A DNA stretch of 64,000 nt from Acidimicrobiales bacterium (lineage in GTDB: Bacteria; Actinomycetota; Acidimicrobiia; Acidimicrobiales; Iamiaceae), in assembly GCA_035547835.1 (NCBI GenBank), contig DASZTW010000019.1, positions 124,001-188,000 of the forward strand. The letters run 5' to 3'. Below are positions 1 to 64,000 of the stretch, piece after piece; within the stretch, counting starts at the first letter, position 1, and each line of letters starts with the position of its first letter. The translations under genes and the position numbers were made by a program. The notes under the pieces were generated by a model. That model did no database searches and was not told the DNA's origin. It worked only from the letters and a program-made list of their open reading frames with translations.

Positions 1-705
1 GAGCGACAGCACTTGCACCACCTGGCGCACCTCGGGCACGGCGGCCAGGTCGGCCCACTCCGTGAGCGCTTCCGCCTCGCCGAGTCCTTGCCGGATCCGG
101 TTGGCGACGCGGGTGAGGTCTTGTGCCACCGCGCCTCGACCGCGGTGGGCGACCCGTCCGAGCGCGCCCCCGAGGGAGTGTCCCGCGGACAGGAGCATGC
201 CGATCTGTTCGCACACGACCGGGAGCTCGAGCAGGAGGTTGCGCTGCCACCTCGTCGAGGCGGCGGCCAGGCCTTGCTCGATCACCAAGAACGCGAGGAG
301 CGGGGCAGCCACGATCGCGGCCAGCGCGACCAGTGGTGGCGGCCGGACCGCGACGCTCGCGGCAGTGGCGAGGGCGAACGCCGCAGCAGCCCACCCGGCC
401 TGTCGAACCCGGAAGGTCATGGGATCGAGCGGTGAGTGGATGCGCATGAGACGGACGGTGAGGGGCTCTTCGACGCCCAAGGCGCGCGCCAGGCGTCCGC
501 CCACGTCGGTTGCCAACGGCGCGACGACCTCGCGAACCGAGCCGACCGAGAGCAGGCCAGGTGCGCTGCTGGTCGGCGCGCCGGGCTGGTAGGGGCGTAG
601 CCGCTCGGACAACGAGCGACGCGCGAACCATCGCACGCGCGACAACAGCAACGAGCAGCCGGCCCACATCGCGAGCCCGGCGACGGCGAGGAGCCGCGTG
701 TTCAT
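1..705 (-). CDS. tadC: Tad pilus assembly protein TadC (T2SS F-domain), partial at window edge
   Basis: This is the N-terminal 235 codons of a type II secretion F-domain membrane protein; the C-terminus lies beyond position 1. It begins ATG-AAC-ACG on the minus strand, and the ATG overlaps the TGA of the upstream tadB gene (ATGA). A first membrane segment follows at once (residues 3-22). A basic stretch comes next, then a hydrophobic pair near residues 105-145, then the F-domain helices that contain LLELPVVCEQIGMLLSAGHS. In Tad/Flp systems TadC pairs with TadB as the inner-membrane platform on which TadA extrudes or retracts the pilus. It is last of five overlapping genes here; tadE/flp genes, if present, lie outside the window. 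The assignment as TadC rather than a second TadB rests on gene order. Confidence 0.85.
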   Translation of the reverse strand, partial: MNTRLLAVAGLAMWAGCSLLLSRVRWFARRSLSERLRPYQPGAPTSSAPGLLSVGSVREVVAPLATDVGGRLARALGVEEPLTVRLMRIHSPLDPMTFRVRQAGWAAAAFALATAASVAVRPPPLVALAAIVAAPLLAFLVIEQGLAAASTRWQRNLLLELPVVCEQIGMLLSAGHSLGGALGRVAHRGRGAVAQDLTRVANRIRQGLGEAEALTEWADLAAVPEVRQVVQVLSL

Positions 706-1583
706 TCTGCGAACACCCGTCCTTCCACGGGCACTTGCATGATCCGGCCGGCCCACCACCAACAACCCGCCACCACGCCGATGCCGATCAGCACGGCGAC
801 TTGTCCCGCAGCCGTCGCGTACGCGGCTCGCCCTGTCCCCACCGAGAGACCGGCCAGCGCCATGCCGAGCGGCACGAGGAGCACGAAGCGACGGGCGAAT
901 CTGGCACCGGCCTGGCGGGCGCGGGCATCCTTGCGTCCCTGCACCTCTTGGAGCCGGTCGCCGCTCAAGGCGGTGAGCCGGGCCTCGAGGCCGGTGCCGC
1001 CCAGTTCGTTCGCGACGAGGATCGTCTCGCAGGCAGCGTCGCAAGTGGGGTCGGCGAGGTCGCGCTTGAGCACGCCGAGCGTGCGTGCGAAGTCCGTCGA
1101 GAGCAGCCATTCACGTTGTGCGGCAGCGAATGCGGGTCGCAGCTCCGCAGGTGCGCGACGACCCACTTCGAAGAGCGCTTGCGGGATGGAAAGGCCGGCC
1201 GAGCCGGTGAGGATGCGCAGCTCGTCGATCATCGTGGGCCACGCCTCCTGGGCCCGCTCGAGCCGCCGACGCCGACGTGAACGCAAGGTCGCCGCGGGCA
1301 GCATGGCCGTGAACGCGCCGAGGGCAACCGCCGCCAAGATGCCGCCGAAGATCGCGAACCCGAGGACACCGCCGAGCAGCAGGAGCAACAGCGAGGCCGC
1401 GGCGAACTGCGGAAGGCCGACCCCGCTCACCCCGGCTTCGCGCAGCCACCGTGTGACGTCGCGCCGCGGCGCAGGCGGCGTGACCTGCGGGCCCGGACCG
1501 AGCCCACGCCAGCGGAAGACGACGGCGGTGTACAGAAGGTGGACGCCGTAGGCGGCGGCGAGGGCGACGAGAAGTGCCGTCAC
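702..1583 (-). CDS. tadB: Tad pilus assembly protein TadB (T2SS F-domain)
   Basis: A 293-residue inner-membrane protein of the Tad/Flp pilus platform. The GTG start at 1583 overlaps the TGA of tadA (GTGA), so translation is probably coupled. Visible parts are an N-terminal membrane helix (about residues 2-18), a hydrophobic pair around 58-95 with many Leu, Gly and Ala, a basic linker RSRRRRRLERAQEAW, the cytosolic F-domain helix bundle (WPTMIDELRILTGSAGLSIP), and two C-terminal membrane helices near 238-285. This topology fits the family. It should bind TadA and TadC. The reading frame stays open well upstream of the chosen start, but that stretch is only the shadow of tadA. Confidence 0.9.
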   Translation of the reverse strand: MTALLVALAAAYGVHLLYTAVVFRWRGLGPGPQVTPPAPRRDVTRWLREAGVSGVGLPQFAAASLLLLLLGGVLGFAIFGGILAAVALGAFTAMLPAATLRSRRRRRLERAQEAWPTMIDELRILTGSAGLSIPQALFEVGRRAPAELRPAFAAAQREWLLSTDFARTLGVLKRDLADPTCDAACETILVANELGGTGLEARLTALSGDRLQEVQGRKDARARQAGARFARRFVLLVPLGMALAGLSVGTGRAAYATAAGQVAVLIGIGVVAGCWWWAGRIMQVPVEGRVFAE

Positions 1584-2872
1584 CGTGCGACCTGCGAGGT
1601 CGTGTCGACGATCTCGCGAACGTGGAGCCCGGCCTGGTCGAAGAGCAGGCCGAGCCGGTTCGGGATCTCGCCCGTCCAGCGCAGCATCCCGTCGCTGCCC
1701 GTCCGACGGAACACGTCCGTGATCGTGAACGGTACGGCGTCGAGGCTCCCGGCGTGATCCTCGACGGCGATGATCTCGTTGATCCGTGGGCCTTCTGAGG
1801 TGCGGACACTGTGGACGACAAGGTCGACGGCCTCGGCGACGAGTGAGTTGAGTGCGGCCAGCGGCAAGTCGCCGTCGGCGAGCTGCGCCACGAACCGAAG
1901 ACGAGTCAACGCTTGACGGGCCGAGCCGCCGTGGATCGTGGTGAATCCCTTCACGCCGGATGAGAGCGTGAGCAACAGTGCGAGGGCTTCGCGGTCGCGG
2001 ACCTCGCCGACGATGGCGATGTCGGGCGCCATCCGGAGGAAGCCGGACACGAGGCGACGCAAGTCGACTTCCTGGCGTTCGGGGCGCGAAGCCCGAGTCT
2101 GAAGGCTCGCGACGTTGGCGAGCGGCACGTCGACCTCGAACACTTCCTCGGCGGTGACCACTCGCAAGCTGGGATCGAGCTCCGCGGCGCAGCAGCTCAA
2201 CAACGTCGTCTTGCCGGCGCCGGGCGCGCCGGCGAACACGATCGATGCCCGGGCCTGGACACACGCACGCAAGAACCGCGCCGCGGTGTCGGTGAGCGTG
2301 TCAGTGGCCACCAGCTCGTCGAGGCTGCGGAACGCCACGCCCGCGAACCGGCGGATGTTGACCATGGTGTGCCCGCCGCGCGCCAGGTCGGCGTGCACGA
2401 TGTGCAAGCGCGAGCCGTCGTCGAGCTGCGCGTCCTGGAGCCCCTCGGACGGATCGAGCTTGCGATGCGAGGAGGACGCGTCGTCGAGCAACTTGGTCAG
2501 CGTGCGAACGACATGACGATCGTCATGGAAGACGTCCGGGTGGTAGCCGGACGGCCCGCGGTGGCGCCGGACGAAGATCGCCGCTGGGCCGTTCACCATG
2601 ATCTCCCACACATCTGGATCCCGGAGCAGCTCGTCGAGGGGGCCGTACCCGGCGAGATTCCGGTACGCACGAGCAGCCAGCGCTTCGGGGTCCGCGAGCG
2701 GATAGGGCCGGTGGCCTCTGGCGTGTTCCCGCGCCCAGTCGGTGAGCTCTTCCGCGATCAGCTGGCGCAGTCGATCGGCGGCGTCGGGGCTCGACATGTC
2801 GAGGTCGGCGGCCTTCGCTCGCTGCTGTACGGCCGCTTCGATGTGCTGCAGCGGGGACTCCTCGGCCTTCAC
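1580..2872 (-). CDS. tadA: Tad pilus motor ATPase TadA/CpaF
   Basis: A 430-residue secretion ATPase (GspE/VirB11 type) that powers Flp pilus assembly. The GTG start at 2872 overlaps the stop of the CpaE-like gene. The N-terminal part (about 1-170) carries the CpaF signature with YGPLDELLRDPDVWEIMVNG and RRF. The ATPase core follows: Walker A GAPGAGKTT, the Asp-box region EEVFEVDVPLANVASLQTR, Walker B-like DIAIVGEVRDREAL, and the His box GFTTIHGGSA. All catalytic motifs look intact, so the motor should be active. Length is normal for the family. It sits third in the cpaB-cpaE-tadA-tadB-tadC operon, all on the minus strand with 4-nt overlaps. Confidence 0.95.
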   Translation of the reverse strand: MKAEESPLQHIEAAVQQRAKAADLDMSSPDAADRLRQLIAEELTDWAREHARGHRPYPLADPEALAARAYRNLAGYGPLDELLRDPDVWEIMVNGPAAIFVRRHRGPSGYHPDVFHDDRHVVRTLTKLLDDASSSHRKLDPSEGLQDAQLDDGSRLHIVHADLARGGHTMVNIRRFAGVAFRSLDELVATDTLTDTAARFLRACVQARASIVFAGAPGAGKTTLLSCCAAELDPSLRVVTAEEVFEVDVPLANVASLQTRASRPERQEVDLRRLVSGFLRMAPDIAIVGEVRDREALALLLTLSSGVKGFTTIHGGSARQALTRLRFVAQLADGDLPLAALNSLVAEAVDLVVHSVRTSEGPRINEIIAVEDHAGSLDAVPFTITDVFRRTGSDGMLRWTGEIPNRLGLLFDQAGLHVREIVDTTSQVAR

Positions 2873-4155
2873 GAGGCCTCCTCCTGATCGGTCCACGTGC
2901 CGAGCGAGCCGGGTGCGATCCGCTCTGGCTCGACCGTGGACGGCTCGGGAGCGCCGGCCCGCTCGGCGACGGCCTCGACCGCGGTCACGAGCGGGTCGGT
3001 CAGGGCTCGAGGGAATCGCTCGACGTTGCGATGGACGTCGTCGAAGCCGCGGCGCTCCGGGAGCCACACCGGAGCGGTGGTCGCCAGCGGTCCGACCAGG
3101 TCGGACACTGCCTGCGCCAGCTGGGCACGGCCCCGAGGAGCCCGCGGTGCCCGGTTCACGACGGCGACGGTTCGTTCCGCGGCGACGCCGATGGCCTGCA
3201 GGGCGTGGACGGTTCGCTGGCCGGCGAACACGCCTTTGAGGTCAGGTTGCAGGACCACGACGACGACGTCGGCCTGTGCCACGGCCGTGCGTGCGAGCAC
3301 GTTGCGTTCCTCGACGTCGGTGGAGCCGGTCTCGCGCTCGCCTTCCACGTCGGCGTCGACATCGGCGACGGTCACGTGGAAGGCCGCCCGAAGGCTGTCG
3401 AGCGCGCTGGCGACCGCTCGTGGGGTGAGGGCGGTCCAGTCCTGGTGCCGGTGGAGACCGAGCAGCAACCGGTAGCGCCGAGCGACGATCTCGAAGGTCA
3501 TCGAGCGGACCTCGGCAGCGCCGAGCTGCGCGTGGCGGTGCGCATCCACCAGGTCGGCCAGCGCGGGGACGAGGTCGTCGACCTCATGGAACATGGCGAG
3601 CTCGGCGTTCAGCGAGAGGTCGGCAAGGGCCAGCATCCCGGCGTACCGGACATCGTCCGCCAGCCCTTGCGCCAGCGCCATCGCCGCGGTGGAAGCCCCC
3701 GTGCCGCCAGGTCCGGTGACGGCGACGAGCTGGCCGCGCCATGGGGTGACGGCCACGGCGTCGGGCGCGGTGGAGCCCTCCCCCCGCGGGTTGCGCACCA
3801 AGGAGGCGTGGTCGGCCAGCGCGGCGACCAGCGGTCCACGCTCGAAGCCCGACGGGAGCACGCCGGCGACGCCCAGCGCTCGCCAATCGCGGTGGCCACC
3901 GTCGACGGCGATCACCGCACAGCCGTGACGGCGGGCGAGGTCGACGAGATCGAGGTCGAGTCCCGTGGCTGACTCGTCAACCAGCAGCGCCGAGTACGGA
4001 CGTGCCGACTCGAGCCGGGTGATGACCTCGGCGACCGACAGGCACTTGACGAACTCGATCGGCGCCACGCCAGCGGTGGCCCACTGCGCGAGCTCGGAGA
4101 ACCACGGTGCCCGAGGATCGCCGAGGCCCAGCACGACGTAGCGCCCGTCGTTCAC
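2869..4155 (-). CDS. cpaE: CpaE/TadZ-like pilus localisation ATPase (MinD/ParA superfamily)
   Basis: A 428-residue protein made of an N-terminal receiver-like domain (about 1-125) and a C-terminal MinD/ParA-type domain. The deviant Walker A reads VTGPGGTGASTAA, with Ala-Ser where active ParA proteins have Gly-Lys-Ser/Thr. The usual P-loop Lys is therefore missing, as in many TadZ/CpaE proteins. Later motifs include DVVVVVLQPDLKGVFAGQRT and VNRAPRAPRGRAQL. The family places pilus machinery at defined sites in the cell. Its ATG overlaps the stop of cpaB by 4 nt and its stop overlaps tadA. Function is inferred from domain type and gene order. Confidence 0.85.
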   Translation of the reverse strand: MNDGRYVVLGLGDPRAPWFSELAQWATAGVAPIEFVKCLSVAEVITRLESARPYSALLVDESATGLDLDLVDLARRHGCAVIAVDGGHRDWRALGVAGVLPSGFERGPLVAALADHASLVRNPRGEGSTAPDAVAVTPWRGQLVAVTGPGGTGASTAAMALAQGLADDVRYAGMLALADLSLNAELAMFHEVDDLVPALADLVDAHRHAQLGAAEVRSMTFEIVARRYRLLLGLHRHQDWTALTPRAVASALDSLRAAFHVTVADVDADVEGERETGSTDVEERNVLARTAVAQADVVVVVLQPDLKGVFAGQRTVHALQAIGVAAERTVAVVNRAPRAPRGRAQLAQAVSDLVGPLATTAPVWLPERRGFDDVHRNVERFPRALTDPLVTAVEAVAERAGAPEPSTVEPERIAPGSLGTWTDQEEAS

Positions 4156-4883
4156 TTCGGCGCCTGTTCGTTCGTGACGTGCAGCTGGTCGTCGCCCGAC
4201 ACGCCGGTGGTGCGGACCACCGTGACGAGATCCGGGTTGGTGGCGCGGGCGATGCCGATGATCTGGTCTCGGTCCGCCGCCACGAGCACCGTGAGGCGGC
4301 CCGATCCCTCGATCTGCGAGCCCCCCTGACGAACGTGGATGACCTCGAGATCAGTGGCCACCACGGCTGGGGTTCCGCCACCGGAAGGCGTCACGAGCAC
4401 GGCCACCCGGTCGCCCGGTCGCAAGTCGCCGCCAGCGGCCCGATCGGCGTCGACCGCGAAGGAGACCTGGTTGCGGCCGGGTTGCCGGGTGGCGTCGGCG
4501 ACCTGCCCACGCTGAAGCAGTTCGCCTTTGGCGATGGGCGCCACGACCACTGCACCGACGAGCGGATCCGCGGTGGTGTACGCGCGGCGCGCCACACCGT
4601 CAGGTAGCCGAGCCGACGCGAGACCCAGATCGGTGCGTGTCAGGCGCCGGCCCACGTCGAGGTCGTGGCGTGCCACGACGTAGCGCGGTGCGTGGTCGAC
4701 GTTGGAGCCGCGTGCGGCGACAAAGGCCGCGATCGCAGCCAACGCGACGAGCAACCCGCCGAGGACCGCTCGGCCGCTCGGGAGGCTCCGGCGGGGGTGG
4801 ACCTGTCGGTGATGGGTGCCCGAGGGCGGTTCAGCGTCCGCGCGGTGCGACGCGGGGGTGGTCCCGATCGTGCTGGTGGCCAT
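4152..4883 (-). CDS. cpaB: Flp pilus assembly protein CpaB/RcpC (SAF domain)
   Basis: A 243-residue protein, first gene of the pilus operon. Start ATG at 4883 has GAGGGGG upstream. One membrane helix (about 37-57, GGLLVALAAIAAFVAA) follows a His/Pro-rich cytosolic N-terminus. An SAF domain comes next (YVVARHDLDVGRRLTRTDLG, about 67-135), then a CpaB-type region with SFAVDADRAAGGDLRPGDRV and a C-terminal sheet with DLEVIHVR and GRLTVLVAADRDQ. In Tad systems CpaB/RcpC is a periplasmic assembly factor tied to pilin export. The 170 bp to the divergent DNA-binding gene should hold the operon promoter. Confidence 0.87.
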   Translation of the reverse strand: MATSTIGTTPASHRADAEPPSGTHHRQVHPRRSLPSGRAVLGGLLVALAAIAAFVAARGSNVDHAPRYVVARHDLDVGRRLTRTDLGLASARLPDGVARRAYTTADPLVGAVVVAPIAKGELLQRGQVADATRQPGRNQVSFAVDADRAAGGDLRPGDRVAVLVTPSGGGTPAVVATDLEVIHVRQGGSQIEGSGRLTVLVAADRDQIIGIARATNPDLVTVVRTTGVSGDDQLHVTNEQAPK

Positions 4884-5053
4884 GCGGCGCCCCCTCGTGA
4901 AACTGCACAGAGCGCACAAATAGATACACCATGTGGCGGACCTCGACCACTGTCGTGGTACTCCCATCGGTTCGTGAGGTGGGTTGGCCGGTGCGGTCGA
5001 GGCGGTGCGGTGAGAGTCGCCTGACGTGCGCCAAATGCATGGAGAGGGTGTGT

Positions 5054-5317
5054 ATGATGCTTTCGATGACCCCGACAGACGTGCGGTGGTTGAGCACCGC
5101 GGAAGCAGCAAAGCGACTTGGGATCACGCCGCGCACCCTTTACCGGTTCATCGACGAGGGGCAGTTGCCGGCGTACCGCTTCGGCCGGGTGATCCGGTTG
5201 AAGGAGGCAGAGGTCGATGACTTCATCGAGCAATGCCGGATCGCGCCGGGCACGCTCGAGCACCTCTATCCCGAGCCGGTGACGGAGGCTTCAGCCAAGG
5301 ACGCGAGCGCGACGTAG
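5054..5317 (+). CDS. excisionase/MerR-type small DNA-binding protein
   Basis: An 87-residue protein with one winged helix-turn-helix of the excisionase (HTH_17) type: WLSTAEAAKRLGITPRTLYRFID followed by the wing GQLPAYRFGRVIRLKEAEVDDFIE. The C-terminal tail RIAPGTLEHLYP looks like that of a widespread actinobacterial group, so this is a host gene and not proof of a mobile element. GGAGAGG at 5041-5047 is spaced 6 nt from the ATG at 5054; in-frame ATGs at 5057 and 5066 are alternatives. It is divergent from the pilus operon and may regulate it, which is inference from position. Its 3' end overlaps the convergent gene at 5266 by 52 bp. Confidence 0.85.
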   Translation: MMLSMTPTDVRWLSTAEAAKRLGITPRTLYRFIDEGQLPAYRFGRVIRLKEAEVDDFIEQCRIAPGTLEHLYPEPVTEASAKDASAT

Positions 5318-5808
5318 GCAACTGCACCGGCGTCTCCGTCGAGTTGGAGACGGAGCACGTCGGCACCCACGTCGAGCAAGCGTCCGCGCAGTGGCTCCCC
5401 ACCGAGCGCGCGCACACCGATCCGAGGCCGATCTGGTTCGAGCGCCGCCAGTGCGTCGCGCAGCGTCCAACGCGAGGTGGCAGGGGTTCGCTGGCCCGGT
5501 GGCCGTCCCGCTTCGGGCCCGCCGATCGCGGCGAACATCGCGTCGATCCGGAGGAACGTCGTTCCGTCGGCGCCCCGCAGCTCCGCGAAGTCGGCGCCCA
5601 CCGCGACGATGCGCCCGGTGCGGCGCTGTCCGTCGAGCAGTTCCAACACCACGGTGGCGTCGCGCTCGGCCCAGTCAACCAACATGGCGGCCAACGTCGC
5701 TTCGTCGAGATCCTGCCGCGCCAGGCCGCGTCGTACCCGCCTGGCATGCGCGGCGGCGTCGACCTGCAGCGCGGCCGCCTCCGCGTCGAGCGGGTCCGGG
5801 CGTTCCAT
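5266..5808 (-). CDS. conserved hypothetical with two Sm-like beta repeats
   Basis: A 180-residue protein I cannot name. After an Ala/Arg-rich helix it holds two similar blocks. The first, near residues 50-90, reads VVLELLDGQRRTGRIVAVGA then DFAELRGADGTTFLRIDAMF. The second, near 128-170, contains IGVRALGGEPLRGRLLDVGA then DVLRLQLDG. The pattern of a strand, L.GE..GR.., then VGAD and another strand resembles a small Sm-like barrel, here apparently duplicated. The start ATG at 5808 is the first in the conserved region. Its 3' end overlaps the convergent HTH gene by 52 bp. It is divergent from phoH. No catalytic motif, signal peptide or membrane helix is visible. Confidence 0.7.
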   Translation of the reverse strand: MERPDPLDAEAAALQVDAAAHARRVRRGLARQDLDEATLAAMLVDWAERDATVVLELLDGQRRTGRIVAVGADFAELRGADGTTFLRIDAMFAAIGGPEAGRPPGQRTPATSRWTLRDALAALEPDRPRIGVRALGGEPLRGRLLDVGADVLRLQLDGDAGAVAYVALASLAEASVTGSG

Positions 5809-5892
5809 CGAATCGGCAGGATATGTCGGCGTTTGCCGGGAGTACGCTGCCAATGGCCTCCGGCCGCCTGTTCCCGTCACCACCGAGGTGCT

Positions 5893-6867
5893 GTGTCCGA
5901 CACCCAGATGAAGCTGCACGTTCCCGGCAACCACCTCATGGGGCCGCTGCTCGGCCACCGCGACGAGTTGCTCCGGATGGTCGAAGACGCTTTCGGCGAC
6001 GTGCGGATCACGGTGCGGGGCAACGAGATCGACCTCGACGGGCCCGCGGCCGACAAGGTGGGCCGACTGTTCGAGGACCTCGTGTTGTTGATCCAACAAG
6101 GTCACCACCTCGAACCCTCAGTGGTCCGGCGCACCATCGAGATGGTCAAGGCCGACGAGCGGCCAGCCGACGTGCTCACCACCACCGTGTTGCGGTCGCG
6201 CGGGGGTCGCGTGATCCGGCCCAAGTCGAGTGGCCAGAAGCGCTACGTCGACGGGATCGCCGAGAACGTCATCACGTTCGGGGTCGGCCCGGCCGGCACG
6301 GGCAAGAGCTGGTTGGCGGTGGCGATGGCCGTGCAGGCCCTGCAGGCCAAGGAAGTCGACCGCATCATCTTGACCCGCCCCGCCGTCGAGGCCGGCGAGC
6401 GGCTCGGCTTCCTGCCCGGCGACCTGATGGCCAAGGTCGATCCCTACTTGCGCCCGCTGTACGACGCGCTGCACGACATGGTCGACCCCGATGGCGCGCA
6501 GCGGATGCTCGAACGGGGCGAGGTCGAGGTGGCGCCGCTCGCCTTCATGCGCGGGCGCACGCTGAATCGCAGCTTCATCATCCTCGACGAGGCGCAGAAC
6601 ACCACGCCCGAGCAGATGAAGATGTTCCTCACCCGCATCGGCTTCGGGTCCAAGGTCGTCGTCACCGGTGACACCACCCAAGTCGACGTGCCGGGTGGTC
6701 GCAGCGGGCTGAGCGGCCTCGAGGAGACCTTGCAGGGCATCGACGGTCTGGCGTTCGTGCGGCTGTCGGGCGCCGACGTGGTCCGTCACCGGATCGTGCA
6801 GGACATCGTCGACGCATACGAGCGGGCCGACGCCGCGGGCGTCGCCCACCGCCGGCTCGATGGCTGA
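5893..6867 (+). CDS. phoH: PhoH-like ATPase
   Basis: A 324-residue PhoH-family protein: an N-terminal region (1-110), then a RecA-like ATPase fold. Walker A is [16 protein letters not shown]. The segment [20 protein letters not shown] and Walker [19 protein letters not shown] are highly characteristic, as is [15 protein letters not shown]. The GTG at 5893 is chosen because it follows GAGG by 6 nt and gives the normal family length; the frame continues upstream only as shadow. It heads a tight operon with ybeY, a CNNM protein and era, overlapping ybeY by 8 nt. PhoH is linked to RNA metabolism, though its exact reaction is still unsettled. Confidence 0.94.
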
Positions 6868-7468
6868 CCCTCCGAGCGGGCCCCGGCCGGGCACGCCGTC
6901 CACCGGCGCGCGTCGGCGCATCCCCGCCGAGGGAGTGCTCGAGGTGTTCGTGGCCGACGAGCAGTCGGTGCACGCGATCGACGTGCAGCGCTGGGGCGAC
7001 CTGGCTCGTAACGTGCTGCTCGCCGAAGGGATCCGCGGCGACGCGGAACTGTCGCTCTTGTTCGTCAGCCATGACACGATGGCGGACCTCAACGCCCGGT
7101 TCATGGACGGCGAAGGCCCCACCGACGTGCTGTCGTTCCCGATCGAAGAAGACCTCATGGAACTGGGCCGGTGGCCTGACCTCGCCACGACCGGTCCCGA
7201 CCGCAGCCCACCCGACCCGTCCGACGCGCCGTTGCTGCTCGGCGACGTCGTGATCTCTCCCGAGGTCGCGGCCGCCAACGCCCCCGGCCACGCCGGCTCG
7301 TTCGACGACGAGATCGCGCTGCTCGTGGTGCACGGGGTGTTGCACATCTTGGGCCTTGACCACGGCGATCCCGACGAAGCGCGCGAGATGCGGGCCAAGG
7401 AGCAGGACCTGCTGGCCCGGTTTCACGGCCCGGTGGCGGCCGGCACCGAGGTTCCGCCGGAACAGTGA
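6860..7468 (+). CDS. ybeY: endoribonuclease / rRNA maturation factor YbeY
   Basis: A 202-residue YbeY protein, a zinc-dependent endoribonuclease that takes part in 16S rRNA 3'-end maturation and ribosome quality control. The diagnostic metal motif HGVLHILGLDH (three His) sits near residues 155-165, followed by GDPDEAREMRAKEQ. The substrate-side segment FMDGEGPTDVLSFP is also conserved. A roughly 30-residue Pro/Arg-rich N-terminus precedes the domain, and an insertion rich in Pro and Asp lies after DVLSFPIEEDL, so the protein is longer than the common 150-170 residues. The ATG lies inside the end of phoH (8-nt overlap), and the TGA overlaps the GTG of the next gene. Confidence 0.95.
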   Translation: MADPPSGPRPGTPSTGARRRIPAEGVLEVFVADEQSVHAIDVQRWGDLARNVLLAEGIRGDAELSLLFVSHDTMADLNARFMDGEGPTDVLSFPIEEDLMELGRWPDLATTGPDRSPPDPSDAPLLLGDVVISPEVAAANAPGHAGSFDDEIALLVVHGVLHILGLDHGDPDEAREMRAKEQDLLARFHGPVAAGTEVPPEQ

Positions 7469-8793
7469 ACGGCCCCGCGGTCCTTCTGGGGCTCGCTTTC
7501 ACGAGCGTCGACGGCCTGATCCTCGCGGTCATCGCGGTGCTGCTGGTGATGCAGGCCTTCCTCGCGATGGCCGAAGTCGCCCTCACCCGAATCCGCCGGG
7601 CACGCGCCGCGGGCCTCGACGCCGACGCGTCGACGCGCTCGTCGCGGGCCCTGGTGAAGTTGGTCGACGCGCCCGAGACGTTCCTCAACGCCTTGCTGCT
7701 CGTGGTGCTCGCGGCCCAGACCGCGCAGACGGCGTTGACCACGGTGTTCGCCGAGCGGGTGTTCGGCAGCCTCGGTGTGGTGCTCGCGTTGGTGGTGAAC
7801 GTCGCGATGGTGTTCGTCATCACCGAGGCGGCACCGAAGACCTGGGCGGTCCAGCACCTCGACCGAGCCGCGCTGCTGAGCGCCCGGCCGGTGCAGGCCT
7901 TCGTGAGCCTCCCGCCGTTGCGGATGCTGGCGCGCGGCCTCATCGGCCTCGCCAACGTGATCCTCCCCGGCAAAGGCATCAAGGACGGCCCGTTCGTGAC
8001 CGAGGAGGAGTTGTTGGCGCTGGCCGAGGAAGCCGCAGAAGCGTCGGTCATCGAAGCCGACGAGCAGGCCTACATCAGCCGCATCATCTCCTTCGGCGAC
8101 ACCATCGTCCGCGAGGTGATGGTGCCGCGCACCGACATGGTCGTGGTCGACCAGGCGTTCCGGGTGGCCGACGCGATGGAAGTCGTGTTGCTGAACGGCT
8201 TCAGCCGGATCCCGGTGGTGGGGCAGGGGATCGACGACGTGGTCGGCGTCATCTACGCCAAAGACCTGATGCGCGCCGAGCGCGACGGTCGCGAGCTCGA
8301 CCCGGTGGCCGCGTTCGGTCGTCCCACGAGGTTCGTGCCCGAGACCAAGCCGGTGGCCGATCTGTTGCGCGAGATGCAGGCCGACAAGTTCCACATGGCG
8401 ATCGTGATCGACGAATACGGCGGCACGGCGGGGCTGGTCACGCTCGAGGACCTCATCGAGGAGCTGGTGGGCGAGATCGTCGACGAGTTCGACGTGGAGG
8501 ATCCGATGATCGAGCCACTGCCCGGCGGTGTGCTGCGCGTGAACGGTCGCTTGCCGATCGACGAGGCGAACGAAGTGCTGGTGCCGCTCGCCGAGGCCGC
8601 TGGCAACGGTCCGGTCGAAGGCCTGCCCGAGGGTGACTGGGACACGGTGGCGGGCCTGTTGTTCAACGAGCTCGGCCACGTCGCCTCCGAAGGCGACACG
8701 GTGACGGTCAACGGCTTCCGCCTCCGGGTCGACAAGGTGCAGGGGCGGCGCATCAGCCGGGTGCGGATCTCGCGCGACGTGGCGGCCACATGA
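7465..8793 (+). CDS. CNNM-domain/CBS-pair transporter-like protein (HlyC/CorC family)
   Basis: A 442-residue membrane protein. The N-terminal CNNM (DUF21) domain has about four hydrophobic helices: residues 5-35 with FLAMAEVALTRIRRARA, 65-95, 105-125 and around 150-165. A CBS pair follows, marked by REVMVPRTDMVVVDQAF and FHMAIVIDEYGGTAGLVTLE, then the C-terminal CorC_HlyC domain with GDWDTVAGLLFNELGHV. Related proteins act in Mg2+/Co2+ homeostasis, but the transported ion cannot be read from sequence. It starts at a GTG that overlaps the ybeY stop, and its stop overlaps the era ATG, so all four genes are probably co-translated. Confidence 0.9.
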   Translation: MNGPAVLLGLAFTSVDGLILAVIAVLLVMQAFLAMAEVALTRIRRARAAGLDADASTRSSRALVKLVDAPETFLNALLLVVLAAQTAQTALTTVFAERVFGSLGVVLALVVNVAMVFVITEAAPKTWAVQHLDRAALLSARPVQAFVSLPPLRMLARGLIGLANVILPGKGIKDGPFVTEEELLALAEEAAEASVIEADEQAYISRIISFGDTIVREVMVPRTDMVVVDQAFRVADAMEVVLLNGFSRIPVVGQGIDDVVGVIYAKDLMRAERDGRELDPVAAFGRPTRFVPETKPVADLLREMQADKFHMAIVIDEYGGTAGLVTLEDLIEELVGEIVDEFDVEDPMIEPLPGGVLRVNGRLPIDEANEVLVPLAEAAGNGPVEGLPEGDWDTVAGLLFNELGHVASEGDTVTVNGFRLRVDKVQGRRISRVRISRDVAAT

Positions 8794-9647
8794 GGAGCGG
8801 GTTCGTCGCCCTGCTCGGGCGACCCAACGTCGGCAAGTCCACCCTGTTGAACCATGTGTTGGGCCAGAAGGTCTCGATCACCTCGAGCCGGCCCCAGACC
8901 ACCCGCACCCGCGTGCACGGTGTGCTCACGTTGCCGGCCCACCCTGGGGTGGGCGATGACGTGCAGATCGTGTTCGTCGACACGCCCGGCATCCACAAGC
9001 CCAAGACCGCGCTCGGCGAGCGGCTCAACGCCACCGCGGCCGGCGCGGCGACCGATGTCGACGTGGTGTGCCTGATGATCGACGCCACCGCGCCGTTTGG
9101 GCGTGGCGACGAGCATGTGGCACGCCAGGTGCCGCCCGACGGGATCGTGGTGATCAACAAGATCGACCGGGCCAGCAACGAGGAGCTGGTGCGTCAGCTC
9201 ACGGCCGTCGCCGCGCTCGACCGGTCGGCGTACTTCCCCGTGTCGGCCCGCACCGGCGAAGGTGTCGACGCGCTGGTCGAGGAGCTGGCACGGCGCATGC
9301 CGGAAGGGCCGCCGTACTACCCCGACGACATGGTCACCGACCAGCCCGACGCGGTGTGGGTGGCCGAGCTCGTGCGCGAGCAGCTGTTCCGGACGTTGCG
9401 TGAGGAGATGCCGTACTCCATCGCTACCCGCGTCACGGAGCTCGATTGGCCCCACATCACCTGCGAGATCCTCGTGGAGCGCGAGTCGCAAAAGGGCATG
9501 GTCATCGGCAAGGGCGGCCGTGTCCTCAAAGAAGTGGGGACCAGAGTCCGCGCCCAGCTGCGCGACGGGATCTTCTTGGAGTTGAAGGTACGCGTCGACA
9601 AGAACTGGCAGCGGCGACCTGAGACCTTCGACGAACTCGGCTATTGA
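8790..9647 (+). CDS. era: GTPase Era
   Basis: A 285-residue Era GTPase, needed for 30S subunit assembly by binding the 3' end of 16S rRNA. G1 is GRPNVGKST (residues 9-17), the switch/G2 region has SRPQTTRTRVHG, G3 is DTPGIHKP, G4 is NKIDRAS and G5 is VSARTGEG. The C-terminal KH domain is complete with VIGKGGRVLKEVGTRVR. Fourth and last gene of the phoH-ybeY-CNNM-era run, starting in an ATGA overlap. Clustering with ybeY fits a shared role in 16S rRNA maturation. Confidence 0.96.
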   Translation: MRSGFVALLGRPNVGKSTLLNHVLGQKVSITSSRPQTTRTRVHGVLTLPAHPGVGDDVQIVFVDTPGIHKPKTALGERLNATAAGAATDVDVVCLMIDATAPFGRGDEHVARQVPPDGIVVINKIDRASNEELVRQLTAVAALDRSAYFPVSARTGEGVDALVEELARRMPEGPPYYPDDMVTDQPDAVWVAELVREQLFRTLREEMPYSIATRVTELDWPHITCEILVERESQKGMVIGKGGRVLKEVGTRVRAQLRDGIFLELKVRVDKNWQRRPETFDELGY

Positions 9648-9742
9648 CCAGGCCCGACCGACGCGCTCAGACGCGCGTGGGTTTCGTCCATGCGATCGAG
9701 TAGCGGAACAGGCGAACGCCCGGGCCGCCACGCAGCCGCCGA

Positions 9743-11638
9743 TCAATCGGGCGCGCGGAGCTCCTCGAGGAACGCCTCGACTTCCGCGCGGTCGCGCGTG
9801 CGGCGCATCGGCGGGAGGGCGTTGATGAGATCCCAGCGGTAGCCCGCGTTCTTGGCCAGGCGTGGATCGAGCACGGCGACCACGCCTCGGTCCTCGGCGC
9901 TGCGGATCAGCCGGCCGGCCCCTTGCGCGAGCAGGGTGACGGCGCGGGGCAGGTCGATGGTGCGGAAGGCCGTCTCGCGTGCCCGCTCCCGGCGGGCTTG
10001 GAGGAGCGGTTCGTCGGGGCGTGGGAACGGCAACTTGTCGATCGTGACGAGCGACAGTGTGGGGCCTGGGACATCGATGCCCTGCCAGAAGCCCATCGTC
10101 GCGAAGAGGCAGGTCTCGGGCTCGGCGGCGAAGGCCTCGACCAGGGCCGGCTTGGGCAGATCGCGCTGGCCGAGCAGTCGGAACGGGAGCCGCTCCCGCA
10201 ACGCTTCCAGCGCGGCTTCCATCGCGCGCCAGCTGGTGAACAACGCCAACGTCCGGCCGCCGGCGGCCCGGATGAGGGCGGACAACTCGTCGTGGCTGGC
10301 TTCCTCGAACTCCGCGGAGCGGGGCTCGGGCAGGTGCGCCGCGCAGTACAACAGCGCGTGCGCCTCGTAGTCGAACGGGCTGCCGACGTCGAGCTCGCGG
10401 TGCACCTCGGGCAGGCCGACCCGGTCCGCCAGGCCGGGCGGGATCGTGGCGCTGGTGAGCACGGCGCCCACGCGTGACCAGCGCTCGCCGGCCAAGAGAT
10501 CCGCCACGTCGATGGGTGCCATGCGCCACGACGGGTTGTGGTCCGGCCCTTCGACCCAGGCCACGTGGGTGTCGGGCGCGTCGACCACCAGCGCCAACTC
10601 GTCGGTGAGCGCGCCGAGCTGCTTTTGGGCCCGATGGCGGCGGGTGGCAGCGTCGCTGCCGCTCGGCGGGCTGACGGCGCGCAGTGCGGCCTGGGCGCGG
10701 TCGAGGCGACCCATGGCCAGGGTCACCGCGTCGCCCACCGCTTCGGGCAGCGCGCTGCGCTGGCGACGTCCGACCAGCGGGGCGAGCGCGGCAGCCCAGA
10801 TCGGGCCCGCGCCGGCGACGTCGTCGACGAGCTTCGGGTCCTCGAGCACCGAGGCGACCGCCCTCGCAGCAGCCGGGAAGCGGCCGGCGCCGATCTCCAG
10901 ACCGTTGGTGGTCGACACGATGTCTTCGAGCTGGTGGGCCTCGTCGACCACCACGAGATCGTGCTCGGGAAGGATCACGCCACCCGCTTCCACGTCGAGT
11001 CCGTACAAGTGCAAGTTGACGACGACGACTTGCGCCGCCGCTGCCCGCCGCCGCGCTGCTTCGGCGAAGCACGCCTCACCTTGCGGGCAGCGGTTCGACC
11101 CCGGACACTCCTTCGATCCCACGCTGACCGCGCCCCACGCCGCCGGTGATGGCTCCCACTCCAGTTCCGCCCGGTCGCCGATCTCCGTCTCGCCGGCCCA
11201 CTCGATCAGCCGGGCCACTTCCTCTGCGGGCGCTCGTTCGGCCAGCACGTCGAGTGTGAGTTGATGGTCGGCGTCGTGGTCGGCCTTGCGGGTCAGCTCG
11301 GCGACCCGCTGGCGGCAGACGTAGTTCGAGCGCCCTTTGAGCACTGCGAACTCGAACGGCACGTCGACGTGATCGGCGACGAACGGCAGGTCCTTGCCGG
11401 CAAGCTGGTCCTGCAGCGCCTTGGTGGCCGTGGCGACCACGACGCGGTGGCCCGACAGCACGGCGGGGACCAGGTACGCCAGGGACTTGCCGGTGCCGGT
11501 GCCGGCCTGCACGACGAGATGGCCCCGGCTCGACAAGGTCCGTGCGACGGCTTCGGCCATCTCGACCTGGCCCTCGCGTACTTCGCCGCCACCGGGAAGC
11601 GCGGCCACCACTTGCTGCAGCACTTCGGTGACCGACAC
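9743..11638 (-). CDS. ATP-dependent DNA helicase of the DinG/XPD family
   Basis: A 631-residue superfamily 2 helicase. Motif I is VQAGTGTGKSLAYLVPA near residue 40 and motif II is VVVDEAHQLED. The iron-sulfur cysteines are present: one in the YVCRQRV segment and three in CPGSNRCPQGEAC. C-terminal motifs include FTSWRAMEAALEAL, FATMGFWQGIDVPG and LAQGAGRLIRS. Such proteins unwind 5'-3' and resolve D-loops, R-loops or G-quadruplexes. It is convergent with era, and the 95-bp gap has no obvious gene. It is divergent from the LLM oxidoreductase at 11731. The exact cellular role cannot be set by sequence alone. Confidence 0.9.
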   Translation of the reverse strand: MSVTEVLQQVVAALPGGGEVREGQVEMAEAVARTLSSRGHLVVQAGTGTGKSLAYLVPAVLSGHRVVVATATKALQDQLAGKDLPFVADHVDVPFEFAVLKGRSNYVCRQRVAELTRKADHDADHQLTLDVLAERAPAEEVARLIEWAGETEIGDRAELEWEPSPAAWGAVSVGSKECPGSNRCPQGEACFAEAARRRAAAAQVVVVNLHLYGLDVEAGGVILPEHDLVVVDEAHQLEDIVSTTNGLEIGAGRFPAAARAVASVLEDPKLVDDVAGAGPIWAAALAPLVGRRQRSALPEAVGDAVTLAMGRLDRAQAALRAVSPPSGSDAATRRHRAQKQLGALTDELALVVDAPDTHVAWVEGPDHNPSWRMAPIDVADLLAGERWSRVGAVLTSATIPPGLADRVGLPEVHRELDVGSPFDYEAHALLYCAAHLPEPRSAEFEEASHDELSALIRAAGGRTLALFTSWRAMEAALEALRERLPFRLLGQRDLPKPALVEAFAAEPETCLFATMGFWQGIDVPGPTLSLVTIDKLPFPRPDEPLLQARRERARETAFRTIDLPRAVTLLAQGAGRLIRSAEDRGVVAVLDPRLAKNAGYRWDLINALPPMRRTRDRAEVEAFLEELRAPD

Positions 11639-11705
11639 GGCTCACCACCCTACCGACGGCCCCGGAGGCGGCCGGTGCCGTCGCTCCCCGGCCCGGGACC
11701 CAGAC

Positions 11706-11723
11706 TGAAACGTGTTCTAGATT
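11706..11723 (+). promoter_or_regulatory. KstR-like operator overlapping a -10 box
   Basis: The 14-mer TGAAACGTGTTCTA at 11706-11719 fits TnnAACnnGTTnnA, the published recognition pattern of the TetR-family regulator KstR of mycobacteria and rhodococci. A -10-like TAGATT (11718-11723) overlaps its right end and lies 7 nt before the GTG at 11731. Binding here would block transcription of the LLM oxidoreductase/SnoaL pair. No KstR-like gene is in the window; the link to sterol or lipid catabolism is inference. Confidence 0.55.
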
Positions 11724-11730
11724 GGCTCGG

Positions 11731-12615
11731 GTGAAGTTCTCGCTCGCCCTCGCCATGGTCCCCGCGGACCACCTGATCCCGCTGGCACGAGCTGCCGAGG
11801 AGTCGGGTTGGGACGCGGTCACGATGCCGGACTCGGTCTTCTATCCCGAGGAAGTCTCCGACAAGTACCCGTACACGAGCGACGGGCGGCGGTTCTGGCA
11901 CCACGACACGCCGTTCGTCGAGCCGTTCGTCGCCATCCCCGCGATGGCCGCGGTCACCGAGCGGCTCGTCTTCTACACGAACGTGTACAAGACGGTGCTG
12001 CGCAACCCGTTGCTGCTCGCCAAGACCGTCGGTTCCGCCGCGGCCATGGCCGACGGCCGCGTCGGCATCGGTCTGGGGTTGTCGTGGCTGCAAGAGGAGT
12101 TCGACTGGACGGGGCAGGTCAAACAGACGCGCGGCGCCCGCCTCGACGAGACCGTCGAGATCCTGCGCCGGCTGCTCGGCGGTGGCTATGCGGAGTTCCA
12201 CGGCGAGCACTACGACTTCGATCGTCTGTCGATGGCGCCGTGGCCGTCGCAGCCGGTGCCGATCTACATCGGTGGCCACTCCGACGCGGCGCTGCGGCGC
12301 GCGGCCCGTGTGGGCGACGGCTGGATCTCGGTGCAGATGACGCCGGAAGACCTCGACGAGGTGCTGCGCCGGCTGTGGCCGGTGCTCGACGAGCACGGGC
12401 GCGACCGCGCCACGTTCGAGGTGAAGGTCACGCCGTTGATCGCCGCCGAGGTCGACGGCATGGCGGCGCTGGCGGAGCGTGGGGTGACCGACGTGATGAC
12501 CGTGCCGTGGTTCTCCTACGGCGGCGACCACAAGGATCTGCAAGTGCAACTCGACTCCGTGCGCCGGTTCGCCGACGAGGTCATCCAGCCGCTCGCCGCG
12601 CGCGAAGGCGCGTGA
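11731..12615 (+). CDS. LLM-class F420-dependent oxidoreductase
   Basis: A 294-residue luciferase-like (beta/alpha)8 protein of the F420-dependent LLM class. Typical segments are ARAAEESGWDAVTMPDSVFY, FYTNVYKTVLRNPLLLAKTV, the cofactor-side GRVGIGLGLSWLQEEFDW, and PVPIYIGGHSDAALRRAARV. It should reduce or oxidise an organic substrate using F420; the substrate is unknown. The GTG at 11731 is chosen over an in-frame TTG at 11722 because the protein then begins with VKFSLALAM and a -10-like TAGATT lies 7 nt upstream. It is followed 15 bp on by a SnoaL-like gene, probably one operon under the KstR-like site. Confidence 0.88.
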   Translation: MKFSLALAMVPADHLIPLARAAEESGWDAVTMPDSVFYPEEVSDKYPYTSDGRRFWHHDTPFVEPFVAIPAMAAVTERLVFYTNVYKTVLRNPLLLAKTVGSAAAMADGRVGIGLGLSWLQEEFDWTGQVKQTRGARLDETVEILRRLLGGGYAEFHGEHYDFDRLSMAPWPSQPVPIYIGGHSDAALRRAARVGDGWISVQMTPEDLDEVLRRLWPVLDEHGRDRATFEVKVTPLIAAEVDGMAALAERGVTDVMTVPWFSYGGDHKDLQVQLDSVRRFADEVIQPLAAREGA

Positions 12616-12630
12616 GATGGAGGGCGTGCG

Positions 12631-13053
12631 ATGAAGGGGATGGAGCGCTTCGCGTCGCATCCGGCGCGCGACGCGGCGATCGCGTCGATGCAGGCGGTCG
12701 AGTCGGGTGACCGGGCCCGCTGGCTGGCGCTGTTCACCGACGATGCGGTGGTCGAGGACCCGATCGGCCCCTCGCCGTTCGACCCCGACGGCGCCGGTCA
12801 CCACGGCGCCAACGCAATCGCGGGCTTCTACGACCAGGTGGTCGCGTCGGGCCAGATCGCCTTCGAGATCCGCGAGTCCTACGCGGCGGGCGACGAGTGC
12901 GCCAACGTCGGAACCATCACCACGACCTTCCCTGACGGCAGCCGTGCGGTGGTTGACGGCGTGTACACGTACCGCACCGACGGCAACGGGCGGATCCGCG
13001 CGCTCCGCGCCTACTGGGAGTACGCCAAGGCCCGCCTCGAAGCGGCCGACTGA
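12631..13053 (+). CDS. SnoaL/NTF2-like protein (ketosteroid-isomerase fold)
   Basis: A 140-residue NTF2-fold protein. Characteristic pieces are MQAVESGDRARWLALFTDDA, VVEDPIGPSPFDPDG, GANAIAGFYDQVV and a C-terminal sheet ending in IRALRAYWE. This fold hosts ketosteroid isomerases, polyketide cyclases and many small hydratases, so the reaction is not determined. It follows the LLM oxidoreductase by 15 bp on the same strand. Together with the KstR-like operator upstream this suggests a role on a steroid-like or lipid substrate, which remains inference. Confidence 0.8.
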   Translation: MKGMERFASHPARDAAIASMQAVESGDRARWLALFTDDAVVEDPIGPSPFDPDGAGHHGANAIAGFYDQVVASGQIAFEIRESYAAGDECANVGTITTTFPDGSRAVVDGVYTYRTDGNGRIRALRAYWEYAKARLEAAD

Positions 13054-13066
13054 GCCGGCGCGACGG

Positions 13067-13978
13067 TCAATCCGACTCGGCCGCGATCTCTCTCGGCACG
13101 ACCACACCGGCACGGGTGGTGCGGAGCGGCACCTCGCCGGGCACCCGCGGCGCGTCGACCTCCAAGCTGACCGTTCCCTCGCGCTGCTCGTAGCCCACGA
13201 CGTTGAGGACCGAGGCATACACGAGCAGGCGACCGAAGAACAGCAACCACGCGAGCGTCGCGAAGACCACGCCGAGCGACCCGTAGAGCGCGGACGAACG
13301 GGCCACCAGCCGCGGGACGTACACCGAGCCCACCACTTTGAGAACCTCGAAGCCGATGGCCGCGAGCAAGGCGCCGCGGAGCAAGGGGCGCACACCGACC
13401 TTCACGGTGCCGAGCAGCCAGAACGTCCACAAGAACAAGCCGAAGTCAACCGCCAACCCGATGAGCAAGTTGGCCGGCGCCAGCCAGCCGGGCAGCAGCC
13501 CGAGCATCGTGGAGAGCGCGAACGAGGCCGCGAAGATCAGCCCAGCGCCGACCAGCCAGGGCACGCCGAGCAGCTTCGACTTGAGGCCTTTCTCTTCCGC
13601 CTGCCAGGCGAGGTTCACGCCGTGTTGCAGCGCGGCGATCACGCCGAGGCCGCTCCATGCGAGGCCGAGCAGGCCAATTGTCGACGCGGCCGTGGCGCTC
13701 CGGCGGGCCGTGTCGATGGTGGTCTCGAGGTTCCGGGCAGCCGCCCCGGTCAGCCCCAGGTCGTGCACCAGGTCGTGCGCGAGGTGCGGGTTCGAGCCGG
13801 AGATGAAGCCGACGACGGAGATGACCACCAGCAGCAGGGGGAACAACGCCACGAACACCGACAGCGTGATCGCGCTCGCCGCCGAGCCTCCTTGCAGCTC
13901 CCCGAAGCGGTCGTGGACGCGCAGAACGGTGCCCAGCCATGGCCAGCGTTCACCCAGCCGGTTGAGTCGGTCGCGCAC
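13067..13978 (-). CDS. YihY/BrkB-family inner-membrane protein
   Basis: A 303-residue membrane protein of the YihY (UPF0761, virulence factor BrkB) family with about six hydrophobic segments. Family-typical segments are GSAASAITLSVFVALFPLLL near residue 36, LLGLAWSGLGVIAALQHGVN, SALYGSLGVVFATLAWLLFF and ending LLVYASVLNVVGYEQRE. No transported substrate or enzymatic role is established for the family. The GTG at 13978 gives a normal length and has GAAGGG upstream. It is divergent from uppS across 36 bp. Confidence 0.85.
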   Translation of the reverse strand: MRDRLNRLGERWPWLGTVLRVHDRFGELQGGSAASAITLSVFVALFPLLLVVISVVGFISGSNPHLAHDLVHDLGLTGAAARNLETTIDTARRSATAASTIGLLGLAWSGLGVIAALQHGVNLAWQAEEKGLKSKLLGVPWLVGAGLIFAASFALSTMLGLLPGWLAPANLLIGLAVDFGLFLWTFWLLGTVKVGVRPLLRGALLAAIGFEVLKVVGSVYVPRLVARSSALYGSLGVVFATLAWLLFFGRLLVYASVLNVVGYEQREGTVSLEVDAPRVPGEVPLRTTRAGVVVPREIAAESD

Positions 13979-14014
13979 CCCAGCGGCCCTTCGCGTAGAC
14001 GGTAGGTTGCTGTC

Positions 14015-14740
14015 GTGCTCCCCGAAGGTATCGACCCGGGCCGGGTCCCACGGCATGTGGCGACAGTGATGGACGGCAACGGGCGGTGGGCGGAGCAACG
14101 CGGACTGAAGCGCACCGAAGGTCACGCAGCCGGCGAAGAGGCGTTGCTCGACGCCGTGAACGGGGCGCTGGAGCTGGGTGTGAAGTGGTTCTCGGTGTAC
14201 GCGTTCAGCACCGAGAACTGGCGCCGTCCGCCTGACGAAGTCCGCTACCTCATGGGCTTCAACCAGGGCATCTTGCAGCGCCACACCGACGACCTCGACC
14301 GCAAAGGGGTGCGGATCCGCTTCATCGGTCGACGTGATTGGCGGGTACCGCGCAAGGTGTTGCGGCGCATCGAGTCGTCGGAGGCACAGACCGTCGGCAA
14401 CCAGCGGATGAACTTCACGATCTGCTTCAACTACGGCGGGCGCGCGGAGCTGGTCGACGCCGTGCGGGCGTTGGTGGCCGACGGGGTGTCGGCTGACAAG
14501 GTCAGCGAGCGCACCATCCGCCGCTACTTGTACGACCCCGACATGCCCGATCCCGATCTGGTGATCCGCACCTCCGGCGAGTACCGCATCTCGAACTTCT
14601 TGCTGTGGGAGGCGGCGTACAGCGAGCTGGTGTTCACCGACGTGTTGTGGCCGGACTTCCGCCGCGAGCACCTCTTCGACGCGGTGCGCGAGTTCCAAGG
14701 CCGCGATCGCCGTTTCGGCGGCGTGGTGTCGCAGGGCTGA
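14015..14740 (+). CDS. uppS: isoprenyl (undecaprenyl/decaprenyl) diphosphate synthase
   Basis: A 241-residue cis-prenyltransferase that makes the polyprenyl carrier used for peptidoglycan and other envelope glycans. The catalytic Asp box is VMDGNGRWAEQRG. Other conserved parts are RTEGHAAGEEALL, YAFSTENWRRP, the hydrophobic tunnel helices, FNYGGRAELVDAVRAL, and the C-terminal RTSGEYRISNFLLWEAAYSE. The chain length of the product cannot be read off. GTG at 14015 lies 6 nt after a TAGGTT box (14003-14008), so the mRNA may be leaderless. It precedes recO by 7 bp. Confidence 0.95.
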   Translation: MLPEGIDPGRVPRHVATVMDGNGRWAEQRGLKRTEGHAAGEEALLDAVNGALELGVKWFSVYAFSTENWRRPPDEVRYLMGFNQGILQRHTDDLDRKGVRIRFIGRRDWRVPRKVLRRIESSEAQTVGNQRMNFTICFNYGGRAELVDAVRALVADGVSADKVSERTIRRYLYDPDMPDPDLVIRTSGEYRISNFLLWEAAYSELVFTDVLWPDFRREHLFDAVREFQGRDRRFGGVVSQG

Positions 14741-14747
14741 GCCGGTA

Positions 14748-15464
14748 ATGGCGCTGTACCGCGACCACGGGATCGTGTTGCGGACGTACAAGCTGGCGGA
14801 AGCCGACCGGATCGTGGTGCTGCTCACCGAGGGCCACGGCAAGGTGCGAGCCGTCGCCAAGGGCGCTCGCAAGTCGGGTAGCCGGTTCAGCGCACGTCTG
14901 GAGCCCCCGAGTCACGTGGCCTTGCAGCTCTACGAAGGTCGTGAGCTCGACACCGTCACGCAAGCCGAGACCGTCGACCACTTCCGTGCCGTCAAGGACG
15001 ACCTCGACCGCCTGACCAAGGCGGCGAGCCTGCTCGAAGTGGTCGACCAGGTGGCCCAAGAGCGCGAACCCGACCCGGGGCTGTACCAGTTGCTGCTCGG
15101 TGGGCTCCGAGCGCTCGCCGCCGATGACGCCGCGCTGCTGGTCGCGTCGTTCTTCCTCAAGCTCCTCGCGCACGACGGTGTCCGACCGATCGTCGAGGGT
15201 TGCGCGGTGTGCGGTCGCGACGATGGATTGTGCGCGTTCGACTTGCTCGACGGGGGCTTGCTGTGCCGGGAGCATCGCCGCGGCCTGCCGGTGTCGGCCG
15301 AGGCCGTGGACCTGTTGCAGCTGGTGTTGGGCGGCCGGCTGGCCACCGCGTTGCAGGTGCCGTCGTCGCCGGCCACCACCGAAGTCGACCACTTGGCGAC
15401 CCACGCCATGGAGCAGCACCTCGAGCGACGCCTCAAGTCGGTGCGCCTGCTCGGCCAGGGCTGA
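14748..15464 (+). CDS. recO: DNA repair protein RecO
   Basis: A 238-residue RecO that loads RecA onto SSB-coated DNA with RecR. The N-terminal OB-fold starts MALYRDHGIVLRTYKLAEAD and contains VAKGARKSGSRF. A helical region follows, with a zinc-binding cluster near residues 150-180: CAVCGRDDGLCAF then LLCREH, giving four Cys. The C-terminal helix has HLERRLKSVRLL. It lies 7 bp after uppS, a common actinobacterial pairing. Confidence 0.94.
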   Translation: MALYRDHGIVLRTYKLAEADRIVVLLTEGHGKVRAVAKGARKSGSRFSARLEPPSHVALQLYEGRELDTVTQAETVDHFRAVKDDLDRLTKAASLLEVVDQVAQEREPDPGLYQLLLGGLRALAADDAALLVASFFLKLLAHDGVRPIVEGCAVCGRDDGLCAFDLLDGGLLCREHRRGLPVSAEAVDLLQLVLGGRLATALQVPSSPATTEVDHLATHAMEQHLERRLKSVRLLGQG

Positions 15465-15489
15465 GCCCTCGGTCGAGCGACGCCGCGAG

Positions 15490-16044
15490 TCAGCCCGCCG
15501 GCCCGATCGGGACGCCCGCCGCGCCGGTTGCGACCACCCAGGTGTGCGCCGCCCGATCGCCGAGCCGTTGGTGGCCGGCGGTGCTCACCATGGCCACGCC
15601 ACCGACGACCGGTCCGAGCAGATACGGGAAGCCGTCAGCGACCCAGCAGACCGATCGCACGAAAGCGGGTCGGATGCCGGGTGCGTGACCGTCGGGGCCC
15701 ACGACGCGCACGCCGGTGAGCAGTTTGCCGGGCGTCCGCCCGGTGAGCCCCTGCAGCAGCGAGAAGAGGCCGAGGAACCAGGTCACGCTGATCGCGGTGC
15801 CGAGCGCCAGCCGCCCACCGGCGACCAGGTAGGTGTTCGAACCCAGCGAGAGGCACTGTGCGGCGGCGTGGCCGCGGGTGAGCTGGTCACAGGCGCCTTG
15901 GTGGTGGCGGGTGCCGAGGCTCACGACGAGCAGCACTTCCAACGCCGCGAACATCACCAGGTCGATCGCCCACGCGGCGATGCGCCGACCCACGACGGCC
16001 GTGGGATCGTGCGAGATGGCGGCGGGAGCCCCGGCGGTGGTCAC
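15490..16044 (-). CDS. RDD-family membrane protein
   Basis: A 184-residue RDD protein. The domain opens with VVGRRIAAWAIDLVMFAALEV (Arg and Asp of the family name), has two further hydrophobic helices near residues 80-105 and 130-150, and contains GLTGRTPGKLLTGVRVVGPD plus the closing GDRAAHTWVV. RDD proteins are polytopic with no general function; some affect ion tolerance. It lies 10 bp downstream of a second RDD gene on the same strand, so the two form a likely pair from duplication. It is convergent with recO. Confidence 0.87.
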   Translation of the reverse strand: MTTAGAPAAISHDPTAVVGRRIAAWAIDLVMFAALEVLLVVSLGTRHHQGACDQLTRGHAAAQCLSLGSNTYLVAGGRLALGTAISVTWFLGLFSLLQGLTGRTPGKLLTGVRVVGPDGHAPGIRPAFVRSVCWVADGFPYLLGPVVGGVAMVSTAGHQRLGDRAAHTWVVATGAAGVPIGPAG

Positions 16045-16054
16045 CGCCTGGTGT

Positions 16055-16954
16055 TCACTGGCTGATGGGTCGCCAAGTGCCCGACGCGCGGTCGTGCTCG
16101 AGCCACTGCTGCTCCTGGGCGTTCCACCAGATGTAGGTGTTGCGGGCGGCGTCCCACTGGGGTTGGTGGACCGCGGCGCCGGTGGCCGTGGCGGCGGGTG
16201 AGCTCGACGCCGGCGAGGGCGAACTCGGCGCCGGGGCGGCCCCGGGCGAGGGCTGCGTGCCGGAAGGCGGCCCGAACGGTGAGGGTCCGGGAGTGGTGAT
16301 CGCGCCTTGTCCCGGTGCGCCGTAGCCGCCGAAGCCGGCCGGCGCCGAACGGATCGGCTGGCCTGCCGCGCGCTTGTCGACCACGTACGTGCTGGCCGCC
16401 ATGTCGCCGACCCGTTGATGGTCGTCGTTGGTCAGCGAGACGATCAGGCCGACCAGGCCGGCGAAGATGCCGTCGGGGATGAGGAGCAGCAGGTTGCGCA
16501 GGAAGGCCCAGCCGAGCCCCGGCTTCGAGCCGTTCTCGCGCACGACGCGCAACCCGGCGATCAGCTTGCCGAGGTTGCCGCCGGCGAGCCCTTCGAGGAT
16601 CACCGCGTCGATGAGCCACCAGCCGACCACCACGCCGATGAGCGTGCCGATGAACGGCCCGCTGTCGATGAGGATGAACTCGTCATCGCTCGTCGCGAAG
16701 CACAACTTGTCGTTGCGGTTGGCCGGGTCGTAGTTGTCGCAGAACTTGTAGGCCGTCTCGCCGGTGGCCGCCTGGACGTTCTTGTAGCTCTTGCCCGGCG
16801 ACGTGGCGGCGATGATGCCGATGAAGAGCCCGATGATCACGATCGCGCTGATCAGGCCGTTGAGGAGGTACGCGCCGATGCGCTTGCCCATGACGTCGGT
16901 CGGCTTGCGCATCGCCATCGCGTAGTTCGGCGGCGTGGCGGGATAGGTGGTCAC
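16055..16954 (-). CDS. RDD-family membrane protein with Pro/Ala linker and C-terminal tryptophan-rich motif
   Basis: A 299-residue RDD protein. Membrane part: DVMGKRIGAYLLNGLISAIV (residues 21-40), a helix near 96-120 and a third near 140-170, with GNLGKLIAGLRVVRENGSKP between. A linker rich in Pro, Ala, Ser and Gly runs from about 205 to 262. The end has a short motif QWDAARNTYIWWNAQEQQW, resembling small Trp-rich modules found at the tail of some actinobacterial membrane proteins. Role unknown; the Trp-rich tail may bind a partner. It is divergent from glyS. Confidence 0.85.
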   Translation of the reverse strand: MTTYPATPPNYAMAMRKPTDVMGKRIGAYLLNGLISAIVIIGLFIGIIAATSPGKSYKNVQAATGETAYKFCDNYDPANRNDKLCFATSDDEFILIDSGPFIGTLIGVVVGWWLIDAVILEGLAGGNLGKLIAGLRVVRENGSKPGLGWAFLRNLLLLIPDGIFAGLVGLIVSLTNDDHQRVGDMAASTYVVDKRAAGQPIRSAPAGFGGYGAPGQGAITTPGPSPFGPPSGTQPSPGAAPAPSSPSPASSSPAATATGAAVHQPQWDAARNTYIWWNAQEQQWLEHDRASGTWRPISQ

Positions 16955-17047
16955 GAGGGCGGAGGCTACTGCCCCGCCCCTGGCGACGACGCGATGGCAT
17001 CGAACTCGGGTCAGGGCCGTATCGCGACCCCACTACGCTCGACGGCC

Positions 17048-18388
17048 ATGTCCGAACCCGCGACCGCAGCAGGTAAGCCCGACCCGTCCCTGATGGACAA
17101 GGTCGTCAACCTCTGCAAGCGCCGCGGGGTGATCTTCCCGTCGGCGGAGATCTACGGCGGCTTCCGGTCGGCGTACGACTACGGGCCGGTCGGCGTCCAA
17201 CTGCTGCGGAACGTGAAGGACGCCTGGTGGCGTTCGATGGTCCAGCTGCGCACCGACATCGTGGGCCTGGACGCCTCGATCCTCACCCCACCGGCGGTGT
17301 GGGAAGCGTCGGGCCACCTGGCCAACTTCACCGACCCGCTCGTCGACTGTCGCAACTGCAACGAGCGCTTCCGGCTCGACAAGCTCGACGATCCCCGCAC
17401 GTGCCCGAACTGTGGGGCGAGGGACTCCTTCACCGAGGCGCGCCAGTTCAACTTGATGTTCCGCACGACGGCCGGCCCGGTCGAAGGTGCGGGCCATGAC
17501 GTGTACCTGCGGCCCGAGACCGCACAAGGCATGTTCGTCAACTTCACCAACGTGATGAACGCCAGCCGCAAGCGTCCTCCGTTCGGCATCGCGCAGACGG
17601 GCAAGAGCTTCCGCAACGAGATCACGCCTGGCCAGTTCGTGTTCCGCACCCGTGAGTTCGAGCAGATGGAGATGGAGTTCTTCGTCCCGCCCGACGAGGC
17701 GGCGCAGTGGTACGAGTACTGGTGCAACGAACGCATGAACTGGTACCTCGACCTCGGCATCCCCGCGGATCAGCTCCGGTTGCGGCCGCATGCCGAGGAC
17801 GAGCTGTCGCACTACTCGTCGGGCACGTCCGACGTGGAGTTCCTGTTCCCCTGGGGCTGGGATGAGCTCGAAGGCATCGCCAACCGCGGCGACTACGACC
17901 TGCGCCAGCACATCGAGCACTCCGGTGAGCGGCTCGAGTACTTCGACCAGGCGGCGGGGGAGCGGTACATCCCCCATGTGATCGAGCCTGCCGCGGGCGC
18001 GACCCGCACGATGATGGCGTTCCTGCTCAGCGCGTACGACGAGGAAGAAGTCCGTGGCGAGCAGCGCACCGTGCTGCGGCTGCACCCGCGCCTGGCGGCG
18101 TACAAGGTCGCGGTGCTCCCGCTGTCCAAGAAGCCGGAGCTCTCCGCGGTGGCGGGGGAGGTACTCAGCCTCGTCCAACCCGAGTTCATGTGCGACTACG
18201 ACGAGACGCAGGCCATCGGCCGCCGTTATCGCCGCCAGGACGAGATCGGCACGCCGTTGTGCGTCACCGTCGACTTCGAGTCGCTCGAGGACCGGGCCGT
18301 GACGGTGCGCGAGCGCGACTCGATGGCGCAGGACCGGGTCGCGATCGACCACCTGGTCGGCCACCTGCACGCCAAGCTCGGCTTCTGA
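17048..18388 (+). CDS. glyS: glycyl-tRNA synthetase (class II, alpha2 type)
   Basis: A 446-residue single-chain glycyl-tRNA synthetase. Class II motifs are visible: FPSAEIYGGFRSAYDYGPVG near the start, the DPLVDCRNCNERFR and CPNCGA zinc-like cysteine pairs, LRPETAQGMFVNFTNV, motif 2 with GIAQTGKSFRNEITPGQFVF and REFEQMEMEFF, and ARTMMAFL-type motif 3 (TRTMMAFLLSAYDEEE). The C-terminal anticodon-binding domain has KVAVLPLSKK. The ATG at 17048 is 8 nt after a TACGCT box (17034-17039), suggesting a leaderless mRNA. The frame is open upstream only as a shadow of the RDD gene. Confidence 0.96.
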   Translation: MSEPATAAGKPDPSLMDKVVNLCKRRGVIFPSAEIYGGFRSAYDYGPVGVQLLRNVKDAWWRSMVQLRTDIVGLDASILTPPAVWEASGHLANFTDPLVDCRNCNERFRLDKLDDPRTCPNCGARDSFTEARQFNLMFRTTAGPVEGAGHDVYLRPETAQGMFVNFTNVMNASRKRPPFGIAQTGKSFRNEITPGQFVFRTREFEQMEMEFFVPPDEAAQWYEYWCNERMNWYLDLGIPADQLRLRPHAEDELSHYSSGTSDVEFLFPWGWDELEGIANRGDYDLRQHIEHSGERLEYFDQAAGERYIPHVIEPAAGATRTMMAFLLSAYDEEEVRGEQRTVLRLHPRLAAYKVAVLPLSKKPELSAVAGEVLSLVQPEFMCDYDETQAIGRRYRRQDEIGTPLCVTVDFESLEDRAVTVRERDSMAQDRVAIDHLVGHLHAKLGF

Positions 18389-18469
18389 CGAAGCCTGCCG
18401 GCATCGGCCGGCGTGGCGTTGTCACCGGCGCGACCCAACGGACACGACACGCCGGAGGGCACCGGCGGA

Positions 18470-19402
18470 TCAGCGCAACGTCTCCGCCAGCGCCTTCGCG
18501 AGGTGGTCCAGGGCTTCCTCGGCGTCGGGCAGGATCCCTTGCAGCGTGTAGAAGTCGTGGATCTCGCCCTCGAAGAGGCGGTGGTCGACCGGCACCCCCG
18601 CCGCTTGGAGCGCCTCGACGTAGGCGTTGCCCTCGTCGCGCAGCGGGTCGAGTTCGGCGGTGATCACCGCGGCGGGCGGGAGGCCCGACAGATCGGTGGT
18701 GAGCAACGGAGAGACCCGGGGGTGGGCGGCGGCCGCGTCGTTGCCGGCGAGGTAGTTCCCGGTGAACCAATCCATCAGCTCCTGGGTGAGCATCTTGCCC
18801 TCGCCGTTCTCGGTCCGCGACGGCCACGACCTGCTGGCGTCGGTGACCGGACAGCACAGCACTTGGAGCGCGATCGACGGCCCGCCGATGGACTTGGCGA
18901 GTTGCGAGACGACCGCCGCGAGGTTGCCGCCTGCCGAGTGGCCCCCCACGGCGAGGCGCGAGCCGTCGGCGCCCAACTCGTCGGCGTGGGCCGAGAGCCA
19001 TGCGGTCGCTTCCATGCAGTCGTCGACCGCGGCGGGGAACGGGTGCTCCGGCGCAAGCCGGTAGTCGACCGACGCCACCACGACACGCCCGCGCGTGCAC
19101 AGCGCCCGAGCCATTCCGTCGGTGGTGTCGAGGTCGCCGATCGTCCAGCCACCACCGTGGAACCACACCAGCAGCGGGGGCGTTGCGTCGCTGCCCGAGG
19201 GGCGGTACACGCGCAGGGCGACATCGCCCGCCGGGCCGGGGAACGTGCGGTCGGAGACCTCGGCGCCGTCGTCCCTGGCGGTCATCGCGTACAGCCCGCG
19301 ATAGGTCTCTCGGGTCTCGTCGACCCCGGGCTCCTCGGGTGACCCGGACTCCATCTGCGCGAGCAGGTCGAGGAATGTCTGCACCTCAGGCTTGGCGGCC
19401 AC
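18470..19402 (-). CDS. alpha/beta hydrolase, hormone-sensitive-lipase type esterase
   Basis: A 310-residue carboxylesterase of the HSL family. The oxyanion motif is FHGGGW (residues 81-86), the nucleophile is Ser156 in GGHSAGGN, the acid is the Asp in TAELDPLRDEG, and the catalytic His is in EGEIHDFYTL near residue 280. The cap is about 60 N-terminal residues. No signal peptide is seen, so it is probably cytosolic and acts on short acyl esters. It is convergent with glyS; the 81-bp gap holds a CCGGC-ATCG-GCCGG inverted repeat near 18400. A truncated relative of this class lies at 37014-37286. Confidence 0.9.
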   Translation of the reverse strand: MAAKPEVQTFLDLLAQMESGSPEEPGVDETRETYRGLYAMTARDDGAEVSDRTFPGPAGDVALRVYRPSGSDATPPLLVWFHGGGWTIGDLDTTDGMARALCTRGRVVVASVDYRLAPEHPFPAAVDDCMEATAWLSAHADELGADGSRLAVGGHSAGGNLAAVVSQLAKSIGGPSIALQVLCCPVTDASRSWPSRTENGEGKMLTQELMDWFTGNYLAGNDAAAAHPRVSPLLTTDLSGLPPAAVITAELDPLRDEGNAYVEALQAAGVPVDHRLFEGEIHDFYTLQGILPDAEEALDHLAKALAETLR

Positions 19403-19605
19403 GGGTCCCCCTTGGTTCGGCCGGCGTTGCGCGGATCGACGCTAGTCGTGCGCCTGGCAATCGGCGGGGCGGCCCTGGCGGCCCTCGGCACCACGAGTGG
19501 CAGGGGGGAGGGTTTGGTCGCCGGCTGCCTTCTCGATCCAGGGGCTACCGCCGGTAGGCTCACGGCCCACCTGTCCACGCCCGGTCCCGAACCAAAGGTG
19601 TACAC

Positions 19606-22263
19606 GTGCCTCTGATCTACGCGTTCGATCACTCCCACCGCCGGCCGCCCATGGAGCTCAAGGGCCTGCTGGGTGGGAAGGGCGCGAACTTGGCCGAGAT
19701 GACCTCTGTCCTCGAGCTGCCGGTGCCGCCGGGCTTCACGATCACCACCACCGCCTGCCGCCGCTACCTCGAGTCCGGCTGGCCTGAAGGGCTCGACGCG
19801 GAGCTCACCCGTCACGTGGCGCGCCTCGAGAAGGCCATGGACCGTTCGCTCGGCGACCCGGTCGACCCGTTGCTCGTCAGCGTCCGTTCGGGCGCGAAGT
19901 TCTCGATGCCGGGGATGATGGACACCGTCTTGAACCTCGGCTTGAACGACAAGTCGGTCAAAGGCCTCGCCGAGGTCACGTCGAACGACCGGTTCGCCTA
20001 CGACTCGTATCGGCGCTTCATCGCCATGTATGGCCGGATCGTGCTCGGCGTGCCGGGCGAGGAGTTCGACGGGCCCCTCGACGCAGCCAAGGAAGCGGTC
20101 GGCGCGGCCACCGACGCCGACCTCTCCGCGGAAGCGCTGGCCGACTTGTGCCACGCGTTCAAGGCGGTGGTGAAGCGCCACACCGGACGGGCGTTCCCGC
20201 AGGACCCCATGAAGCAGCTGCGGGGCGCGATCGAAGCCGTGTTTCGCTCGTGGAACACCCCCCGGGCGATCGCCTACCGGGTGCGCGACCGCATCCCGCA
20301 CGACCTCGGCACCGCCGTGAACGTGCAGGCCATGGTGTTCGGCAACCGGGACGAGCAGTCGGGCACGGGTGTCGGCTTCACACGCAACGCGGCCACGGGT
20401 GAGAACAAGCCCTACGGCGACTTCATGATCAACGCCCAGGGCGAGGACGTCGTCGCCGGCATCCGCAACACCGAGAGCCTCGACGAGCTCGCCGGCCACT
20501 TCCCGGAGATCCACGACGACCTGCTGGGGATCTTCGCTCGGCTCGAGCATCACTACCGAGACATGTGCGACACCGAGTTCACCATCGAGCAGGGCAAGCT
20601 CTGGATGTTGCAGACCCGTGTGGGCAAGCGCACCGGCCGTGCCGCGCTCCGCATGGCGGCGGAGATGGCGGCCGGAACCAAGGCGAAGAAGTCGGCGGGC
20701 ACGCCCGCATGGAAGATCACCCGCGAGGAAGCCGTCTCGCGGATCACCGCCGACCACCTCGACCAGGTGCTGCACCCGCAGCTCCGCAAGGGCGACCTGC
20801 CGGTGATCACCGTCGCGCTCGCCGCGTCGCCCGGCGCAGCGGTAGGCCGCGTCGTGTTCGACGCCGACGACGCGGTCGCCGCAGCAGACCGGGGTGAGGC
20901 GGTGATCCTCGTCCGCAACGAGACGTCACCCGAGGACGTGCACGGCATGCAGGCGTCGCGGGGCGTGCTCACCGCGCGGGGCGGTCTGGTGAGCCACGCC
21001 GCGGTCGTGGCGCGAGGTTGGGGGATCCCGGCGGTCGTGGGCGCCGAGAAGGTCAAGATCAAGGCCGGGGCGTTCACCGTCGACGACGTGACGGTGCACG
21101 AAGGTGACTGGTTGAGTCTCGACGGCACGACAGGCGAAGTCGTGTTGGGCCAGGCCGCCCTCACCGAGACCGAGCCGCCGGAGGAGTTCGAGGTGGTGCT
21201 CGGCTGGGCCGACCGGATCCGCAAGGGCCGGCTCGCGGTGCGCGCCAACGCCGACAACGGCCCTGACGCCGCCAAAGCGCGCACGTTCGGCGCGGAGGGC
21301 ATCGGGTTGTGCCGCACAGAGCACATGTTCCTCGGCGAGGACCGCCTCCCCGTCGTGCGTCGCATGATCCTGGCCGACACACCGCAAGAGGAGGCGTCGG
21401 CGCTCGAAGAGCTGCGCCGAGTCCAGAAGAAGGACTTCGAGGCGATCCTCGAAGCGATGGACGGACTGCCCGTCACGATCCGGCTGCTCGACCCACCGCT
21501 GCACGAGTTCCTACCTTCGCTGGAGGAGCTGGAGGAGAAGAAGGCCATCGGCGGGCTCGCCCCCGCCGAGGAGAAGCTGCTCGAGGCGGCCAAGTCATGG
21601 CACGAGGTCAACCCGATGCTCGGGATCCGTGGTGTGCGGCTCGGTGTGGTGAAGCCCGGGTTGTACGCCATGCAGGTACGAGCGCTCGTGCAGGCTGCGG
21701 CCGACCGGGTCCGCAAGGGCGGCGACCCGATCGTCGAGGTGATGATCCCGCTCGTGGTGTCGCGCGAGGAGCTCGCGTTGGCTCGCGGCTGGGCGGTCGA
21801 CGCGATCGCCGATGCCACCAAAGACCTTCGCCGGAAGCCGAAGATCCTCATCGGCACGATGGTCGAGACCCCGCGGGCCGCGTTGTGCGCCGATCAAGTG
21901 GCGGAAGTGGCGGACTTCTTCAGCTTCGGTACCAACGACCTCACACAGATGACGTTCGCGTTCTCGCGCGACGACGTCGAGGGCCGCATGATGAACGCGT
22001 ATCTCGAGCAGGGCATCTTGAAGCGCAACCCCTTCGAGACCATCGACCGTGATGGCGTGGGCGCGCTGGTGCGCCAGGCGACCCGGCGTGGCCGCAAGGT
22101 CAACGACCGGCTGAAGCTCGGCGTGTGCGGCGAGCACGGCGGTGACCCCGAGTCGATCTCGTTCTTCTTCGACGCCGGGCTGGACTACGTGTCCTGCTCG
22201 CCGTTCCGCGTGCCGATCGCCCGGCTGGCCGCAGCTCAGGCGGTGGTCGCCGCGGGGGGCTAG
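19606..22263 (+). CDS. ppdK: pyruvate, phosphate dikinase
   Basis: An 885-residue PPDK, which interconverts pyruvate, ATP and Pi with phosphoenolpyruvate, AMP and PPi. The N-terminal nucleotide-binding domain begins LLGGKGANLAEMTSVLELPV and includes VRSGAKFSMPGMMDTVLNLG. The phosphohistidine domain has His464 in GGLVSHAAVVARGWGIPAVV. The C-terminal PEP-binding TIM barrel contains EGIGLCRTEHMF, IGTMVETPRAA and SFGTNDLTQMTF, ending GVCGEHGGDPESI with the catalytic Cys. Length is normal. Start is GTG at 19606. The upstream gap of 203 bp holds no gene. Confidence 0.96.
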   Translation: MPLIYAFDHSHRRPPMELKGLLGGKGANLAEMTSVLELPVPPGFTITTTACRRYLESGWPEGLDAELTRHVARLEKAMDRSLGDPVDPLLVSVRSGAKFSMPGMMDTVLNLGLNDKSVKGLAEVTSNDRFAYDSYRRFIAMYGRIVLGVPGEEFDGPLDAAKEAVGAATDADLSAEALADLCHAFKAVVKRHTGRAFPQDPMKQLRGAIEAVFRSWNTPRAIAYRVRDRIPHDLGTAVNVQAMVFGNRDEQSGTGVGFTRNAATGENKPYGDFMINAQGEDVVAGIRNTESLDELAGHFPEIHDDLLGIFARLEHHYRDMCDTEFTIEQGKLWMLQTRVGKRTGRAALRMAAEMAAGTKAKKSAGTPAWKITREEAVSRITADHLDQVLHPQLRKGDLPVITVALAASPGAAVGRVVFDADDAVAAADRGEAVILVRNETSPEDVHGMQASRGVLTARGGLVSHAAVVARGWGIPAVVGAEKVKIKAGAFTVDDVTVHEGDWLSLDGTTGEVVLGQAALTETEPPEEFEVVLGWADRIRKGRLAVRANADNGPDAAKARTFGAEGIGLCRTEHMFLGEDRLPVVRRMILADTPQEEASALEELRRVQKKDFEAILEAMDGLPVTIRLLDPPLHEFLPSLEELEEKKAIGGLAPAEEKLLEAAKSWHEVNPMLGIRGVRLGVVKPGLYAMQVRALVQAAADRVRKGGDPIVEVMIPLVVSREELALARGWAVDAIADATKDLRRKPKILIGTMVETPRAALCADQVAEVADFFSFGTNDLTQMTFAFSRDDVEGRMMNAYLEQGILKRNPFETIDRDGVGALVRQATRRGRKVNDRLKLGVCGEHGGDPESISFFFDAGLDYVSCSPFRVPIARLAAAQAVVAAGG

Positions 22264-22267
22264 GCCA

Positions 22268-23200
22268 CTGCGCTCGCACGCCGCGCTCTGGCAGTGGTCC
22301 ATCTTCGGGGCGGTCGTCCTCGGTGCCCTGCTGTTCGACCTGCTGGTCGTGCATCGGCGCCCGCGCGAGGTCCGGTTCCGTGAGGCGCTCGTCGAGACGG
22401 GCGCGTGGATCGCGCTCGGGCTGGGGTTCGGCGCGCTGGTGTGGGTCTGGTTCGGCCGCTCGATCGCAGGCCAGTACTACTCCGGTTACTTGATCGAAGA
22501 GAGCCTCTCGGTCGACAACGTGTTCGTCTGGGCCGTGTTGCTCGACTGGTTCGTCGTGCCGGTCCGCTACCAGTTCCGGGTGCTGTTCTGGGGGGTGTTC
22601 GGCGCGCTCGGGCTGCGGGCCGTGTTCATCGTGGCCGGCGTCGCCGTGGTCGATCGCTTCGACCCGATCCTGTACGTCTTCGGCGCGTTTCTCCTGTACA
22701 CGGCCTGGCGGCTGTTGCGTGGGACCGAGGAGGCGGTGGACCCTGCGACCAGCCGGACGTTGCGCGCGCTGCGCCGCCTGGTGCCGTCGACACCCGAATA
22801 CGACGGTCAGCGGTTGTTCACGAAGATCGACGGGCGGCGCCTGGCCACCCCGCTGTTCGCGGTCCTCGTGATGATCGAGCTCACTGATGTCCTGTTCGCC
22901 ACCGACTCGATCCCGGCGATCCTCGCGGTCTCGACCCACACGTTCGTGCTGTACAGCTCCAACGCCTTCGCAGTCTTGGGCCTGCGGTCGTTGTACTTCG
23001 TGGTGCGTGGCGCGAAGGACCGCTTCGAAACCCTGGACAACGGCATTGCGGTGATCCTGGCCTTCGTGGGGGTCAAGATGCTGCTGTCCCACGTGGTGCA
23101 CATCGGCATCGGCGTGTCGCTGGCAGTGATCATCGGCGTGCTCGTGGTGTCGATCGCCTGGTCGGTGTGGCGGCCCGCGCACCGGCGTCGTGCACCATGA
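22268..23200 (+). CDS. TerC-family membrane protein
   Basis: A TerC/Alx-family integral membrane protein with about eight helices; the metal-site segments are SGYLIEESLSVDNVFVWAVL and VLVMIELTDVLFATDSIPAI, with acidic residues in membrane helices. TerC proteins act in manganese homeostasis and in loading metals to exported proteins. The start is unclear: between the ppdK stop and the first membrane helix there is no ATG, GTG or TTG. I place it at CTG 22268, 8 nt after a GGGGGG run, giving 310 residues with an intact first helix. Alternatives are ATG 22142, inside ppdK, or GTG 22349, which would remove the first helix. Confidence 0.85.
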   Translation: MRSHAALWQWSIFGAVVLGALLFDLLVVHRRPREVRFREALVETGAWIALGLGFGALVWVWFGRSIAGQYYSGYLIEESLSVDNVFVWAVLLDWFVVPVRYQFRVLFWGVFGALGLRAVFIVAGVAVVDRFDPILYVFGAFLLYTAWRLLRGTEEAVDPATSRTLRALRRLVPSTPEYDGQRLFTKIDGRRLATPLFAVLVMIELTDVLFATDSIPAILAVSTHTFVLYSSNAFAVLGLRSLYFVVRGAKDRFETLDNGIAVILAFVGVKMLLSHVVHIGIGVSLAVIIGVLVVSIAWSVWRPAHRRRAP

Positions 23201-23256
23201 CCTGGGACTGGTCCGACCGACCCCGGAAGCCGGGTGGAACAGTGCAGCGGCCGCGC

Positions 23257-23286
23257 TACGTTCCCGAGATGCCGAGGTGGCGCTGA
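23257..23286 (+). promoter_or_regulatory. dnaG promoter with possible five-codon leader peptide
   Basis: A TACGTT -10-like box (23257-23262) lies 6 nt before an ATG at 23269. That ATG opens a five-codon frame, Met-Pro-Arg-Trp-Arg, then TGA at 23284-23286. The A of this stop is the first base of the dnaG ATG. GAGGTGG within the mini-frame also serves as the dnaG ribosome-binding site. The arrangement would allow a leaderless mini-ORF coupled to dnaG. This is inference from sequence layout only. Confidence 0.35.
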
Positions 23287-25097
23287 TGGCGATCGTGGAC
23301 GACGACATCGCGCGGGTCCGCGACGCCGTCGACATCGTCCAGCTGATCAGCCGCCACCTGGCGCTCAAGAAGGTCGGTGGCAACTTCGTGGGGCGCTGCC
23401 CCTTCCACCAGGAGAACACGCCGTCGTTCAACGTGCGGCCGCAGATCGGTCGGTACTACTGCTTCGGGTGCCTGGCCAGCGGTGACGCGATCGACTTCGT
23501 GCAACAGATCGACCACCTCGACTTCGTGGGCGCCGTCGAGCAGCTCGCTGCGCAGGCAGGGATCACCCTGCGCTACACGGATGCGCACCAAGGCGAGGCC
23601 CGCAGGGAACGCAAGCTGCTGATCGATGTGATCACCAAGGCGGTCGACTTCTACCACGACCGCTTGCTGCACGGCGCCGACGCCGGCGCCGCGCGCCGTT
23701 ACCTGCGGGCGCGCGGCTTCGACGGCGACCTGGTTCGCGAGTACCGCCTCGGTTGGGCCCCCGACGCGTGGGACACGCTCGCGCGCCACTTGCGGGTGAC
23801 CGACAAGGTGCTCGCCGACACGGGCCTCGGCTTCGTGAACCGCGTCAACAAGCAGCAGGACTTCTTCCGCGCCCGGATCTTGTTCCCGATCGCCGACGCC
23901 CAAGGCGATCCCGTCGGTTTCGGCGGCCGCAAGCTGCCCGACGCCGAAGGGCCCAAGTACCGCAACACGTCGGAGACCTCCCTGTACCACAAGAGCAAGG
24001 TGCTCTACGGACTCGACCGGGCCAAGACCGAGATCGTGCAACAGGATCGGGTGATCATCTGTGAGGGCTACACCGACGTGATCGGGTTCGCCCGAGCCGG
24101 GCTACCGGTTGCCGTCGCCACCTGCGGAACCGCGCTGACCGAGGAGCACGTCAAGCTCCTACGGCGGTTCAGCCAGCGCCTGATCCTCGCCTTCGACCCC
24201 GACCGCGCGGGCCAGGCCGCTGCGGAGCGGGTGTACGAGTGGGAGCGCACACACGACCTCGAGGTGTCGGTCGTGGCTCTGCCCGAAGGGGAGGATCCGG
24301 CCGACTTGGCCCAGCACGATCCCGACCAGCTCCGCGCCGCGGTCGACGAAGCCCAGCGGTTCCTCGGGTTTCGCGTGGGTCAGGCCCTCCGGGGCGGCGA
24401 CTTGCGCAGCCCGGAAGGGCGGGCACACGCCGCGGACGTGGCGGCCGCCATGATCGCCGAGCACCCCGACGAGCTGGTGCGCGACCCCTATGTGATGGAG
24501 GTCGCCGACCGCTGCCGCCTCGATGCAACCCGGCTGCGCGGCCGGGTCGAGCACTTCATCGCCCACCCTCCCGAGCGCGCCACGGCGACCCGCGCCCGCC
24601 GCCCGGCGCCCGACGAGGCCGCCGCCGGAGGGCGTGCCGCGCCCGCGGTGCCGTTCCGCACCACCGCCGAGACCGAGGCGCTCCGCGTCGCGGTGCACCG
24701 ACCCTCCGAGCTCCTCGACCGGCTCGTCGACCGCTTGTTCACCGATCCCGTCCACGTCGCCGTGCTCGGGTCGCTCCGCGCCCACGGCGGTGACACCCGC
24801 GCCGCCGCGTTGGCGTCGAACGGTGAGGAAGCTGCCTTGTTGTCCCGCTTGGCGATGGAGGAGACCGCTGCCGACCCCGCCGACGTGCTCGCCCGCCTCG
24901 TCGACCAGGCCACCGAGCGCGCCCTCGCCGAAGTCGAGCGTGACGCGCGCATGTCCGATGATCCGTTGGCGTTCGCCGCCTTGATCGGCTGGATCAAGCT
25001 CCGCCAGGAGGAGCTCCGGTCTGAGGGCGACGGCAGTCAGGCCGCGGTGAAGCAGTTGGTAGCCTGGCTCACCGAACACGTCGCGGAGGGAGCATGA
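23286..25097 (+). CDS. dnaG: DNA primase DnaG
   Basis: A 603-residue primase. The N-terminal zinc ribbon is [17 protein letters not shown] with [15 protein letters not shown] (Cys, His, Cys, Cys). The RNA polymerase core holds [20 protein letters not shown] and the TOPRIM elements [17 protein letters not shown] and [20 protein letters not shown] with EGEDPAD. A Pro/Arg-rich linker (about 430-465) leads to the C-terminal helicase-binding bundle. ATG 23286 is selected for the GAGGTGG 6 nt upstream and the conserved start of the zinc domain. The stop overlaps the ATG of sigA (ATGA), the classical macromolecular-synthesis pairing. Confidence 0.96.
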
Positions 25098-26290
25098 CCG
25101 ACACCGGTGCGGTGCCATCACTCGGGAGCGCTGGCGGCCCCGCCGCCGAGTTGGAAGGCGCCGACCACCACGGCACCGAAGCTGCCGTGGTCAACATCGA
25201 GAGTGGCAGCGCGGCGCGGCCGTTGGATCAGGTGCGCGAGCCGACCGTGATCGACTTGCTGGCGCTCGAGGGCTTCGGCGACGACGACGAGCCCCGTGAC
25301 CGCCGCGACCGCCGATCTGGTCGCACCATCCGCCCGGCGGCGCGGGCCGGCACCACCACCTCGTCGGACCCCGTCCGTGTGTACTTGCGCGAGATCGGCC
25401 GCGTGCCACTGCTCACCGGGCCAGGCGAGGTGGCGCTCGCCAAGCGGATCGAGGCCGGCTCGCTCGCCGCGGTTCACCTCGCCGAAATGGAAGCCAGTGG
25501 TCGCTCGCACGAGATCGGCGCGGCGGAGCGGCGCCAGTTCGAGCGGATCGTCCGTGACGGGGAACGGGCCAAGAGCGAGCTCATCCAAGCCAACCTGCGT
25601 CTCGTCGTGTCGATCGCCAAGCGCTACGTCGCTCGGGGCATGCCCCTGCTCGACCTGGTGCAAGAAGGCAACCTCGGCCTGATGCGAGCCGTCGAGAAGT
25701 TCGACTACACGAAGGGCTTCAAGTTCTCGACGTACGCCACGTGGTGGATCCGCCAGGCCATCACGCGTGCGATCGCCGACCAGGCGCGGACCATTCGGAT
25801 CCCGGTCCACATGTTCGAGTCGATCAACCGGGTCAACCGCGTGCAGCGCCAGATGCTGCAGGAGCTCGAGCGCGAGCCCACGCTCGACGAGCTGGCCACC
25901 AAAGTCGAGATGACCCCGGATCGCGTCCGCGAGATCCTCCGGATCGCGCAGGATCCCTTGTCGCTCGACTCGCCCCTTGGCGAGGCCGACGACTCCAACT
26001 TGAGCGACTACATCCCGGACATGACCGCGGACGCCCCCGAGGAGCGGGCTGCCCGCACCATGCTCAACTACGCGGTCGAGCAGGCCCTCGAGGACCTCAA
26101 CGACCGCGAGCGCCAAGTGATGCGACTTCGCTTCGGCCTCGAGGATGGACAAGCTCGCACGCTCGAGGAAGTCGGCAGGGAGTTCGGGGTCACGCGGGAG
26201 CGAATACGCCAGATCGAATCGAAGACCCTCGCCAAGCTGCGCCACCCGCATCGCAGCCAGAAGCTGCGCGACTACCTCGACGGCGACTGA
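25094..26290 (+). CDS. sigA: RNA polymerase principal sigma factor
   Basis: A 398-residue group 1 sigma-70 factor. Region 1.2 has [18 protein letters not shown], region 2 has [20 protein letters not shown] and [16 protein letters not shown] (-10 recognition and melting), region 3 has [20 protein letters not shown], and region 4.2 has the helix-turn-helix [20 protein letters not shown]. An acidic N-terminal extension of about 85 residues lacks a clear region 1.1. The start overlaps the dnaG stop by 4 nt. It should direct the TTGAC-n17/18-TAnnnT promoters seen elsewhere in the window. Confidence 0.94.
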
Positions 26291-26341
26291 GGGGCGCGCC
26301 GCGGCCGTCGGGCGGGCGCGTGGGTCGTGGCCAGTGGACCG

Positions 26342-26578
26342 TCAGCCGACGAGCTCGCCCTCGGGCTGGCGGTGGCGAACGTCGGTGAGGGCGGCCCGCA
26401 GCCGCTCCGCTCCCAGATCGGCCGCCGCACGAAGCTTCACGGCTCCGGTCTCGGCGAGGTCACGCCGCCGTAGCCGGTTCACCACCCGCTCGACAGTGTC
26501 GTGGTGCGTCTGCACCGCGCGGGCCACCACCCCCGCGGACACGACGAGAGCGAGAGCGATGCCGACCCGGGTGCGCAT
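26342..26578 (-). CDS. small hypothetical protein with one N-terminal membrane helix
   Basis: A 78-residue protein I do not recognise. It starts MRTRVGIALALVVSAGVVAR, a single membrane helix or uncleaved signal anchor, followed by an amphipathic, Arg- and Ala-rich part with RVVNRLRRRDLAETG and ALTDVRHRQPEGE. ATG 26578 is preferred over an in-frame start at 26674 because that extension is Pro/Arg-rich and would precede the hydrophobic segment. It is convergent with sigA and ends 51 bp from it. Confidence 0.5.
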   Translation of the reverse strand: MRTRVGIALALVVSAGVVARAVQTHHDTVERVVNRLRRRDLAETGAVKLRAAADLGAERLRAALTDVRHRQPEGELVG

Positions 26579-26679
26579 CGCTCTGTTGTACCAAACGCAA
26601 CCCGGCGTTGGGGCAGTTGGCACCTGAGGCCGCCGGCGGTCGGGGGTGGCGAGGGGGCCTGCTAACCTGCGCAATCCGA

Positions 26680-26752
26680 TCCGGGGTAGCTCAACTGGCA
26701 GAGCAAACGGCTGTTAACCGTTAGGTTGAGAGTTCGAGCCTCTCCCCCGGAG
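26680..26752 (+). tRNA. tRNA-Asn (GTT)
   Basis: A 73-nt cloverleaf: acceptor TCCGGGG/CCCCGGA, D stem GCTC/GAGC, anticodon stem AACGG/CCGTT with loop CTGTTAA (anticodon GTT), T arm GAGAG-TTCGAGC-CTCTC, discriminator G. CCA is not encoded. A TAACCT -10-like box lies at 26663-26668. Confidence 0.96.
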
Positions 26753-26760
26753 CAGGTGCG

Positions 26761-26795
26761 GCCCGCCGGTCCAGCCGGCGGGCGCTCTCGATTTT
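26761..26795 (+). terminator. intrinsic terminator after tRNA-Asn
   Basis: A perfect 9-bp inverted repeat, GCCCGCCGG (26761-26769) and CCGGCGGGC (26775-26783), with a 5-nt loop, is followed by GCTCTCG and a short T tract ending at 26795, directly before the next tRNA. It may separate or process the two tRNA transcripts. Confidence 0.6.
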
Positions 26796-26868
26796 GGGGC
26801 GGTAGCTCAGTGGTCAGAGCAGGGGACTCATAATCCCTCGGTCGTGGGTTCGATCCCCACCCGCCCCA
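26796..26868 (+). tRNA. tRNA-Met (CAT)
   Basis: A 73-nt cloverleaf: acceptor GGGGCGG/CCGCCCC, D stem GCTC/GAGC, anticodon stem GGGGA/TCCCT with loop CTCATAA (anticodon CAT), T arm GTGGG-TTCGATC-CCCAC, discriminator A. CCA is not encoded. The CAT anticodon could also belong to a lysidine-modified tRNA-Ile; the full acceptor pairing argues against initiator tRNA. Confidence 0.92.
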
Positions 26869-26893
26869 CGCACGTCCCGCTCGCCTGGCGGAA

Positions 26894-28882
26894 TCAGGTC
26901 GAGGGGGTGCCCGCCGGTTCGTCGAGCTCCTCGATGGCCGGGCCGGCGAACTGGGCGTTGTAGAGCTGGTAGTACGCACCGCCGCGTGCGACGAGCTCTT
27001 CGTGCGTGCCTTGCTCCACGATCGACCCGTTCTCCATCACCAAGATCAGGTCGGCGTCGCGGATGGTCGACAGGCGGTGGGCGATCACGAAACTCGTGCG
27101 CGACGAGCGCAACGCCGACATGGCCTGCTGGATGAGCACTTCCGTGCGGGTGTCGACGGAGCTGGTGGCTTCGTCGAGGATCAAGATCGTGGGGTCTGCC
27201 AGGAATGCCCTGGCGATGGTGATCAGCTGCTTCTCGCCGGCCGACACGGTGGTGCCGTCGTCGTCGAGGCGGGTGTCGTAGCCGTCGGGGAGCGAGTGCA
27301 CGAACCGGTCGACGTACGCGGCCTTTGCCGCCGCCCGGATCTGCTCCTCGGTCGCGTCGAGGTTGCCGTACGCGATGTTCTCGCGGATCGTTCCGCCGAA
27401 CAGCCAGGTGTCCTGCAGCACCATGCCGATGTTGGAGCGCAGTTCGGCGCGTGTCATCTGGGCGATGTCGACGCCGTCGAGCGTGATGCGGCCGCCGTCG
27501 ACCTCGTAGAACCGCATGATCAAGTTCACCAACGTGGTCTTGCCGGCGCCGGTCGGCCCGACGATCGCCACGGTCTCGCCCGGCTCGGCCACGAGCGACA
27601 AGTCACGGATCAGCTCCTGGTCAGCCCGGTAGGAGAACTTCACGCGCTCGAACTCGACACGGCCCTCTGGCCGCTCGTCGACGAGCGGGTGTTCGGGATC
27701 GGGCGACTCGTCTTCGGCGTCGAGCAGTTCGAAGACCCGCTCCGCCGAAGCGATGCCCGACTGCAAGACGTTGGCCATCGACGCCATCTGCGTGATGGGT
27801 TGCGTGAACGCCCTGGAGTACTGGATGAACGCCTGGATGTCGCCCACGGTCATCCGCCCGGACGAGATCAGCAACCCGCCCACCACGGCGATCGCCACGA
27901 AGTTCAAGTTGCCGAGGAACATCATCGCCGGCTGGATCACACCGGTGATGAACTGCGCCCGGAACGACGCTTCGTAGAGCCGGTCGTTGGTGGTCTGGAA
28001 CCGAGCCAGGGCGGCACCCTGCTGGCCGAACACCTTCACCAGCGCGTGGCCGGTGAACGATTCCTCGACCTGGGAGTTGAGCTCGCCGGTGTCGCGCCAC
28101 TGGGCGATGAACCACCGCTTCGACCGCTGGGTCACGATGCGCACGATCACGATCGACAGCGGGATCGTGACGATCGCGACCCCCGCCAGGATCGGGTCGA
28201 TCGTGAACATCATGACGCCGACGCCGATGATCATCAGCACCGACGTGAGCATCTGCGCCAGCGATTGCTGGAGGCTCTGGGCCAGGTTGTCGATGTCGTT
28301 GGTGACCCTGCTCAGCAGGTCGCCGCGGGGACGGCCGTCGACGTAGCGCAGCGGCAGGTGGTGGATCTTGTCCTCGACATCGGAGCGCAGCCGGTGCATG
28401 GCTTTTTGCACGACGTCCGCGAGCGCGTAGGACTGCCAGTACCGCAACACGGTCGCCGCCACGTACAGGCCGACGGCCACGAGCAGTGTGTGGCGCAGGG
28501 CGGGGAAGTCGACCCCGTGGTGGATGAACACCCCGCGCACGACGATGTCGGTTGCGTGCGCCAGGACTTTCGGGCCGATCACCGTGAACACGACGCTGCC
28601 GATGGCAGTGGTCACCACGATGATCATCTGTGTGCGCTGGGCTGCCATCTGGCGCAGCAGCCGGCGGACCGTACCGCCGAAGTCCTTCGATTTCTCGGCG
28701 GGCATCCCGGCCGTCGTGCCCCACCGTCCGGTGATGGCCCCGCGCTGGGGGTTCCTCACCTCGGTGCCACCCGTCGAGGTCGTGTCGGTCGGGGCCTCGG
28801 CGGCAGCAGCGCCGTTCGATGCGGTGCGGTCGTTGCCTGACGAGGCACCGTTGCCGGAGGGGGTGGCATCGCGGTCGGTCAC
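26894..28882 (-). CDS. ABC exporter subunit with consensus catalytic site (permease-ATPase half-transporter)
   Basis: A 662-residue half-transporter. After a Ser/Asn/Thr-rich N-terminal tail of about 60 residues come six membrane helices (about 75-370, starting QMIIVVTTAIGSVVFTVIGP) and an ATPase domain. Walker A is VGPTGAGKTTLVN, the Q-loop QDTWLFGGTIRENIAYG, the signature is atypical (TVSAGEKQLITIARAF), Walker B LILDEATSSVD has the catalytic Glu, and the switch His is in IAHRLSTI. GTG at 28882 overlaps the stop of the partner gene. Together they resemble heterodimeric multidrug exporters such as TM287/288 and BmrCD. Substrate unknown. Confidence 0.92.
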   Translation of the reverse strand: MTDRDATPSGNGASSGNDRTASNGAAAAEAPTDTTSTGGTEVRNPQRGAITGRWGTTAGMPAEKSKDFGGTVRRLLRQMAAQRTQMIIVVTTAIGSVVFTVIGPKVLAHATDIVVRGVFIHHGVDFPALRHTLLVAVGLYVAATVLRYWQSYALADVVQKAMHRLRSDVEDKIHHLPLRYVDGRPRGDLLSRVTNDIDNLAQSLQQSLAQMLTSVLMIIGVGVMMFTIDPILAGVAIVTIPLSIVIVRIVTQRSKRWFIAQWRDTGELNSQVEESFTGHALVKVFGQQGAALARFQTTNDRLYEASFRAQFITGVIQPAMMFLGNLNFVAIAVVGGLLISSGRMTVGDIQAFIQYSRAFTQPITQMASMANVLQSGIASAERVFELLDAEDESPDPEHPLVDERPEGRVEFERVKFSYRADQELIRDLSLVAEPGETVAIVGPTGAGKTTLVNLIMRFYEVDGGRITLDGVDIAQMTRAELRSNIGMVLQDTWLFGGTIRENIAYGNLDATEEQIRAAAKAAYVDRFVHSLPDGYDTRLDDDGTTVSAGEKQLITIARAFLADPTILILDEATSSVDTRTEVLIQQAMSALRSSRTSFVIAHRLSTIRDADLILVMENGSIVEQGTHEELVARGGAYYQLYNAQFAGPAIEELDEPAGTPST

Positions 28883-30612
28883 GCCGCTTCCTCCGCGCTC
28901 ATCTGCGAGTCGACGATCTCGGCGTAGGTCGGGCAGGTGTCCAGCAGCTCGTGGTGGGTGCCGAGACCCACCGCGTGGCCGTCGTCGAGGACGAGGATCT
29001 GGTCGGCGTTGCGGATCGTGGACACCCGCTGAGCCACGATGATCACCGTCGAGTCCGACACGTACGGCACGAGCGCGGCGCGCAGTCGTGCGTCGGTGGC
29101 GGTGTCGAGCGCCGAGAACGAATCGTCGAACAGGTAGATGTCGGGCTTGCGGACCAGGGCACGGGCGATGGCGAGACGTTGCCGTTGACCGCCCGAGACG
29201 TTGAGGCCGCCCTGTGCGATGGTGGCTCCGAGGCCGCCCGGCATGGCCGCCACGAAGTCGGCGGCCTGCGCAACCCGCAGCGCTTCCCACAGCTCCTCGT
29301 CGGTCGCGCCCGGCGCCGAGAAGCGCAAGTTCGATGCCACCGTCCCGCTGAACAGGTACGGGCGTTGGGGCACCAGGCCGATGTGGTGCCACAAGTTCTC
29401 GGGATCGAGCTCGCGCACGTCGGTGCCGTTGACGAGGACGGCACCACTGGTGACGTCGAACAAGCGGGGGATCAGGTTCAACAACGTGGTCTTGCCGGCG
29501 CCGGTGGAACCGATGATGGCGGTGGTCTGCGCAGGTCGGGCGAGCAGGTCCACCTGGGACAGCACCGGCTCCTCGGCGCCGGGGTAGCCGAAGGTGGCGC
29601 CACGCAGCTCGACGGTGCCGCGGGTCGTGGTCATCGGGATCGGCTCGGGCGGTGGCGCGACCGACGAGTCGAGGTCGAGGACCTCCTCGATCCGCTCCGC
29701 GCACACCGCGGCGCGGGGGATGAGCACGGCCATGAACGTGGCCATCATCACCGCGCCGAGGATCTGCACGAGGTATGTCTGGAAGGCGATCAGCGCGCCG
29801 ACTTTGAGCGTGCCGCTGTTGATGCGCCCGGCGCCGAACCAGATCACCGCGATGCTCGAGAAGTTCATGATGACCATGACGATCGGGAACATGTAGGCCT
29901 GGATCTGGCCGGCCCGCAGCGACACGTCGGTCAGCTCGCCGTTGGCTTCGGCGAAGCGGTACACCTCGAGGGGTTCGCGCACGAAGGCCCGCACCACCCG
30001 CAGCCCGACGAGCTGCTCTCGCAGCACCCGGTTCACCCAGTCGATGAGGTCCTGCACCCGTTGGTACAGGGGCACCATCCGGGAGATCACGAGCCCGATC
30101 AGCACGACCAGCAACGGGATCGCCACGACCAGGATCCACGACAGGCCGGCATCCTCGCGGACCGCCATGATGATGCCGCCGACGCACGTGATGGGCGCCG
30201 CCACGAGCATCGTGCAGCTGAGCTGGATGAACGTCTGGACCTGCTGCACGTCGTTGGTCACCCGGGTGATCAACGACGGCGCGCCCAGCTCGCTCACTTC
30301 GTGCGACGAGTAGCTCAGCACCTGCTGGAACAGGCCGGCGCGCACGTCTCGTCCGAAGCCGACGGCCGCCCGCGACCCGTAGTACACGGCGATCGTGGCA
30401 CACGCGACCTGGATGAAGGTGATGAACAGCATGTAGCCGCCGGTGGACCAGATGTAGCCGCGGTCGCCGCCCAACACGCCCTTGTCGATGATGTCGGCGG
30501 TGAGGCTCGGCAGGTACAACGTGGCGAGCGCCTGGGCGGTCTGGAACAGCAAGACACCCGCAAGCTGGTAGCGGTAGCGATGGAGGTGGCTGCGCAGGAG
30601 CCGCAACAGCAT
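28879..30612 (-). CDS. ABC exporter subunit with degenerate catalytic site
   Basis: A 577-residue half-transporter, first gene of the pair. Six membrane helices lie at about 15-300, including GGYMLFITFIQVACATIAVY. The ATPase has Walker A GSTGAGKTTLLN, Q-loop QRPYLFSGTVASNLRFS, the canonical signature NVSGGQRQRLAIARAL, and Walker B IYLFDDSFSALDT, where Asp replaces the catalytic Glu. The switch position reads VAQRVSTI, with Gln for His. Both changes mark the degenerate site known from heterodimeric exporters, in which only the partner site hydrolyses ATP fast. The 180 bp upstream, shared with the divergent di-iron gene, should hold the promoters. Confidence 0.92.
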   Translation of the reverse strand: MLLRLLRSHLHRYRYQLAGVLLFQTAQALATLYLPSLTADIIDKGVLGGDRGYIWSTGGYMLFITFIQVACATIAVYYGSRAAVGFGRDVRAGLFQQVLSYSSHEVSELGAPSLITRVTNDVQQVQTFIQLSCTMLVAAPITCVGGIIMAVREDAGLSWILVVAIPLLVVLIGLVISRMVPLYQRVQDLIDWVNRVLREQLVGLRVVRAFVREPLEVYRFAEANGELTDVSLRAGQIQAYMFPIVMVIMNFSSIAVIWFGAGRINSGTLKVGALIAFQTYLVQILGAVMMATFMAVLIPRAAVCAERIEEVLDLDSSVAPPPEPIPMTTTRGTVELRGATFGYPGAEEPVLSQVDLLARPAQTTAIIGSTGAGKTTLLNLIPRLFDVTSGAVLVNGTDVRELDPENLWHHIGLVPQRPYLFSGTVASNLRFSAPGATDEELWEALRVAQAADFVAAMPGGLGATIAQGGLNVSGGQRQRLAIARALVRKPDIYLFDDSFSALDTATDARLRAALVPYVSDSTVIIVAQRVSTIRNADQILVLDDGHAVGLGTHHELLDTCPTYAEIVDSQMSAEEAA

Positions 30613-30792
30613 CGGGTGTACTCCGGGTGACAGGTCGGGGCTGATCGGGTGATGAACGCCGGTTGGAAAGGTAGTTCTGAGACTCTACGGTTCCACAATT
30701 GAGAGACCGCGGAAGCTCCGATGAGTGGAGGCCGGTGCCGCATCTGGCACGATGTACGCCGTTGCCTGCAAGCAGCGCGAAGGGGGACTGCC

Positions 30793-31881
30793 ATGGCCGA
30801 CCTGCCGAGCCAGGCCGAGATGGATGCGTCGATCAAGATCGTGCACGACCATGCCGACCGCATCTTCTTGTGGAACTACGAGCGGGAGCGACCTCAGCTC
30901 GTCACGCTCTACAACAAGGCGATGTCGTCGCAGTGGAACAGCGTGACCGAGCTCGACTGGTCGATCGACGTCGACCCCGAGGAGCTCGTCCAGAAGCCGA
31001 CGCCGTTCCAAGAGATCGTGCGCGAGGCCACGAAGCTGCCGGGCTCCCCGATCGCCGCGTGGGGTGATCGTGAGATCACCGCGTTCGGGATCGAGGGCCT
31101 GAAAGCCAACTTGAGCCAGTTCATGCACGGCGAGCAGGGCGCCATGATGACGGCTGCGAAGATCGTCGAGACGGTCCCGTGGATCGACGCCAAGTACTAC
31201 GCGTCGACCCAGACGATGGACGAAGCCCGGCACACCGAGGTCTTCGCCAAGTACCTGCACACCAAGCTGGGTGAGGCGTACCCGATGACGCCGTTCCTCG
31301 AGAACCAGATCACCGCGCTGCTCGAGGACAGCCGGTGGGACATCGCCTACCTCGGCATGCAGATCATCATCGAGAGCTTGGCGCTGGCCGCGTTCGGTGA
31401 CCTGCTCCGTCGCACCGACGAACCGCTGCTGCGCAAGCTGCTGCGCTACGTGATGTCCGACGAAGCTCGCCACGTGGCGTTCGGGGTGCTCAGCCTGAGC
31501 GAGTACTACCAGCACCTCTCGTCGGCGGAGCTCAAGGAGCGCCAGGAGTTCCTGCTCGAGAACTCGTTGCTCAACCGGGCACGCGCCACCACTCCGGAGA
31601 TCTGGGAGCGGCTCGGCGTGTCGGCCGAGGCGGTGGTGCCGGCCATCATCGAGGCGGCCCAGCACAAGGGCCTGCTGCCCGGCGCGAGCTTCGCGCGGGG
31701 CTTCCACGCCAAGTTGGTGCCGAACGTCCGCAAGCTCGGGTTGCTCGATGCCAACGATGGTTGGCTCCGCAAGGAGTGGGCCAAGTACGGCCTCATGGAG
31801 TTCGAGCACGCCGACGACACCGGCACCGATTACGAGACGTACGACGCGGTGGCCGCCGACCGCGCCGCCGCCACCGCATGA
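30793..31881 (+). CDS. ferritin-like di-iron protein (R2-like/AurF-like oxygenase fold)
   Basis: A 362-residue four-helix-bundle protein with a full set of di-iron ligands: Glu114 in MHGEQGAM, Glu144 and His147 in MDEARHTEVF, Glu194 in IIIESLALAA, and Glu224 and His227 in MSDEARHVAFG. The two spaced DEARH motifs are typical of ferritin-like oxidases, including ribonucleotide reductase R2, AurF-type N-oxygenases and related actinobacterial proteins. The reaction is not known. ATG 30793 has an AGGGGGA box upstream. The stop overlaps the ATG of an SCO6745-family gene, so the two are probably co-translated and functionally linked. Confidence 0.85.
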   Translation: MADLPSQAEMDASIKIVHDHADRIFLWNYERERPQLVTLYNKAMSSQWNSVTELDWSIDVDPEELVQKPTPFQEIVREATKLPGSPIAAWGDREITAFGIEGLKANLSQFMHGEQGAMMTAAKIVETVPWIDAKYYASTQTMDEARHTEVFAKYLHTKLGEAYPMTPFLENQITALLEDSRWDIAYLGMQIIIESLALAAFGDLLRRTDEPLLRKLLRYVMSDEARHVAFGVLSLSEYYQHLSSAELKERQEFLLENSLLNRARATTPEIWERLGVSAEAVVPAIIEAAQHKGLLPGASFARGFHAKLVPNVRKLGLLDANDGWLRKEWAKYGLMEFEHADDTGTDYETYDAVAADRAAATA

Positions 31882-32744
31882 TCGAACCGGTCGTCGCCAG
31901 GAAGACCTGGCGGACCCTCGAGCCCTTGCACGGGCTCATCTACTTCGCACCCGAGGGCCCCGAGGAGTACGCCGCGGCAGGGGTCCCCGCCGGCACCGCC
32001 GGCTATTTCGCGTCGCGCTCGGCGCCACTCGGTGCCGTGCCGGTCGAGGTCGTGATCGCCACGTTCTTCAACTTCCACCCGGCGCTCGTGCGTCGCTCGA
32101 TGGACGGTGTGTGGGCGGCCACCACACCCGCAAGGGTGCTCCAGGCCCGCACGCGGGTCGCCGACCGAGCGCTTCGCGCCGCCCTGGGTGAGCTTGCGGA
32201 GGTGCCCGAGGTGGTGGAAGCGGCCCGGTTGGCGCGCCGCGCCGCGCAAGCAGCGGCCGACCACTGCGAAGGGCGTCCACTCTTCGCGGCCCACGCCGCG
32301 CTCGACTGGCCCGACGACCCGCTGCTCGAGCTGTGGCACGCCCAGACCTTGTTGCGCGAGTTTCGTGGCGACGCCCACATCGGGGCACTCGTAGCCGAAG
32401 ACATCTCGGCGGTGGAGGCGCTGGTCGTGCACGCCGCGACCGGCGATGTGCACGTCGGTTTCCTCCGGGCGAGCCGGAGCTGGCCCGACGAGGACTGGGA
32501 CGCGGCCGTCGATCGGCTGCGAGCCCGTGGCCTGCTGGAGGCCGGCGACGACCTCGCGCTCACGAGCGAGGGCGTCGCCCACCGTCAGCGCGTCGAGGAC
32601 GCCACCGACCGTGCGGCCATCCCGGCGTACGACGTGTTGGGGGACGACGGCTGCATCCGACTCCGGGACCTGGCCCGACCACTGGCCCGCGCCGTGGTCG
32701 ACCGCGGGTTCCTGAACCCAGCCCGCGTCCCTGCCACGCAGTAG
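31878..32744 (+). CDS. SCO6745-family protein
   Basis: A 288-residue protein of the SCO6745 family, conserved in actinobacteria. It starts with an Arg/Trp segment and the typical LEPLHGLIYFAPEGPEEYAA, then FFNFHPALVRRSMDGVW. The middle has PLLELWHAQTLLREFRGDAH. The C-terminal part looks like a winged helix with DWDAAVDRLRARGLLEAGDD and LALTSEGVAHRQRVED, similar to MarR-like or DUF-type HTH modules. Biochemical role unknown. Its ATG overlaps the TGA of the di-iron gene, so it may support or regulate that oxidase. Confidence 0.82.
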   Translation: MIEPVVARKTWRTLEPLHGLIYFAPEGPEEYAAAGVPAGTAGYFASRSAPLGAVPVEVVIATFFNFHPALVRRSMDGVWAATTPARVLQARTRVADRALRAALGELAEVPEVVEAARLARRAAQAAADHCEGRPLFAAHAALDWPDDPLLELWHAQTLLREFRGDAHIGALVAEDISAVEALVVHAATGDVHVGFLRASRSWPDEDWDAAVDRLRARGLLEAGDDLALTSEGVAHRQRVEDATDRAAIPAYDVLGDDGCIRLRDLARPLARAVVDRGFLNPARVPATQ

Positions 32745-32810
32745 CGGGTTCGCCGCCCGGGGCCGCGCCTACCCTCTGAGGGTCGCGCTGGGATGGCTCC
32801 GGGAGGGGCG

Positions 32811-34091
32811 ATGACCGACCAACCGATGTCGCCTCGATCCGCCGACCTCGGCATCCCGGGCATCGAAGGGCTCGAACAGGTGGCGCGGGGCGGCTTCGGC
32901 GTGGTGTTCCGGGGCCGCCAGGAGCACTTCCGGCGCACCGTGGCGGTCAAGGTCCTCGACTCGACTCCCGACGCCAAGACCCTCGCCCGCTTCGAGCAGG
33001 AGTGCCAGGCGCTCGGCGCGTTGTCCGGTCACCCCAACATCGTCTCGATCTTCGACGCCGGTTCCACGCCTGACGGCAGACCGTTCCTGATCATGCCGTA
33101 CCTGCCGGGAGGGTCGTTGGCCGACCGGCTCGCGGCGCGTGGGCCGTTCCCGTGGCCTGAGATGCTCGACACCGGCGTGAAGTTGGCGGGCGCGTTGACC
33201 ACCGCGCACGAGGCCGGCTTGCTGCACCGCGACATCAAGCCCGAGAACGTGCTGCGGTCGCAGTACAGCGAGCCGCTGCTGGCCGACTTCGGCCTGGCCC
33301 GGGTGCAGGGCCTCGACATGAGTCAGAGCACGACGATCTTGGCGACCCCCGCGCACGTGGCGCCGGAAGTGCTGTCGGGTCAGCCGGCCACGACCTCGTC
33401 CGACGTGTACTCGTTGGGCTCGACGCTGTTCGCGTTGCTGTACGGCGGGCCCGCATTCGTGCGTCCGGGCGACGAGCACGTGCTCGCCGTCATGGCGCGC
33501 CTCGCCACCGAACCACCGCCCGACCTGCGACCGATGGGTGTGCCCGACCTGCTGTGCCGGGTGCTCGAGTGGTGCATGCAGAAGCAGCCGGCGCACCGTC
33601 CGGCGTCGGCCCGCACCCTCGGCGAGGCGCTCCAGCGGGCGCAGGCGCAGCTCGGCGTGCCGGTCACCCCACTGCCGGTCGTGAGCCCGCCCGACCCGCA
33701 CCAGCTTGCCGGCGCGTTCTCGTCGTGGACACCCGCGCCGGCCGTGACCCCCGCACCGGAGTCGGGGTCGGGTGGCGTCTCGCCGGTGCCGGTGCCGGGC
33801 TCGGGTGATGTCTTGCCGGGGTCGGGTGGCGTCTCGCCGGTGCCGGTGCCGGGGTCGGGGTCGGAATCGACCGCCCTGGCGTCCGCGGCCCTCGGTTCGC
33901 AGCCGACGGTGGTTCCGCCGGTGGCGAGGTCAGGGGCGGGGGCCGGAGCACACGATGGCGAGGCACCGCCCGCGTCCGCTCCCGGTGGCCCCGGTGCGAT
34001 TGGGCCCTACACCTGGCTGCAAGTGGGCATCGCCGTGGCGGTGCTGGCGCTGTTCCTCACCGCGGGCCTCCTCACCGGCCTCGCGGTCTGA
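32811..34091 (+). CDS. membrane-anchored Ser/Thr protein kinase with Gly/Ser/Pro repeat linker
   Basis: A 426-residue Hanks-type kinase. The catalytic domain (about 15-285) has the Gly loop [12 protein letters not shown], catalytic Lys in [18 protein letters not shown], the DFG in [10 protein letters not shown] and the APE motif in [12 protein letters not shown] Pro/Gly/Ser-rich juxtamembrane linker with an 18-residue tandem repeat (33764-33871) leads to one membrane helix at 401-424 and almost no extracellular part. No PASTA or other sensor domain is present. ATG 32811 has GGGAGGGG upstream. A 13-bp palindrome ACCCTCTGAGGGT lies at 32771-32783, 27 nt before the start. Confidence 0.9.
33764..33871 (+). 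repeat. 54-bp in-frame tandem repeat in the kinase linker
   Basis: Two 54-bp units (33764-33817 and 33818-33871) are nearly identical over their first 35-40 bp and encode [14 protein letters not shown] twice, an 18-residue period. They lie between the kinase domain and the membrane helix. Confidence 0.8.
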
Positions 34092-34159
34092 CGTCCGGCG
34101 ACCGCACCGCCGACCGGCCTGGCCGCCCGTTCGCCGCCGATGGGTGGTGATGGCGTGCG

Positions 34160-34193
34160 GGTTGCGCGGCCGGCGGGGTTGCGTGGCCGGCGG
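34160..34193 (+). repeat. 17-bp tandem repeat between kinase and hypothetical gene
   Basis: Two units of GGTTGCGCGGCCGGCGG and GGTTGCGTGGCCGGCGG lie head to tail in the 120-bp gap between convergent genes. No gene is seen in this gap. Confidence 0.6.
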
Positions 34194-34211
34194 GGTTGGT
34201 GGGCGACCGGG

Positions 34212-34778
34212 TCAGACATCGCCGAGCCAGCTCGGTGCTCGCTCCAGCAGAAACCGGCTCACGTTGAGGCAGCGATCGAGCACATCGCACAGCTGCTCTT
34301 GGCCCATGAAGACGCGGGCCAGTGACACCTCGACCCGCGCCACGATCGTGAGCGCCCGCTCGGCCGCATCGGTGACCGACGCGAACGAGTCGATGGCGGA
34401 CACCTCGATCGGCAAGTCGGTGCCGCCGACGCCGGCCAGGTCGGTGGCCAGCACCAGCAGGTCGGGCCCGTCGGGCAGCGGCGGCAGCGACCACGTGAAG
34501 TGCAGCGGGAGGTGAAACTTGTCGGGCGGCTCGTCGTCCTCGTCCTCGAGGCCCATGACCACGTCCTCGAAAGCCAACATGCTGCGGGGATCGACTTCGA
34601 GGGCGAGGTGCAGGTCGAGCGGTCCGCCGCAGGCCTCCTCGGGATGCAGGTCGACCTCCCACGACTGGCGCAAGGAGTACGTCTCCACGAAGTGACGCTC
34701 GTCGTGGACGTGGAACCCGTGGTCCACCGCGTGATCTTTGAGGTCGGCCACGAAGCCGGGAACGTCGATGACGGCCAT
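34212..34778 (-). CDS. conserved hypothetical protein
   Basis: A 188-residue protein I cannot assign. It looks soluble, acidic and globular: MAVIDVPGFVADLKDHAVDH, then WEVDLHPEEACGGPLDLHLA, VDPRSMLAFEDVVMGLEDED, a sheet-like FHLPLHFTWSLPPLPDGPDL, and a C-terminal helix with LDRCLNVSRFLLERAPSWLG. No signal peptide, membrane helix or metal motif is visible. ATG 34778 is chosen; an in-frame ATG 18 nt further upstream is possible. It is convergent with the kinase and divergent from the inositol-phosphatase-like gene. Confidence 0.7.
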   Translation of the reverse strand: MAVIDVPGFVADLKDHAVDHGFHVHDERHFVETYSLRQSWEVDLHPEEACGGPLDLHLALEVDPRSMLAFEDVVMGLEDEDDEPPDKFHLPLHFTWSLPPLPDGPDLLVLATDLAGVGGTDLPIEVSAIDSFASVTDAAERALTIVARVEVSLARVFMGQEQLCDVLDRCLNVSRFLLERAPSWLGDV

Positions 34779-34835
34779 GCCCGACAAGCCTGCCATGCCC
34801 GTGCGACAACGCGGTCGCCAGGCGACCACGATCTT

Positions 34836-34918
34836 GCGATTCGTGCAGATGTGGTTGCTATGTCGCGGCGGGCTCAAGGGGTCCGCCGTTGCTATGTCGC
34901 CACTCGTGCACGAATCGC
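34836..34918. repeat. composite inverted/direct repeat element
   Basis: Perfect 12-bp outer inverted arms, GCGATTCGTGCA (34836-34847) and TGCACGAATCGC (34907-34918), enclose two direct copies of GTTGCTATGTCGC (34854-34866 and 34888-34900). A smaller GGCGG/CCGCC inverted pair lies in the centre. It fills the gap between the hypothetical gene and the inositol-phosphatase-like gene. Confidence 0.85.
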
Positions 34919-34924
34919 CAGGTT

Positions 34925-34952
34925 TTGGCGGTTGGCGGTTGGCGGTTGGCGG
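34925..34952 (+). repeat. four tandem copies of TTGGCGG
   Basis: A 7-bp unit, TTGGCGG, is repeated four times without interruption, ending 25 bp before the -10-like TACGGT of the gene at 34990. Phase variation by slippage is possible but unproven. Confidence 0.85.
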
Positions 34953-34989
34953 GGGCGGCCCACTCGCGCGTGGGGCTACGGTCCGGGGG

Positions 34990-35736
34990 GTGGACGGCGC
35001 CGAGCTCCTCGATCTGCTGGGCGCGGCTGCCGACGCCACGATCGCGTCGCTCGCCGCCACCGGTGATTGGGGCCCGTCGGGACGGCGTGAGGGCCAGTAC
35101 GCGAGCGACCTGGTCGCTGACCGCGCCGCGCTCAGCATCCTCCACGACGCCGGCCTCGACGTCGTCAGCGAGGAGTCGGGCCGCACGGGCCAGGGGACGA
35201 GCGGGGTCGTGGTGGTCGTCGACCCGCTCGACGGATCGACGAACGCTTCTCGGGGCGTGTCGTGGTGGGGGACCAGCCTGTGCGCAGTGGACCACGACGG
35301 ACCTGCGGCGGCCGTGGTGCACGACATCCGCCACGAGGTCCGCTACACCGCGGCGCGCGGGGGCGGCGCGCGGCGCGACGGCGAGGCCATCTGGCCGTCG
35401 GGCGCGACCGCCCTGGCCGATTCGCTGGTCGCCCTGTCGGGCTTGCCGCCGTGCCACCTCGGCTGGCGGCAGTTCCGTGCGCTGGGCGCCGTCGCGCTCG
35501 ACTTGTGCGCGGTGGCCGACGGCACGCTCGACGGGTTCATCGACTGCTCGCCCAGCGCGCACGGCGTGTGGGACTACCTGGGTGGGCTGCTGGTGTGCCG
35601 CGAGGCCGGTGCGGTGGTGGCCGACGGGTTGGGGCGAGAGCTCGTCACCCTCGACCACGCCGATCGCCGCACGCCCGTCGCAGCGGCCACCCCGCAGCTG
35701 CTGGCGGAGATCGTGGCTGCCCGGCGCACATTTTGA
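34990..35736 (+). CDS. inositol monophosphatase family protein
   Basis: A 248-residue Mg2+-dependent phosphatase of the IMPase/FIG superfamily. Motif A is VVVVDPLDGSTNASRGVSWW and the upstream Glu is in VVSEESGR; motif B is SAHGVWDYLGGLLVCREAGA, with the metal Asp in the W-D pair. The substrate could be inositol phosphate, histidinol phosphate or a similar sugar phosphate. GTG 34990 is preferred because a TACGGT -10 box (34977-34982) lies 7 nt upstream, suggesting a leaderless transcript; the frame upstream runs through the repeats. Confidence 0.88.
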   Translation: MDGAELLDLLGAAADATIASLAATGDWGPSGRREGQYASDLVADRAALSILHDAGLDVVSEESGRTGQGTSGVVVVVDPLDGSTNASRGVSWWGTSLCAVDHDGPAAAVVHDIRHEVRYTAARGGGARRDGEAIWPSGATALADSLVALSGLPPCHLGWRQFRALGAVALDLCAVADGTLDGFIDCSPSAHGVWDYLGGLLVCREAGAVVADGLGRELVTLDHADRRTPVAAATPQLLAEIVAARRTF

Positions 35737-35774
35737 CCCGCGGCTTCGGGGTCGACGGCTCGTAGGATTCGACC

Positions 35775-36320
35775 ATGCGTGATCGCCTCCACCGCCTGGC
35801 GCTGCGGCTGTACCGGCGCCTGCCCCGTAAGGGCCGGCGATGGGTCGTGCGAGGGATCGCTCCGAAGTACACCGTGGGCGCCATGTGCCTCATCGCCCGC
35901 GACGACGGGGCCTTGCTGCTCGTGCGGCTGGCATACCGCAACCACTGGGGCGTGCCGGGCGGGTTGCTGGCCCGTGGCGAGGACCCTGCCGACGCGGCCC
36001 ACCGGGAGGCGCTCGAGGAGATCGGTGTGGAGGTCGAGCTGCTGGGTGAGCCGGCCGTGGTGGTCGAGCCGGCGCCGCAGCGCATCGACATCGTGTACCG
36101 CGCTCGCCTCACCGACGCCGGCGCGACGCCGGTGCCGTCCTCGCCAGAGATCGCCGAGGTCGCCTGGTTCGCGCCCGACCAGCTCCCCGAGCTGCAGGCC
36201 GAGCTCACGTCCGCGCTCATGGCGATGTCGAGGGCCTCTCACGCGCCGATGGCGCCGTTGCTCCACACGGTCGAGCCGGGCCGCCCGACGGCCGAGATCG
36301 AACGCCTCGGGTATGGCTGA
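35775..36320 (+). CDS. NUDIX hydrolase
   Basis: A 181-residue protein. A basic N-terminus (RLYRRLPRKGRRWVVRG) precedes the NUDIX fold with VGAMCLIARDDGALLLVRLA and the NUDIX box GGLLARGEDPADAAHREALE continuing EIGV, in which the metal-binding Glu residues are kept. Substrate, a nucleoside diphosphate linked to another moiety, is not known. A TAGGAT box at 35763-35768 is 6 nt before the ATG. It overlaps the DUF523 gene by 8 nt, so both are co-expressed. Confidence 0.9.
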   Translation: MRDRLHRLALRLYRRLPRKGRRWVVRGIAPKYTVGAMCLIARDDGALLLVRLAYRNHWGVPGGLLARGEDPADAAHREALEEIGVEVELLGEPAVVVEPAPQRIDIVYRARLTDAGATPVPSSPEIAEVAWFAPDQLPELQAELTSALMAMSRASHAPMAPLLHTVEPGRPTAEIERLGYG

Positions 36321-36807
36321 CACGTCGGACATCCCGGCGGCCGGTCGGGCGCTTCCCGCGATCGTTGTGTCGGCTTGTCTGCTCGGCGTGGCGTGCGATC
36401 ACAAGGGAGGCGCGCGCACCGACGAACGGGTGGTGGCGCTCGGTCGGACCCACCACCTGGTGCCCGTTTGCCCCGAGACGGTGGGCGGGCTCCCGACCCC
36501 GCGTCTGGCGGCCGAGCGCCAGCCCGACGGCCGGGTGGTGCGCGGCGACGGGGTCGACGTCACCAGCGCGTACCGCCGTGGTGCGGCCCATGCCGTCGAA
36601 GTCGCACGTGCCGCCGGCGCGGCGCGCGCCGTGCTGAAAGCGCGGTCGCCATCGTGCGGCTGCCACCAGGTCTATGACGGCACCTTCACCCGTACGCTCG
36701 TCGACGGCGAGGGCGTCACCGCTGCGGCACTGCGAGACGCCGGTATCGATGTGTGCTCCGAAGCCGACTTGGCGTCCGCGGGTCCGGACAGCTCCCGCAC
36801 ACACTGA
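36313..36807 (+). CDS. DUF523 / TudS-like protein
   Basis: A 164-residue DUF523 protein. The cysteine pattern is SACLLGVACDHKGG near residue 20, VCPETVGGLPTPR, and KARSPSCGCHQVYDGTFTRT near residue 115. The family includes the thiouracil desulfurase TudS, which uses a [4Fe-4S] cluster held by three Cys; the conserved residues are present, so an iron-sulfur role is plausible. Its physiological substrate here is unknown. ATG 36313 lies within the end of the NUDIX gene. Confidence 0.87.
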   Translation: MADTSDIPAAGRALPAIVVSACLLGVACDHKGGARTDERVVALGRTHHLVPVCPETVGGLPTPRLAAERQPDGRVVRGDGVDVTSAYRRGAAHAVEVARAAGAARAVLKARSPSCGCHQVYDGTFTRTLVDGEGVTAAALRDAGIDVCSEADLASAGPDSSRTH

Positions 36808-36869
36808 CTCGCCGCTGGCCGCCAGGCCCGGCAGACACCGGCGGGACGCCAACTACGCTGTTCCGCTCC

Positions 36870-36946
36870 GGGCGCGTAGCTCAGCTGGCTAGAGCGCTGC
36901 CCTTACAAGGCAGATGTCGGGGGTTCGAGTCCCTCCGCGCCCACCA
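36870..36946 (+). tRNA. tRNA-Val (TAC), CCA encoded
   Basis: Acceptor GGGCGCG/CGCGCCC, D stem GCTC/GAGC, anticodon stem TGCCC/GGCAG with loop CTTACAA (anticodon TAC), T loop TTCGAGT, discriminator A, then an encoded CCA. It is the only one of the three tRNAs here with CCA. TACGCT at 36854-36859 fits a -10 box. DNA just downstream holds a truncated gene, so this may be a past integration point. Confidence 0.95.
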
Positions 36947-37013
36947 CGAAGCCCCTCGCCCGACGCCGGTGCGTGGAGCGACAGGTGTCGAACCGCGCGG
37001 CGGCGCGTTCACC

Positions 37014-37286
37014 TCAGCCGGTGGGTGCGAGCGCGGCGTTCAGGAAGTCGACCTGGCTGGCGAGGAACGTCTGGGCGATACGGGACTTCGGCCGGATCGC
37101 GTCGAAGCCGTGGAAGGCACCCTCGACGAGGTGCAGCTCGGTCTCGACCCCGGCGGCTCCGAGCCATTCCGCGTACGCGACGTCTTCGTCGTGGAACAAG
37201 TCGCAGGTGCCGACGCCGATCCATGCGGGTGGCAGGCCGGCCAGGTCGTCGTGACGTCCCGCACGCCGTCGGGAATCGATGGACAA
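37014..37286 (-). pseudogene. C-terminal remnant of an alpha/beta hydrolase (esterase)
   Basis: About 85 residues on the minus strand match the C-terminal end of HSL-type esterases: DDLAGLPPAWIGVGTCDLFH, DEDVAYAEWLGAAGVETELH, then GAFHGFDAIRP with the catalytic His, ending NAALAPTG and TGA. The oxyanion HGGG motif, the nucleophile Ser domain and some 200 N-terminal residues are absent from the adjacent DNA in any frame I checked. There is no good start or ribosome-binding site. Homology seems to stop near 37260, close to the palindrome at 37282-37296. It is a deletion remnant between tRNA-Val and the methyltransferase. Confidence 0.75.
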
Positions 37287-37296
37287 GCTGCTTGTC
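37282..37296. repeat. 15-bp perfect palindrome at the remnant junction
   Basis: GACAAGC-T-GCTTGTC at 37282-37296 is a perfect 7-bp inverted repeat around one base. It overlaps GTCAGTCAA (37294-37302), which matches one arm of the TetR-type operator found at 38837, 44562 and 48014. It may be an operator or a recombination scar; the other arm of the 20-mer is missing. The rest of the 482-bp gap 36947-37429 shows only the esterase remnant and the methyltransferase ribosome-binding site. Confidence 0.5.
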
Positions 37297-37429
37297 AGTC
37301 AAGGTCCTTGTCGGTCCCGCTGTTGGTGTCGCCCCGCCGAGGGCGCCGCACCCGACAGGTCCCGGAGCGGGCATCATGCAGCAGAGGGCGGGCGCGGCAC
37401 GGGGCGGCGGACCCCTCCGGGGAGGGGAG

Positions 37430-38278
37430 ATGGCCAGAGAGGACGAGATCCGCTCGGCGCAGCGGTCGACGTGGTCCGGGCTGGCAGCGGGATGGGAGAA
37501 GTGGGACTCGATCATCGTCGACCAGCTCGCGCCTGTCGGCGACGCCATGATCGGGCATCTCGCCATCGTTGCCGACGACCACGTGCTCGACGTCGCATCG
37601 GGTACCGGCGAGCCGGGTCTGACCATCGCGAGGTTGGTGCCGGACGGTCGCATCGTGCTCACCGACCTGGTGCCGGCGATGCTCGACGTGGCGGCGCGGC
37701 GCGCCGCCGCACGGGGGATCACCAACATCGAGACCGAGGTGTGCAGCGCGGACGACCTCCCGTTTGGCGACGCCACCTTCGACGCGGTGTCCGTGCGGTT
37801 CGGGCTGATGTTCTTCCCGGATCTTGCTCGCGCCGCGGCCGAGTTCGTCCGGGTGCTCAAGCCCGGTGGACGCCTGTGCTCAGCCGTGTGGGTGCACCCT
37901 GAGGGGAATCCCTGGACTTCCATCACGATGGAGGCGATCGCGTCCGAAGTGCGGCTCCCGCCCCCGGACCCTGACGGGCCCAACATGTTCCGTTGGGCGG
38001 CGCCGGGTTGCGTCAGCGAGGCGTACCAACGTGCCGGATTGGAAGACGTCGATGAGTGCGACGTCGATGTCGAGCTGGTCACGGCCACGCCCGAGGAGTA
38101 CTGGGACATGATGAGCGAGCACGTGTCGCTCGCGGTCGCCGCGCTCCAACAGGTCGACGACGCGGCGCGCGGCCGAATCAGGGCTGCAGCGATCGAGCGT
38201 GTCGGCGCGTTCGAGACCGACGGCGTCGTGCGGGTCCCCGGCGTCGCCCGGTGCGTCGTCGGCACCAAGCCGGGGTGA
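37430..38278 (+). CDS. class I SAM-dependent methyltransferase (UbiE/COQ5-like)
   Basis: A 282-residue methyltransferase. The N-terminal RSTWSGLAAGWEKWDSIIVD is typical of UbiE-like enzymes. SAM-binding motif I is VLDVASGTGEPGLTIARL, the acidic residue at strand 2 is in VLTDLVPAMLDVA, motif II has SADDLPFGDATFDAVSVRFG and post-II has FVRVLKPGGRLCSAVW. Substrate unknown; quinone, sterol or lipid C-methylation are candidates. ATG 37430 has GGAGGGGAG upstream. It begins the block that follows tRNA-Val and the esterase remnant. Confidence 0.87.
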   Translation: MAREDEIRSAQRSTWSGLAAGWEKWDSIIVDQLAPVGDAMIGHLAIVADDHVLDVASGTGEPGLTIARLVPDGRIVLTDLVPAMLDVAARRAAARGITNIETEVCSADDLPFGDATFDAVSVRFGLMFFPDLARAAAEFVRVLKPGGRLCSAVWVHPEGNPWTSITMEAIASEVRLPPPDPDGPNMFRWAAPGCVSEAYQRAGLEDVDECDVDVELVTATPEEYWDMMSEHVSLAVAALQQVDDAARGRIRAAAIERVGAFETDGVVRVPGVARCVVGTKPG

Positions 38279-38311
38279 GGTCGCGCCGCCGGTCTGTGAT
38301 GGACTGGGCGC

Positions 38312-38767
38312 ATGGCCGACAAGCTCGAGATCTCACGTGACATCGCCGCGTCGCCGGAGGCGGTGTACGCCGCCCTGTCCGACGTCACCCGGATGGGGGA
38401 GTGGTCGATCGAGTGCCATTCCTGCGAGTGGCAAGAGGGCTTCGACGGGCCATCGGTCGGCGCCGTGTTCGACGGCCACAACCGCAACGGCGAACACGAG
38501 TGGACCAGCCAGGGGAAGATCGTCGAGGCGGAGCCGGGCCGCTCGTTCGTGTTCGAGTGCTCGATGATGGACGTGCATTACGCCACCTGGGGCTATCGCA
38601 TCGAGCCGACCGACGGCGGGTGCCGGGTAACCGAGTGGTCTGAGGACTTGCGACCGGAGTACGCGATCGAGTGGAGCAAGCAGGTGTCAGGCATCGACGA
38701 CCGTGCGGCCCGCAACCGCGAGACCATGCAGGGAACGCTCGACCGTCTCGCCGCGGCGGTGGAGTAG
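38312..38767 (+). CDS. SRPBCC-fold protein (polyketide cyclase/START-like)
   Basis: A 151-residue SRPBCC protein: N-terminal strand LEISRDIAASPEAVYAALSD, a hydrophobic pocket signature with VTRMGEWSIECHSCEWQEGF, FDGHNRNGEHEWTSQGKIVE, and a long C-terminal helix RETMQGTLDRLAAAVE. Such proteins bind hydrophobic ligands in a deep cavity; some are cyclases or hydrolases. It follows the methyltransferase by 33 bp, likely one transcript. Confidence 0.85.
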   Translation: MADKLEISRDIAASPEAVYAALSDVTRMGEWSIECHSCEWQEGFDGPSVGAVFDGHNRNGEHEWTSQGKIVEAEPGRSFVFECSMMDVHYATWGYRIEPTDGGCRVTEWSEDLRPEYAIEWSKQVSGIDDRAARNRETMQGTLDRLAAAVE

Positions 38768-38836
38768 CGGTCAGCCCGGCGCGCGCGGCGCCCGGCCGCG
38801 TTCCATGGTCGACCGTCCGCAGGCGCGGCAGAGTCA

Positions 38837-38866
38837 TTGACTGACTCATCAGTCAACAACTAGGTT
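38837..38866 (+). promoter_or_regulatory. TetR-type operator O1 with embedded -35 and -10
   Basis: The 20-mer at 38837-38856 has arms TTGACTGA and TCAGTCAA. Its first six bases, TTGACT, make a -35 box; TAGGTT at 38861-38866 is a -10 box at 18-bp spacing. The GTG of the dioxygenase gene is at 38905. A repressor on the 20-mer would block the promoter. Confidence 0.7.
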
Positions 38867-38904
38867 GACGGCAGGACGGACGCCTCTGGGGGACGGGGGA
38901 GCGA

Positions 38905-39681
38905 GTGGTCGCGGTCGCCAACAGCGCCGACATCGAGCGGTTCCGCACGGACGGCTTCTTCCTGGCCGACGGCCTGTTCAGCGCCGCCGAGTGCGATGCG
39001 ATGGCCGAGCGGATCGAGTCGGCCGCGTTCGAGCTGGCGCTCGGCCACGCCGAGGAGGGACCGCTGTCCTACCGGCCGATGATGCACTTGGCCGACGAAG
39101 GTCTGGCGCGCTGGGCGACCGACCATCGTTGGGCCACGATCGTGCGCCCGCTCCTGCCCGAGGGCGCTCGGCTCTACTGGGAGCAGGCCGTGGTCAAGCC
39201 GCCGCAGGCTCGCACCGAGCTGCCGTGGCACCAGGACTCCGGCTACACGCCGCTGGTGCCCGAGGAGTACGTCACGTGTTGGCTCGCGCTCGACGACGCC
39301 GACGAACAGAACGGCTGCTTGTGGCTCCAGCCGGGCTCGCAGCACGACGGTCGCCAACCACACCACGACGACGGCCGAGGTGGGCCGTTCCGGGTCGGCC
39401 ACGACGGGCCGACGGTCGACGGCGTGGCCGTGCCGGTGCACCGGGGCTCGGTGCTGGTGTTCTCGTCGCTGCTCATGCACAAGTCAGGCCCGAACCTCAC
39501 CGACGGCGCCCGGCGGGCGTGGATCATCCAGTACTGCCCGATCGACGCGCGCTCCGCGCTGTCGGGAAACCTGCTCGACGACCGGCTGCAGGTCAGCGAC
39601 GGTGCCGGCTGGTTCGACACGCCCGTCCGTCAGCGCGACTTCGACCTGCTCGCCGTGCTGGCCAACTACGACCAGCGGTGA
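38905..39681 (+). CDS. phytanoyl-CoA dioxygenase family protein (Fe(II)/2-oxoglutarate)
   Basis: A 258-residue non-heme iron dioxygenase of the PhyH family. The HxD iron motif is His109-Gln-Asp111 in LPWHQDSGYTPLVP, the distal iron His192 is in FSSLLMHKSGPN, and Arg near 203 in DGARRAWIIQYCP should hold 2-oxoglutarate. All are present, so activity is expected; the substrate (an acyl-CoA, steroid or other lipid) is unknown. GTG 38905 follows GGGGGA. It is the first gene of a four-gene operon behind operator O1 and overlaps the next gene by 4 nt. Confidence 0.88.
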   Translation: MVAVANSADIERFRTDGFFLADGLFSAAECDAMAERIESAAFELALGHAEEGPLSYRPMMHLADEGLARWATDHRWATIVRPLLPEGARLYWEQAVVKPPQARTELPWHQDSGYTPLVPEEYVTCWLALDDADEQNGCLWLQPGSQHDGRQPHHDDGRGGPFRVGHDGPTVDGVAVPVHRGSVLVFSSLLMHKSGPNLTDGARRAWIIQYCPIDARSALSGNLLDDRLQVSDGAGWFDTPVRQRDFDLLAVLANYDQR

Positions 39682-40250
39682 CGCCCGACCCGAGCCCGTC
39701 GCTGCCGCTCGGCCGGCGCGCGGTGCTCGCCGGCGGCGCGGGTCTCGCCGCGTGGCTGGCGGTTGCGCCGCTGCGGATCCGGTCGGCATGGGGCGCGCCG
39801 GCAAGGCTCGCCGGCCGGGCGGCGCCGTTCCCCGGCACGCTCGCCGCGTACGCGTCGACACTGGTGCCTGGGCCCATCGACGACCCCTCGCGCACCGGGG
39901 GCGCGTACGAGGCCGGAGGGGTGCAAGTGCTGCTCGACCAACTTCCGGAAGTCGCACCTGTGGTGGTGGCCGACGTCGAAGCTGCGGCCCTCACCCGGCA
40001 CTTCGCGCCCTTCACGACCTTGACGTACTCGCAGCGCCAAGACCTCCTGGTGAAGTTGTTCGCCGATCCGCTGCACTCGACCCCGCATCTCATCGCGTTC
40101 GCGCTGATCGCCGGTGCGTATTACGGCGACATGGTCAACCGGGTGGGGAGCAAGAACATGGGCTTGCCGGGGCCGTCGAAGGGTTACCTCGCCACGTACA
40201 CCGATCGCACCGGGCACGGGCAGCCGCAATGCTTGGCGATCCCCGCGTGA
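39678..40250 (+). CDS. Tat-exported small subunit for a GMC oxidoreductase (gluconate 2-dehydrogenase subunit 3-like)
   Basis: A 190-residue protein. The N-terminus has a twin-arginine leader: GRRAVLAGGAGLAAWLAVAP followed by LRIRSAWGAPA. The mature part has VQVLLDQLPEVAPVVVADVE, LTYSQRQDLLVKLFADP and IAGAYYGDMVNRVGSKNMGL, matching the pattern of gluconate 2-dehydrogenase subunit 3-like partners, which assist or export the flavoprotein next door. It overlaps the dioxygenase gene by 4 nt and precedes the GMC gene by 16 bp. The Tat route implies the partner may be carried folded to the outside. Confidence 0.78.
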   Translation: MTPDPSPSLPLGRRAVLAGGAGLAAWLAVAPLRIRSAWGAPARLAGRAAPFPGTLAAYASTLVPGPIDDPSRTGGAYEAGGVQVLLDQLPEVAPVVVADVEAAALTRHFAPFTTLTYSQRQDLLVKLFADPLHSTPHLIAFALIAGAYYGDMVNRVGSKNMGLPGPSKGYLATYTDRTGHGQPQCLAIPA

Positions 40251-40266
40251 GGCGATAGGCCGGTCC

Positions 40267-41847
40267 ATGGTCGACCGGTACGACGTCGCGGTGATCGGTT
40301 CGGGCTTCGGCGGGTCGATCGCGGCGTTTCGCTACGCCGCCGCCGGCCTGCGGGTGATCGTGCTCGAGCGAGGCCCCGCGGTGCCCGACGCGGCGCTCGC
40401 CCAGTCAGAAGCGCCCGACTCGCTGTACCGGATCTACACGCGCTACCAGTCGGTCTATGTGCCGGCCACGGGTCGGGGCGGGCTCGACGTGCTGACAGGC
40501 TCCGTCGTCGGCGGCGGATCCATCGTGTACTCCGGCGTGTCGCTCCGGGCTCCCTCCTTCGTGTTCGACCGGACCGAAGGGGGTGGCCGGCGCCTGTTCC
40601 CTGCCGCGATCACGCGCGCCGAGCTCGATCCGTTCTACGACCTCGTCGAACGCAACTTGCCGGTCACCCAGATGGTCTGGCGGACCGGCGACCCCGGCGA
40701 ACAGTGGCGCCAAGTACCGAGGCGCGGCTCGGTCTGGGCCAGCGCCGCACGCCTTGGCGGCCACACCGTGTTGCCGATCCGCCAAGCCGTCGACGACTGC
40801 CTGCACTGCGGCTGGTGCAACACGGGCTGCCAGTTCGGCCGCAAGCGAGACATGACCAAGAACTACTTGGGCGCGGCGCGCCGGCTCGGCGTCGAAGTGC
40901 GCTCGGGTGTGGAGGTCGACCTGGTTGCACGCGTCGCGGGCGTCTGGCAGGTGATCGGGCACCCCGGGCCGGGTGCGGAGGGTGGCTCGGGTCAAGGGGT
41001 GGCGTTGCTCCAAGCCGACGAGGTCGTGGTCGCCGCCGGCGCGATCGGAAGCACCCTGCTGCTCCAACGATCCGGGATCAGCAACCCGCATCTCGGCCGC
41101 CACATCTCGGGCAACGCCGACTTGCCGCTGGGCGCGTTCATGCCACAGCGAACCGACGTCTACCAAGGTGTGGCGATGGACACGGTCTCGTTCGACTGGC
41201 TGCGCCCCGAGTCGACCGGTCCCCACGCGGCCGACAAGTTCATCGTGATCACCCAGCACATGTTGCCGTTGTCGACGCTGATCGACGGGCATGGCGCGTC
41301 CCGCTCCGGGCAACCCGACGCGTGGGGCCTGACCAAGAAGCAGCGCTACCGCGACTTCGGCAGCCACTTCCTCGGCCTCGCGGTGATCGGCCTCGACGAC
41401 TCCGAAGGCGTGATCGACGGCCCCGAGGTCAGCGTGTACCAAGGCAACCGGCTGCTCCCGCTGCGCTACGAGCAGAGCCCGGCGTCGAAAGCGGTCTGGG
41501 ACCGTGCCCGGACGGTGTGCCGCGGGATCGTCGAGGACGCCGGCGGCACGTTCGTCGACGTCGCCCGCGAGTACCCGAACCCCCAGACCGCGCACCCGCT
41601 CGGCGGAACACGGATGGCGGTGGCGCGCGGCGACGGGGTGGTGGACCAGGACGGACGGGTCTTCGGTCAGCCCGGGTTGTCGGTGCTCGACGGATCGATC
41701 GTGCCGACCGCGCTCGCCGTGAACCCGTCGCTGACCATCGCTGCGCTGGTCGAGCGGGCAATGCAGCGTCGCTTGCGTGCCATGGGCAGACCTGACGCCG
41801 CAGACCTCCGGCCCGACGCGGTCCTCCACGGCAGGGCCCACAGGTGA
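40267..41847 (+). CDS. GMC-family FAD oxidoreductase
   Basis: A 526-residue flavoprotein. The FAD-binding GxGxxG is IGSGFGGSIAAFRYA (residues 9-23). GSVVGGGSIVYSGVSLRAP is the second GMC segment. A Cys cluster CLHCGWCNTGCQFGRKRD is typical of the cholesterol-oxidase/4Fe-less GMC branch. The C-terminal active-site region has TAHPLGGTRM and LSVLDGSIVPTALAVNPSLT. It oxidises an alcohol, possibly a sterol or sugar; specificity is not readable. No signal peptide of its own; it may be exported with the Tat-leader subunit encoded just upstream. Its stop overlaps the GTG of the secreted protein gene. Confidence 0.88.
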   Translation: MVDRYDVAVIGSGFGGSIAAFRYAAAGLRVIVLERGPAVPDAALAQSEAPDSLYRIYTRYQSVYVPATGRGGLDVLTGSVVGGGSIVYSGVSLRAPSFVFDRTEGGGRRLFPAAITRAELDPFYDLVERNLPVTQMVWRTGDPGEQWRQVPRRGSVWASAARLGGHTVLPIRQAVDDCLHCGWCNTGCQFGRKRDMTKNYLGAARRLGVEVRSGVEVDLVARVAGVWQVIGHPGPGAEGGSGQGVALLQADEVVVAAGAIGSTLLLQRSGISNPHLGRHISGNADLPLGAFMPQRTDVYQGVAMDTVSFDWLRPESTGPHAADKFIVITQHMLPLSTLIDGHGASRSGQPDAWGLTKKQRYRDFGSHFLGLAVIGLDDSEGVIDGPEVSVYQGNRLLPLRYEQSPASKAVWDRARTVCRGIVEDAGGTFVDVAREYPNPQTAHPLGGTRMAVARGDGVVDQDGRVFGQPGLSVLDGSIVPTALAVNPSLTIAALVERAMQRRLRAMGRPDAADLRPDAVLHGRAHR

Positions 41848-42542
41848 GCGCGCACATGGCCGCGAAGGCGAGAACGGAGCGGAATGCCGAGATGAAGACC
41901 GATCCGATCGTCCGACCCGGGCGGATGTGGTCGTGGCTGGCGGCCGCGCTCGCCACGTGCCTGCTGGCCCTCACCACCATGGCCGGGTCCCCTCCCGCCG
42001 GCGCGCAACAAGCGCCCGGGCCAGGCGCGCCGTCCCCGTATCACGACCCCTCGTTCACTTGTCACGTCTACGACTACGGCACCCGACCCCCGACGATCCC
42101 GGGGCCGGCCGACGATCCGCTGTGCGTGCGGTACGACAAGCGCAACATCGATCTCGGCACCCCCGGGTTCGTCGACTTCCTGCAAGCCGAGCCGGGCCGC
42201 GTCGCGATCGTCGCGGGCAAGTGCGGGTACTGGCAGCAGGACCGTTGGGAAGTGCGCATCCCGCTGTTCCGCACGCCGCTCGTCGAGTGGTCGGGGTCGT
42301 ACTGGTACGACGGCCGCACGCTCCAGGCGGGTGCCGCGGCCCGTGCGATGAAGGTCGCCGGCCAGCCAGTCGGCGGCCAGGCGTTCCTCTCCGCGATCGC
42401 GTCGCTGTTCGGGTCTGCGGCTGCGAGCCGGCTCGCGCCGTACGTTGACGCCGGCGGCGGAGGCGGGATCAGCTACGACATCCCGTTCGGGTCGCAAGCG
42501 GCCCTGTTGCTGCGAGCCGCCTGCGGAGCCGGGCATCGATGA
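41844..42542 (+). CDS. secreted hypothetical protein
   Basis: A 232-residue protein with a signal peptide: basic start, hydrophobic WSWLAAALATCLLALTTMAG, then Pro/Ala-rich cleavage region near AGAQQAPG. The mature part has cysteines in SFTCHVYDYG, DDPLCVRYDK and VAGKCGYWQQ, which could form disulfides, and sheet-like EVRIPLFRTPLVEWSGSYWY. I do not recognise a family. GTG 41844 overlaps the GMC stop; an internal ATG (codon 17) is a possible start. As last gene of the O1 operon it may act with the exported oxidoreductase. Confidence 0.7.
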   Translation: MSAHMAAKARTERNAEMKTDPIVRPGRMWSWLAAALATCLLALTTMAGSPPAGAQQAPGPGAPSPYHDPSFTCHVYDYGTRPPTIPGPADDPLCVRYDKRNIDLGTPGFVDFLQAEPGRVAIVAGKCGYWQQDRWEVRIPLFRTPLVEWSGSYWYDGRTLQAGAAARAMKVAGQPVGGQAFLSAIASLFGSAAASRLAPYVDAGGGGGISYDIPFGSQAALLLRAACGAGHR

Positions 42543-42687
42543 CTGCTGCGACGTCTCGTGCTGCCACCGAGCCGCTGCTCGACGGAGCCCGTCGTCCACC
42601 CGGTCCCGGTCGAACGCTCCCCGTCGACCGTCACCACACCCACGTCACGTTCGACGTCTGTTCCGTCACCGACTTGGAGGTCCACCA

Positions 42688-43359
42688 ATGACCAAGACAT
42701 CCGGCCCCAACACGCCCGCAGCGTCCACCGCGATGATCCGCGTGCTCGGCGCCATCGCGTACGGCGAGCTCAAAGCACACGAAGAAGCCCGCGCCAATGC
42801 CGAGGCGGCCACGACCGACGCCGAGCGCCAGGCGTGGGAGCGCGTCGCCGCGCAGGAGCTCGGCCACCATCGGGGCTTCCTCCACCGGCTCGAAGCCCTC
42901 GGCGCCGATCCTGAGCGCGCCATGCGCCCGTATCGAAGGCTGCTCGACCGCTACCACGGCCAACAGCCCCGCGGCACCGTCGAAGCGGCCGTGTGGTCGG
43001 TGCTGGGCGAGGGCATCGCCGAAGACCTGCTGCTCTGGCTGCGCCGGGTCTCCGATCCCGACACGTCTGCGTGGATCGCGAACGTGCTGAAGGACGAGGA
43101 GGAGCACGAAGCCGGCGCCCAGCAGCGAGCGCTCGCGGTCGTCTCGGCGAACCCGGTCAACCGCGTGCGCGCGGTCGGCGCGCTGGTCACGATGCTCGGA
43201 CGGATGCTGCGCAGCACCGAGCCCGGTCCACTGCCGCTGCGGGTGTTCGTGGAGGTCGGCCGGCCCCACGAGCTGGTGGCCGGCATCACCCGCGGCTACG
43301 CGCGGCGAGCCGGGATGGTCGGCGCGGCGGCGATCGGTCGGCGTGCCGCGGCGGCCTGA
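42688..43359 (+). CDS. ferritin-like fold protein, MiaE_2-like
   Basis: A 223-residue helical protein of the actinobacterial ferritin-fold group related to tRNA hydroxylase MiaE. Typical segments: VLGAIAYGELKAHEEARANA, ERVAAQELGHHRGFLHRLEA, EGIAEDLLLWLRRV and VLKDEEEHEAGAQQRALAVV. Candidate di-iron ligands are Glu in AYGEL, Glu-x-x-His in AQELGHH, and Glu/His in DEEEHE. Whether it hydroxylates tRNA is not known. TTGGAGG precedes the ATG by 9 nt. It lies 145 bp after the O1 operon and may have its own promoter. Confidence 0.78.
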   Translation: MTKTSGPNTPAASTAMIRVLGAIAYGELKAHEEARANAEAATTDAERQAWERVAAQELGHHRGFLHRLEALGADPERAMRPYRRLLDRYHGQQPRGTVEAAVWSVLGEGIAEDLLLWLRRVSDPDTSAWIANVLKDEEEHEAGAQQRALAVVSANPVNRVRAVGALVTMLGRMLRSTEPGPLPLRVFVEVGRPHELVAGITRGYARRAGMVGAAAIGRRAAAA

Positions 43360-43429
43360 GTCACCGCTCGCCCCCGTGATGGCGTCGCGATCTGACTGGT
43401 CGGAGCCCACGCCGCCGGGAGGTGCGCCG

Positions 43430-44530
43430 TCAGGGGCGGACCACGCCGTGCACGGGTGGTAGGTCACCCTCGCCTGCCATCGACCGGAGCAGGCGTTCAA
43501 CCCCGTCGAGCCCCACGACCGCGCGGGGGAGTGCGCCGAATGGGTAGCGGTCGGCGACCAGCAGGTCGACCGCAGCCCGGTACGCCACGACATCGACGCC
43601 GAGCGCGCCGAACACTTGCAGCTCCTTGTAGACGACAGCGTCGGGCGAGAAGCCCGGCGCCTCACCGCCCCCGCGGGTGCCGGCGACGACCACGCGCCCG
43701 CCTGCCCTCGCCAGGCGGATGGCCTGCGCGAACGCCGCCGGTGCCTTGGCCGTGACGTCGACCACCACGTGTGCGAGCCCGCCGGTCGCACCGTGCAGCG
43801 CCTTGACCGGATCGTGGCGCTCGACGTCGACGGCGAGATCGGCGCCGAACTCGGCCGCTATCGCGAGCCGTCCCTCGTCGCGTGGTCCACGACCGGTGAC
43901 CATCACGAAGCCCGCACCTGCTTCCCGTGCCGCAGCTGCCGCGCACAGCCCGCGGATGCCCGGACCCAGCACGGCGACGATCTCGCCGGGGCTGGTTGCC
44001 GGCACCGTGACGGCCCACCGGATCCCGGCGCCGAGCGGGTTGAACAACGTGGCGAGCACCGGGTCGAGCGTCGCGGGCACCGGGAGCAGCATCGAGTCCG
44101 GCGCCAAGTACTGATGCTCGGCGTAGCCACCCCACAGCCCGGGTGGCTCGTCGACCGCCTTGAAGCCGTACATGTCGCCGATGCCGTGCACATCGCAGTG
44201 CCGGTAGTTGCCGGCGCGGCACGGGTCGCAGCTGCGACACGACTGGAACACCTCGAGCGCGACCCGGTCGCCGGCCTGCACGCCCCAACGGGCCGACGCC
44301 GCCGTGCCGATCTGTTCGACGACGCCCACGGTCTCGTGGCCGGGCACGAACGGGAAGCCACCGTGGAGCTGGCCGGTGTACTGCTCGTGGTCGGTGCCGC
44401 ACAGCCCGCACGCTTCGACGCGCACCAACCCGTCGTCATCGCCGAGCTCCGGGTGGGGCAGCGATCGCGGGCGGAACTGGCGCGGCGCCTCGAGTACGAG
44501 TGTGCGGGAGCGGTTCGTCATCCGGGCCAT
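43430..44530 (-). CDS. zinc-dependent alcohol dehydrogenase (MDR family)
   Basis: A 366-residue medium-chain dehydrogenase. The catalytic zinc site is CGLCGTDHEQYTG with GHETVG; the structural zinc site is CRSCDPCRAGNYRHC. The nucleotide fold has VAVLGPGIRGLCAAAAAREA, slightly degenerate at GxGxxG (GPGIRG). LARAGGRVVVAGTRGG follows. It should oxidise an alcohol or polyol with NAD(P). Start ATG 44530; an in-frame ATG at 44521 is an option. It is divergent from the nitronate monooxygenase gene, and operator O2 lies between them. Confidence 0.88.
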   Translation of the reverse strand: MARMTNRSRTLVLEAPRQFRPRSLPHPELGDDDGLVRVEACGLCGTDHEQYTGQLHGGFPFVPGHETVGVVEQIGTAASARWGVQAGDRVALEVFQSCRSCDPCRAGNYRHCDVHGIGDMYGFKAVDEPPGLWGGYAEHQYLAPDSMLLPVPATLDPVLATLFNPLGAGIRWAVTVPATSPGEIVAVLGPGIRGLCAAAAAREAGAGFVMVTGRGPRDEGRLAIAAEFGADLAVDVERHDPVKALHGATGGLAHVVVDVTAKAPAAFAQAIRLARAGGRVVVAGTRGGGEAPGFSPDAVVYKELQVFGALGVDVVAYRAAVDLLVADRYPFGALPRAVVGLDGVERLLRSMAGEGDLPPVHGVVRP

Positions 44531-44552
44531 CCAGCGGGTCGGGTCAACTCAC

Positions 44553-44594
44553 GTCTTACAATTGATTGACAAGTCAGTCAATAGCTCTTAGCGT
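44553..44594. promoter_or_regulatory. bidirectional promoter with TetR-type operator O2
   Basis: The 20-mer TTGATTGACAAGTCAGTCAA at 44562-44581 is a palindrome with one mismatch per arm pair. Rightward: -35 TTGACA (44566-44571) and -10 TAGCGT (44589-44594), 17-bp spacing, 6 nt from the ATG at 44601. Leftward: -35 TTGACT (44581-44576) and -10 TAAGAC (44558-44553), 17-bp spacing. One bound repressor would close both promoters. Confidence 0.72.
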
Positions 44595-44600
44595 CGGATC

Positions 44601-45743
44601 ATGCAGACAGCGATCGCTTCGCAGCTCGGCATCGAGTTCCCGATATTCGCTTTCAGCCACTGCCGCGACGTCGTGGCCGCGGTCTCGAAAGCCGGTGGCC
44701 TGGGCGTGCTGGGTGCGGTTGGCCACACCCCCGAGCTGCTCGACACGGAACTGACCTGGATCGAGGAGCACTGCGGCGGAAAGCCCTTCGGCGTCGACCT
44801 GCTGTTGCCGTCGAAGTTCGTCGGCGCCGACGCGGGCGGCCTCGACGCCAAGCAGGTGGGCGACCTGCTGCCAGCCGAGCACCGGGCGTTCCTCGATGAC
44901 CTGCTCGAGCGGTATGGGATCGAGGTCCCGCCCGCGGAACAGCGTCTGCCCACCGGCGCAGGTCTCAACGTGTCGCGGCGCGGCTACGAGCCGTTGCTCG
45001 ACGTCGCGTTTCAGCACCCGATCGCGCTGATCGCGAGCGCGCTCGGGTCCCCGCCTGTCGACCTCGTCGAGCGCGCCCACGGCAACGACGTGATGGTCGC
45101 CGCGCTGGCCGGCACCCGAGACCACGCGGTGCACCACGCCGAGGCGGGCGTGGACCTGATCGTGGCCCAGGGCACCGAAGCCGGTGGTCACACCGGCGAG
45201 ATCGCCACGATGGTCCTGGTCCCGGAAGTGGTGGACGCCGTGGCTCCCACGCCGGTGCTCGCTGCCGGCGGCATCGGGCGCGGCCGCCAGATCGCGGCCG
45301 CCCTCGCATTGGGCGCGCAAGGGGTCTGGTGCGGTTCGGTGTGGCTCACCACTGAGGAAGCCGAGACGGCACCGGTGGTGAAGGAGAAGTTCCTCGCTGC
45401 CGGCTCGGCCGACACCGTGCGGTCCCGGTCGCTGACCGGCAAGCCCGCCCGGATGCTGCGCACGGCGTGGACCGACGAGTGGGACCGGCCCGACACGCCT
45501 GACCCGCTCGGCATGCCGCTGCAGACCGCGCTGGTCAGCGACCCGCAGCTGCGCATCCACCTGGCGTCCAACGATCCCGACGCGCCGGCTCGCCAGTTGG
45601 CGACGTACTTCGTGGGGCAGGTGGTCGGCTCGCTCGACCGCGTCCGCCCGGCGGGAACCGTGGTGCTCGAGATGGTCGATGAGTTCATCGACGCCGTCCA
45701 GGGGCTCGAGCAACTCGTCGGTGGGGCCAACGGCGACCGATGA
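44601..45743 (+). CDS. nitronate monooxygenase (2-nitropropane dioxygenase family)
   Basis: A 380-residue FMN enzyme with a TIM barrel. Conserved parts: IEFPIFAFSHCRDVVAAVSK, AGGLGVLGAVG, the FMN-phosphate/His region LIVAQGTEAGGHTGEIATMV and VLAAGGIGRGRQIAAALALG followed by AQGVWCGSVWL. The family oxidises nitronates, but many actinobacterial members sit in lipid or aromatic degradation clusters with other roles. A -10 box ends 6 nt before its ATG, so the mRNA is probably leaderless. It heads an operon with a hypothetical gene and a TetR regulator. Confidence 0.88.
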   Translation: MQTAIASQLGIEFPIFAFSHCRDVVAAVSKAGGLGVLGAVGHTPELLDTELTWIEEHCGGKPFGVDLLLPSKFVGADAGGLDAKQVGDLLPAEHRAFLDDLLERYGIEVPPAEQRLPTGAGLNVSRRGYEPLLDVAFQHPIALIASALGSPPVDLVERAHGNDVMVAALAGTRDHAVHHAEAGVDLIVAQGTEAGGHTGEIATMVLVPEVVDAVAPTPVLAAGGIGRGRQIAAALALGAQGVWCGSVWLTTEEAETAPVVKEKFLAAGSADTVRSRSLTGKPARMLRTAWTDEWDRPDTPDPLGMPLQTALVSDPQLRIHLASNDPDAPARQLATYFVGQVVGSLDRVRPAGTVVLEMVDEFIDAVQGLEQLVGGANGDR

Positions 45744-46768
45744 CGATCGACCCGGGCCTGCCGCGGTGGGACGGTCGTGCCGGGCGGCTGGAGGTCTGGT
45801 ACGTGACGTTCACCGACGCCGACGGCACCGGCTACTGGATCCACCAAGAGGTGGTCGCCCCCACAACCACTGCTGTGAGCGCTCAGCCACCCACCAGGTG
45901 GTCAACTGCTCACAACACGGATGTTGGGGGTGATGGACCGAGGGTGGTGGGATGGCTGGCCGTGTTCCCGCCGGACGGATCGCCGGAGCTCGTCCGGTTC
46001 GGGCCTGCGCCGGTCGAGCGGTCTGCGGCGGCGGACCCGGCGGCGGGCACCGGACGCTCGGGTGCCGGCGACTGGTGCCGGGTGGGCGACAACGTGATCG
46101 GGGCCGGCTACGTGCGCGGCGCGGCAGGCAAGTGGTCGTGGGATCTCGAGTTGGAGGGTGGCGAGCCACCGCTGTGGACGTTCCCGTCGTGGTCCTGGCG
46201 GCGCGAGGTGTTGCCGGGCTCGCAAGTGCTCGCGCGGCCGGGGGCCGCGGTGCGGGGCAAGGTCGTCGGGCCCGGTGGGGTGCGGGACCTCGATGCTCGC
46301 GGCGCGCTGGCACGCATCTACGGTCATGGGAGCGCTCAGCGCTGGTGCTGGCTGCATGCGGATCTCGACGGCGGCGGCACCCTGGAAGTGGTGGCTGCCA
46401 CCCCGCGCCGACCAGGTCTGCGGCGCCTTCCGCTGGTGCCCATGGTGCAGTTGCGTTTGCCGGGCGAGCCCGATTGGCCTGCGCACGGGCTGGCGGCAGC
46501 GGCACGGTTCCGGGCCCGGGTCGACGGTGATCGCTTCACCGTGCGCGGCGCGGTGGGTCACCGTCGGCTGTCCCTCGACGTGCACCTCCCGGCGCAACGC
46601 TGCGTGTCGGTTGGTTACGTCGACCCCGACGGTGCGACCGCCACGTGTGTGAACAGCGAGCGCGCCGACGCGGTGGTGGTCGTCGAGGACTCGGCGGCGA
46701 GGTCGGGGTCCGAGCGCCGGTGGACGCTCGCGGCCCGAGCGCACGCCGAGATCGGCAGCCGACCGTGA
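45740..46768 (+). CDS. conserved hypothetical, lipocalin-like, with an in-frame palindromic repeat insertion
   Basis: A 342-residue protein. Segments such as AGRLEVWYVTFTDADGTGYW, GKWSWDLELEGGEP, LARIYGHGSAQRWCWLHADL and GTLEVVAATPRRPG suggest a large beta-barrel of the CrtC/AttH or tocopherol-cyclase type that binds a hydrophobic ligand; I cannot confirm the family. Residues about 41-65 (PTTTAVSAQPPTRWSTAHNT and onward) coincide with a palindromic repeat (45858-45930). They use codons such as ACA, ACT, TCA and GGA that are rare in neighbouring genes, and they interrupt what would read HQEVVA to PRVVGWLAV. It overlaps the nitronate monooxygenase gene by 4 nt. Confidence 0.72.
   Translation: MTIDPGLPRWDGRAGRLEVWYVTFTDADGTGYWIHQEVVAPTTTAVSAQPPTRWSTAHNTDVGGDGPRVVGWLAVFPPDGSPELVRFGPAPVERSAAADPAAGTGRSGAGDWCRVGDNVIGAGYVRGAAGKWSWDLELEGGEPPLWTFPSWSWRREVLPGSQVLARPGAAVRGKVVGPGGVRDLDARGALARIYGHGSAQRWCWLHADLDGGGTLEVVAATPRRPGLRRLPLVPMVQLRLPGEPDWPAHGLAAAARFRARVDGDRFTVRGAVGHRRLSLDVHLPAQRCVSVGYVDPDGATATCVNSERADAVVVVEDSAARSGSERRWTLAARAHAEIGSRP
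45858..45930. repeat. palindromic repeat inserted in frame in a coding sequence
   Basis: A 73-bp hairpin: outer arms CCCCCACAAC (45858-45867) and GTTGGGGG (45923-45930), TGTGAGC (45874-45880) and GCTCACA (45908-45914), inner CCACC and GGTGG. Its right half closely matches that of the tandem repeats at 55188-55346 (GGTGG-CAA-TGCTCACA-CACG core). Confidence 0.8.
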
Positions 46769-46821
46769 GCGGATCCGTCGCTCGGACAGGTCCACGGGAG
46801 CTGCACAAGGGGGTCAGTAGG

Positions 46822-47520
46822 GTGGCATCGGTGACGACCAAGAGCGGCAAGGCCACGCGTCGGCGGCGTGCCAGCAGCGACGAGGAGAAGTCGCAACGGC
46901 GCGACGAGATCATGGCCGCCGCCAAGCAGGTGTTCGCGCGCAAAGGGTTCCACGCCACGACCATCGCCGACATCGCCAAGGCGGCAGGACTGTCCTACGG
47001 CTCGGTGTACTGGTACTTCGACTCCAAAGACGAGCTGTTCCACGCGCTGATGGAGGTCGAGGAGCACGCCCTGCGCGATCACTTGGCACGCTCTCTGGCG
47101 GATCCGGCCGCCACCGTCGACGACTTCTTCCGCATCGCCGTGCGCTCCACGTTCGAGTTCTTCGAGTCCGATCGCGACACCGTGAAGCTGCTGTTTCGCG
47201 ACGCGCTGGCGTTCGGCGACCGCTTCGAGAAGCACCTCGGCGGCATCTACGAGCGCTTCATCACCGACATCGAGGCGGCGATCATGGTGGCCCGCGAGCG
47301 TGGCGACATCATCGACCTGCCGCCCCGCATGGTGGCGTTCACGCTGGCGTCGCTCATCGGCCAGCTCGCCCATCGCCGCCTGACGACCGATGACGGCGTG
47401 CCGGCCAGCGCAGTGGCCGACTTCGTGGTCACGCTCGTCCTCGACGGCCTGCGCCCGCGGACGCCCGCCGTCGCCGCCGCCCGCGCGCCGGCATCGTCCC
47501 GCCGTCGTACGGCCACCTGA
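46822..47520 (+). CDS. TetR-family transcriptional regulator
   Basis: A 232-residue TetR regulator. A basic N-terminus (KSGKATRRRRASSDEEKSQR) precedes the DNA-binding domain EIMAAAKQVFARKGFHATTI with ADIAKAAGLSYGSVYWYFDS and KDELFHALME. The ligand domain is helical, with RSTFEFFESDRDTVKLLFRD and AFTLASLIGQLAHRRL. The DNA-binding domain resembles those of TetR proteins that sense acyl-CoA or other lipid ligands, but the ligand is unknown. It ends the operon whose promoter holds operator O2, so it is the natural candidate to bind the three 20-bp palindromes and to regulate itself. GTG 46822 follows AAGGGGG; GTG 46831 is an alternative. Confidence 0.9.
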   Translation: MASVTTKSGKATRRRRASSDEEKSQRRDEIMAAAKQVFARKGFHATTIADIAKAAGLSYGSVYWYFDSKDELFHALMEVEEHALRDHLARSLADPAATVDDFFRIAVRSTFEFFESDRDTVKLLFRDALAFGDRFEKHLGGIYERFITDIEAAIMVARERGDIIDLPPRMVAFTLASLIGQLAHRRLTTDDGVPASAVADFVVTLVLDGLRPRTPAVAAARAPASSRRRTAT

Positions 47521-47554
47521 GCGGATCTCGTGCGGTCACCCGATCCGGCAGCGG

Positions 47555-47995
47555 TCACACGATGCGGTACGTGAGATGGCCGTGCGCCACCGGCGTGCCG
47601 TCGGGGTCGGTGGCGGTCATCTCGCAGAAGGTCAGCTCCCGGCCCCGCTTCACGGCCCGGGCATGGACCACGAGGTCGGTGCCCTTGCAGACCCCGACGT
47701 ACTGCAAGGACATGCTGACCGTCGAGGCGCGGGTGCCCTTGGAGAAGTCGTGGTTCGACCACGCGGCGGCCGCGCCCGCCGTGTCCATGACCGTGGCGAT
47801 GACGCCGCCGTGGTACACGTGGCCGTCGTTGGTGAGCTCGGCACGGAAGGGGAGCCGGAGCGTGACCTCGTCGGGCTCGTAACGATCGAACACCAGCCCG
47901 AGCCCTGACAAGTAAGGCGTCGAGCCCATGACGTCGGGGATCGCCTTGCGGTAGGCGACCTGATCCTCGTCCGACATCGTCGGGCCGTCCGCCAT
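47555..47995 (-). CDS. PaaI-family hotdog thioesterase
   Basis: A 146-residue hotdog-fold protein: VTLRLPFRAELTNDGHVYHG, the hotdog helix GGVIATVMDTAGAAAAWS, STVSMSLQYVGVCKGTDLVV and RELTFCEMTATDPDGTPVAH. The Asn/Asp and His-Gly-Gly motif fits acyl-CoA thioesterases of the PaaI type. ATG 47995 has GAGGTGCG upstream. It is convergent with the TetR gene, and operator O3 lies 19 bp upstream of its start. This supports a role in the same lipid-related regulon. Confidence 0.87.
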   Translation of the reverse strand: MADGPTMSDEDQVAYRKAIPDVMGSTPYLSGLGLVFDRYEPDEVTLRLPFRAELTNDGHVYHGGVIATVMDTAGAAAAWSNHDFSKGTRASTVSMSLQYVGVCKGTDLVVHARAVKRGRELTFCEMTATDPDGTPVAHGHLTYRIV

Positions 47996-48013
47996 CTGCG
48001 CACCTCGCGTGTG

Positions 48014-48033
48014 TTGACTGACATGTCAGTCTA
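48014..48033 (-). promoter_or_regulatory. TetR-type operator O3
   Basis: TTGACTGACATGTCAGTCTA on the plus strand is a 20-mer with 9-bp arms and one mismatch, the same pattern as O1 and O2. Read on the minus strand, its start TAGACT (48033-48028) also fits a -10 box for the thioesterase gene that begins at 47995. Confidence 0.68.
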
Positions 48034-48060
48034 CTTCGGCGTGGGTTGCGGGCCGAGCCG

Positions 48061-48984
48061 CTACTCGGCCGGTGCCGGCGACAGGCGAGCCCCCTGCGGG
48101 ACGAGCGCGGGCCGCTCGAGCTGGCCCTCGAGCTCGTCCATCGGGTCGAGCTCCCGCCGTGAACCGGCGGCGGCCGGTGAGATCCTCGCCGCGCGAGTCG
48201 AACGGCCGATGTAGGCGTAGGCCAAGCCCACCAGCGCGCCGCCACCGACGATGTTGCCGGGAACCGACCACACCAGGTTGTTCCACAGGCTGTGCCAGTG
48301 GCCGTCGCCGCTGAACGCCGCCAACGACAAGACGGTCATGTTCGCGATCGAGTGTTCGAACCCCGAGGCGATGAACGCCAGCAGCGCCCACCAGAGGCAG
48401 ATCAGCTTGGCCGCGTCGCTGGTGGCGCGGGCGGCCATCCACATCGCCAGGCACACCAAGAAGTTGCACAGCACGGCCCGCAGGAACACCTGACCGCCGG
48501 TGAGGTGGTCTTTGCCGGCCACGATCGACGCGAGCGCGGCGTGGGCGGGCCCGGCCTTGCCGGGGGTGGCGCCGCTGTCGAGGATGCCCGAGCCGTTCAC
48601 CAGCGCGGCGAACGCGACCGAGCCGATGAGGTTGCCGACCAGCGAGGCGACCCACACGCCTACCAGTTGCGCCGTCTTGATCCGCTTGGCGACCATGCCG
48701 ATGACCATCACCATGTTGTTGCCGGTGAACAGCTCGGCGCCGGCGAACACCACCAAGGTGAGGGCCACGCCGAAGACGGAGCCCTGTACGAGCTTGGTGC
48801 TGGCGGAGTGGCCGTTGATGAGCGGCGCGCTCACCATCAACAACAAGATCACCGCCACGCCGATGAAGGCACCCGCGAGAGCCGAGCTCGCGAGGTAGCG
48901 CAACGGACTTCGCAGGAGTTGGTCGGCTTTGTCGGCCGCGAGGTCCTCCTGTGACCGGAGGGCGTCGGGTACGGGGGTCGGCAT
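48061..48984 (-). CDS. formate/nitrite transporter family channel (NirC-like)
   Basis: A 307-residue FNT-family channel. About six membrane helices run from residue 30 to 265: YLASSALAGAFIGVAVILLL, LTLVVFAGAELFTGNNMVMV (with the FNT signature around GAELFTGN), ASLVGNLIGSVAFAALVNGS, LCNFLVCLAMWMAARATSD, SGFEHSIANMTVLSLAAF and WSVPGNIVGGGALVGLAYAY. FNT channels conduct formate, nitrite or hydrosulfide. Being next to nirBD argues for nitrite. A 40-residue polar tail follows. GGAGGAACG precedes the ATG. A GlnR-type box lies upstream at 49118-49155. Confidence 0.88.
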   Translation of the reverse strand: MPTPVPDALRSQEDLAADKADQLLRSPLRYLASSALAGAFIGVAVILLLMVSAPLINGHSASTKLVQGSVFGVALTLVVFAGAELFTGNNMVMVIGMVAKRIKTAQLVGVWVASLVGNLIGSVAFAALVNGSGILDSGATPGKAGPAHAALASIVAGKDHLTGGQVFLRAVLCNFLVCLAMWMAARATSDAAKLICLWWALLAFIASGFEHSIANMTVLSLAAFSGDGHWHSLWNNLVWSVPGNIVGGGALVGLAYAYIGRSTRAARISPAAAGSRRELDPMDELEGQLERPALVPQGARLSPAPAE

Positions 48985-49117
48985 CGTTCCTCCATCAATT
49001 GTCGGCAGTGGGTTTCGCCGACCCATTGGGACAGACGTGCGTTTCGTGGCCGTGTCCCGTCGCGCAAGGGCGGGTGACGGCCGGCCGACATGTGACGTCT
49101 CGCACCGTGCGGCGGTG

Positions 49118-49155
49118 GTAGCGGTGCCGAAACGGCCGGTTAACCGAATGGAAAC
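49118..49155. promoter_or_regulatory. GlnR-type nitrogen control box
   Basis: Four half-sites with exact 6-nt spacing: GTAGC (49118-49122), GAAAC (49129-49133), TTAAC (49140-49144) and GAAAC (49151-49155). The known actinobacterial GlnR pattern is gTnAC-n6-GaAAC, here repeated twice in tandem. It lies between the divergent FNT channel and HemD-like genes; its distance to the FNT start (134 bp) suits activation of that gene. No glnR gene is in the window. Confidence 0.68.
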
Positions 49156-49177
49156 GAACGTCCAGCACACTGGAGCG

Positions 49178-50314
49178 ATGGACCTCCCGTTGCGCGGCGC
49201 GACCGTCGGTGTCACCGCGGACCGTCGCAGCGGCGAGCAGTCCCTGTTGTTGGAGCGTCTCGGCGCCAAGGTCCTCCACGCCCCCACGATCCACACGCTG
49301 CCCCTCGTCGACGAAGGCGACGGTGGTGAGCTGGCCCAGCTCACCGAAGCGCTCGCGCTCGACCCGCCGGTCGCCGTCGTGCTGACCACCGGCATCGGCG
49401 TACGGGGTTGGCTCAGCGCGGTCGACGCATCAGGGACGCGCGACCGGCTCGACCGGGTCTTCGCGGGCGCGGACCTGTGGGTGCGCGGCCCCAAGGCCGC
49501 CGGTGAGCTGACGGTGGCCGGCCATGAGATCTTCGCGAGCGCCGCCTCCGAGCTCGGCGCCGAGCTGGTCGCCCGGGTGGCGGCGCGATACCCGGCAGGC
49601 AGCCGGGTCGCCGTGCAGATCGACGGATCGGCCGATCCGGTGTTGGTCACCGCGCTGGCCGAAGCCGGCTTGGACTCCGTGGCGGTCCGGGTCTATCGGT
49701 GGACCGACCACCCGGACCTCGAGCGAGCCGGGCGGCTCATCGAGACGATCGTCGAGCAGCGCGTCGACGCAGTGACGTTCACGAGCTCACCGGCGTTGAC
49801 GCGCCTGGTCGACCTCGCCGACCGCTCCGGGCTCGGCCCGCCGCTGCGCGCCGCGTTCCACGAGGAAGTCGCCGCGGCGGTGGTCGGACCTGCGTGCGCC
49901 GCGACGGCGCGCCGCGTGGGGATCGTCCCGGCGGTGGAGCCCGATCGGGCGCGCCTCGGCGCCATGGTCGAGGCCGTGGCGCAGCACCTCGCGAGGCCCC
50001 GCTTGCTCGATGTGGCCGGCGAGCGGTTGGCTCTGCGGCGGGCAGCCGTGGTGGTCGGTGACCGGGTGGTGGAGCTGCCGGCACGGGAGCGCAGCGTGCT
50101 CGAAGTGCTGGCAGCCAGGCCAGGTGCGGTGGTGTCACGCCGCACACTCGGTCAACGGGCGTGGCCCGACGGCTGGGCCGATGACCACACCGTCGGCGTG
50201 ACCGTCACCCGGCTGCGCCGCCGCCTCGGGCGGCTCGGGAGTGCCGTGGAGACGTCGCCGCGCCGGGGCTACCGCCTCGTCGCGACGGCGCTCGGCGCCG
50301 ACGTCAGCGCTTGA
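49178..50314 (+). CDS. uroporphyrinogen-III synthase fused to a winged-helix regulator domain
   Basis: A 378-residue two-domain protein. Residues 1-260 form a HemD (uroporphyrinogen-III synthase) fold: LPLRGATVGVTADRRSGEQS, VVLTTGIGVRGWLSAVDAS, GAELVARVAARYPAGSRVAV, FTSSPALTRLVDLADRSGLG. Residues about 285-370 are an OmpR-type winged helix: VVELPARERSVLEVLAARPG, VVSRRTLGQRAWPDG and VGVTVTRLRRRLGRLG. This matches the type of M. tuberculosis Rv0260c, which lies near nirBD. It may link siroheme supply for NirB with regulation. ATG 49178 is preferred over ATG 49148, which lies inside the GlnR-type box. Confidence 0.87.
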   Translation: MDLPLRGATVGVTADRRSGEQSLLLERLGAKVLHAPTIHTLPLVDEGDGGELAQLTEALALDPPVAVVLTTGIGVRGWLSAVDASGTRDRLDRVFAGADLWVRGPKAAGELTVAGHEIFASAASELGAELVARVAARYPAGSRVAVQIDGSADPVLVTALAEAGLDSVAVRVYRWTDHPDLERAGRLIETIVEQRVDAVTFTSSPALTRLVDLADRSGLGPPLRAAFHEEVAAAVVGPACAATARRVGIVPAVEPDRARLGAMVEAVAQHLARPRLLDVAGERLALRRAAVVVGDRVVELPARERSVLEVLAARPGAVVSRRTLGQRAWPDGWADDHTVGVTVTRLRRRLGRLGSAVETSPRRGYRLVATALGADVSA

Positions 50315-50320
50315 CCCCGC

Positions 50321-50719
50321 TCACCGGCCGGTGCCGACGAACACGGCGCCGCCGTGGACTCGCACGTCGTGGCTGGCCACGGGGTCGCCGCCGGTGAGGC
50401 ACTCGCCGGTGGCGAGGTCGTAGCGGTGCTTGTACATCGGTGACGCCACGTACTTGCGCCCGGCGGTGTCGCCCAGCAGGCCGCGGCTGAGCACCGGTGC
50501 GCCTGACGCCGCTGGGTCGACGTTGTCGAGCGCGTAGATGACGCCGTCGTCGGTGAGGAACATGGCGATCTGGCGGCCGGCAACCAGGGCGGCCACGCCC
50601 GAGCCGCGGCGAAGCGCGTCGACACCGCACACCTTGGTCCAGCGGGCGGCGCTCGCCGGCGTGGCCGGGGAACCGCCCAAGTCGGCATCGTCGAGCGCGT
50701 CGGCAGAGAGATCGGTCAT
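50321..50719 (-). CDS. nirD: nitrite reductase [NAD(P)H] small subunit NirD
   Basis: A 132-residue Rieske-fold subunit without Rieske ligands, as usual for NirD: WTKVCGVDALRRGSGVAALV, IAMFLTDDGVIYALDNVDPA, RKYVASPMYKHRYDLATGEC and VASHDVRVHGGAVFVGTG. It partners NirB in assimilatory reduction of nitrite to ammonia. An N-terminal Ala/Asp-rich extension of 25 residues is present. It overlaps nirB by 4 nt and is convergent with the HemD-like gene, only 6 bp away. Confidence 0.93.
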   Translation of the reverse strand: MTDLSADALDDADLGGSPATPASAARWTKVCGVDALRRGSGVAALVAGRQIAMFLTDDGVIYALDNVDPAASGAPVLSRGLLGDTAGRKYVASPMYKHRYDLATGECLTGGDPVASHDVRVHGGAVFVGTGR

Positions 50720-53235
50720 GGGAGTGCTCCTGCGGGTTCGGGTTGGCGCTGGCCGCGGATGCGGACGTACTGGGCGGTCTCGTCCAGCGAGTCGGTGTTG
50801 ACGAACGGCTTGAAGCGTTCGAGGCGGGCCGGGTCAGCCAGTGTCTCGGCCCATTCGCAGGCGTACGAGTCGACGTGGTGGGCCATGGCGGCGTCGAGCT
50901 CGTCGCAGATGCCGAGAGCGTCGTCGATGATCACTCGACGGAGCTGTTCGATCCCGCCGTCGAGTTTCGAGAGCCAGGTGGCGGTTCGTTCGAGCCGGCC
51001 GGCGGTGCGGATGTAGTACATGAGGAAGCGGTCGATCGTGCGGACCAACGTCTCGGTGTCGAGGTCGGTCGCCAGCAAGTCGGCGTGGCGCGGTCGCATG
51101 CCGCCGTTGCCGCCCACGAACAGGTTCCAGCCCCGCTCGGTGGCGATGATCCCGAAGTCCTTGCCTTGGGCCTCGGCGCATTCGCGTGCGCAACCCGACA
51201 CGGCGGACTTGAGCTTGTGCGGCGCCCGCAGTCCCCGGTAGCGGAGCTCGAGCTCGATGGCGAGCTGCGTCGAGTCCTGCACGCCGAACCGGCACCAGGT
51301 CGAGCCGACACACGACTTCACCGTGCGCAGCGCCTTGCCGTACGCGTGGCCCGACTCGAAGCCTGCGTCGACCAGGCGACCCCAGATGGCCGGCAGCTGG
51401 TCGACCCGGGCGCCGAACAAGTCGATCCGCTGGGCGCCGGTGATCTTGGTGTACAAGTCGAACTCACGAGCGATCTCGCCGATCACGATCAGCTGGTCGG
51501 GGGTGATCTCACCGCCGGCCACGCGTGGCACCACGGAGTACGTGCCGTCGCGCTGGATGTTGGCGAGGAATGCGTCGTTGGTGTCCTGCAAGGTGGCCTG
51601 CTCGCCGTCGAGGATGTGGCCGCTGTCGAGTGACGCCAACATCGAGGCGACGGCCGGCTTGCAGATCTCGCAGCCGGTGCCCGTGCCGAACCGCTCGACG
51701 AGCTCCGCGAACGTCCGGATGCCGGTCACGCGCACCACGTCGAACAACTCGGCGCGGGACTGCGCGAAGTGTTCGCAGAGCCGGTCGACCACCACTTCAC
51801 CCCGAGCCCGACGCTCGGCGCCGAGCAGCTCGGTGATGATCGGGACACACGATCCACAGCCGGTTCCAGCGCCCGTGCACGCCTTGATCGCGGGCACGTC
51901 GGTCGCGTCGTTCTCGTGGAACGCCGAGCGAATGTCGCCCGCGGTGACGTTGTGGCACGTGCACACCAGGCTCGAACCGTCGAGGGCGCCGAAATCCGTC
52001 GGCGCCTGGTGGCCCGTCACCAACACCCCCGGATCGTCGGGCGCTGCGAGTGTGCCTCGGGCCATCTGCACCAAGGTGGGGTAGAGGCTGGTGTCGCCGA
52101 CCATCACCGCGCCCACGAGCTCGCCGCCGGCGCCGATCAGCAGCTTGCGGTAGACGCCGGCGATCGGGTCGCGGAAGGAGACTTCCTCGACGTCGTCACG
52201 GGCATCGGCCCGGACTTCGCCGACCGACGCGACGTCGACGCCGAGCAGCTTCAGCTTGGTCGACGGGTCGCCGCCGTCGTACGGCTCGGCGTCGAACCCG
52301 GCCAGCCGGTGGGCCAGCACTTTGGCCATGGCGATGCCGGGGCCGACGAGACCCACGACCTTGCCGGCGTGGCAGGCCACTTCGCCGATCGCGTGCACGC
52401 CCGCTGCCGACGCCGCCATCCAGTCGTCGACCACGACGCCGCCCCGCCCGCCGATGGCCAGACCAGCGTCGCGGGCCAAATCGTCACACGGGCGGATGCC
52501 GGCTGCGCAGATCACGATGTCTGCTGCCAAGGTGTCGCCGTCCGCGAGTCGCAGCCCCGACACCCGGCGACCGTCCGACTCGATGGCCTCCACCATGGCG
52601 GCGGTTCGCACGGCGATGCCGAGGCGGATCACGTCGCGGGCGAGCATGGCCGCGCCGGCCGCGTCGATCTGGGCAGCCATCAGGTGAGGAGCCACTTCGA
52701 CGACTTCGACATCGTCGACGCCGGCGAGTTGCAGCGCGTGCGCCGCCTCGAGGCCGAGCAGGCCGCCGCCGATCACCACGCCGCGCCAGGCTTTGGCTGC
52801 GTCGGCGCGGATCCCCTCGACGTCGGCGAGGGTGCGGTAGACGTGCACCCCGGGGGTGTCGGCACCGGGGATCGGCGGCACGAACGGGCGTGAACCGGTG
52901 GCCAGCACGCACTCGTCGTAAGGGAGGTTGACGCCGCCGCGGGCCCGCAGCACTTTGGCGTCGGCGTCGAGGTGCTCGACCCGCCGCCCGAGCCGCAGCT
53001 CGATGCCGTGGGCGTCGTACCAGTCGGGGCCGGCAAGGGTGAGCGTGGCCTCGGTCTGGTCGTCGAACAAGCCTGACAAGTGGACGCGGTCGTACGCGGG
53101 GCGGCGCTCCTCGCCGAACACCACCACTTCGAAGCGGCGGTGGAGGTCGAGAGCGACGAGCTCTTCGAGGAACCGGTGCCCGACCATCCCATTGCCGACG
53201 ACGACCAGGCGGGGGCGGCGCGGGGGAGAGGCCAT
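50716..53235 (-). CDS. nirB: nitrite reductase [NAD(P)H] large subunit NirB
   Basis: An 839-residue siroheme nitrite reductase. The N-terminal FAD/NAD module has LVVVGNGMVGHRFLEELVAL, GVVIGGGLLGLEAAHALQLA and an NAD/FAD segment AAGVHAIGEVACHAGKVVGL. A BFD-like [2Fe-2S] domain has LVCTCHNVTAGDI and TGCGSCVP; a second short Cys region is TGTGCEICKPAVASML. The siroheme/[4Fe-4S] Cys residues are in CVGSTWCRFGVQDS and SGCARECAEAQGKDFGI. All cofactor motifs are complete. It reduces nitrite to ammonia using NAD(P)H. A weak GlnR-like half-box lies at 53270-53285, upstream of the ATG. Confidence 0.96.
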   Translation of the reverse strand: MASPPRRPRLVVVGNGMVGHRFLEELVALDLHRRFEVVVFGEERRPAYDRVHLSGLFDDQTEATLTLAGPDWYDAHGIELRLGRRVEHLDADAKVLRARGGVNLPYDECVLATGSRPFVPPIPGADTPGVHVYRTLADVEGIRADAAKAWRGVVIGGGLLGLEAAHALQLAGVDDVEVVEVAPHLMAAQIDAAGAAMLARDVIRLGIAVRTAAMVEAIESDGRRVSGLRLADGDTLAADIVICAAGIRPCDDLARDAGLAIGGRGGVVVDDWMAASAAGVHAIGEVACHAGKVVGLVGPGIAMAKVLAHRLAGFDAEPYDGGDPSTKLKLLGVDVASVGEVRADARDDVEEVSFRDPIAGVYRKLLIGAGGELVGAVMVGDTSLYPTLVQMARGTLAAPDDPGVLVTGHQAPTDFGALDGSSLVCTCHNVTAGDIRSAFHENDATDVPAIKACTGAGTGCGSCVPIITELLGAERRARGEVVVDRLCEHFAQSRAELFDVVRVTGIRTFAELVERFGTGTGCEICKPAVASMLASLDSGHILDGEQATLQDTNDAFLANIQRDGTYSVVPRVAGGEITPDQLIVIGEIAREFDLYTKITGAQRIDLFGARVDQLPAIWGRLVDAGFESGHAYGKALRTVKSCVGSTWCRFGVQDSTQLAIELELRYRGLRAPHKLKSAVSGCARECAEAQGKDFGIIATERGWNLFVGGNGGMRPRHADLLATDLDTETLVRTIDRFLMYYIRTAGRLERTATWLSKLDGGIEQLRRVIIDDALGICDELDAAMAHHVDSYACEWAETLADPARLERFKPFVNTDSLDETAQYVRIRGQRQPEPAGALP

Positions 53236-53602
53236 GCGTGCAAGTCAACGCGGCCGCGATTTCGCCCGGGTTGCCGCGATGTGAAGGCCGGTTGTCGACC
53301 ATCGCACACGCTCCTGCGGGCGTTGTGCGGTCGAGGTGGCAGTGGTCACGGCGGCATCGGGGCGAGTGCGCGGACGGCTGGGGCGGGTGGCGCACGGCTG
53401 GAGCCCGCTCACGGCCGGTTGGCGTGAGCGGCGGACCCGACCGGTGACGCACTCGGCTTGCGGGAAGGCGGGGGGCCGGCCGCGGCCGACGGCCGGGTGG
53501 TCCGCGGCCGGGTGGTCCGCGGCCGGGTGGTCTGCGGCCGGGTGGTCTGCGGCCGGGTGGTACCCGACGCTCGTTCGTTGCCGGTGGGTCGTTCGTTGCC
53601 CG
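53236..53602. other. 367-bp gap without a convincing gene
   Basis: This gap between the metallohydrolase gene and nirB contains the nirB promoter region, a 15-bp tandem repeat (53491-53565), and a shorter repeat of the GTTCGTTGCC type near 53573-53600. Open frames here encode only low-complexity His/Pro/Ala repeats and are not supported. Confidence 0.7.
53491..53565 (+). repeat. 15-bp tandem repeat, about five copies
   Basis: GGCCGGGTGGTCCGC twice (53491-53520), GGCCGGGTGGTCTGC twice (53521-53550) and a degenerate fifth unit (53551-53565), head to tail, 38 bp past the end of the metallohydrolase gene. Confidence 0.9.
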
Positions 53603-54148
53603 TCAGGCGCCCCGCTCGGCCAGGTTGTGGAGCTCGGCGATGCCGTGTGGCATGCCGTGTGGTGTCGGCGGCTGCCACGGCGGCGGATCCGACGGAGCTG
53701 CCGTTGCCGAGAGACCGTGGAGGTCATAGGCCCGCGCCAACATCGCGGCACCGACGGGGCCGAGCACCCGGCTTGCGACAGCGAGGTGCGCCCCTCGGAA
53801 CAGCGAGCCGTGCCCTGGCGCGGTCGGATCGGTCCGGTGGGCCAACACGTGGGCGTGCTCGTGGCTGAGGGTGACCCACGTGCCGTGGCCGGGTGCGACC
53901 CGGATGGAGTGCTGGTCGGCAACCGACACCGAGCTCGACACCGCCGCATCGCGCCGGGCCTTCACGACCACCGGTCGGCAGCCTCCGGTGGCCGCCACCC
54001 ACCACGGATCGTCGGCGATCCGTTCGGCGGCGGCTTGTACCGCGAGCCACCCCATCGGCTCCTCGTAGCGAGAGTGGGCGAACGCGGTGGACTCGGCGCG
54101 GTACACCCGCGCCCGCTCGCGGTCGACAGCGCGCCGGGTCTCAGGCAC
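53603..54148 (-). CDS. TIGR04338-type putative metallohydrolase
   Basis: A 181-residue protein with the zinc protease-like motif SHEHAHVLAHRTD: His-Glu-x-x-His with a further His. Upstream is RVYRAESTAFAHSRYEEPMG, downstream GHGSLFRGAHLAVASRVLGP. This fits the TIGR04338 family of putative metallohydrolases, which occurs next to DUF2786 proteins in actinobacteria. No substrate is known. The GTG at 54148 overlaps the DUF2786 gene by 8 nt. The last 25 residues are Pro-rich and probably disordered. Confidence 0.8.
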   Translation of the reverse strand: MPETRRAVDRERARVYRAESTAFAHSRYEEPMGWLAVQAAAERIADDPWWVAATGGCRPVVVKARRDAAVSSSVSVADQHSIRVAPGHGTWVTLSHEHAHVLAHRTDPTAPGHGSLFRGAHLAVASRVLGPVGAAMLARAYDLHGLSATAAPSDPPPWQPPTPHGMPHGIAELHNLAERGA

Positions 54149-55037
54149 CTGCCGCGCCGATCTGCCCGCGTGGCCGTCCGCCGATCGAGTCGTTCAGTGG
54201 CGCCCGGTCGGCCGCGGAGCGCCCGGCACCGGCCGCGTGGGCCGAGTGCTGGACGGGCGACGGTTGACGGGCCTTGCGCAGCCTGCCGTAGCGGCTCGAG
54301 ATCCAGTCGTCGGCTGCGTCGGTGCGGTCGCGGATCGCCAGCGCGACCGTGGCGACCGGTGTGGACTGGGCCTCTGCCGCGTCGCGCTGCGCCCGGTCCG
54401 AGAGCTCGCGGAGACGGGCGTCGATCCGGTTGAGGTACGAGGCCAGGAACGAGCGACGCCAACGGATGGTGGCGCCGCCGGAGCCGGTCCTCGGGGAGTC
54501 GGCCATCATCGCCCGGGCCGAGTGGATGGCGAGGGCGCCGTACAACGAGACCGCGCGATCCACATCGGCGCGGTGGCCGACGACCGTGGCGACGGTGCCG
54601 TTCCACGCCGCAGCGGTGAGCGTGCGGCAGCAGTGATGCTCGCTCACGCAGGCCAGCAGTGCGACGCGGAGGCGGACGTAGTGCCCGGTGCCGACCTCGA
54701 TGGACTTCTCGATGACCGGGTCGGCCGCGGTGGTGCCCTTGCGGGCACGGGCGAGCAGCACGTCGTCGATCTGCCACCGGGCCATCAGGTCGGCGGCCCG
54801 GGCGAGGAACGTCTCGGCTTCGGCCGGGTGGTTGGTGGCCTCGGCCTGGGCGAGCAGCTTGACGATCTTCGAAGCGCGTGCGTCGGTGGTCGACGCGCCG
54901 TGGCGCGACGTTCGCTCGCTGGACGGATCGGTCGAAGGTCGGCCCGCGGCTGGGTCGATGGGCGCTTCAGCGGCTGGTCGGTCGTCGGCCAGGTGGTCGT
55001 GTGCTCGGTGGTCGCCGGGCGGGTCGGTGGCGCTCAC
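54141..55037 (-). CDS. DUF2786-domain protein
   Basis: A 298-residue protein. After a His/Asp/Pro-rich N-terminus comes the DUF2786 signature: ASKIVKLLAQAEATNHPAEA then ETFLARAADLMARWQIDD. A second conserved part has RLRVALLACVSEHHCCRTLT, TVATVVGHRADVDRAVSLYG, WRRSFLASYLNRIDARL and VALAIRDRTDAADDWISS. Function unknown; in phage and plasmid relatives the domain is also uncharacterised. GTG 55037 with GGAG 10 nt upstream is chosen. Paired with the TIGR04338 gene by an 8-nt overlap. Confidence 0.82.
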   Translation of the reverse strand: MSATDPPGDHRAHDHLADDRPAAEAPIDPAAGRPSTDPSSERTSRHGASTTDARASKIVKLLAQAEATNHPAEAETFLARAADLMARWQIDDVLLARARKGTTAADPVIEKSIEVGTGHYVRLRVALLACVSEHHCCRTLTAAAWNGTVATVVGHRADVDRAVSLYGALAIHSARAMMADSPRTGSGGATIRWRRSFLASYLNRIDARLRELSDRAQRDAAEAQSTPVATVALAIRDRTDAADDWISSRYGRLRKARQPSPVQHSAHAAGAGRSAADRAPLNDSIGGRPRGQIGAAGA

Positions 55038-55187
55038 GTGGTTGTCTCCTCTCGGGCGTTGGGCGGCTCGGGGAGCACCAGCCCGGTGGCGGTCCGCCAC
55101 GGGTGATCGGTCACCCGCCGATTATGGACCCCCCCTGCGACAGCCCACGCCCCGACCTCACGGACCGGGCATGGGTCCCACCCCTGC

Positions 55188-55346
55188 GATGGGGTTGGGG
55201 CATCCCCCCCGCTGTTGTGAGCACCTGGCGACCTCCACGGTGGCCAAGTGCTCACAGCACGATGGGGTTGGGGCGTCCCACCCGCTGTTGTGAGCACCTG
55301 GCGACCTCCACGGTGGCCAAGTGCTCACAGCACGATGGGGTTGGGG
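55188..55346 (+). repeat. tandem 73-bp palindromic repeats
   Basis: Two 73-bp units (55188-55260 and 55261-55333) and a partial third (to 55346). Each starts GATGGGGTTGGGG and holds a hairpin with an 18-bp stem, two mismatches and a 5-nt loop: left arm TGTGAGCACCTGGCGACC, right arm GGTGGCCAAGTGCTCACA. Units differ at only a few bases near CATCCCCCCC/CGTCCCACCC. The rest of the 387-bp gap 55038-55424 has no gene. Confidence 0.92.
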
Positions 55347-55424
55347 TGGGCGCGAGTGCGTGCTGGTCGGGGGGTCGGTCTGGCATGGTGGAGGTCGACT
55401 CCGCCCGGGAAGGAGGCCGTCAAC

Positions 55425-55799
55425 GTGGGTACCAACAAGGTGCAGGTGCGTCGGGTGTACGACGAGCCGTTGCCCACCGACGGCAGCCGGGTGCTGGTCG
55501 ACCGGGTGTGGCCCCGCGGGCTTCGCAAGGACGCCGCGGCGCTCGACGAATGGTGCAAGGACGCGGCGCCATCCACCGAGCTGCGCAAGTGGTACCGCCA
55601 CGACCCCGACCGCTTCGACGAGTTCCGGGCCCGGTACACCCACGAGCTGCGCGACGCGGTGCGGGCGGCCGCGTTCGACCACCTTCGATCGCTCGCAGCA
55701 GACCGACCCCTCACCCTCCTGACCGCGTCGAAGGCGGCCGACATCAGCCAAGCGCAGGTCCTGGCCGACCTTCTGACACGGCCCGATGGAAGTGAGTGA
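55425..55799 (+). CDS. DUF488-family protein
   Basis: A 124-residue DUF488 protein: [60 protein letters not shown] and [20 protein letters not shown]. Members are small, often near sugar or redox genes, and have no established activity. GTG 55425 has a perfect AGGAGG at 55411-55416, 8 nt upstream. Its 3' end lies in a 53-bp tandem duplication that also covers the start of the next gene. Confidence 0.85.
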
Positions 55800-55866
55800 G
55801 CGTGGCGCTCGGTCTGGCCGACCTTCTGACGCAGCCCAACGGAAGGGAGTGAACATGGCTCTCGGT
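55761..55866 (+). repeat. 53-bp tandem duplication across a stop/RBS/start junction
   Basis: Copy 1 (55761-55813) and copy 2 (55814-55866) both carry CTGGCCGACCTTCTGAC, GGAAG.GAGTGA and TGGC.CTCGGT. Copy 1 holds the end of the DUF488 gene and a fossil GTG start at 55802; copy 2 holds the ribosome-binding site and real ATG of the phosphoglucomutase-like gene. Confidence 0.85.
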
Positions 55867-56598
55867 CTGCCCGACCACGTCCGCGCCTGCCTGTTCGACC
55901 TCGACGGCGTGCTCACTCAGACCGCCAAGGTCCACGCAGCCGCGTGGAAGCAGATGTTCGACGAGTACCTGCGGCGACGGGCGGAGCAGCGCCACGAACC
56001 GTTCGTGCCGTTCGACGTCCACGACGACTACGACGCGTACGTCGACGGCAAGCCCCGTGCCGACGGCACCCGCTCGTTTCTCGCGTCGCGTGGCATCCAC
56101 CTCGCCGAGGGCCACGCCGACGACGCGCCCTCGGCCGACACGGTCAACGGTCTCGGCAATCGCAAGAACGAGTTGGTCCTGGCCATGATCCGCAAGGACG
56201 GAGTCGAGCCGTACGCCGGGTCCGTGCGCTACCTGAAAGCGGTCCGCGAGGCCGGCTTGCCAACGGCGGTGGTGTCGTCGAGCGCGAACTGCAAGGACGT
56301 GCTGGTCGCCGCCGGCATCGAGCAGTACCTCGACGTGCGGATCGACGGGATCACGGCCCGTGAGCAGCGCTTGGCGGGCAAACCGGCGCCCGACACGTTC
56401 CTGGCGGGCGCCAAGGCCCTCGGCGTCGAAGCCGCCGCGGCCGTGGTCTATGAGGACGCGCTGGCCGGTGTGGCCGCCGGGCGCGCCGGCAAGTTCGGGT
56501 TCGTGGTGGGCGTCGACCGGGCGAACCAGGCCGCCGAGCTGCGCGAGCACGGCGCCGACCGGGTGGTCGAAGACCTGGCGGAGCTGCTCGCACGATGA
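55855..56598 (+). CDS. HAD hydrolase, beta-phosphoglucomutase family
   Basis: A 247-residue HAD-superfamily enzyme. Motif I is [12 protein letters not shown] (Asp15, Asp17), motif II is [14 protein letters not shown], motif III Lys is in [13 protein letters not shown] and motif IV is [17 protein letters not shown]. The helical cap includes [20 protein letters not shown]. Its neighbour is a GH65 phosphorylase, overlapped by 4 nt. Beta-phosphoglucomutase would turn the beta-glucose 1-phosphate released by that enzyme into glucose 6-phosphate. GGAAGGGAG precedes the ATG. Confidence 0.9.
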
Positions 56599-58946
56599 TC
56601 GAGCAACCGGCCTTCACCGTCGAGCCGTGGGGTGTGCGCGAGATCGGCATCGACCTCGACCGGATCGCCCAGATGGAATCCGTCTTTGCCCTGTCCAACG
56701 GACACATCGGTTGGCGCGGCAACCTCGACGAGGGCGAGCCGCACGGTCTGCCGGGCTCGTACCTGAGCGGGGTGTACGAGGTGCGCCCGCTGCCGTATGC
56801 GGAGGCCGGCTACGGCTACCCCGAGTCCGGCCAGACGGTCGTCAACGTCACGAACGGCAAGATCATCCGGCTGCTGGTCGACGACGAGCCGTTCGACGTC
56901 CGGTACGGCCAGGTCGCCAGCCACGACGTCGAGCTCGACTTTCGGGCCGGCGTCGTGCGCCGCACCGTCGACTGGATCTCGCCGGCCGGTCAGCAAGTGC
57001 GGATCTCCTCGACGCGAATGGTGTCGTTCGTGCAGCGGGCCATCGCCGCGGTGCGCTACGAGGTCGAAGCGGTGGGCGCGCCGGCCCGCGTCGTGGTCCA
57101 GTCCGAACTGGTCGCCAACGAACAGCTTCCCGCCGCCGGCGGCGACCCCCGCGTGGCTGCCGCCATCACGACGCCGTGGCAAGCAGAAGCCCATTCCAGC
57201 AACGGCACGCGGGTGAACCTGGTGCATGCCACCAAGCGCAGCGGGCTTCGTATGGCCGCTGCGATGGACCATGTGATCGAAGGTCCCGGGCCCAAGATCA
57301 CCTCGGAGGCGTCCGACGACCTCGGGCGGGTCGCGGTGACCGCGGAGCTCGCAGCGGGTGAGCGGCTCACGGTCGTCAAGTTCGTGGCGTACGGCTGGTC
57401 GGCCGAGCGTTCGGTGCCGGCGGTGCGCGATCAGGTCGACGCGGCGCTGACGCTGGCGGTGCACACCGGCTGGGATCGGCTGGCCGCCGACCAGCGCTCC
57501 TACCTCGACGACTTCTGGAGCCACGGCGACGTGGATCTCGAGGGCGACACCGAGATCCAGCAGGCCGTCCGTTTCGCTCTGTTCCACGTGCTGCAGGCGG
57601 GTGCCCGGGCAGAGGGTCGAGCGATCGCGGCGAAGGGGCTGACCGGCCCGGGCTACGACGGCCACGCGTTCTGGGACTCCGAGACGTACGTGCTGCCGAT
57701 GCTCACGTACACCTCGCCCAGCGCAGCGAAGTTCGCGCTGGCGTGGCGCCACTCCACGCTGCCCGCGGCGCGCGAGCGCGCCCGTCAGCTCGGCCTGCGT
57801 GGCGCAGCATTCCCGTGGCGCACCATCGGGGGGGAGGAGTGCTCGGGGTACTGGCCGGCGGGGACGGCGGCGTTTCACATCGGCGCCGACATCGCCGATG
57901 CCGTGGTCCGCTACGTGTGCACCACCGGCGATCGCGAGTTCGAGGCCACGGTCGGCCTCGAACTGCTGGTGGAGACGGCACGTCTGTGGCGATCGCTCGG
58001 CCACCACGACGCGCACGGCGCGTTCCGGATCGACGGGGTCACCGGTCCCGACGAGTACAGCGCGGTCGCCGACAACAACGTGTTCACGAACCTGATGGCG
58101 CGCCAGAACCTGCAGGCGGCGGCTGCCGCCGCCGAGCGCCACGTCGATCCGGCGCGCCGCCTCGGCGTCGACGACGAGGAGATGGCGAGCTGGCGCGACG
58201 CGGCCGACAAGATGACCGTGCCGTACGACGCGGACCTCGGCGTGCATCCCCAAGCGGAGGGTTTCACCGCGCACGAGACATGGGACTTCGAGCACACGCC
58301 CGCGGCCAAGTACCCGCTGCTGTTGCACTTCCCGTACTTCGACTTGTACCGCAAGCAAGTGGTGAAGCAGGCCGACCTCGTGCTGGCGATGCAGTTGTTC
58401 CCTGACGAGTTCACCGCCGAGGAGAAAGCTCGCAACTTCGGCTACTACGAGCGGATCACCGTGCGCGACTCGTCGCTGTCCGCGTGTTGCCAAGCCGTGA
58501 TCGCGGCCGAGGTCGGCCACCTCGACCTGGCGTACGACTACCTGGGCGAGGCGGCGTTGATGGACCTCGACGACTTGGAGCACAACACCCGCGACGGCTT
58601 GCACATCGCGTCGCTGGCGGGCGTGTGGATGGTGCTCGTGGCCGGCTTTGGTGGTCTCCGGCGCCGCGGCGACCACCTGTGCTTCGCGCCCCGCCTCCCG
58701 GAGGCGTTGAGCAGCCTGCGCTTCGCGCTCACGGTCGGCAAGGCGTGCCTGCACGTGCGCTTGACCCCGCAGGAAGCGGAGTACTCGATGGAGGGCGAGT
58801 CGATCACGGTCTGGCACGAAGGCGAACAGATCGAGGTGCCGGCGGACGGCTCGGTGCGACGCCCGATGGCGTCGTTGCCGGCGTTGCCCCGCCCCACGCA
58901 GCCGCACGGGCGGGCCCCGCGCCAGCGACGGCCGCCGCGCAACTGA
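56595..58946 (+). CDS. glycoside hydrolase family 65 (disaccharide phosphorylase)
   Basis: A 783-residue GH65 protein. The N-terminal beta-sandwich has [20 protein letters not shown] and [20 protein letters not shown]. The (alpha/alpha)6 barrel includes [40 protein letters not shown] and the catalytic acid Glu487 in [18 protein letters not shown]; the phosphate site segment is [20 protein letters not shown]. Family members phosphorylyse maltose, trehalose, kojibiose or nigerose. The choice among these is open. Pairing with the phosphoglucomutase-like gene supports the phosphorylase reading over hydrolase. Confidence 0.92.
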
Positions 58947-59030
58947 GACTCGCCGGGCGACCGAGCTCCGCCGACCCGCGGGCGCCCCGAGCTTGGGGCG
59001 ACTGCACGACCCGTGGCCGGCGGCCGCGCC

Positions 59031-59969
59031 TCAGGTGCCGTTGAGCGCGGCGACGATCGGCGCGGCGGTCTCCGCCGCGGCCTCGCCTTGCACCACCCAG
59101 TACGAGGTTCCCCAGCGGTCGCGCCAACGCTGGAGGTCGGCCACGATCTCTTCTTGTGAGCCGATCCAGAAGTACGGCGTCTCGAAGTCGTCACCTGCGG
59201 CGATCCCGAACGACGATGCCATGGCGTCCATGGTCGCCTTGCGGTCGTCGGTGATGATCACGCCGAACACGAGGATCTGCAGCTCCAGGTCGTCGAAGCG
59301 GTCACCCGCGCCACGCCGCACGTGTTCGAGCTTGGCATCGACTTTGGATGCCACCGCGTCGGACGCGGTCTCCGCGTCGATCTTGCCGGTGCGGAGGTTG
59401 GGGTTGATGCCGACGATGCTGGCCTCACGCCCCGCGATCTCGAGCACCCGCGGTCCGCCACCACCGATGAGCAACGGGAGCGGCTGCTGGACCGGCTTGG
59501 GCTGCCCGTCGAGGCCGCTGACCTGGTAGTGCTCGCCCTGGAACTCGACGAGCCCGTCACCGAAGTGGGCTTTGAGCACTGCGATGGCCTCGACCATCCG
59601 GTCGACGCGCACACCGGCTGGATCCTTCGGGATGCCGGACTGGTCGTAGTCGGTGGTCATCCAGCCGGCACCGATGCCGAGCTCGAGGCGCCCACCCGAC
59701 AGCACATCGATGCTGGCCGCTTCCTTGGCCATCACCACGGGATGGCGGTAGTCGTTGTCGAGCACCAGCGACCCGACGCGCAAGTTGGTGGTGGCGGCCG
59801 CGGCGGCCGTGAGCGCGGCAATCGGCCCGAGCTGATCGCCGAAATGGTCAGGCACGTACAGGCTCGAGTAGCCCAGCTGTTCGACGCGCTGCGCCAGCGC
59901 GGTCCACGCCGCGCCGTCGGGTGCGCTGGAGACCTGGACGCCGAACCGGAACCGTCGTGGGTGAGGCAT
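59031..59969 (-). CDS. LLM-class F420-dependent oxidoreductase (TIGR03621-like)
   Basis: A 312-residue luciferase-like protein: RFRFGVQVSSAPDGAAWTAL, RVEQLGYSSLYVPDHFGDQL, NLRVGSLVLDNDYRHPVVMA, GGRLELGIGAGWMTTDYDQS and QPLPLLIGGGGPRVLEIAGR. Likely binds F420; substrate unknown. On the minus strand TAGATT (59981-59976) lies 6 nt before the ATG, so it is probably leaderless. It is convergent with the GH65 gene and not part of that operon. Confidence 0.88.
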   Translation of the reverse strand: MPHPRRFRFGVQVSSAPDGAAWTALAQRVEQLGYSSLYVPDHFGDQLGPIAALTAAAAATTNLRVGSLVLDNDYRHPVVMAKEAASIDVLSGGRLELGIGAGWMTTDYDQSGIPKDPAGVRVDRMVEAIAVLKAHFGDGLVEFQGEHYQVSGLDGQPKPVQQPLPLLIGGGGPRVLEIAGREASIVGINPNLRTGKIDAETASDAVASKVDAKLEHVRRGAGDRFDDLELQILVFGVIITDDRKATMDAMASSFGIAAGDDFETPYFWIGSQEEIVADLQRWRDRWGTSYWVVQGEAAAETAAPIVAALNGT

Positions 59970-59980
59970 CGGGTCAATCT

Positions 59981-60166
59981 AGTGGTGTGTCTGGTGGGTG
60001 AGGAGGTGGTCATGGCGAGTCGTTCGGTGCCGCTGGCCAGGACGCACGACGAAGGCGCAGCCGTAGCTGCGGTGAGGAGGGGGACGCCGCCCGGCGGTGC
60101 CGAGGGCCGCCAGGACCGCATCGCCATCCGCACGACCCACCACCAGTGGTGTCTCTGGTGGGTGAG
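59981..60166 (+). repeat. pair of 22-bp direct repeats in an intergenic region
   Basis: AGTGGTGTGTCTGGTGGGTG (59981-60000) continuing AG, and the same 22-mer with one change at 60145-60166, 164 bp apart. They lie in the 324-bp gap 59970-60293, which otherwise contains only a doubtful small gene. Confidence 0.75.
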
Positions 60167-60281
60167 CGGGCGCCATCGCCGGCGATGGCAGGGACGGGAT
60201 CGGGCGGCGTGGGGCGTTCCACGCTCGCCGGCGCAGCTCCGCCCGGAGGGCTGCCGCGGACCGACGCGGGGCCACCGCTAA
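60012..60281 (+). CDS. possible small gene (doubtful)
   Basis: An 89-codon frame starting MASRSVPLARTHDEGAAVAA behind a strong GAGGAGG at 59999-60005. I recognise no family; composition is very rich in Arg, Gly and Trp, and third positions are less G/C biased than in clear genes nearby. It contains one of the 22-bp repeats. It may be only an untranslated region before the penicillin-binding protein gene. Confidence 0.2.
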   Translation: MASRSVPLARTHDEGAAVAAVRRGTPPGGAEGRQDRIAIRTTHHQWCLWWVSGRHRRRWQGRDRAAWGVPRSPAQLRPEGCRGPTRGHR

Positions 60282-60293
60282 CGTCTTGGGTCC

Positions 60294-62570
60294 GTGCAGT
60301 ACACGACCCGAATCCTCGCCCTGGTGGTGGCCGGCGCGCTGACCCTGGTGCTCTGCGCGGTCGCGCTGGTGCCAGCCGTGAACACGGTGCGTTCGGCGGG
60401 CTCGTACACGCCGGAGAAGCTGGACTTGCCGGCCATCGGCCAGCGGTCGTTGATCTTCGACAACAGCGGCTCGCTGATCGGGTCGTTCCAAGACGAGATC
60501 AACCGGTCGCTCGTGAAGCTGTCCGACGTGCCGTCCACCGTCGTGCAGTCGGTGCTCGCGGTCGAAGACAGCGACTTCTACAAGCACGGGCCGGTCGACG
60601 TTCACTCGATCGTGCGCGCCATGGCCACCAACGTGAAGCAGGGCGGGGTGGCCCAAGGCGGGTCGACCATCACCCAGCAAGTGGTGAAGAAGACGCTGAC
60701 CGGCTCGAAGATCACTTTGTCGCGCAAGCTGCGCGAGGCGTTCCTGGCGGTGCAGCTCGAACGGCAGCTCACCAAGGACCAGATCCTCGAGCGCTACCTC
60801 AACATCATCTACTTGGGGCACGGCGCCTACGGCGTGCAGGCGGCGGCGGAGGTCTACTTCAACAAGGACGTGTCGAAGCTCGATTGGGCCGAGGGGGCGC
60901 TGCTGGCCGCGCTGATCTCCAACCCGAACGGTTACGACCCGAAGACGCATCCGAGCGTGGCGTTGGAGCAGCGTTCGCTCGCGCTGCGTCGTCTGGTCGA
61001 GACCCACCGCTTGTCGCAGGCCGAGGCCGACAAGGCCAACAAGGAGCCGTTGCCCACCACTTTCCACACGCCGCCGGCGTCGATCCGCGACTACTTCACC
61101 CAAGAAGTGCTGCGTCGGCTGCTGAGCGGTGACACGCCCGAAGGCGCAGCGCTCGGCAACACGCAAGAAGCTCGCTACAACGCGGTGTTCCGTGGCGGGC
61201 TGCGGATCTACACCACGTACGACCGTGGCGCGCAGCTGGTGGCCGAGCACGCCGCGCAGCAGTCGGTCCAGGGGGTGGGCGGTGACCCGGCCACCCTGAC
61301 GTACGCCTTGCCGGCGTATCAAGGCGTCCCGCAGCAGGGCACCGTTGCCATGGCCTCGGTCGAGCCGTCGACGGGCGCGGTGCGGGTGCTGGTCGGCGGT
61401 CCGCCGCCGACGGTGCCCGACCAGCTCGACTTCGCCACCGACTCCCTCAAGCAGCCCGGCTCGTCGTTCAAGACATTCGTCCTGGTGGCGGCCATGGAGG
61501 AGGGATTCGTGCCGTCCGACACGATCGAGAGCTCGCAAGGCAACTTGTGGTGGGACGATCCCTCCACGTTCCAGCAGGTCGACACCCGTTACAACCGACC
61601 CCAGAAGTGCGTGAACTTCTCCTCTGGTGAGGGCGGCGTGCGCACGCTCACGTCGGCCACCACGAACTCGGTGAACTGCGCGTACTGGCGCCTCGGGCAG
61701 GTCGTCGGGCTCGAGAAGGTCGCCGACATCGCCAAGAACATGGGCATCACCAACTGCTACACGGACACGCCCGACTCGAAGATGACCGATGCAGAGAAGG
61801 CCCGCGCCGCGCAGTGCATGAACCCCTGGTACCCGGTGATGTCGTTCGGCGGGACCTTCGGCGTGCACCCCCTCGACATGGCCGCGGCGTACGCCGTGCT
61901 GGCCAACGACGGGGTGCGCAACGCGCCGTACTTCGTCGACAAGATCACCGACGCGAGCGGCAAGGTGATCTACCAGCACAAGGCGGACCCGCAACGGGTG
62001 ATCTCGTCGCAGACGGCTCGCCTCGTGACGCAGGTGCTCGTCGCCAACGTGCAGGGTGGCACCGGTACGCGCGCCCGCCTCACCAACGGCCAGCAGGCCG
62101 CCGGCAAGACCGGCACCACCGATGAAGCCAAGAACTTGTGGTTCGTCGGCTACACCCCCCAGCTCGCGACGGCGGTGTGGTGGGGTGACAGGGGCACCGC
62201 TGAGGTCCCGATGTTCGGGGGCAGCGCCCAAGGTGGGCAGTACCCCGCCCGGACGTGGGGCTTGTTCATGAACGAGCTCCTGGCGTTGCGCAGCACGCCC
62301 AAGGTTCCGTTCACGACCCCCGACCGCACCCGCGGCGGCGTTTACCTCACCATGGGCACCAACGACGGCCAGGGCTATGACCCGAACGTGTACCGCCGGG
62401 CCGCTCCCGTGGTGCCGAGGCCCGCCGCCCCGCCGGCCAGCACGTCTTCGTCCACGCCGTCGTCCGGCCCGACCACTCCCGCGCCGACCCAGCCGACCGT
62501 TCCGGGACCGACCGTCACCACACCTGGCGGCGGAAATGGCGGCCGACCCGGCCGCGGCGGGCATCCTTGA
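60294..62570 (+). CDS. class A penicillin-binding protein (transglycosylase/transpeptidase)
   Basis: A 758-residue bifunctional peptidoglycan synthase. One N-terminal membrane helix (about 5-30) anchors it. The GT51 domain has SVLAVEDSDFYKHGPVDVHS (catalytic Glu), GGSTITQQVVKKTLTGSK, RKLREAFLAVQLERQLTKDQ and YLNIIYLGHGAYGVQAAAEV. The transpeptidase has SxxK in KQPGSSFKTFV, SxN in TTNSVNC and KTG in AGKTGTTDEAKN. The C-terminus is Pro/Thr/Ser- and Gly-rich. GTG 60294 lies 9 nt after TAACGT (60279-60284). It builds the cell wall in the periplasmic-side space. Confidence 0.95.
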   Translation: MQYTTRILALVVAGALTLVLCAVALVPAVNTVRSAGSYTPEKLDLPAIGQRSLIFDNSGSLIGSFQDEINRSLVKLSDVPSTVVQSVLAVEDSDFYKHGPVDVHSIVRAMATNVKQGGVAQGGSTITQQVVKKTLTGSKITLSRKLREAFLAVQLERQLTKDQILERYLNIIYLGHGAYGVQAAAEVYFNKDVSKLDWAEGALLAALISNPNGYDPKTHPSVALEQRSLALRRLVETHRLSQAEADKANKEPLPTTFHTPPASIRDYFTQEVLRRLLSGDTPEGAALGNTQEARYNAVFRGGLRIYTTYDRGAQLVAEHAAQQSVQGVGGDPATLTYALPAYQGVPQQGTVAMASVEPSTGAVRVLVGGPPPTVPDQLDFATDSLKQPGSSFKTFVLVAAMEEGFVPSDTIESSQGNLWWDDPSTFQQVDTRYNRPQKCVNFSSGEGGVRTLTSATTNSVNCAYWRLGQVVGLEKVADIAKNMGITNCYTDTPDSKMTDAEKARAAQCMNPWYPVMSFGGTFGVHPLDMAAAYAVLANDGVRNAPYFVDKITDASGKVIYQHKADPQRVISSQTARLVTQVLVANVQGGTGTRARLTNGQQAAGKTGTTDEAKNLWFVGYTPQLATAVWWGDRGTAEVPMFGGSAQGGQYPARTWGLFMNELLALRSTPKVPFTTPDRTRGGVYLTMGTNDGQGYDPNVYRRAAPVVPRPAAPPASTSSSTPSSGPTTPAPTQPTVPGPTVTTPGGGNGGRPGRGGHP

Positions 62571-62576
62571 GACCAT

Positions 62577-63308
62577 ATGAGTGACCCGTCCTCTCCCTCC
62601 GACCTCGAACGGCTGCTCGCGGTCCAAGGCCACGACACACATGCCGACCAGCTTCGCCATCGCCGTGACTCGCTCGAGGAGCGAACGACGCTGGCCGAAG
62701 CCAACCAGCGTCTCGCCGCGACCGACGCCGAGATCGCGCGGCTCGAGGCTGCTCGTGACGAGCTCGCTCGCGAGCAGAAGCGCGAGGAGGACGCGGCCGC
62801 GTCGTTCGTCGAGCGGGCGGCCCTCGCGGAGCGCCAGCTCTACGGCGGCACCGTGTCCAACCCCCGCGAGTTGCAGGCGTTGCAGGACGACATCGCCTCC
62901 CTGAAGCGCCACCAGTCGGGCCACGAAGACCGTGTGCTGGAGCTGATGGAGGAGATCGAACCGCTGCAGAGCGAGATCGACGCGCAGCGCGTCACCCGCC
63001 GCGAAACCGAGGCGGCCGTCTCCGCCGCGCAGGCGGGTCTGCTCGCGGCCGAGACCGCCGTCGACGCGGAGCTGGCCGAGGTCGAGGCGCAGCGAGCCGG
63101 GTCGATCGACGGCATCGACGAAGGATTGGTCGGCGAGTACGAGAAGCTGCGCGTGCCACTCGGCGGCGTGGCCATCGCACGACTCACCGGCAACCGTTGC
63201 GACGGCTGCCACCTCACCTTGTCGGCCGTCGAAGTCGACCGCATCCGGCACTTGCCGCCCGACGAGCTGGTCAACTGCGAAGAGTGCGGCCGCATGTTGG
63301 TCCACTGA
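62577..63308 (+). CDS. coiled-coil protein with C4 zinc ribbon (CT398-like)
   Basis: A 243-residue protein of the CT398/YbeD-unrelated zinc-ribbon group (formerly DUF164). A long coiled coil (about 15-175), with TLAEANQRLAATDAEIARLE and ERQLYGGTVSNPRELQALQD, is followed by the zinc ribbon NRCDGCHLTLSAVEVDRIRH and VNCEECGRMLVH (four Cys). Homologs bind sigma-54 or secretion parts in chlamydiae, but its actinobacterial role is unknown. It starts 6 bp after the penicillin-binding protein gene. Confidence 0.88.
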   Translation: MSDPSSPSDLERLLAVQGHDTHADQLRHRRDSLEERTTLAEANQRLAATDAEIARLEAARDELAREQKREEDAAASFVERAALAERQLYGGTVSNPRELQALQDDIASLKRHQSGHEDRVLELMEEIEPLQSEIDAQRVTRRETEAAVSAAQAGLLAAETAVDAELAEVEAQRAGSIDGIDEGLVGEYEKLRVPLGGVAIARLTGNRCDGCHLTLSAVEVDRIRHLPPDELVNCEECGRMLVH

Positions 63309-63451
63309 GCATGCAAGGGGTCAGGCGAGTGCGCGCCGCGACGAGGATGGCGTGGCGAGGGAGTCGACGCCGCTCGCCGGCCGTGTGCTCCTCACCGAAC
63401 TTCGTGCCGGACGCCCGTCCGGGCGGCCGTCCGGGCGGCCGCTGAGCAGCC

Positions 63452-63952
63452 GTGTTGGTCTGGTTCCTCGGCGCGAGCGTCGTCGCCGTCTGGGTGGTGT
63501 TCCGGAGCCCCGCCCTCGACAACCGGCTGGTCGCGGTGGGGGCGGTGCTGCCGGTCCTCGAAGCGCTGACCGGCCGGCCTCGCGTCCTGCACACGTTGCT
63601 CGCGTCGATCGTCGTGCTCGTGGCGGTGATGTTGGCCACGCGTCGGCGGCGGCTGCTGCGACGCCGGTGGTTGGGGCTGCCGATCGGCCTGTTCTTGCAT
63701 CTCGTCCTCGACGGCACGTGGAGCCGCAAGCAGTTGTTCTGGTGGCCGTTGTTCGGCGCGGGGTTCGGTCATCGCCAAGTGCCCGAGCTGACCCACGGCG
63801 CGCTCGGCTGGCTGCTCGAGCTCGCCGGCATCGCGTGCCTGGTCTGGGTGGTCGAGCGGTTCCGCTTGCGTGAGCCGGCGCGGCGGAGCCTGTTCCTGCG
63901 CACCGGTCAGTTCTCCCGCGATCTGGCCAGGGGACCGGAGGCGGGATGCTGA
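63452..63952 (+). CDS. small integral membrane protein, metal-dependent hydrolase-like
   Basis: A 166-residue membrane protein with about four helices: residues 1-18, 25-40, 47-62 and 118-134. The segment IGLFLHLVLDGTWSRKQLFW has the His-x-x-x-Asp pattern seen in YdjM/DUF457-type membrane hydrolases, as does AVGAVLPVLEALTGRPRVLH, but the match is partial. GTG 63452 is the only good start. The upstream 143-bp gap has a repeated GTCCGGGCGGCC. The stop overlaps the next gene by 7 nt. Confidence 0.7.
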   Translation: MLVWFLGASVVAVWVVFRSPALDNRLVAVGAVLPVLEALTGRPRVLHTLLASIVVLVAVMLATRRRRLLRRRWLGLPIGLFLHLVLDGTWSRKQLFWWPLFGAGFGHRQVPELTHGALGWLLELAGIACLVWVVERFRLREPARRSLFLRTGQFSRDLARGPEAGC

Positions 63953-64000
63953 TCCTCGTCCGCCACGGTCGCACCGCGGCGAACGCGCAGCGGCTGCTGC
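63946..64000 (+). CDS. histidine phosphatase (phosphoglycerate mutase-like), partial at window edge
   Basis: Only 18 codons are visible: MLILVRHGRTAANAQRLL. The RHG with Thr and Asn downstream is the hallmark of the histidine phosphatase superfamily. It overlaps the membrane protein gene by 7 nt, and the rest lies beyond the window. Confidence 0.8.
   Translation, partial: MLILVRHGRTAANAQRLL

Follow-up and report, generated by a model that had tools for sequence, protein, structure and literature searches.

A dioxygenase, a putatively exported GMC flavoprotein pair and a secreted four-cysteine protein in one operon of an Iamiaceae bacterium

Why should one operon encode a cytosolic dioxygenase together with an oxidoreductase that appears to work outside the cell? 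This question is raised by four genes in a stretch of 64,000 nucleotides (the window) from an Acidimicrobiales bacterium of the family Iamiaceae; no paper on this operon was found in a literature search. It is reasonably probable, in our judgement, that the genes are induced, under TetR control, for the breakdown of a lipid-like compound bearing a hydroxyl group, with one oxidation taking place outside the membrane.

Gene layout

The four open reading frames all lie on the plus strand, and their coordinates confirm the overlaps and the 16-base gap described in the first-pass annotation. The genes of the dioxygenase and the small Tat protein share 4 bases, the latter beginning at GTG; a gap of 16 bases precedes the GMC gene, which in turn overlaps that of the secreted protein by 4 bases. 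The operon runs on past 42542 to the next gene on the same strand, MiaE_2-like and probably its last, and the regulated gene set extends to 48.0 kb (38.8-48.0 kb). The features are as follows:

38837..38856, no strand: palindrome TTGACTGACTCATCAGTCAA, a perfect dyad; putative TetR operator ahead of the dioxygenase operon
38905..39681, +: PhyH-type Fe(II)/2-oxoglutarate dioxygenase, cytosolic (PF05721, E 6.6e-32)
39678..40250, +: small protein with Tat leader (RR13, then a hydrophobic stretch), similar to DUF5987; putative hitchhiker subunit
40267..41847, +: GMC flavoprotein without leader (GMC_oxred_N, E 2e-20; GMC_oxred_C, E 1.9e-17)
41844..42542, +: secreted protein, probable partner family of the Tat-GMC pair (four mature cysteines: 73, 94, 127, 227)
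42688..43359, +: MiaE_2-like ferritin-type protein (PF13794, E 1e-19, scan from 42691)
43430..44530, -: zinc alcohol dehydrogenase of the presumed regulon (66% identical to the L015 copy)
44562..44581, no strand: palindrome TTGATTGACAAGTCAGTCAA between two divergent genes
44601..45743, +: NMO-family FMN protein (nitronate monooxygenase/FabK-like; 80% identical to the L024 copy)
45740..46768, +: protein without Pfam match, family unknown, encoded between NMO and TetR
46645..47520, +: TetR-family regulator (PF00440, E 4.6e-20; 58% identical to the L015 TetR); its true start probably lies further in than 46645
47555..47995, -: 4HBT thioesterase of the presumed regulon (63% identical to the L015 copy)
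48014..48033, no strand: palindrome TTGACTGACATGTCAGTCTA ahead of the thioesterase

Against the concern, raised in the first-pass annotation, that homologs of the four genes might never occur together elsewhere, partial sets do recur: the dioxygenase stands with the pair in one other genome, and the cysteine protein with the pair in others. The full foursome was found in the window only, among the genomes and plasmids compared.

The small protein, the GMC flavoprotein and the secreted protein

The GMC protein has no leader, because it begins directly at the FAD motif (MVDRYDVAVIGSGFGG). Its gene is directly preceded by that of the small protein in all ten aligned loci (the window, L015-L020, L032, L053 and L054), and the small protein bears an RR leader in eight of these, those of L020 and L053 being without one. 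The window's GMC protein contains the catalytic residues H443 and N486, as well as C178, C184 and C188 as putative 3Fe-4S ligands (C-x5-C-x3-C). It was observed that H443, N486, C178 and C188 are kept in all ten aligned proteins and C184 in seven; the spacing is likewise present in seven of the ten, the window included. A further locus (L021 of genome G724), with a GMC protein 29-30% identical and a leaderless upstream protein of 133 amino acids, was omitted from alignments A3, A5 and A7 and served as outgroup in the GMC tree test only. Judged by these sequence features, the GMC protein probably holds a 3Fe-4S cluster and probably leaves the cell in company with the small Tat-leader protein. 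The leaders, the leaderless GMC protein and the conserved pairing thus bear out the earlier claim of a twin-arginine small subunit beside a GMC protein without its own signal, and support that of mixed cytosolic and exported oxidation steps.

The small protein reached 18.7 bits against DUF5987 (PF19449), below the curated cut-off of 27, and DUF5987 matches at E up to 1 were obtained for five of eight aligned small proteins. A structure model of the small protein alone (mean pLDDT 39.6) was too poor and was left unused. In the literature search, the word DUF5987 was found in no paper, and no described function was found; gene order, leader and cluster residues tie it to a hitchhiker-type dehydrogenase and hence give it a testable role.

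The FAD-dependent glucose dehydrogenase complex of Burkholderia cepacia consists of GMC catalytic, hitchhiker small and cytochrome c subunits, with Cys212, Cys218 and Cys222 as 3Fe-4S ligands (PMC6719666). The window's pair has in common with it a leaderless GMC protein beside a small Tat-leader protein, the His/Asn pair and the C-x5-C-x3-C ligands, C178/C184/C188 being spaced exactly as the Burkholderia cysteines. In verrucomicrobial methanotrophs, GmcA/GmcB likewise combine a GMC large subunit with a small one, and for these both transport by Tat and the oxidation of small alcohols on the outside have been proposed (PMC8630023); phylum and pathway differ. The layout of a leaderless GMC protein with a Tat small subunit is therefore already known, and the earlier statement that no known pathway explains the operon stands for the substrate but not for this arrangement. 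The exported cysteine-rich partner has no described function.

Unlike the Burkholderia enzyme, the window's operon has no cytochrome subunit, encoding instead the four-cysteine secreted protein, plus a cytosolic dioxygenase, and its GMC profile is nearer to cholesterol oxidases. A profile search of the PDB with the small protein gave no small subunit of the Burkholderia type, and no sequence match between the two small subunits was obtained. The absence of a cytochrome gene and of such a match led to rejection of the label glucose or gluconate dehydrogenase. Cholesterol oxidases gave the best curated model (NF058674) and the best PDB profile match (1COY) for the GMC protein, and this identity was also rejected, the score being 127.9 bits against a curated cut-off of 850. 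To our knowledge, the cholesterol oxidase family has neither a Tat partner subunit nor a cysteine cluster. Inspection by eye of the translations of the four operon genes revealed no haem-c motif (CxxCH); hence, the electron acceptor is missing from the operon.

The secreted cysteine protein of the first-pass annotation was upheld, its mature part holding the four cysteines listed above; neither it nor its family has a match in Pfam. It is rare, being present in 4 of the 199 genomes from the class of G468; in two of these (L018 and L032) it is divergently adjacent to the DUF5987-GMC pair, and in G665 and G907 it stands without a neighbouring pair. Among plasmids, it was found in only 2 of 72,556 records, both from Streptomyces and representing one event, with a GMC gene behind it at the same distance; in the record that was examined, a DUF5987 gene sits between the two. 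Because the cysteine protein adjoins such pairs in two other genomes and in the Streptomyces plasmids, it probably is a genuine third member of the Tat-GMC system, and a partner family lacking any Pfam match can be named. The second, partial copy of L033 was excluded from alignments A4 and A6. The model of the mature protein (mean pLDDT 48.1) was too poor and was left unused; Foldseek with it returned nothing at E up to 0.001.

The dioxygenase, its gene set and the palindromes

The PhyH-like dioxygenase had been correctly recognized: it scores 111.9 bits against PF05721 (cut-off 22) and keeps the HxD...H...R residues (H109-x-D111, H192 and R203). It occurs in 2 of 390 class genomes, the window's own and G249, each time beside a Tat-GMC pair. 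The G249 locus (L015, from another family) has in common with the window the alcohol dehydrogenase, thioesterase and TetR genes, at the identities listed above, and an NMO gene (34-42% identical); the gene order differs. Of two scans of genome contigs for relatives, the first gave none and the second gave two loci, one of which lies on the G249 contig already mentioned. A third relative, L024, is 69% identical and is surrounded by genes for a thiolase-like protein, a Baeyer-Villiger-type flavoprotein and an NMO protein; its genome, G937, contains only distant GMC matches (best 27%). Since this relative stands with other genes in a genome without a close GMC protein, the dioxygenase does not need the Tat-GMC pair. 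The GMC proteins of the window and L015 belong to different lineages (joining them was rejected, AU p 3.9e-15, with L021 as outgroup); hence, the coupling of dioxygenase and Tat-GMC pair arose, or was re-established, on more than one occasion.

Close copies of the relatives' thiolase-like and Baeyer-Villiger-type genes are absent from the window's own genome (best 42% and 39-41%), and a complete alicyclic pathway as in the relatives was rejected on this ground. As background, SAR202 bacteria are thought to use Baeyer-Villiger enzymes for opening alicyclic rings (PMC5395668).

Three near-identical palindromes of the form TTGACTGA-n4-TCAGTCAA are found ahead of the dioxygenase gene, in the interval that separates the dehydrogenase gene from the NMO gene, and ahead of the thioesterase gene; the first was spotted by eye ahead of any counting. 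All three are intergenic, precede genes of the set and show at most 1 mismatch, the number of matches expected by chance being 0.01 per window at up to 3 mismatches. Two more matches in the window with 3 mismatches (5279 and 19942) fall inside genes and were left out of the site count, and no match at up to 3 mismatches was found in 359,426 further bases of the own genome. As a control, 101 dyads of the form 8-4-8 were counted in the window, 52 of which have another site within 2 mismatches, so that recurrence alone is weak evidence; on judging the dyad list by eye, the TTGACTGA sites were the only trio in which all are dyads and match one another, other dyads reaching pairs. L015 has two weaker sites, one preceding its thiolase-like gene and the other its Tat-GMC pair, and the palindrome was not found in the 4.5 kb of L024. 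A regulator gene and common palindromic sites in promoter regions are what is seen of a TetR regulon, and the three palindromes with the genes at 38.8-48.0 kb are presumed to form one, the TetR protein being matched to the sites by position only. The operon would then be one part of a larger TetR-type regulon, which the first-pass annotation had missed.

A proposed route and its alternatives

In the catabolic reading that we favour, the repressor would leave the three palindromes when substrate is present, and the regulon genes would be made. The GMC protein would take up FAD and probably a 3Fe-4S cluster as it folds in the cytosol, bind the small Tat-leader protein and pass with it through the Tat pore, as in the Burkholderia FAD-glucose dehydrogenase. 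Outside the cell, it would oxidise a compound resembling a sterol, a terpenoid or a branched chain at one of its alcohol groups, lipid-like substrates being our guess. The exported four-cysteine protein would be a dedicated partner of the GMC protein, whether as a structural subunit, in substrate delivery or as an electron relay. The oxidised compound would then enter the cell, where the PhyH dioxygenase, the alcohol dehydrogenase, the NMO-type flavoprotein and the thioesterase would carry the oxidation further. The palindromes offer a route to the inducer, and hence to the substrate, of the pathway.

Steroid breakdown was rejected. The search for 3-ketosteroid dehydrogenase gave 543.7 bits in the own genome (cut-off 788), and of nine genomes one exceeded the cut-off and seven had no match at E 1e-50; since the own match is sub-threshold, steroid use is not demonstrated, and steroids are kept only as a possible substrate class.

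A bolder proposal, possible rather than probable, is that exported Fe-S GMC dehydrogenases of an as yet undescribed class exist, in which the four-cysteine protein, acting as electron relay or substrate carrier, stands in for the cytochrome c subunit as the third subunit. On this view, the dioxygenase regulon would have acquired such complexes on two or more occasions, so that degradation of a lipid could begin outside the membrane.

Alternatively, a single promoter might serve two independent modules that act on different compounds and are only co-induced: a cytosolic dioxygenase pathway, and a portable cassette of small protein, GMC protein and cysteine protein whose GMC enzyme is exported. 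This would suit L016-L020 and L032, where the pair is present but the stretch examined holds no relative of the dioxygenase, L053 and L054, where none is listed beside the pair, and G937, which has the dioxygenase without a close GMC protein, as well as the differing gene orders and GMC lineages of the window and L015. We consider it rather unlikely, in that two separate cassette lineages became neighbours of the same rare dioxygenase and operator-like sites precede the cassette-bearing operon in both the window and L015; a common substrate would account more readily for the repeated joining of cassette and dioxygenase.

The C-1027 enediyne cluster of Streptomyces globisporus contains the same DUF5987-GMC two-gene pair, which we take to be SgcE8/SgcE9. 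Its GMC protein is 34% identical to that of the window and has Met at the C184 position, its small protein has no leader, and no match to the cysteine protein was found in the plasmid carrying the cluster. It is highly improbable that the window's genes are a biosynthetic tailoring set whose pair is a chaperone-enzyme couple acting on a natural product in the cytosol, as the C-1027 pair presumably is: although the latter sits between SgcE6/P450 genes and a thioesterase, and PhyH enzymes are common as tailoring enzymes (PDB matches EvdO2 and SnoK), the window's small protein has the leader that those of L020 and L053 lack, the scan of window genes near the operon turned up no polyketide or peptide synthase, and the neighbouring genes are of catabolic types.

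Gene set and palindromes

The gene set is real, regulated and partly conserved. The first-pass annotation had proposed an operon of a 2OG dioxygenase, a Tat-carried GMC pair and a secreted Cys protein at 38905-42542, and this four-gene layout was borne out in its positions, overlaps and gap.

Features of the dioxygenase operon and the palindromes
38837: palindrome, 5' of the dioxygenase gene
38905-39681: PhyH-type dioxygenase; 4-base overlap with the next gene
39678-40250: small Tat-leader protein; 16-base gap before the GMC gene
40267-41847: GMC flavoprotein; 4-base overlap with the secreted protein gene
41844-42542: secreted Cys protein
42688-43359: MiaE_2-like gene, following the secreted protein gene
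44562: palindrome, between ADH and NMO
48014: palindrome, 5' of the thioesterase gene

The three palindromes deviate by at most one mismatch from TTGACTGA-n4-TCAGTCAA. With up to three mismatches allowed, the expected number of matches in the window is 0.01, and none was found in 359,426 other bases of the genome (3.70 Mb, 22 contigs). We infer that the TetR protein, whose gene belongs to the set, is their natural binder. A 342-aa protein without Pfam match, encoded between NMO and TetR (45740-46768), is by its position part of the regulon. Further on, a gene fusing a uroporphyrinogen-III synthase domain to a transcriptional-regulator DNA-binding domain (48929-50314) adjoins Rieske-type and nitrite reductase genes (50321-53235).

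The dioxygenase matches PF05721 (E 6.6e-32), and among solved structures PHYHD1 and EvdO2 are closest to it in sequence. Its H109, D111, H192 and R203 are also present in the relative from genome G249. A search of 390 genomes of the class at E up to 1e-50 found the dioxygenase in two, the window genome and G249. A genome-contig scan with a two-sequence alignment gave a 69% identical dioxygenase at locus L024, the second match (L025) being the G249 contig again.

The G249 locus (L015) resembles the window in thioesterase (63% identity), ADH (66%), TetR (58%) and dioxygenase (61%), in NMO (34% over the full length, 42% over the best part) and in GMC (33-38% depending on method). It also shares a shortened MiaE_2-like protein (2575-2919, 114 aa), which the window protein matched near the start alone and which looks internally shortened relative to the 223-aa window copy. 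L015 additionally encodes a carboxymuconolactone-type protein, a thiolase-like protein and a flavoprotein which, from its FMO-like match, we take to be of Baeyer-Villiger type. Two palindrome sites with three mismatches each lie before its thiolase-like gene and its Tat-GMC pair. L024, with a thiolase-like protein, dioxygenase, Baeyer-Villiger-type flavoprotein and an NMO 80% identical to that of the window, has no palindrome site in its 4.5 kb.

The Tat-GMC pair

The small protein is encoded immediately 5' of the GMC in all ten aligned loci, namely the window, L015, L016 (genome G414), L017 (G352), L018 (G468), L019 (G665), L020 (G736), L032 (G904) and the plasmids of S. globisporus C-1027 (L053) and Streptomyces sp. 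NBC_01562 (L054). Eight small proteins carry an RR leader, which is absent from those of L053 (8989-11231) and L020 (7270-9506); hence these two DUF5987-GMC pairs seem to work intracellularly. In L053, the pair adjoins the C-1027 polyketide synthase genes. Of eight small proteins, five matched DUF5987 at E up to 1, that of the window falling below the cut-off. Because sequence identity to the small protein of the window amounts to 22-29%, L015-L017 are assigned by their position and leader.

Close relatives of the GMC are rare: they were found in 4 of 395 genomes of the class (E 1e-40) and 5 of 396 of the phylum (E 1e-30), the window genome included. DUF5987 (E 1e-3) occurs in 4 of 396 genomes of the phylum; three are above the cut-off, and all three adjoin a GMC. 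Of 24 genomes of the taxonomic family, only the window genome itself gave a match to its small protein.

The probably exported pair is of an already known kind. One description of Burkholderia FAD-glucose dehydrogenase reports a small Tat-leader subunit co-exported with the GMC subunit, a 3Fe-4S cluster held by Cys212, Cys218 and Cys222, and a Cys152-Cys213 bond between subunits (PMC6719666). C178, C184 and C188 of the window GMC have the same spacing as the cluster cysteines described there. All three putative ligands are present in seven of ten aligned GMCs; in L020, L053 and L054, Met replaces the middle Cys and a Cys lies three residues after the first, as does C181 in the window GMC. The sole Cys of the small protein, C185, is close to its C-terminal end, and a C185-C181 disulfide analogous to Cys152-Cys213 is possible. 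In the GMC, H443 and N486 are invariant. In a PDB profile search with the GMC, cholesterol oxidases ranked top (2.5e-45), with glucose dehydrogenase at 1e-26. The small proteins had no sequence match to the Burkholderia small subunit in the searches run. Hence, given the ligand spacing and the small Tat-leader partner, the window pair looks like this hitchhiker type by analogy but is not classed as a member.

Association of dioxygenase and pair

Dioxygenase and pair are adjacent in two genomes, the window genome and G249, and their GMCs belong to different lineages. The L015 GMC clusters with those of L016 and L017 at 100/100 support; a topology uniting window and L015 alone was rejected (AU p 3.9e-15). 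The window GMC forms a long branch of no firm position, and a wider grouping with L015-L017 is neither supported nor rejected. Either one cassette was swapped for another or the association arose twice; on both accounts, a working link between dioxygenase and pair is favoured. Contrary to this link, genome G937 has the dioxygenase set with only distant GMC matches. Judged from sequence, the joining of cassette and dioxygenase regulon appears to be new as far as literature searches show.

The secreted Cys protein

The complete four-gene set was not found outside the window among the loci examined. The Cys protein, without match in Pfam and NCBIfam searches, would likewise be new as a third component, as far as literature searches show. 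It is present in three of eight genomes having GMC relatives (the window genome counted), and relatives occur in 4 of 199 genomes in the class of G468. Its gene adjoins the DUF5987-GMC pair in divergent orientation at L018 and L032; in G665, the two are on separate contigs, and in genome G907, no GMC match was found within the 11.7 kb examined. Among 72,556 plasmid records it occurs in two, and in each a GMC lies 1145 bases downstream from the match start; the NBC_01562 plasmid has the order Cys protein, 6 bases, DUF5987, 4-base overlap, GMC.

All six aligned sequences have C73, C94 and C127. C227 is common to five, the L054 copy having its last Cys at a different aligned position. The C-terminal region of the other Cys proteins is missing from the window and NBC_01562 copies. 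G907 carries two adjacent copies of the family (L033, 8372-9903).

Follow-up and report, generated by a model that had tools for sequence, protein, structure and literature searches.

A putative GlnR box at a predicted leaderless nnaR promoter points to a GlnR-NnaR-nirBD loop in Acidimicrobiia

The window analysed here is the whole 64-kb stretch of DNA under study, which comes from a member of the class Acidimicrobiia. In this window, positions 49118-49155 very probably form the box through which GlnR activates a leaderless nnaR promoter, within a feed-forward loop that runs from GlnR through NnaR to nirBD. Mycobacteria and Streptomyces are known to possess the GlnR-NnaR-nirBD loop (PMC6277429, PMC10704036), and this circuit probably also operates in Acidimicrobiia. 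While the circuit is of a known kind, the geometry predicted for its nnaR promoter is unusually rigid and widely conserved. The features concerned are listed in Table 1.

Table 1. Features of the proposed circuit. Positions are those of the window, except for glnR.
Feature	Position	Strand	Remarks
FNT family formate/nitrite channel	48061-48984	-	PF01226, 2.4e-65; divergent from nnaR; own Shine-Dalgarno GGAGG
Possible two-site box GACAC-n6-GAAAC	49041-49056	-	Coding strand of FNT; 57 nt upstream of its start
Outermost half-site GTAGC	49118-49122	+	Degenerate; register of a GTCAC-like site in relatives
Core GlnR-type box GAAAC-n6-TTAAC-n6-GAAAC	49129-49155	+	Half-sites at -49, -38 and -27 relative to the start codon of nnaR
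Core half-site GAAAC	49129-49133	+	
Core half-site TTAAC	49140-49144	+	
Core half-site GAAAC	49151-49155	+	
Predicted -10 hexamer CACACT (NANNNT)	49166-49171	+	Offset of 15 nt from the first base of the last half-site
nnaR	49178-50314	+	PF02602 (HEM4, uroporphyrinogen-III synthase) and PF00486 (OmpR-type winged helix); predicted leaderless
nirD, Rieske-type small subunit of nitrite reductase	50321-50719	-	PF13806, 2e-29
nirB, large subunit of NADH-dependent nitrite reductase	50716-53235	-	Pfam domains
nirB box GACAA-n6-TTCAC-n6-GCAAC-n6-GAAAT	53259-53296	-	Weaker GlnR type; ends 23 nt before the nirB ATG
NnaR-like palindrome CACA-n15-TGTG (CAC-N17-GTG)	53305-53327	-	92 nt before the nirB ATG
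glnR ortholog	G000:C2:14802-15488		Basis: structure-sequence match, recognition helix, linkage to glutamine synthetase

The box consists of four 5-mers (GTAGC/GAAAC/TTAAC/GAAAC) with 6-nt gaps and thus in an 11-nt phase, and both the positions and the exact gaps agree with an earlier sequence-only reading of this DNA. That reading had called the box complete. The inner sites GAAAC, TTAAC and GAAAC are indeed good and in the right register, but GTAGC does not conform to GTNAC and carries a G instead of A4, so that the full a-b-a-b unit of four half-sites is not reached. The AC dinucleotides at 49132, 49143 and 49154 give the AC-n9-AC phase of a GlnR box. The GlnR box of S. coelicolor, gTnAc-n6-GaAAc-n6-GtnAC-n6-GAAAc (PMC10704036), has the same half-site sequences and phase, whereas the first a-site is without A4 here. 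In M. smegmatis, an AC to GC change in a half-site abolishes GlnR binding (PMC3662644), and a review calls the A4 irreplaceable (PMC10704036). Four sites are not obligatory, as three are enough at the nas promoter of A. mediterranei and a single a-b pair at gdhA of S. coelicolor (PMC10704036). We consider the three inner half-sites credible and GTAGC probably non-functional. Because aligned relatives carry a (G)TCAC-like site at its register, the most fitting reading of GTAGC is a fourth site that has decayed.

Half-sites were scored with a fixed scheme (G, A/T, A, A, C, with double weight for the fourth-position A), in which three sites can reach at most 18. The sites at 49129, 49140 and 49151 total 17, the sole such score in the window, and scores of at least 15 were found in the window at this box alone, including an overlapping register of the same box. 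In 60 Markov versions of the window a score of at least 17 never occurred, and scores of at least 15 occurred 0.4 times on average. When the 3.7-Mb genome was searched for GNNAC-n6-GAAAC-n6-KNNAC-n6-GAAAC with at most one mismatch, the nnaR box was the one match, and the reversed pattern gave 0 matches.

The gene that begins 22 nt after the box, on the same strand, had been described as a HemD-winged-helix gene. Its sequence identifies it as nnaR, encoding the nitrate/nitrite regulator: the product scored 301.8 bits against the fused protein model NCBIfam NF005568 (cut-off 273), the HemD (HEM4) domain precedes the OmpR-type winged helix as expected of NnaR, and the gene order in the window, FNT-nnaR-nirDB, provides the expected linkage. 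The neighbourhood of FNT, HemD-winged-helix and nirBD genes is as described earlier. The earlier reading had, however, picked the wrong main target, and it had not recognized the HemD-winged-helix protein as a nitrogen regulator in its own right. In M. smegmatis nnaR is controlled by GlnR (PMC6277429), and there (msmeg_0432) likewise a HemD-HTH regulator gene lies under an AC-n9-AC GlnR box. The present locus differs from it in the class of the host, in the box core (GAAAC-TTAAC-GAAAC) and in the linkage of nnaR to FNT. A second HemD-like open frame on the same contig (G000:C19:88386-89204) shares 39% identity with the HemD part of NnaR; it is without a winged helix and has one TGA within the matched stretch.

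Furthermore, we scanned the coding-strand upstream regions of full-length nnaR orthologs from 30 genomes of Acidimicrobiia. Three phased half-sites with a score of at least 15 were found on the coding strand in 14 of the 30, compared to none on the opposite strand (0/30), in coding stretches (0/210) or in shuffles (0/600). An unbiased count of trinucleotide pairs at these promoters ranked AAC-N8-AAC first (19/30 vs 0.9 expected). With a score of at least 13, phased half-sites were located at a fixed distance from the start codon in 24 orthologs, namely at -27/-28 and -38/-39 when anchored on the in-frame start codon; the other 6 of the 30 were without the box arrangement. The hexamer NANNNT, which had played no part in choosing these 24 promoters, was present in every one of them (24/24) exactly 15 nt after the beginning of the last half-site, and the start codon followed 5-8 nt past the hexamer, mostly 6 or 7. 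The column profile of the nnaR promoters reads GTCAC-n6-GTCAC-n6-GAAAC-n6-GAAAC-n11-A-n3-T, so that the consensus of the four half-sites is ordered a-a-b-b in Acidimicrobiia compared to a-b-a-b in S. coelicolor.

From this geometry we infer a leaderless nnaR transcript, in which the activator box would stand in place of a -35 element and the A of the ATG at 49178 would be +1. An in-frame ATG at 49148 was considered as the nnaR start and rejected, since the last two half-sites flank it and the leaderless geometry favours 49178. In M. smegmatis, transcripts of the NnaR regulon look leaderless, and their starts lie 3' of the GlnR motif (PMC6277429). Outside the class, three nnaR loci (L225, L226 and L229) that are probably mycobacterial show a spacing of half-sites, hexamer and start codon identical to that of Acidimicrobiia, whereas their -10 hexamer is TA(C/G)ACA instead of NANNNT. 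The leaderless spacing is absent from the Actinomycetia nnaR loci L211-L217, which are probably from Streptomyces. Because the spacing of box, hexamer and start codon is conserved, we take nnaR to be the direct target of the box.

The sequence-only reading had predicted nitrogen control of nitrite uptake. A direct role of the nnaR box at the FNT channel gene is unsupported, as the box is on the other strand and some 133 bp away from where FNT begins. The two genes do share a 193-bp intergenic region, and GlnR is able to control divergent genes in M. smegmatis (PMC3662644), so that one bidirectional box could directly control both nnaR and the FNT channel. We regard this as unlikely: the spacing of box, -10 hexamer and start codon suits nnaR alone, FNT lies at the distance given above and has a Shine-Dalgarno sequence, the FNT promoters of relatives are without boxes, and linked nnaR and FNT genes in relatives are mostly convergent. 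In the FNT promoters of 11 relatives no GlnR-type box was found, and most of these promoters have Shine-Dalgarno-like sequences. The two-site match upstream of FNT, expected by chance in 1.6% of cases in its interval, was not conserved there. The CAC/GTG palindrome was likewise missing from the relatives' FNT promoters, except for one (L120). FNT was thus rejected as a direct target of the box, and if the channel is nitrogen-controlled, NnaR or its own weak box would be as likely a cause as the nnaR box.

The presence of glnR in the genome had been set as a check by the earlier reading, and by sequence an ortholog is indeed encoded. The OmpR-type DNA-binding domain has 11 matches in this genome. 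The GlnR candidate found its best solved-structure matches in 8hih (2.3e-44) and 8hig (4.7e-40), which we take to be mycobacterial GlnR, compared to 7e-25 for MtrA. It has an OmpR-type HTH, an atypical receiver and a recognition helix, RTVDVHVRRLRAKLG, that is identical to the 8hih sequence; this helix is identical in 33 of 34 aligned sequences. At the phospho-acceptor column, Asp is present in only 5 of 33 Acidimicrobiia GlnR sequences. GlnR orthologs were found in 131 of 148 relative genomes, nearly all of the same order. In this genome (G000:C2:14802-16550) as well as in all 80 named GlnR loci of relatives, mostly labelled Acidimicrobiia or Acidimicrobiales, glnR lies directly 3' of a glutamine synthetase (GS) gene. 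A second GS gene is often divergent at these loci. Elsewhere in the genome (G000:C17:164530-164895) we noted an OmpR-type winged-helix protein whose N-terminal half is short and divergent and whose C-terminal part is GlnR/NnaR-like.

The same type of box was found on the coding strand upstream of both ammonium-transporter (amt) genes and of one GS gene in the genome, followed in each case by NANNNT at the same offset. At the divergent GS promoter in named Acidimicrobiia, 35 of 72 loci had a box compared to 3 of 720 controls; of these 35 box-bearing promoters, 20 also had the hexamer, which was seen in 5 of the 720 control stretches. These boxes, conserved upstream of nitrogen genes, tie the motif by its placement to nitrogen genes in general and not to nnaR alone. 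Together with the rarity of its score and its conservation, they bear out the assignment of the box to the GlnR type. A whole-genome regulon could not be defined with a rigid pattern, which gave only 5 matches, two of them the nnaR and amt boxes, and 0 for the reversed control; a stricter pattern missed all real boxes, and both were judged too rigid.

In mycobacteria, the motif of MtrA is nearly the same as that of GlnR (PMC6277429), and the genome encodes an MtrA-like regulator (272 bits, under the 300-bit cut-off). The box could thus be bound mainly by another, MtrA-like OmpR-type regulator with the same motif, and the signal would then not be nitrogen. This is improbable, since boxes with the fixed -10 spacing precede nitrogen genes here (nnaR, two amt and GS), boxes precede GS in relatives, and glnR itself is linked to GS.

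The genes nirD and nirB are convergent with nnaR, and the nirBD promoter lies from 53236 onwards, at a distance of 4 kb from the nnaR box. Earlier, nirBD had been noted as lying next to that box; nirBD has a control region of its own (53259-53327) that the earlier reading lacked. The three-site match at 53259-53285 scores 14, the best in the window after the nnaR box, with two other places tying, and a fourth, partial site extends it to 53296. Such a match is expected by chance in 1.5% of cases in 100 bp, and its -10 offset is occupied by TTGACT, not NANNNT. Boxes with a score of at least 14 were present at 8 of 29 nirB orthologs compared to 0.3% of controls. De novo counting at the nirB promoters revealed CAC-N17-GTG in 13 of 29 (2.05 expected); it frequently reads C[T/C]CACA...TGTG[A/C]G and lies some 85-95 nt ahead of the start. 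This palindrome is very similar to ctCAC[a/c]-16N-[t/g]GTGag, the operator of NnaR in M. smegmatis (PMC6277429), with CAC/GTG arms upstream of a GlnR box at nirB, although the CAC-to-GTG spacing is 17 in Acidimicrobiia and 18 as written for M. smegmatis (PMC6277429). The palindrome at nirB is likely the NnaR operator. Orthologs of nirB were found in 36 of 148 relatives, and 34 of these 36 genomes also contain nnaR (Fisher 6e-21, a P value that ignores relatedness). Judged from this arrangement, nirBD would be served not by the nnaR box but by its own weaker box and palindrome. An array of 4.8 copies of the 15-bp unit CGGCCGGGTGGTCCG occupies 53490-53561, about 200 bp further upstream than the nirB box. 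Further away, at 55187-55346, about two 73-bp tandem repeats (97% match) overlap a small open reading frame on the + strand, and the repeat unit holds an inverted GTGAGCAC / GTGCTCAC motif.

The NnaR-like palindrome of Acidimicrobiia is enriched at nirB and not at nnaR, which bears on whether the nnaR box might be an autoregulatory NnaR operator. A CACC-N16-GGTG sequence at 49103-49126 does match the M. smegmatis NnaR core and overlaps the first half-site. We nevertheless give an operator at this place very little credence: such a core is expected by chance in 3% of such intervals, CAC-N18-GTG is not conserved at nnaR promoters (5 compared to 1.9 expected), the spacing in the palindrome that is enriched at nirB is N17, and the conserved nnaR element is a direct repeat. 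The palindrome at the nnaR promoter, a single unconserved match, was dismissed as a likely coincidence. A chance match without function is next to impossible for the nnaR box; short degenerate half-sites are common singly, but the rarity of the box in window and genome and its position-specific conservation in 24 of 30 nnaR orthologs already contradict this.

In the GlnR circuit that we favour, GlnR would bind head-to-tail at -49, -38 and -27, and perhaps weakly at -60, upon nitrogen limitation. Bound GlnR would take the place of the -35 element and bring RNA polymerase to CACACT, and nnaR transcription would begin at the A of the nnaR ATG. NnaR and GlnR, acting jointly at nirB through the palindrome and the weaker GlnR box in tandem, would then turn on nitrite reduction to ammonium. 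The sequence, the genes, the presence of glnR, the conservation, the fixed spacing and the co-occurrence of nnaR and nirB are direct observations. From them we infer that GlnR binds and activates, where transcription starts, that nitrogen elicits a response and that the palindrome belongs to NnaR. Several points speak against the GlnR circuit, namely the near-identical MtrA motif, the mostly missing Asp, the orthologs that deviate from the arrangement (6/30), the weak nirB box and the N17 instead of N18 spacing.

We further propose, tentatively and with somewhat more doubt than confidence, that the GlnR-NnaR-nirB loop and its exact leaderless geometry (-49/-38/-27, -10 at -12, start at +1) have been retained since Acidimicrobiia diverged from the other actinobacteria, and that the loop is run in Acidimicrobiia by a mostly Asp-less GlnR. 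If this is true, GlnR activation in Acidimicrobiia cannot depend on the phospho-acceptor Asp.

In an open library of papers, the one publication that mentions GlnR together with Acidimicrobiia was a false match to GlnRS. Within that library, the present data therefore appear to provide the first evidence from sequence that Acidimicrobiia have a GlnR regulon, and the loop appears to be undescribed in this poorly studied class, whose members are mostly uncultured and live in soil, freshwater and the sea. The spacing rule (box, 15 nt, NANNNT, 6 nt, start codon) may serve as a predictor of nitrogen-controlled genes in Acidimicrobiia, and the missing phospho-acceptor Asp would make nitrogen sensing by GlnR accessible to comparison.
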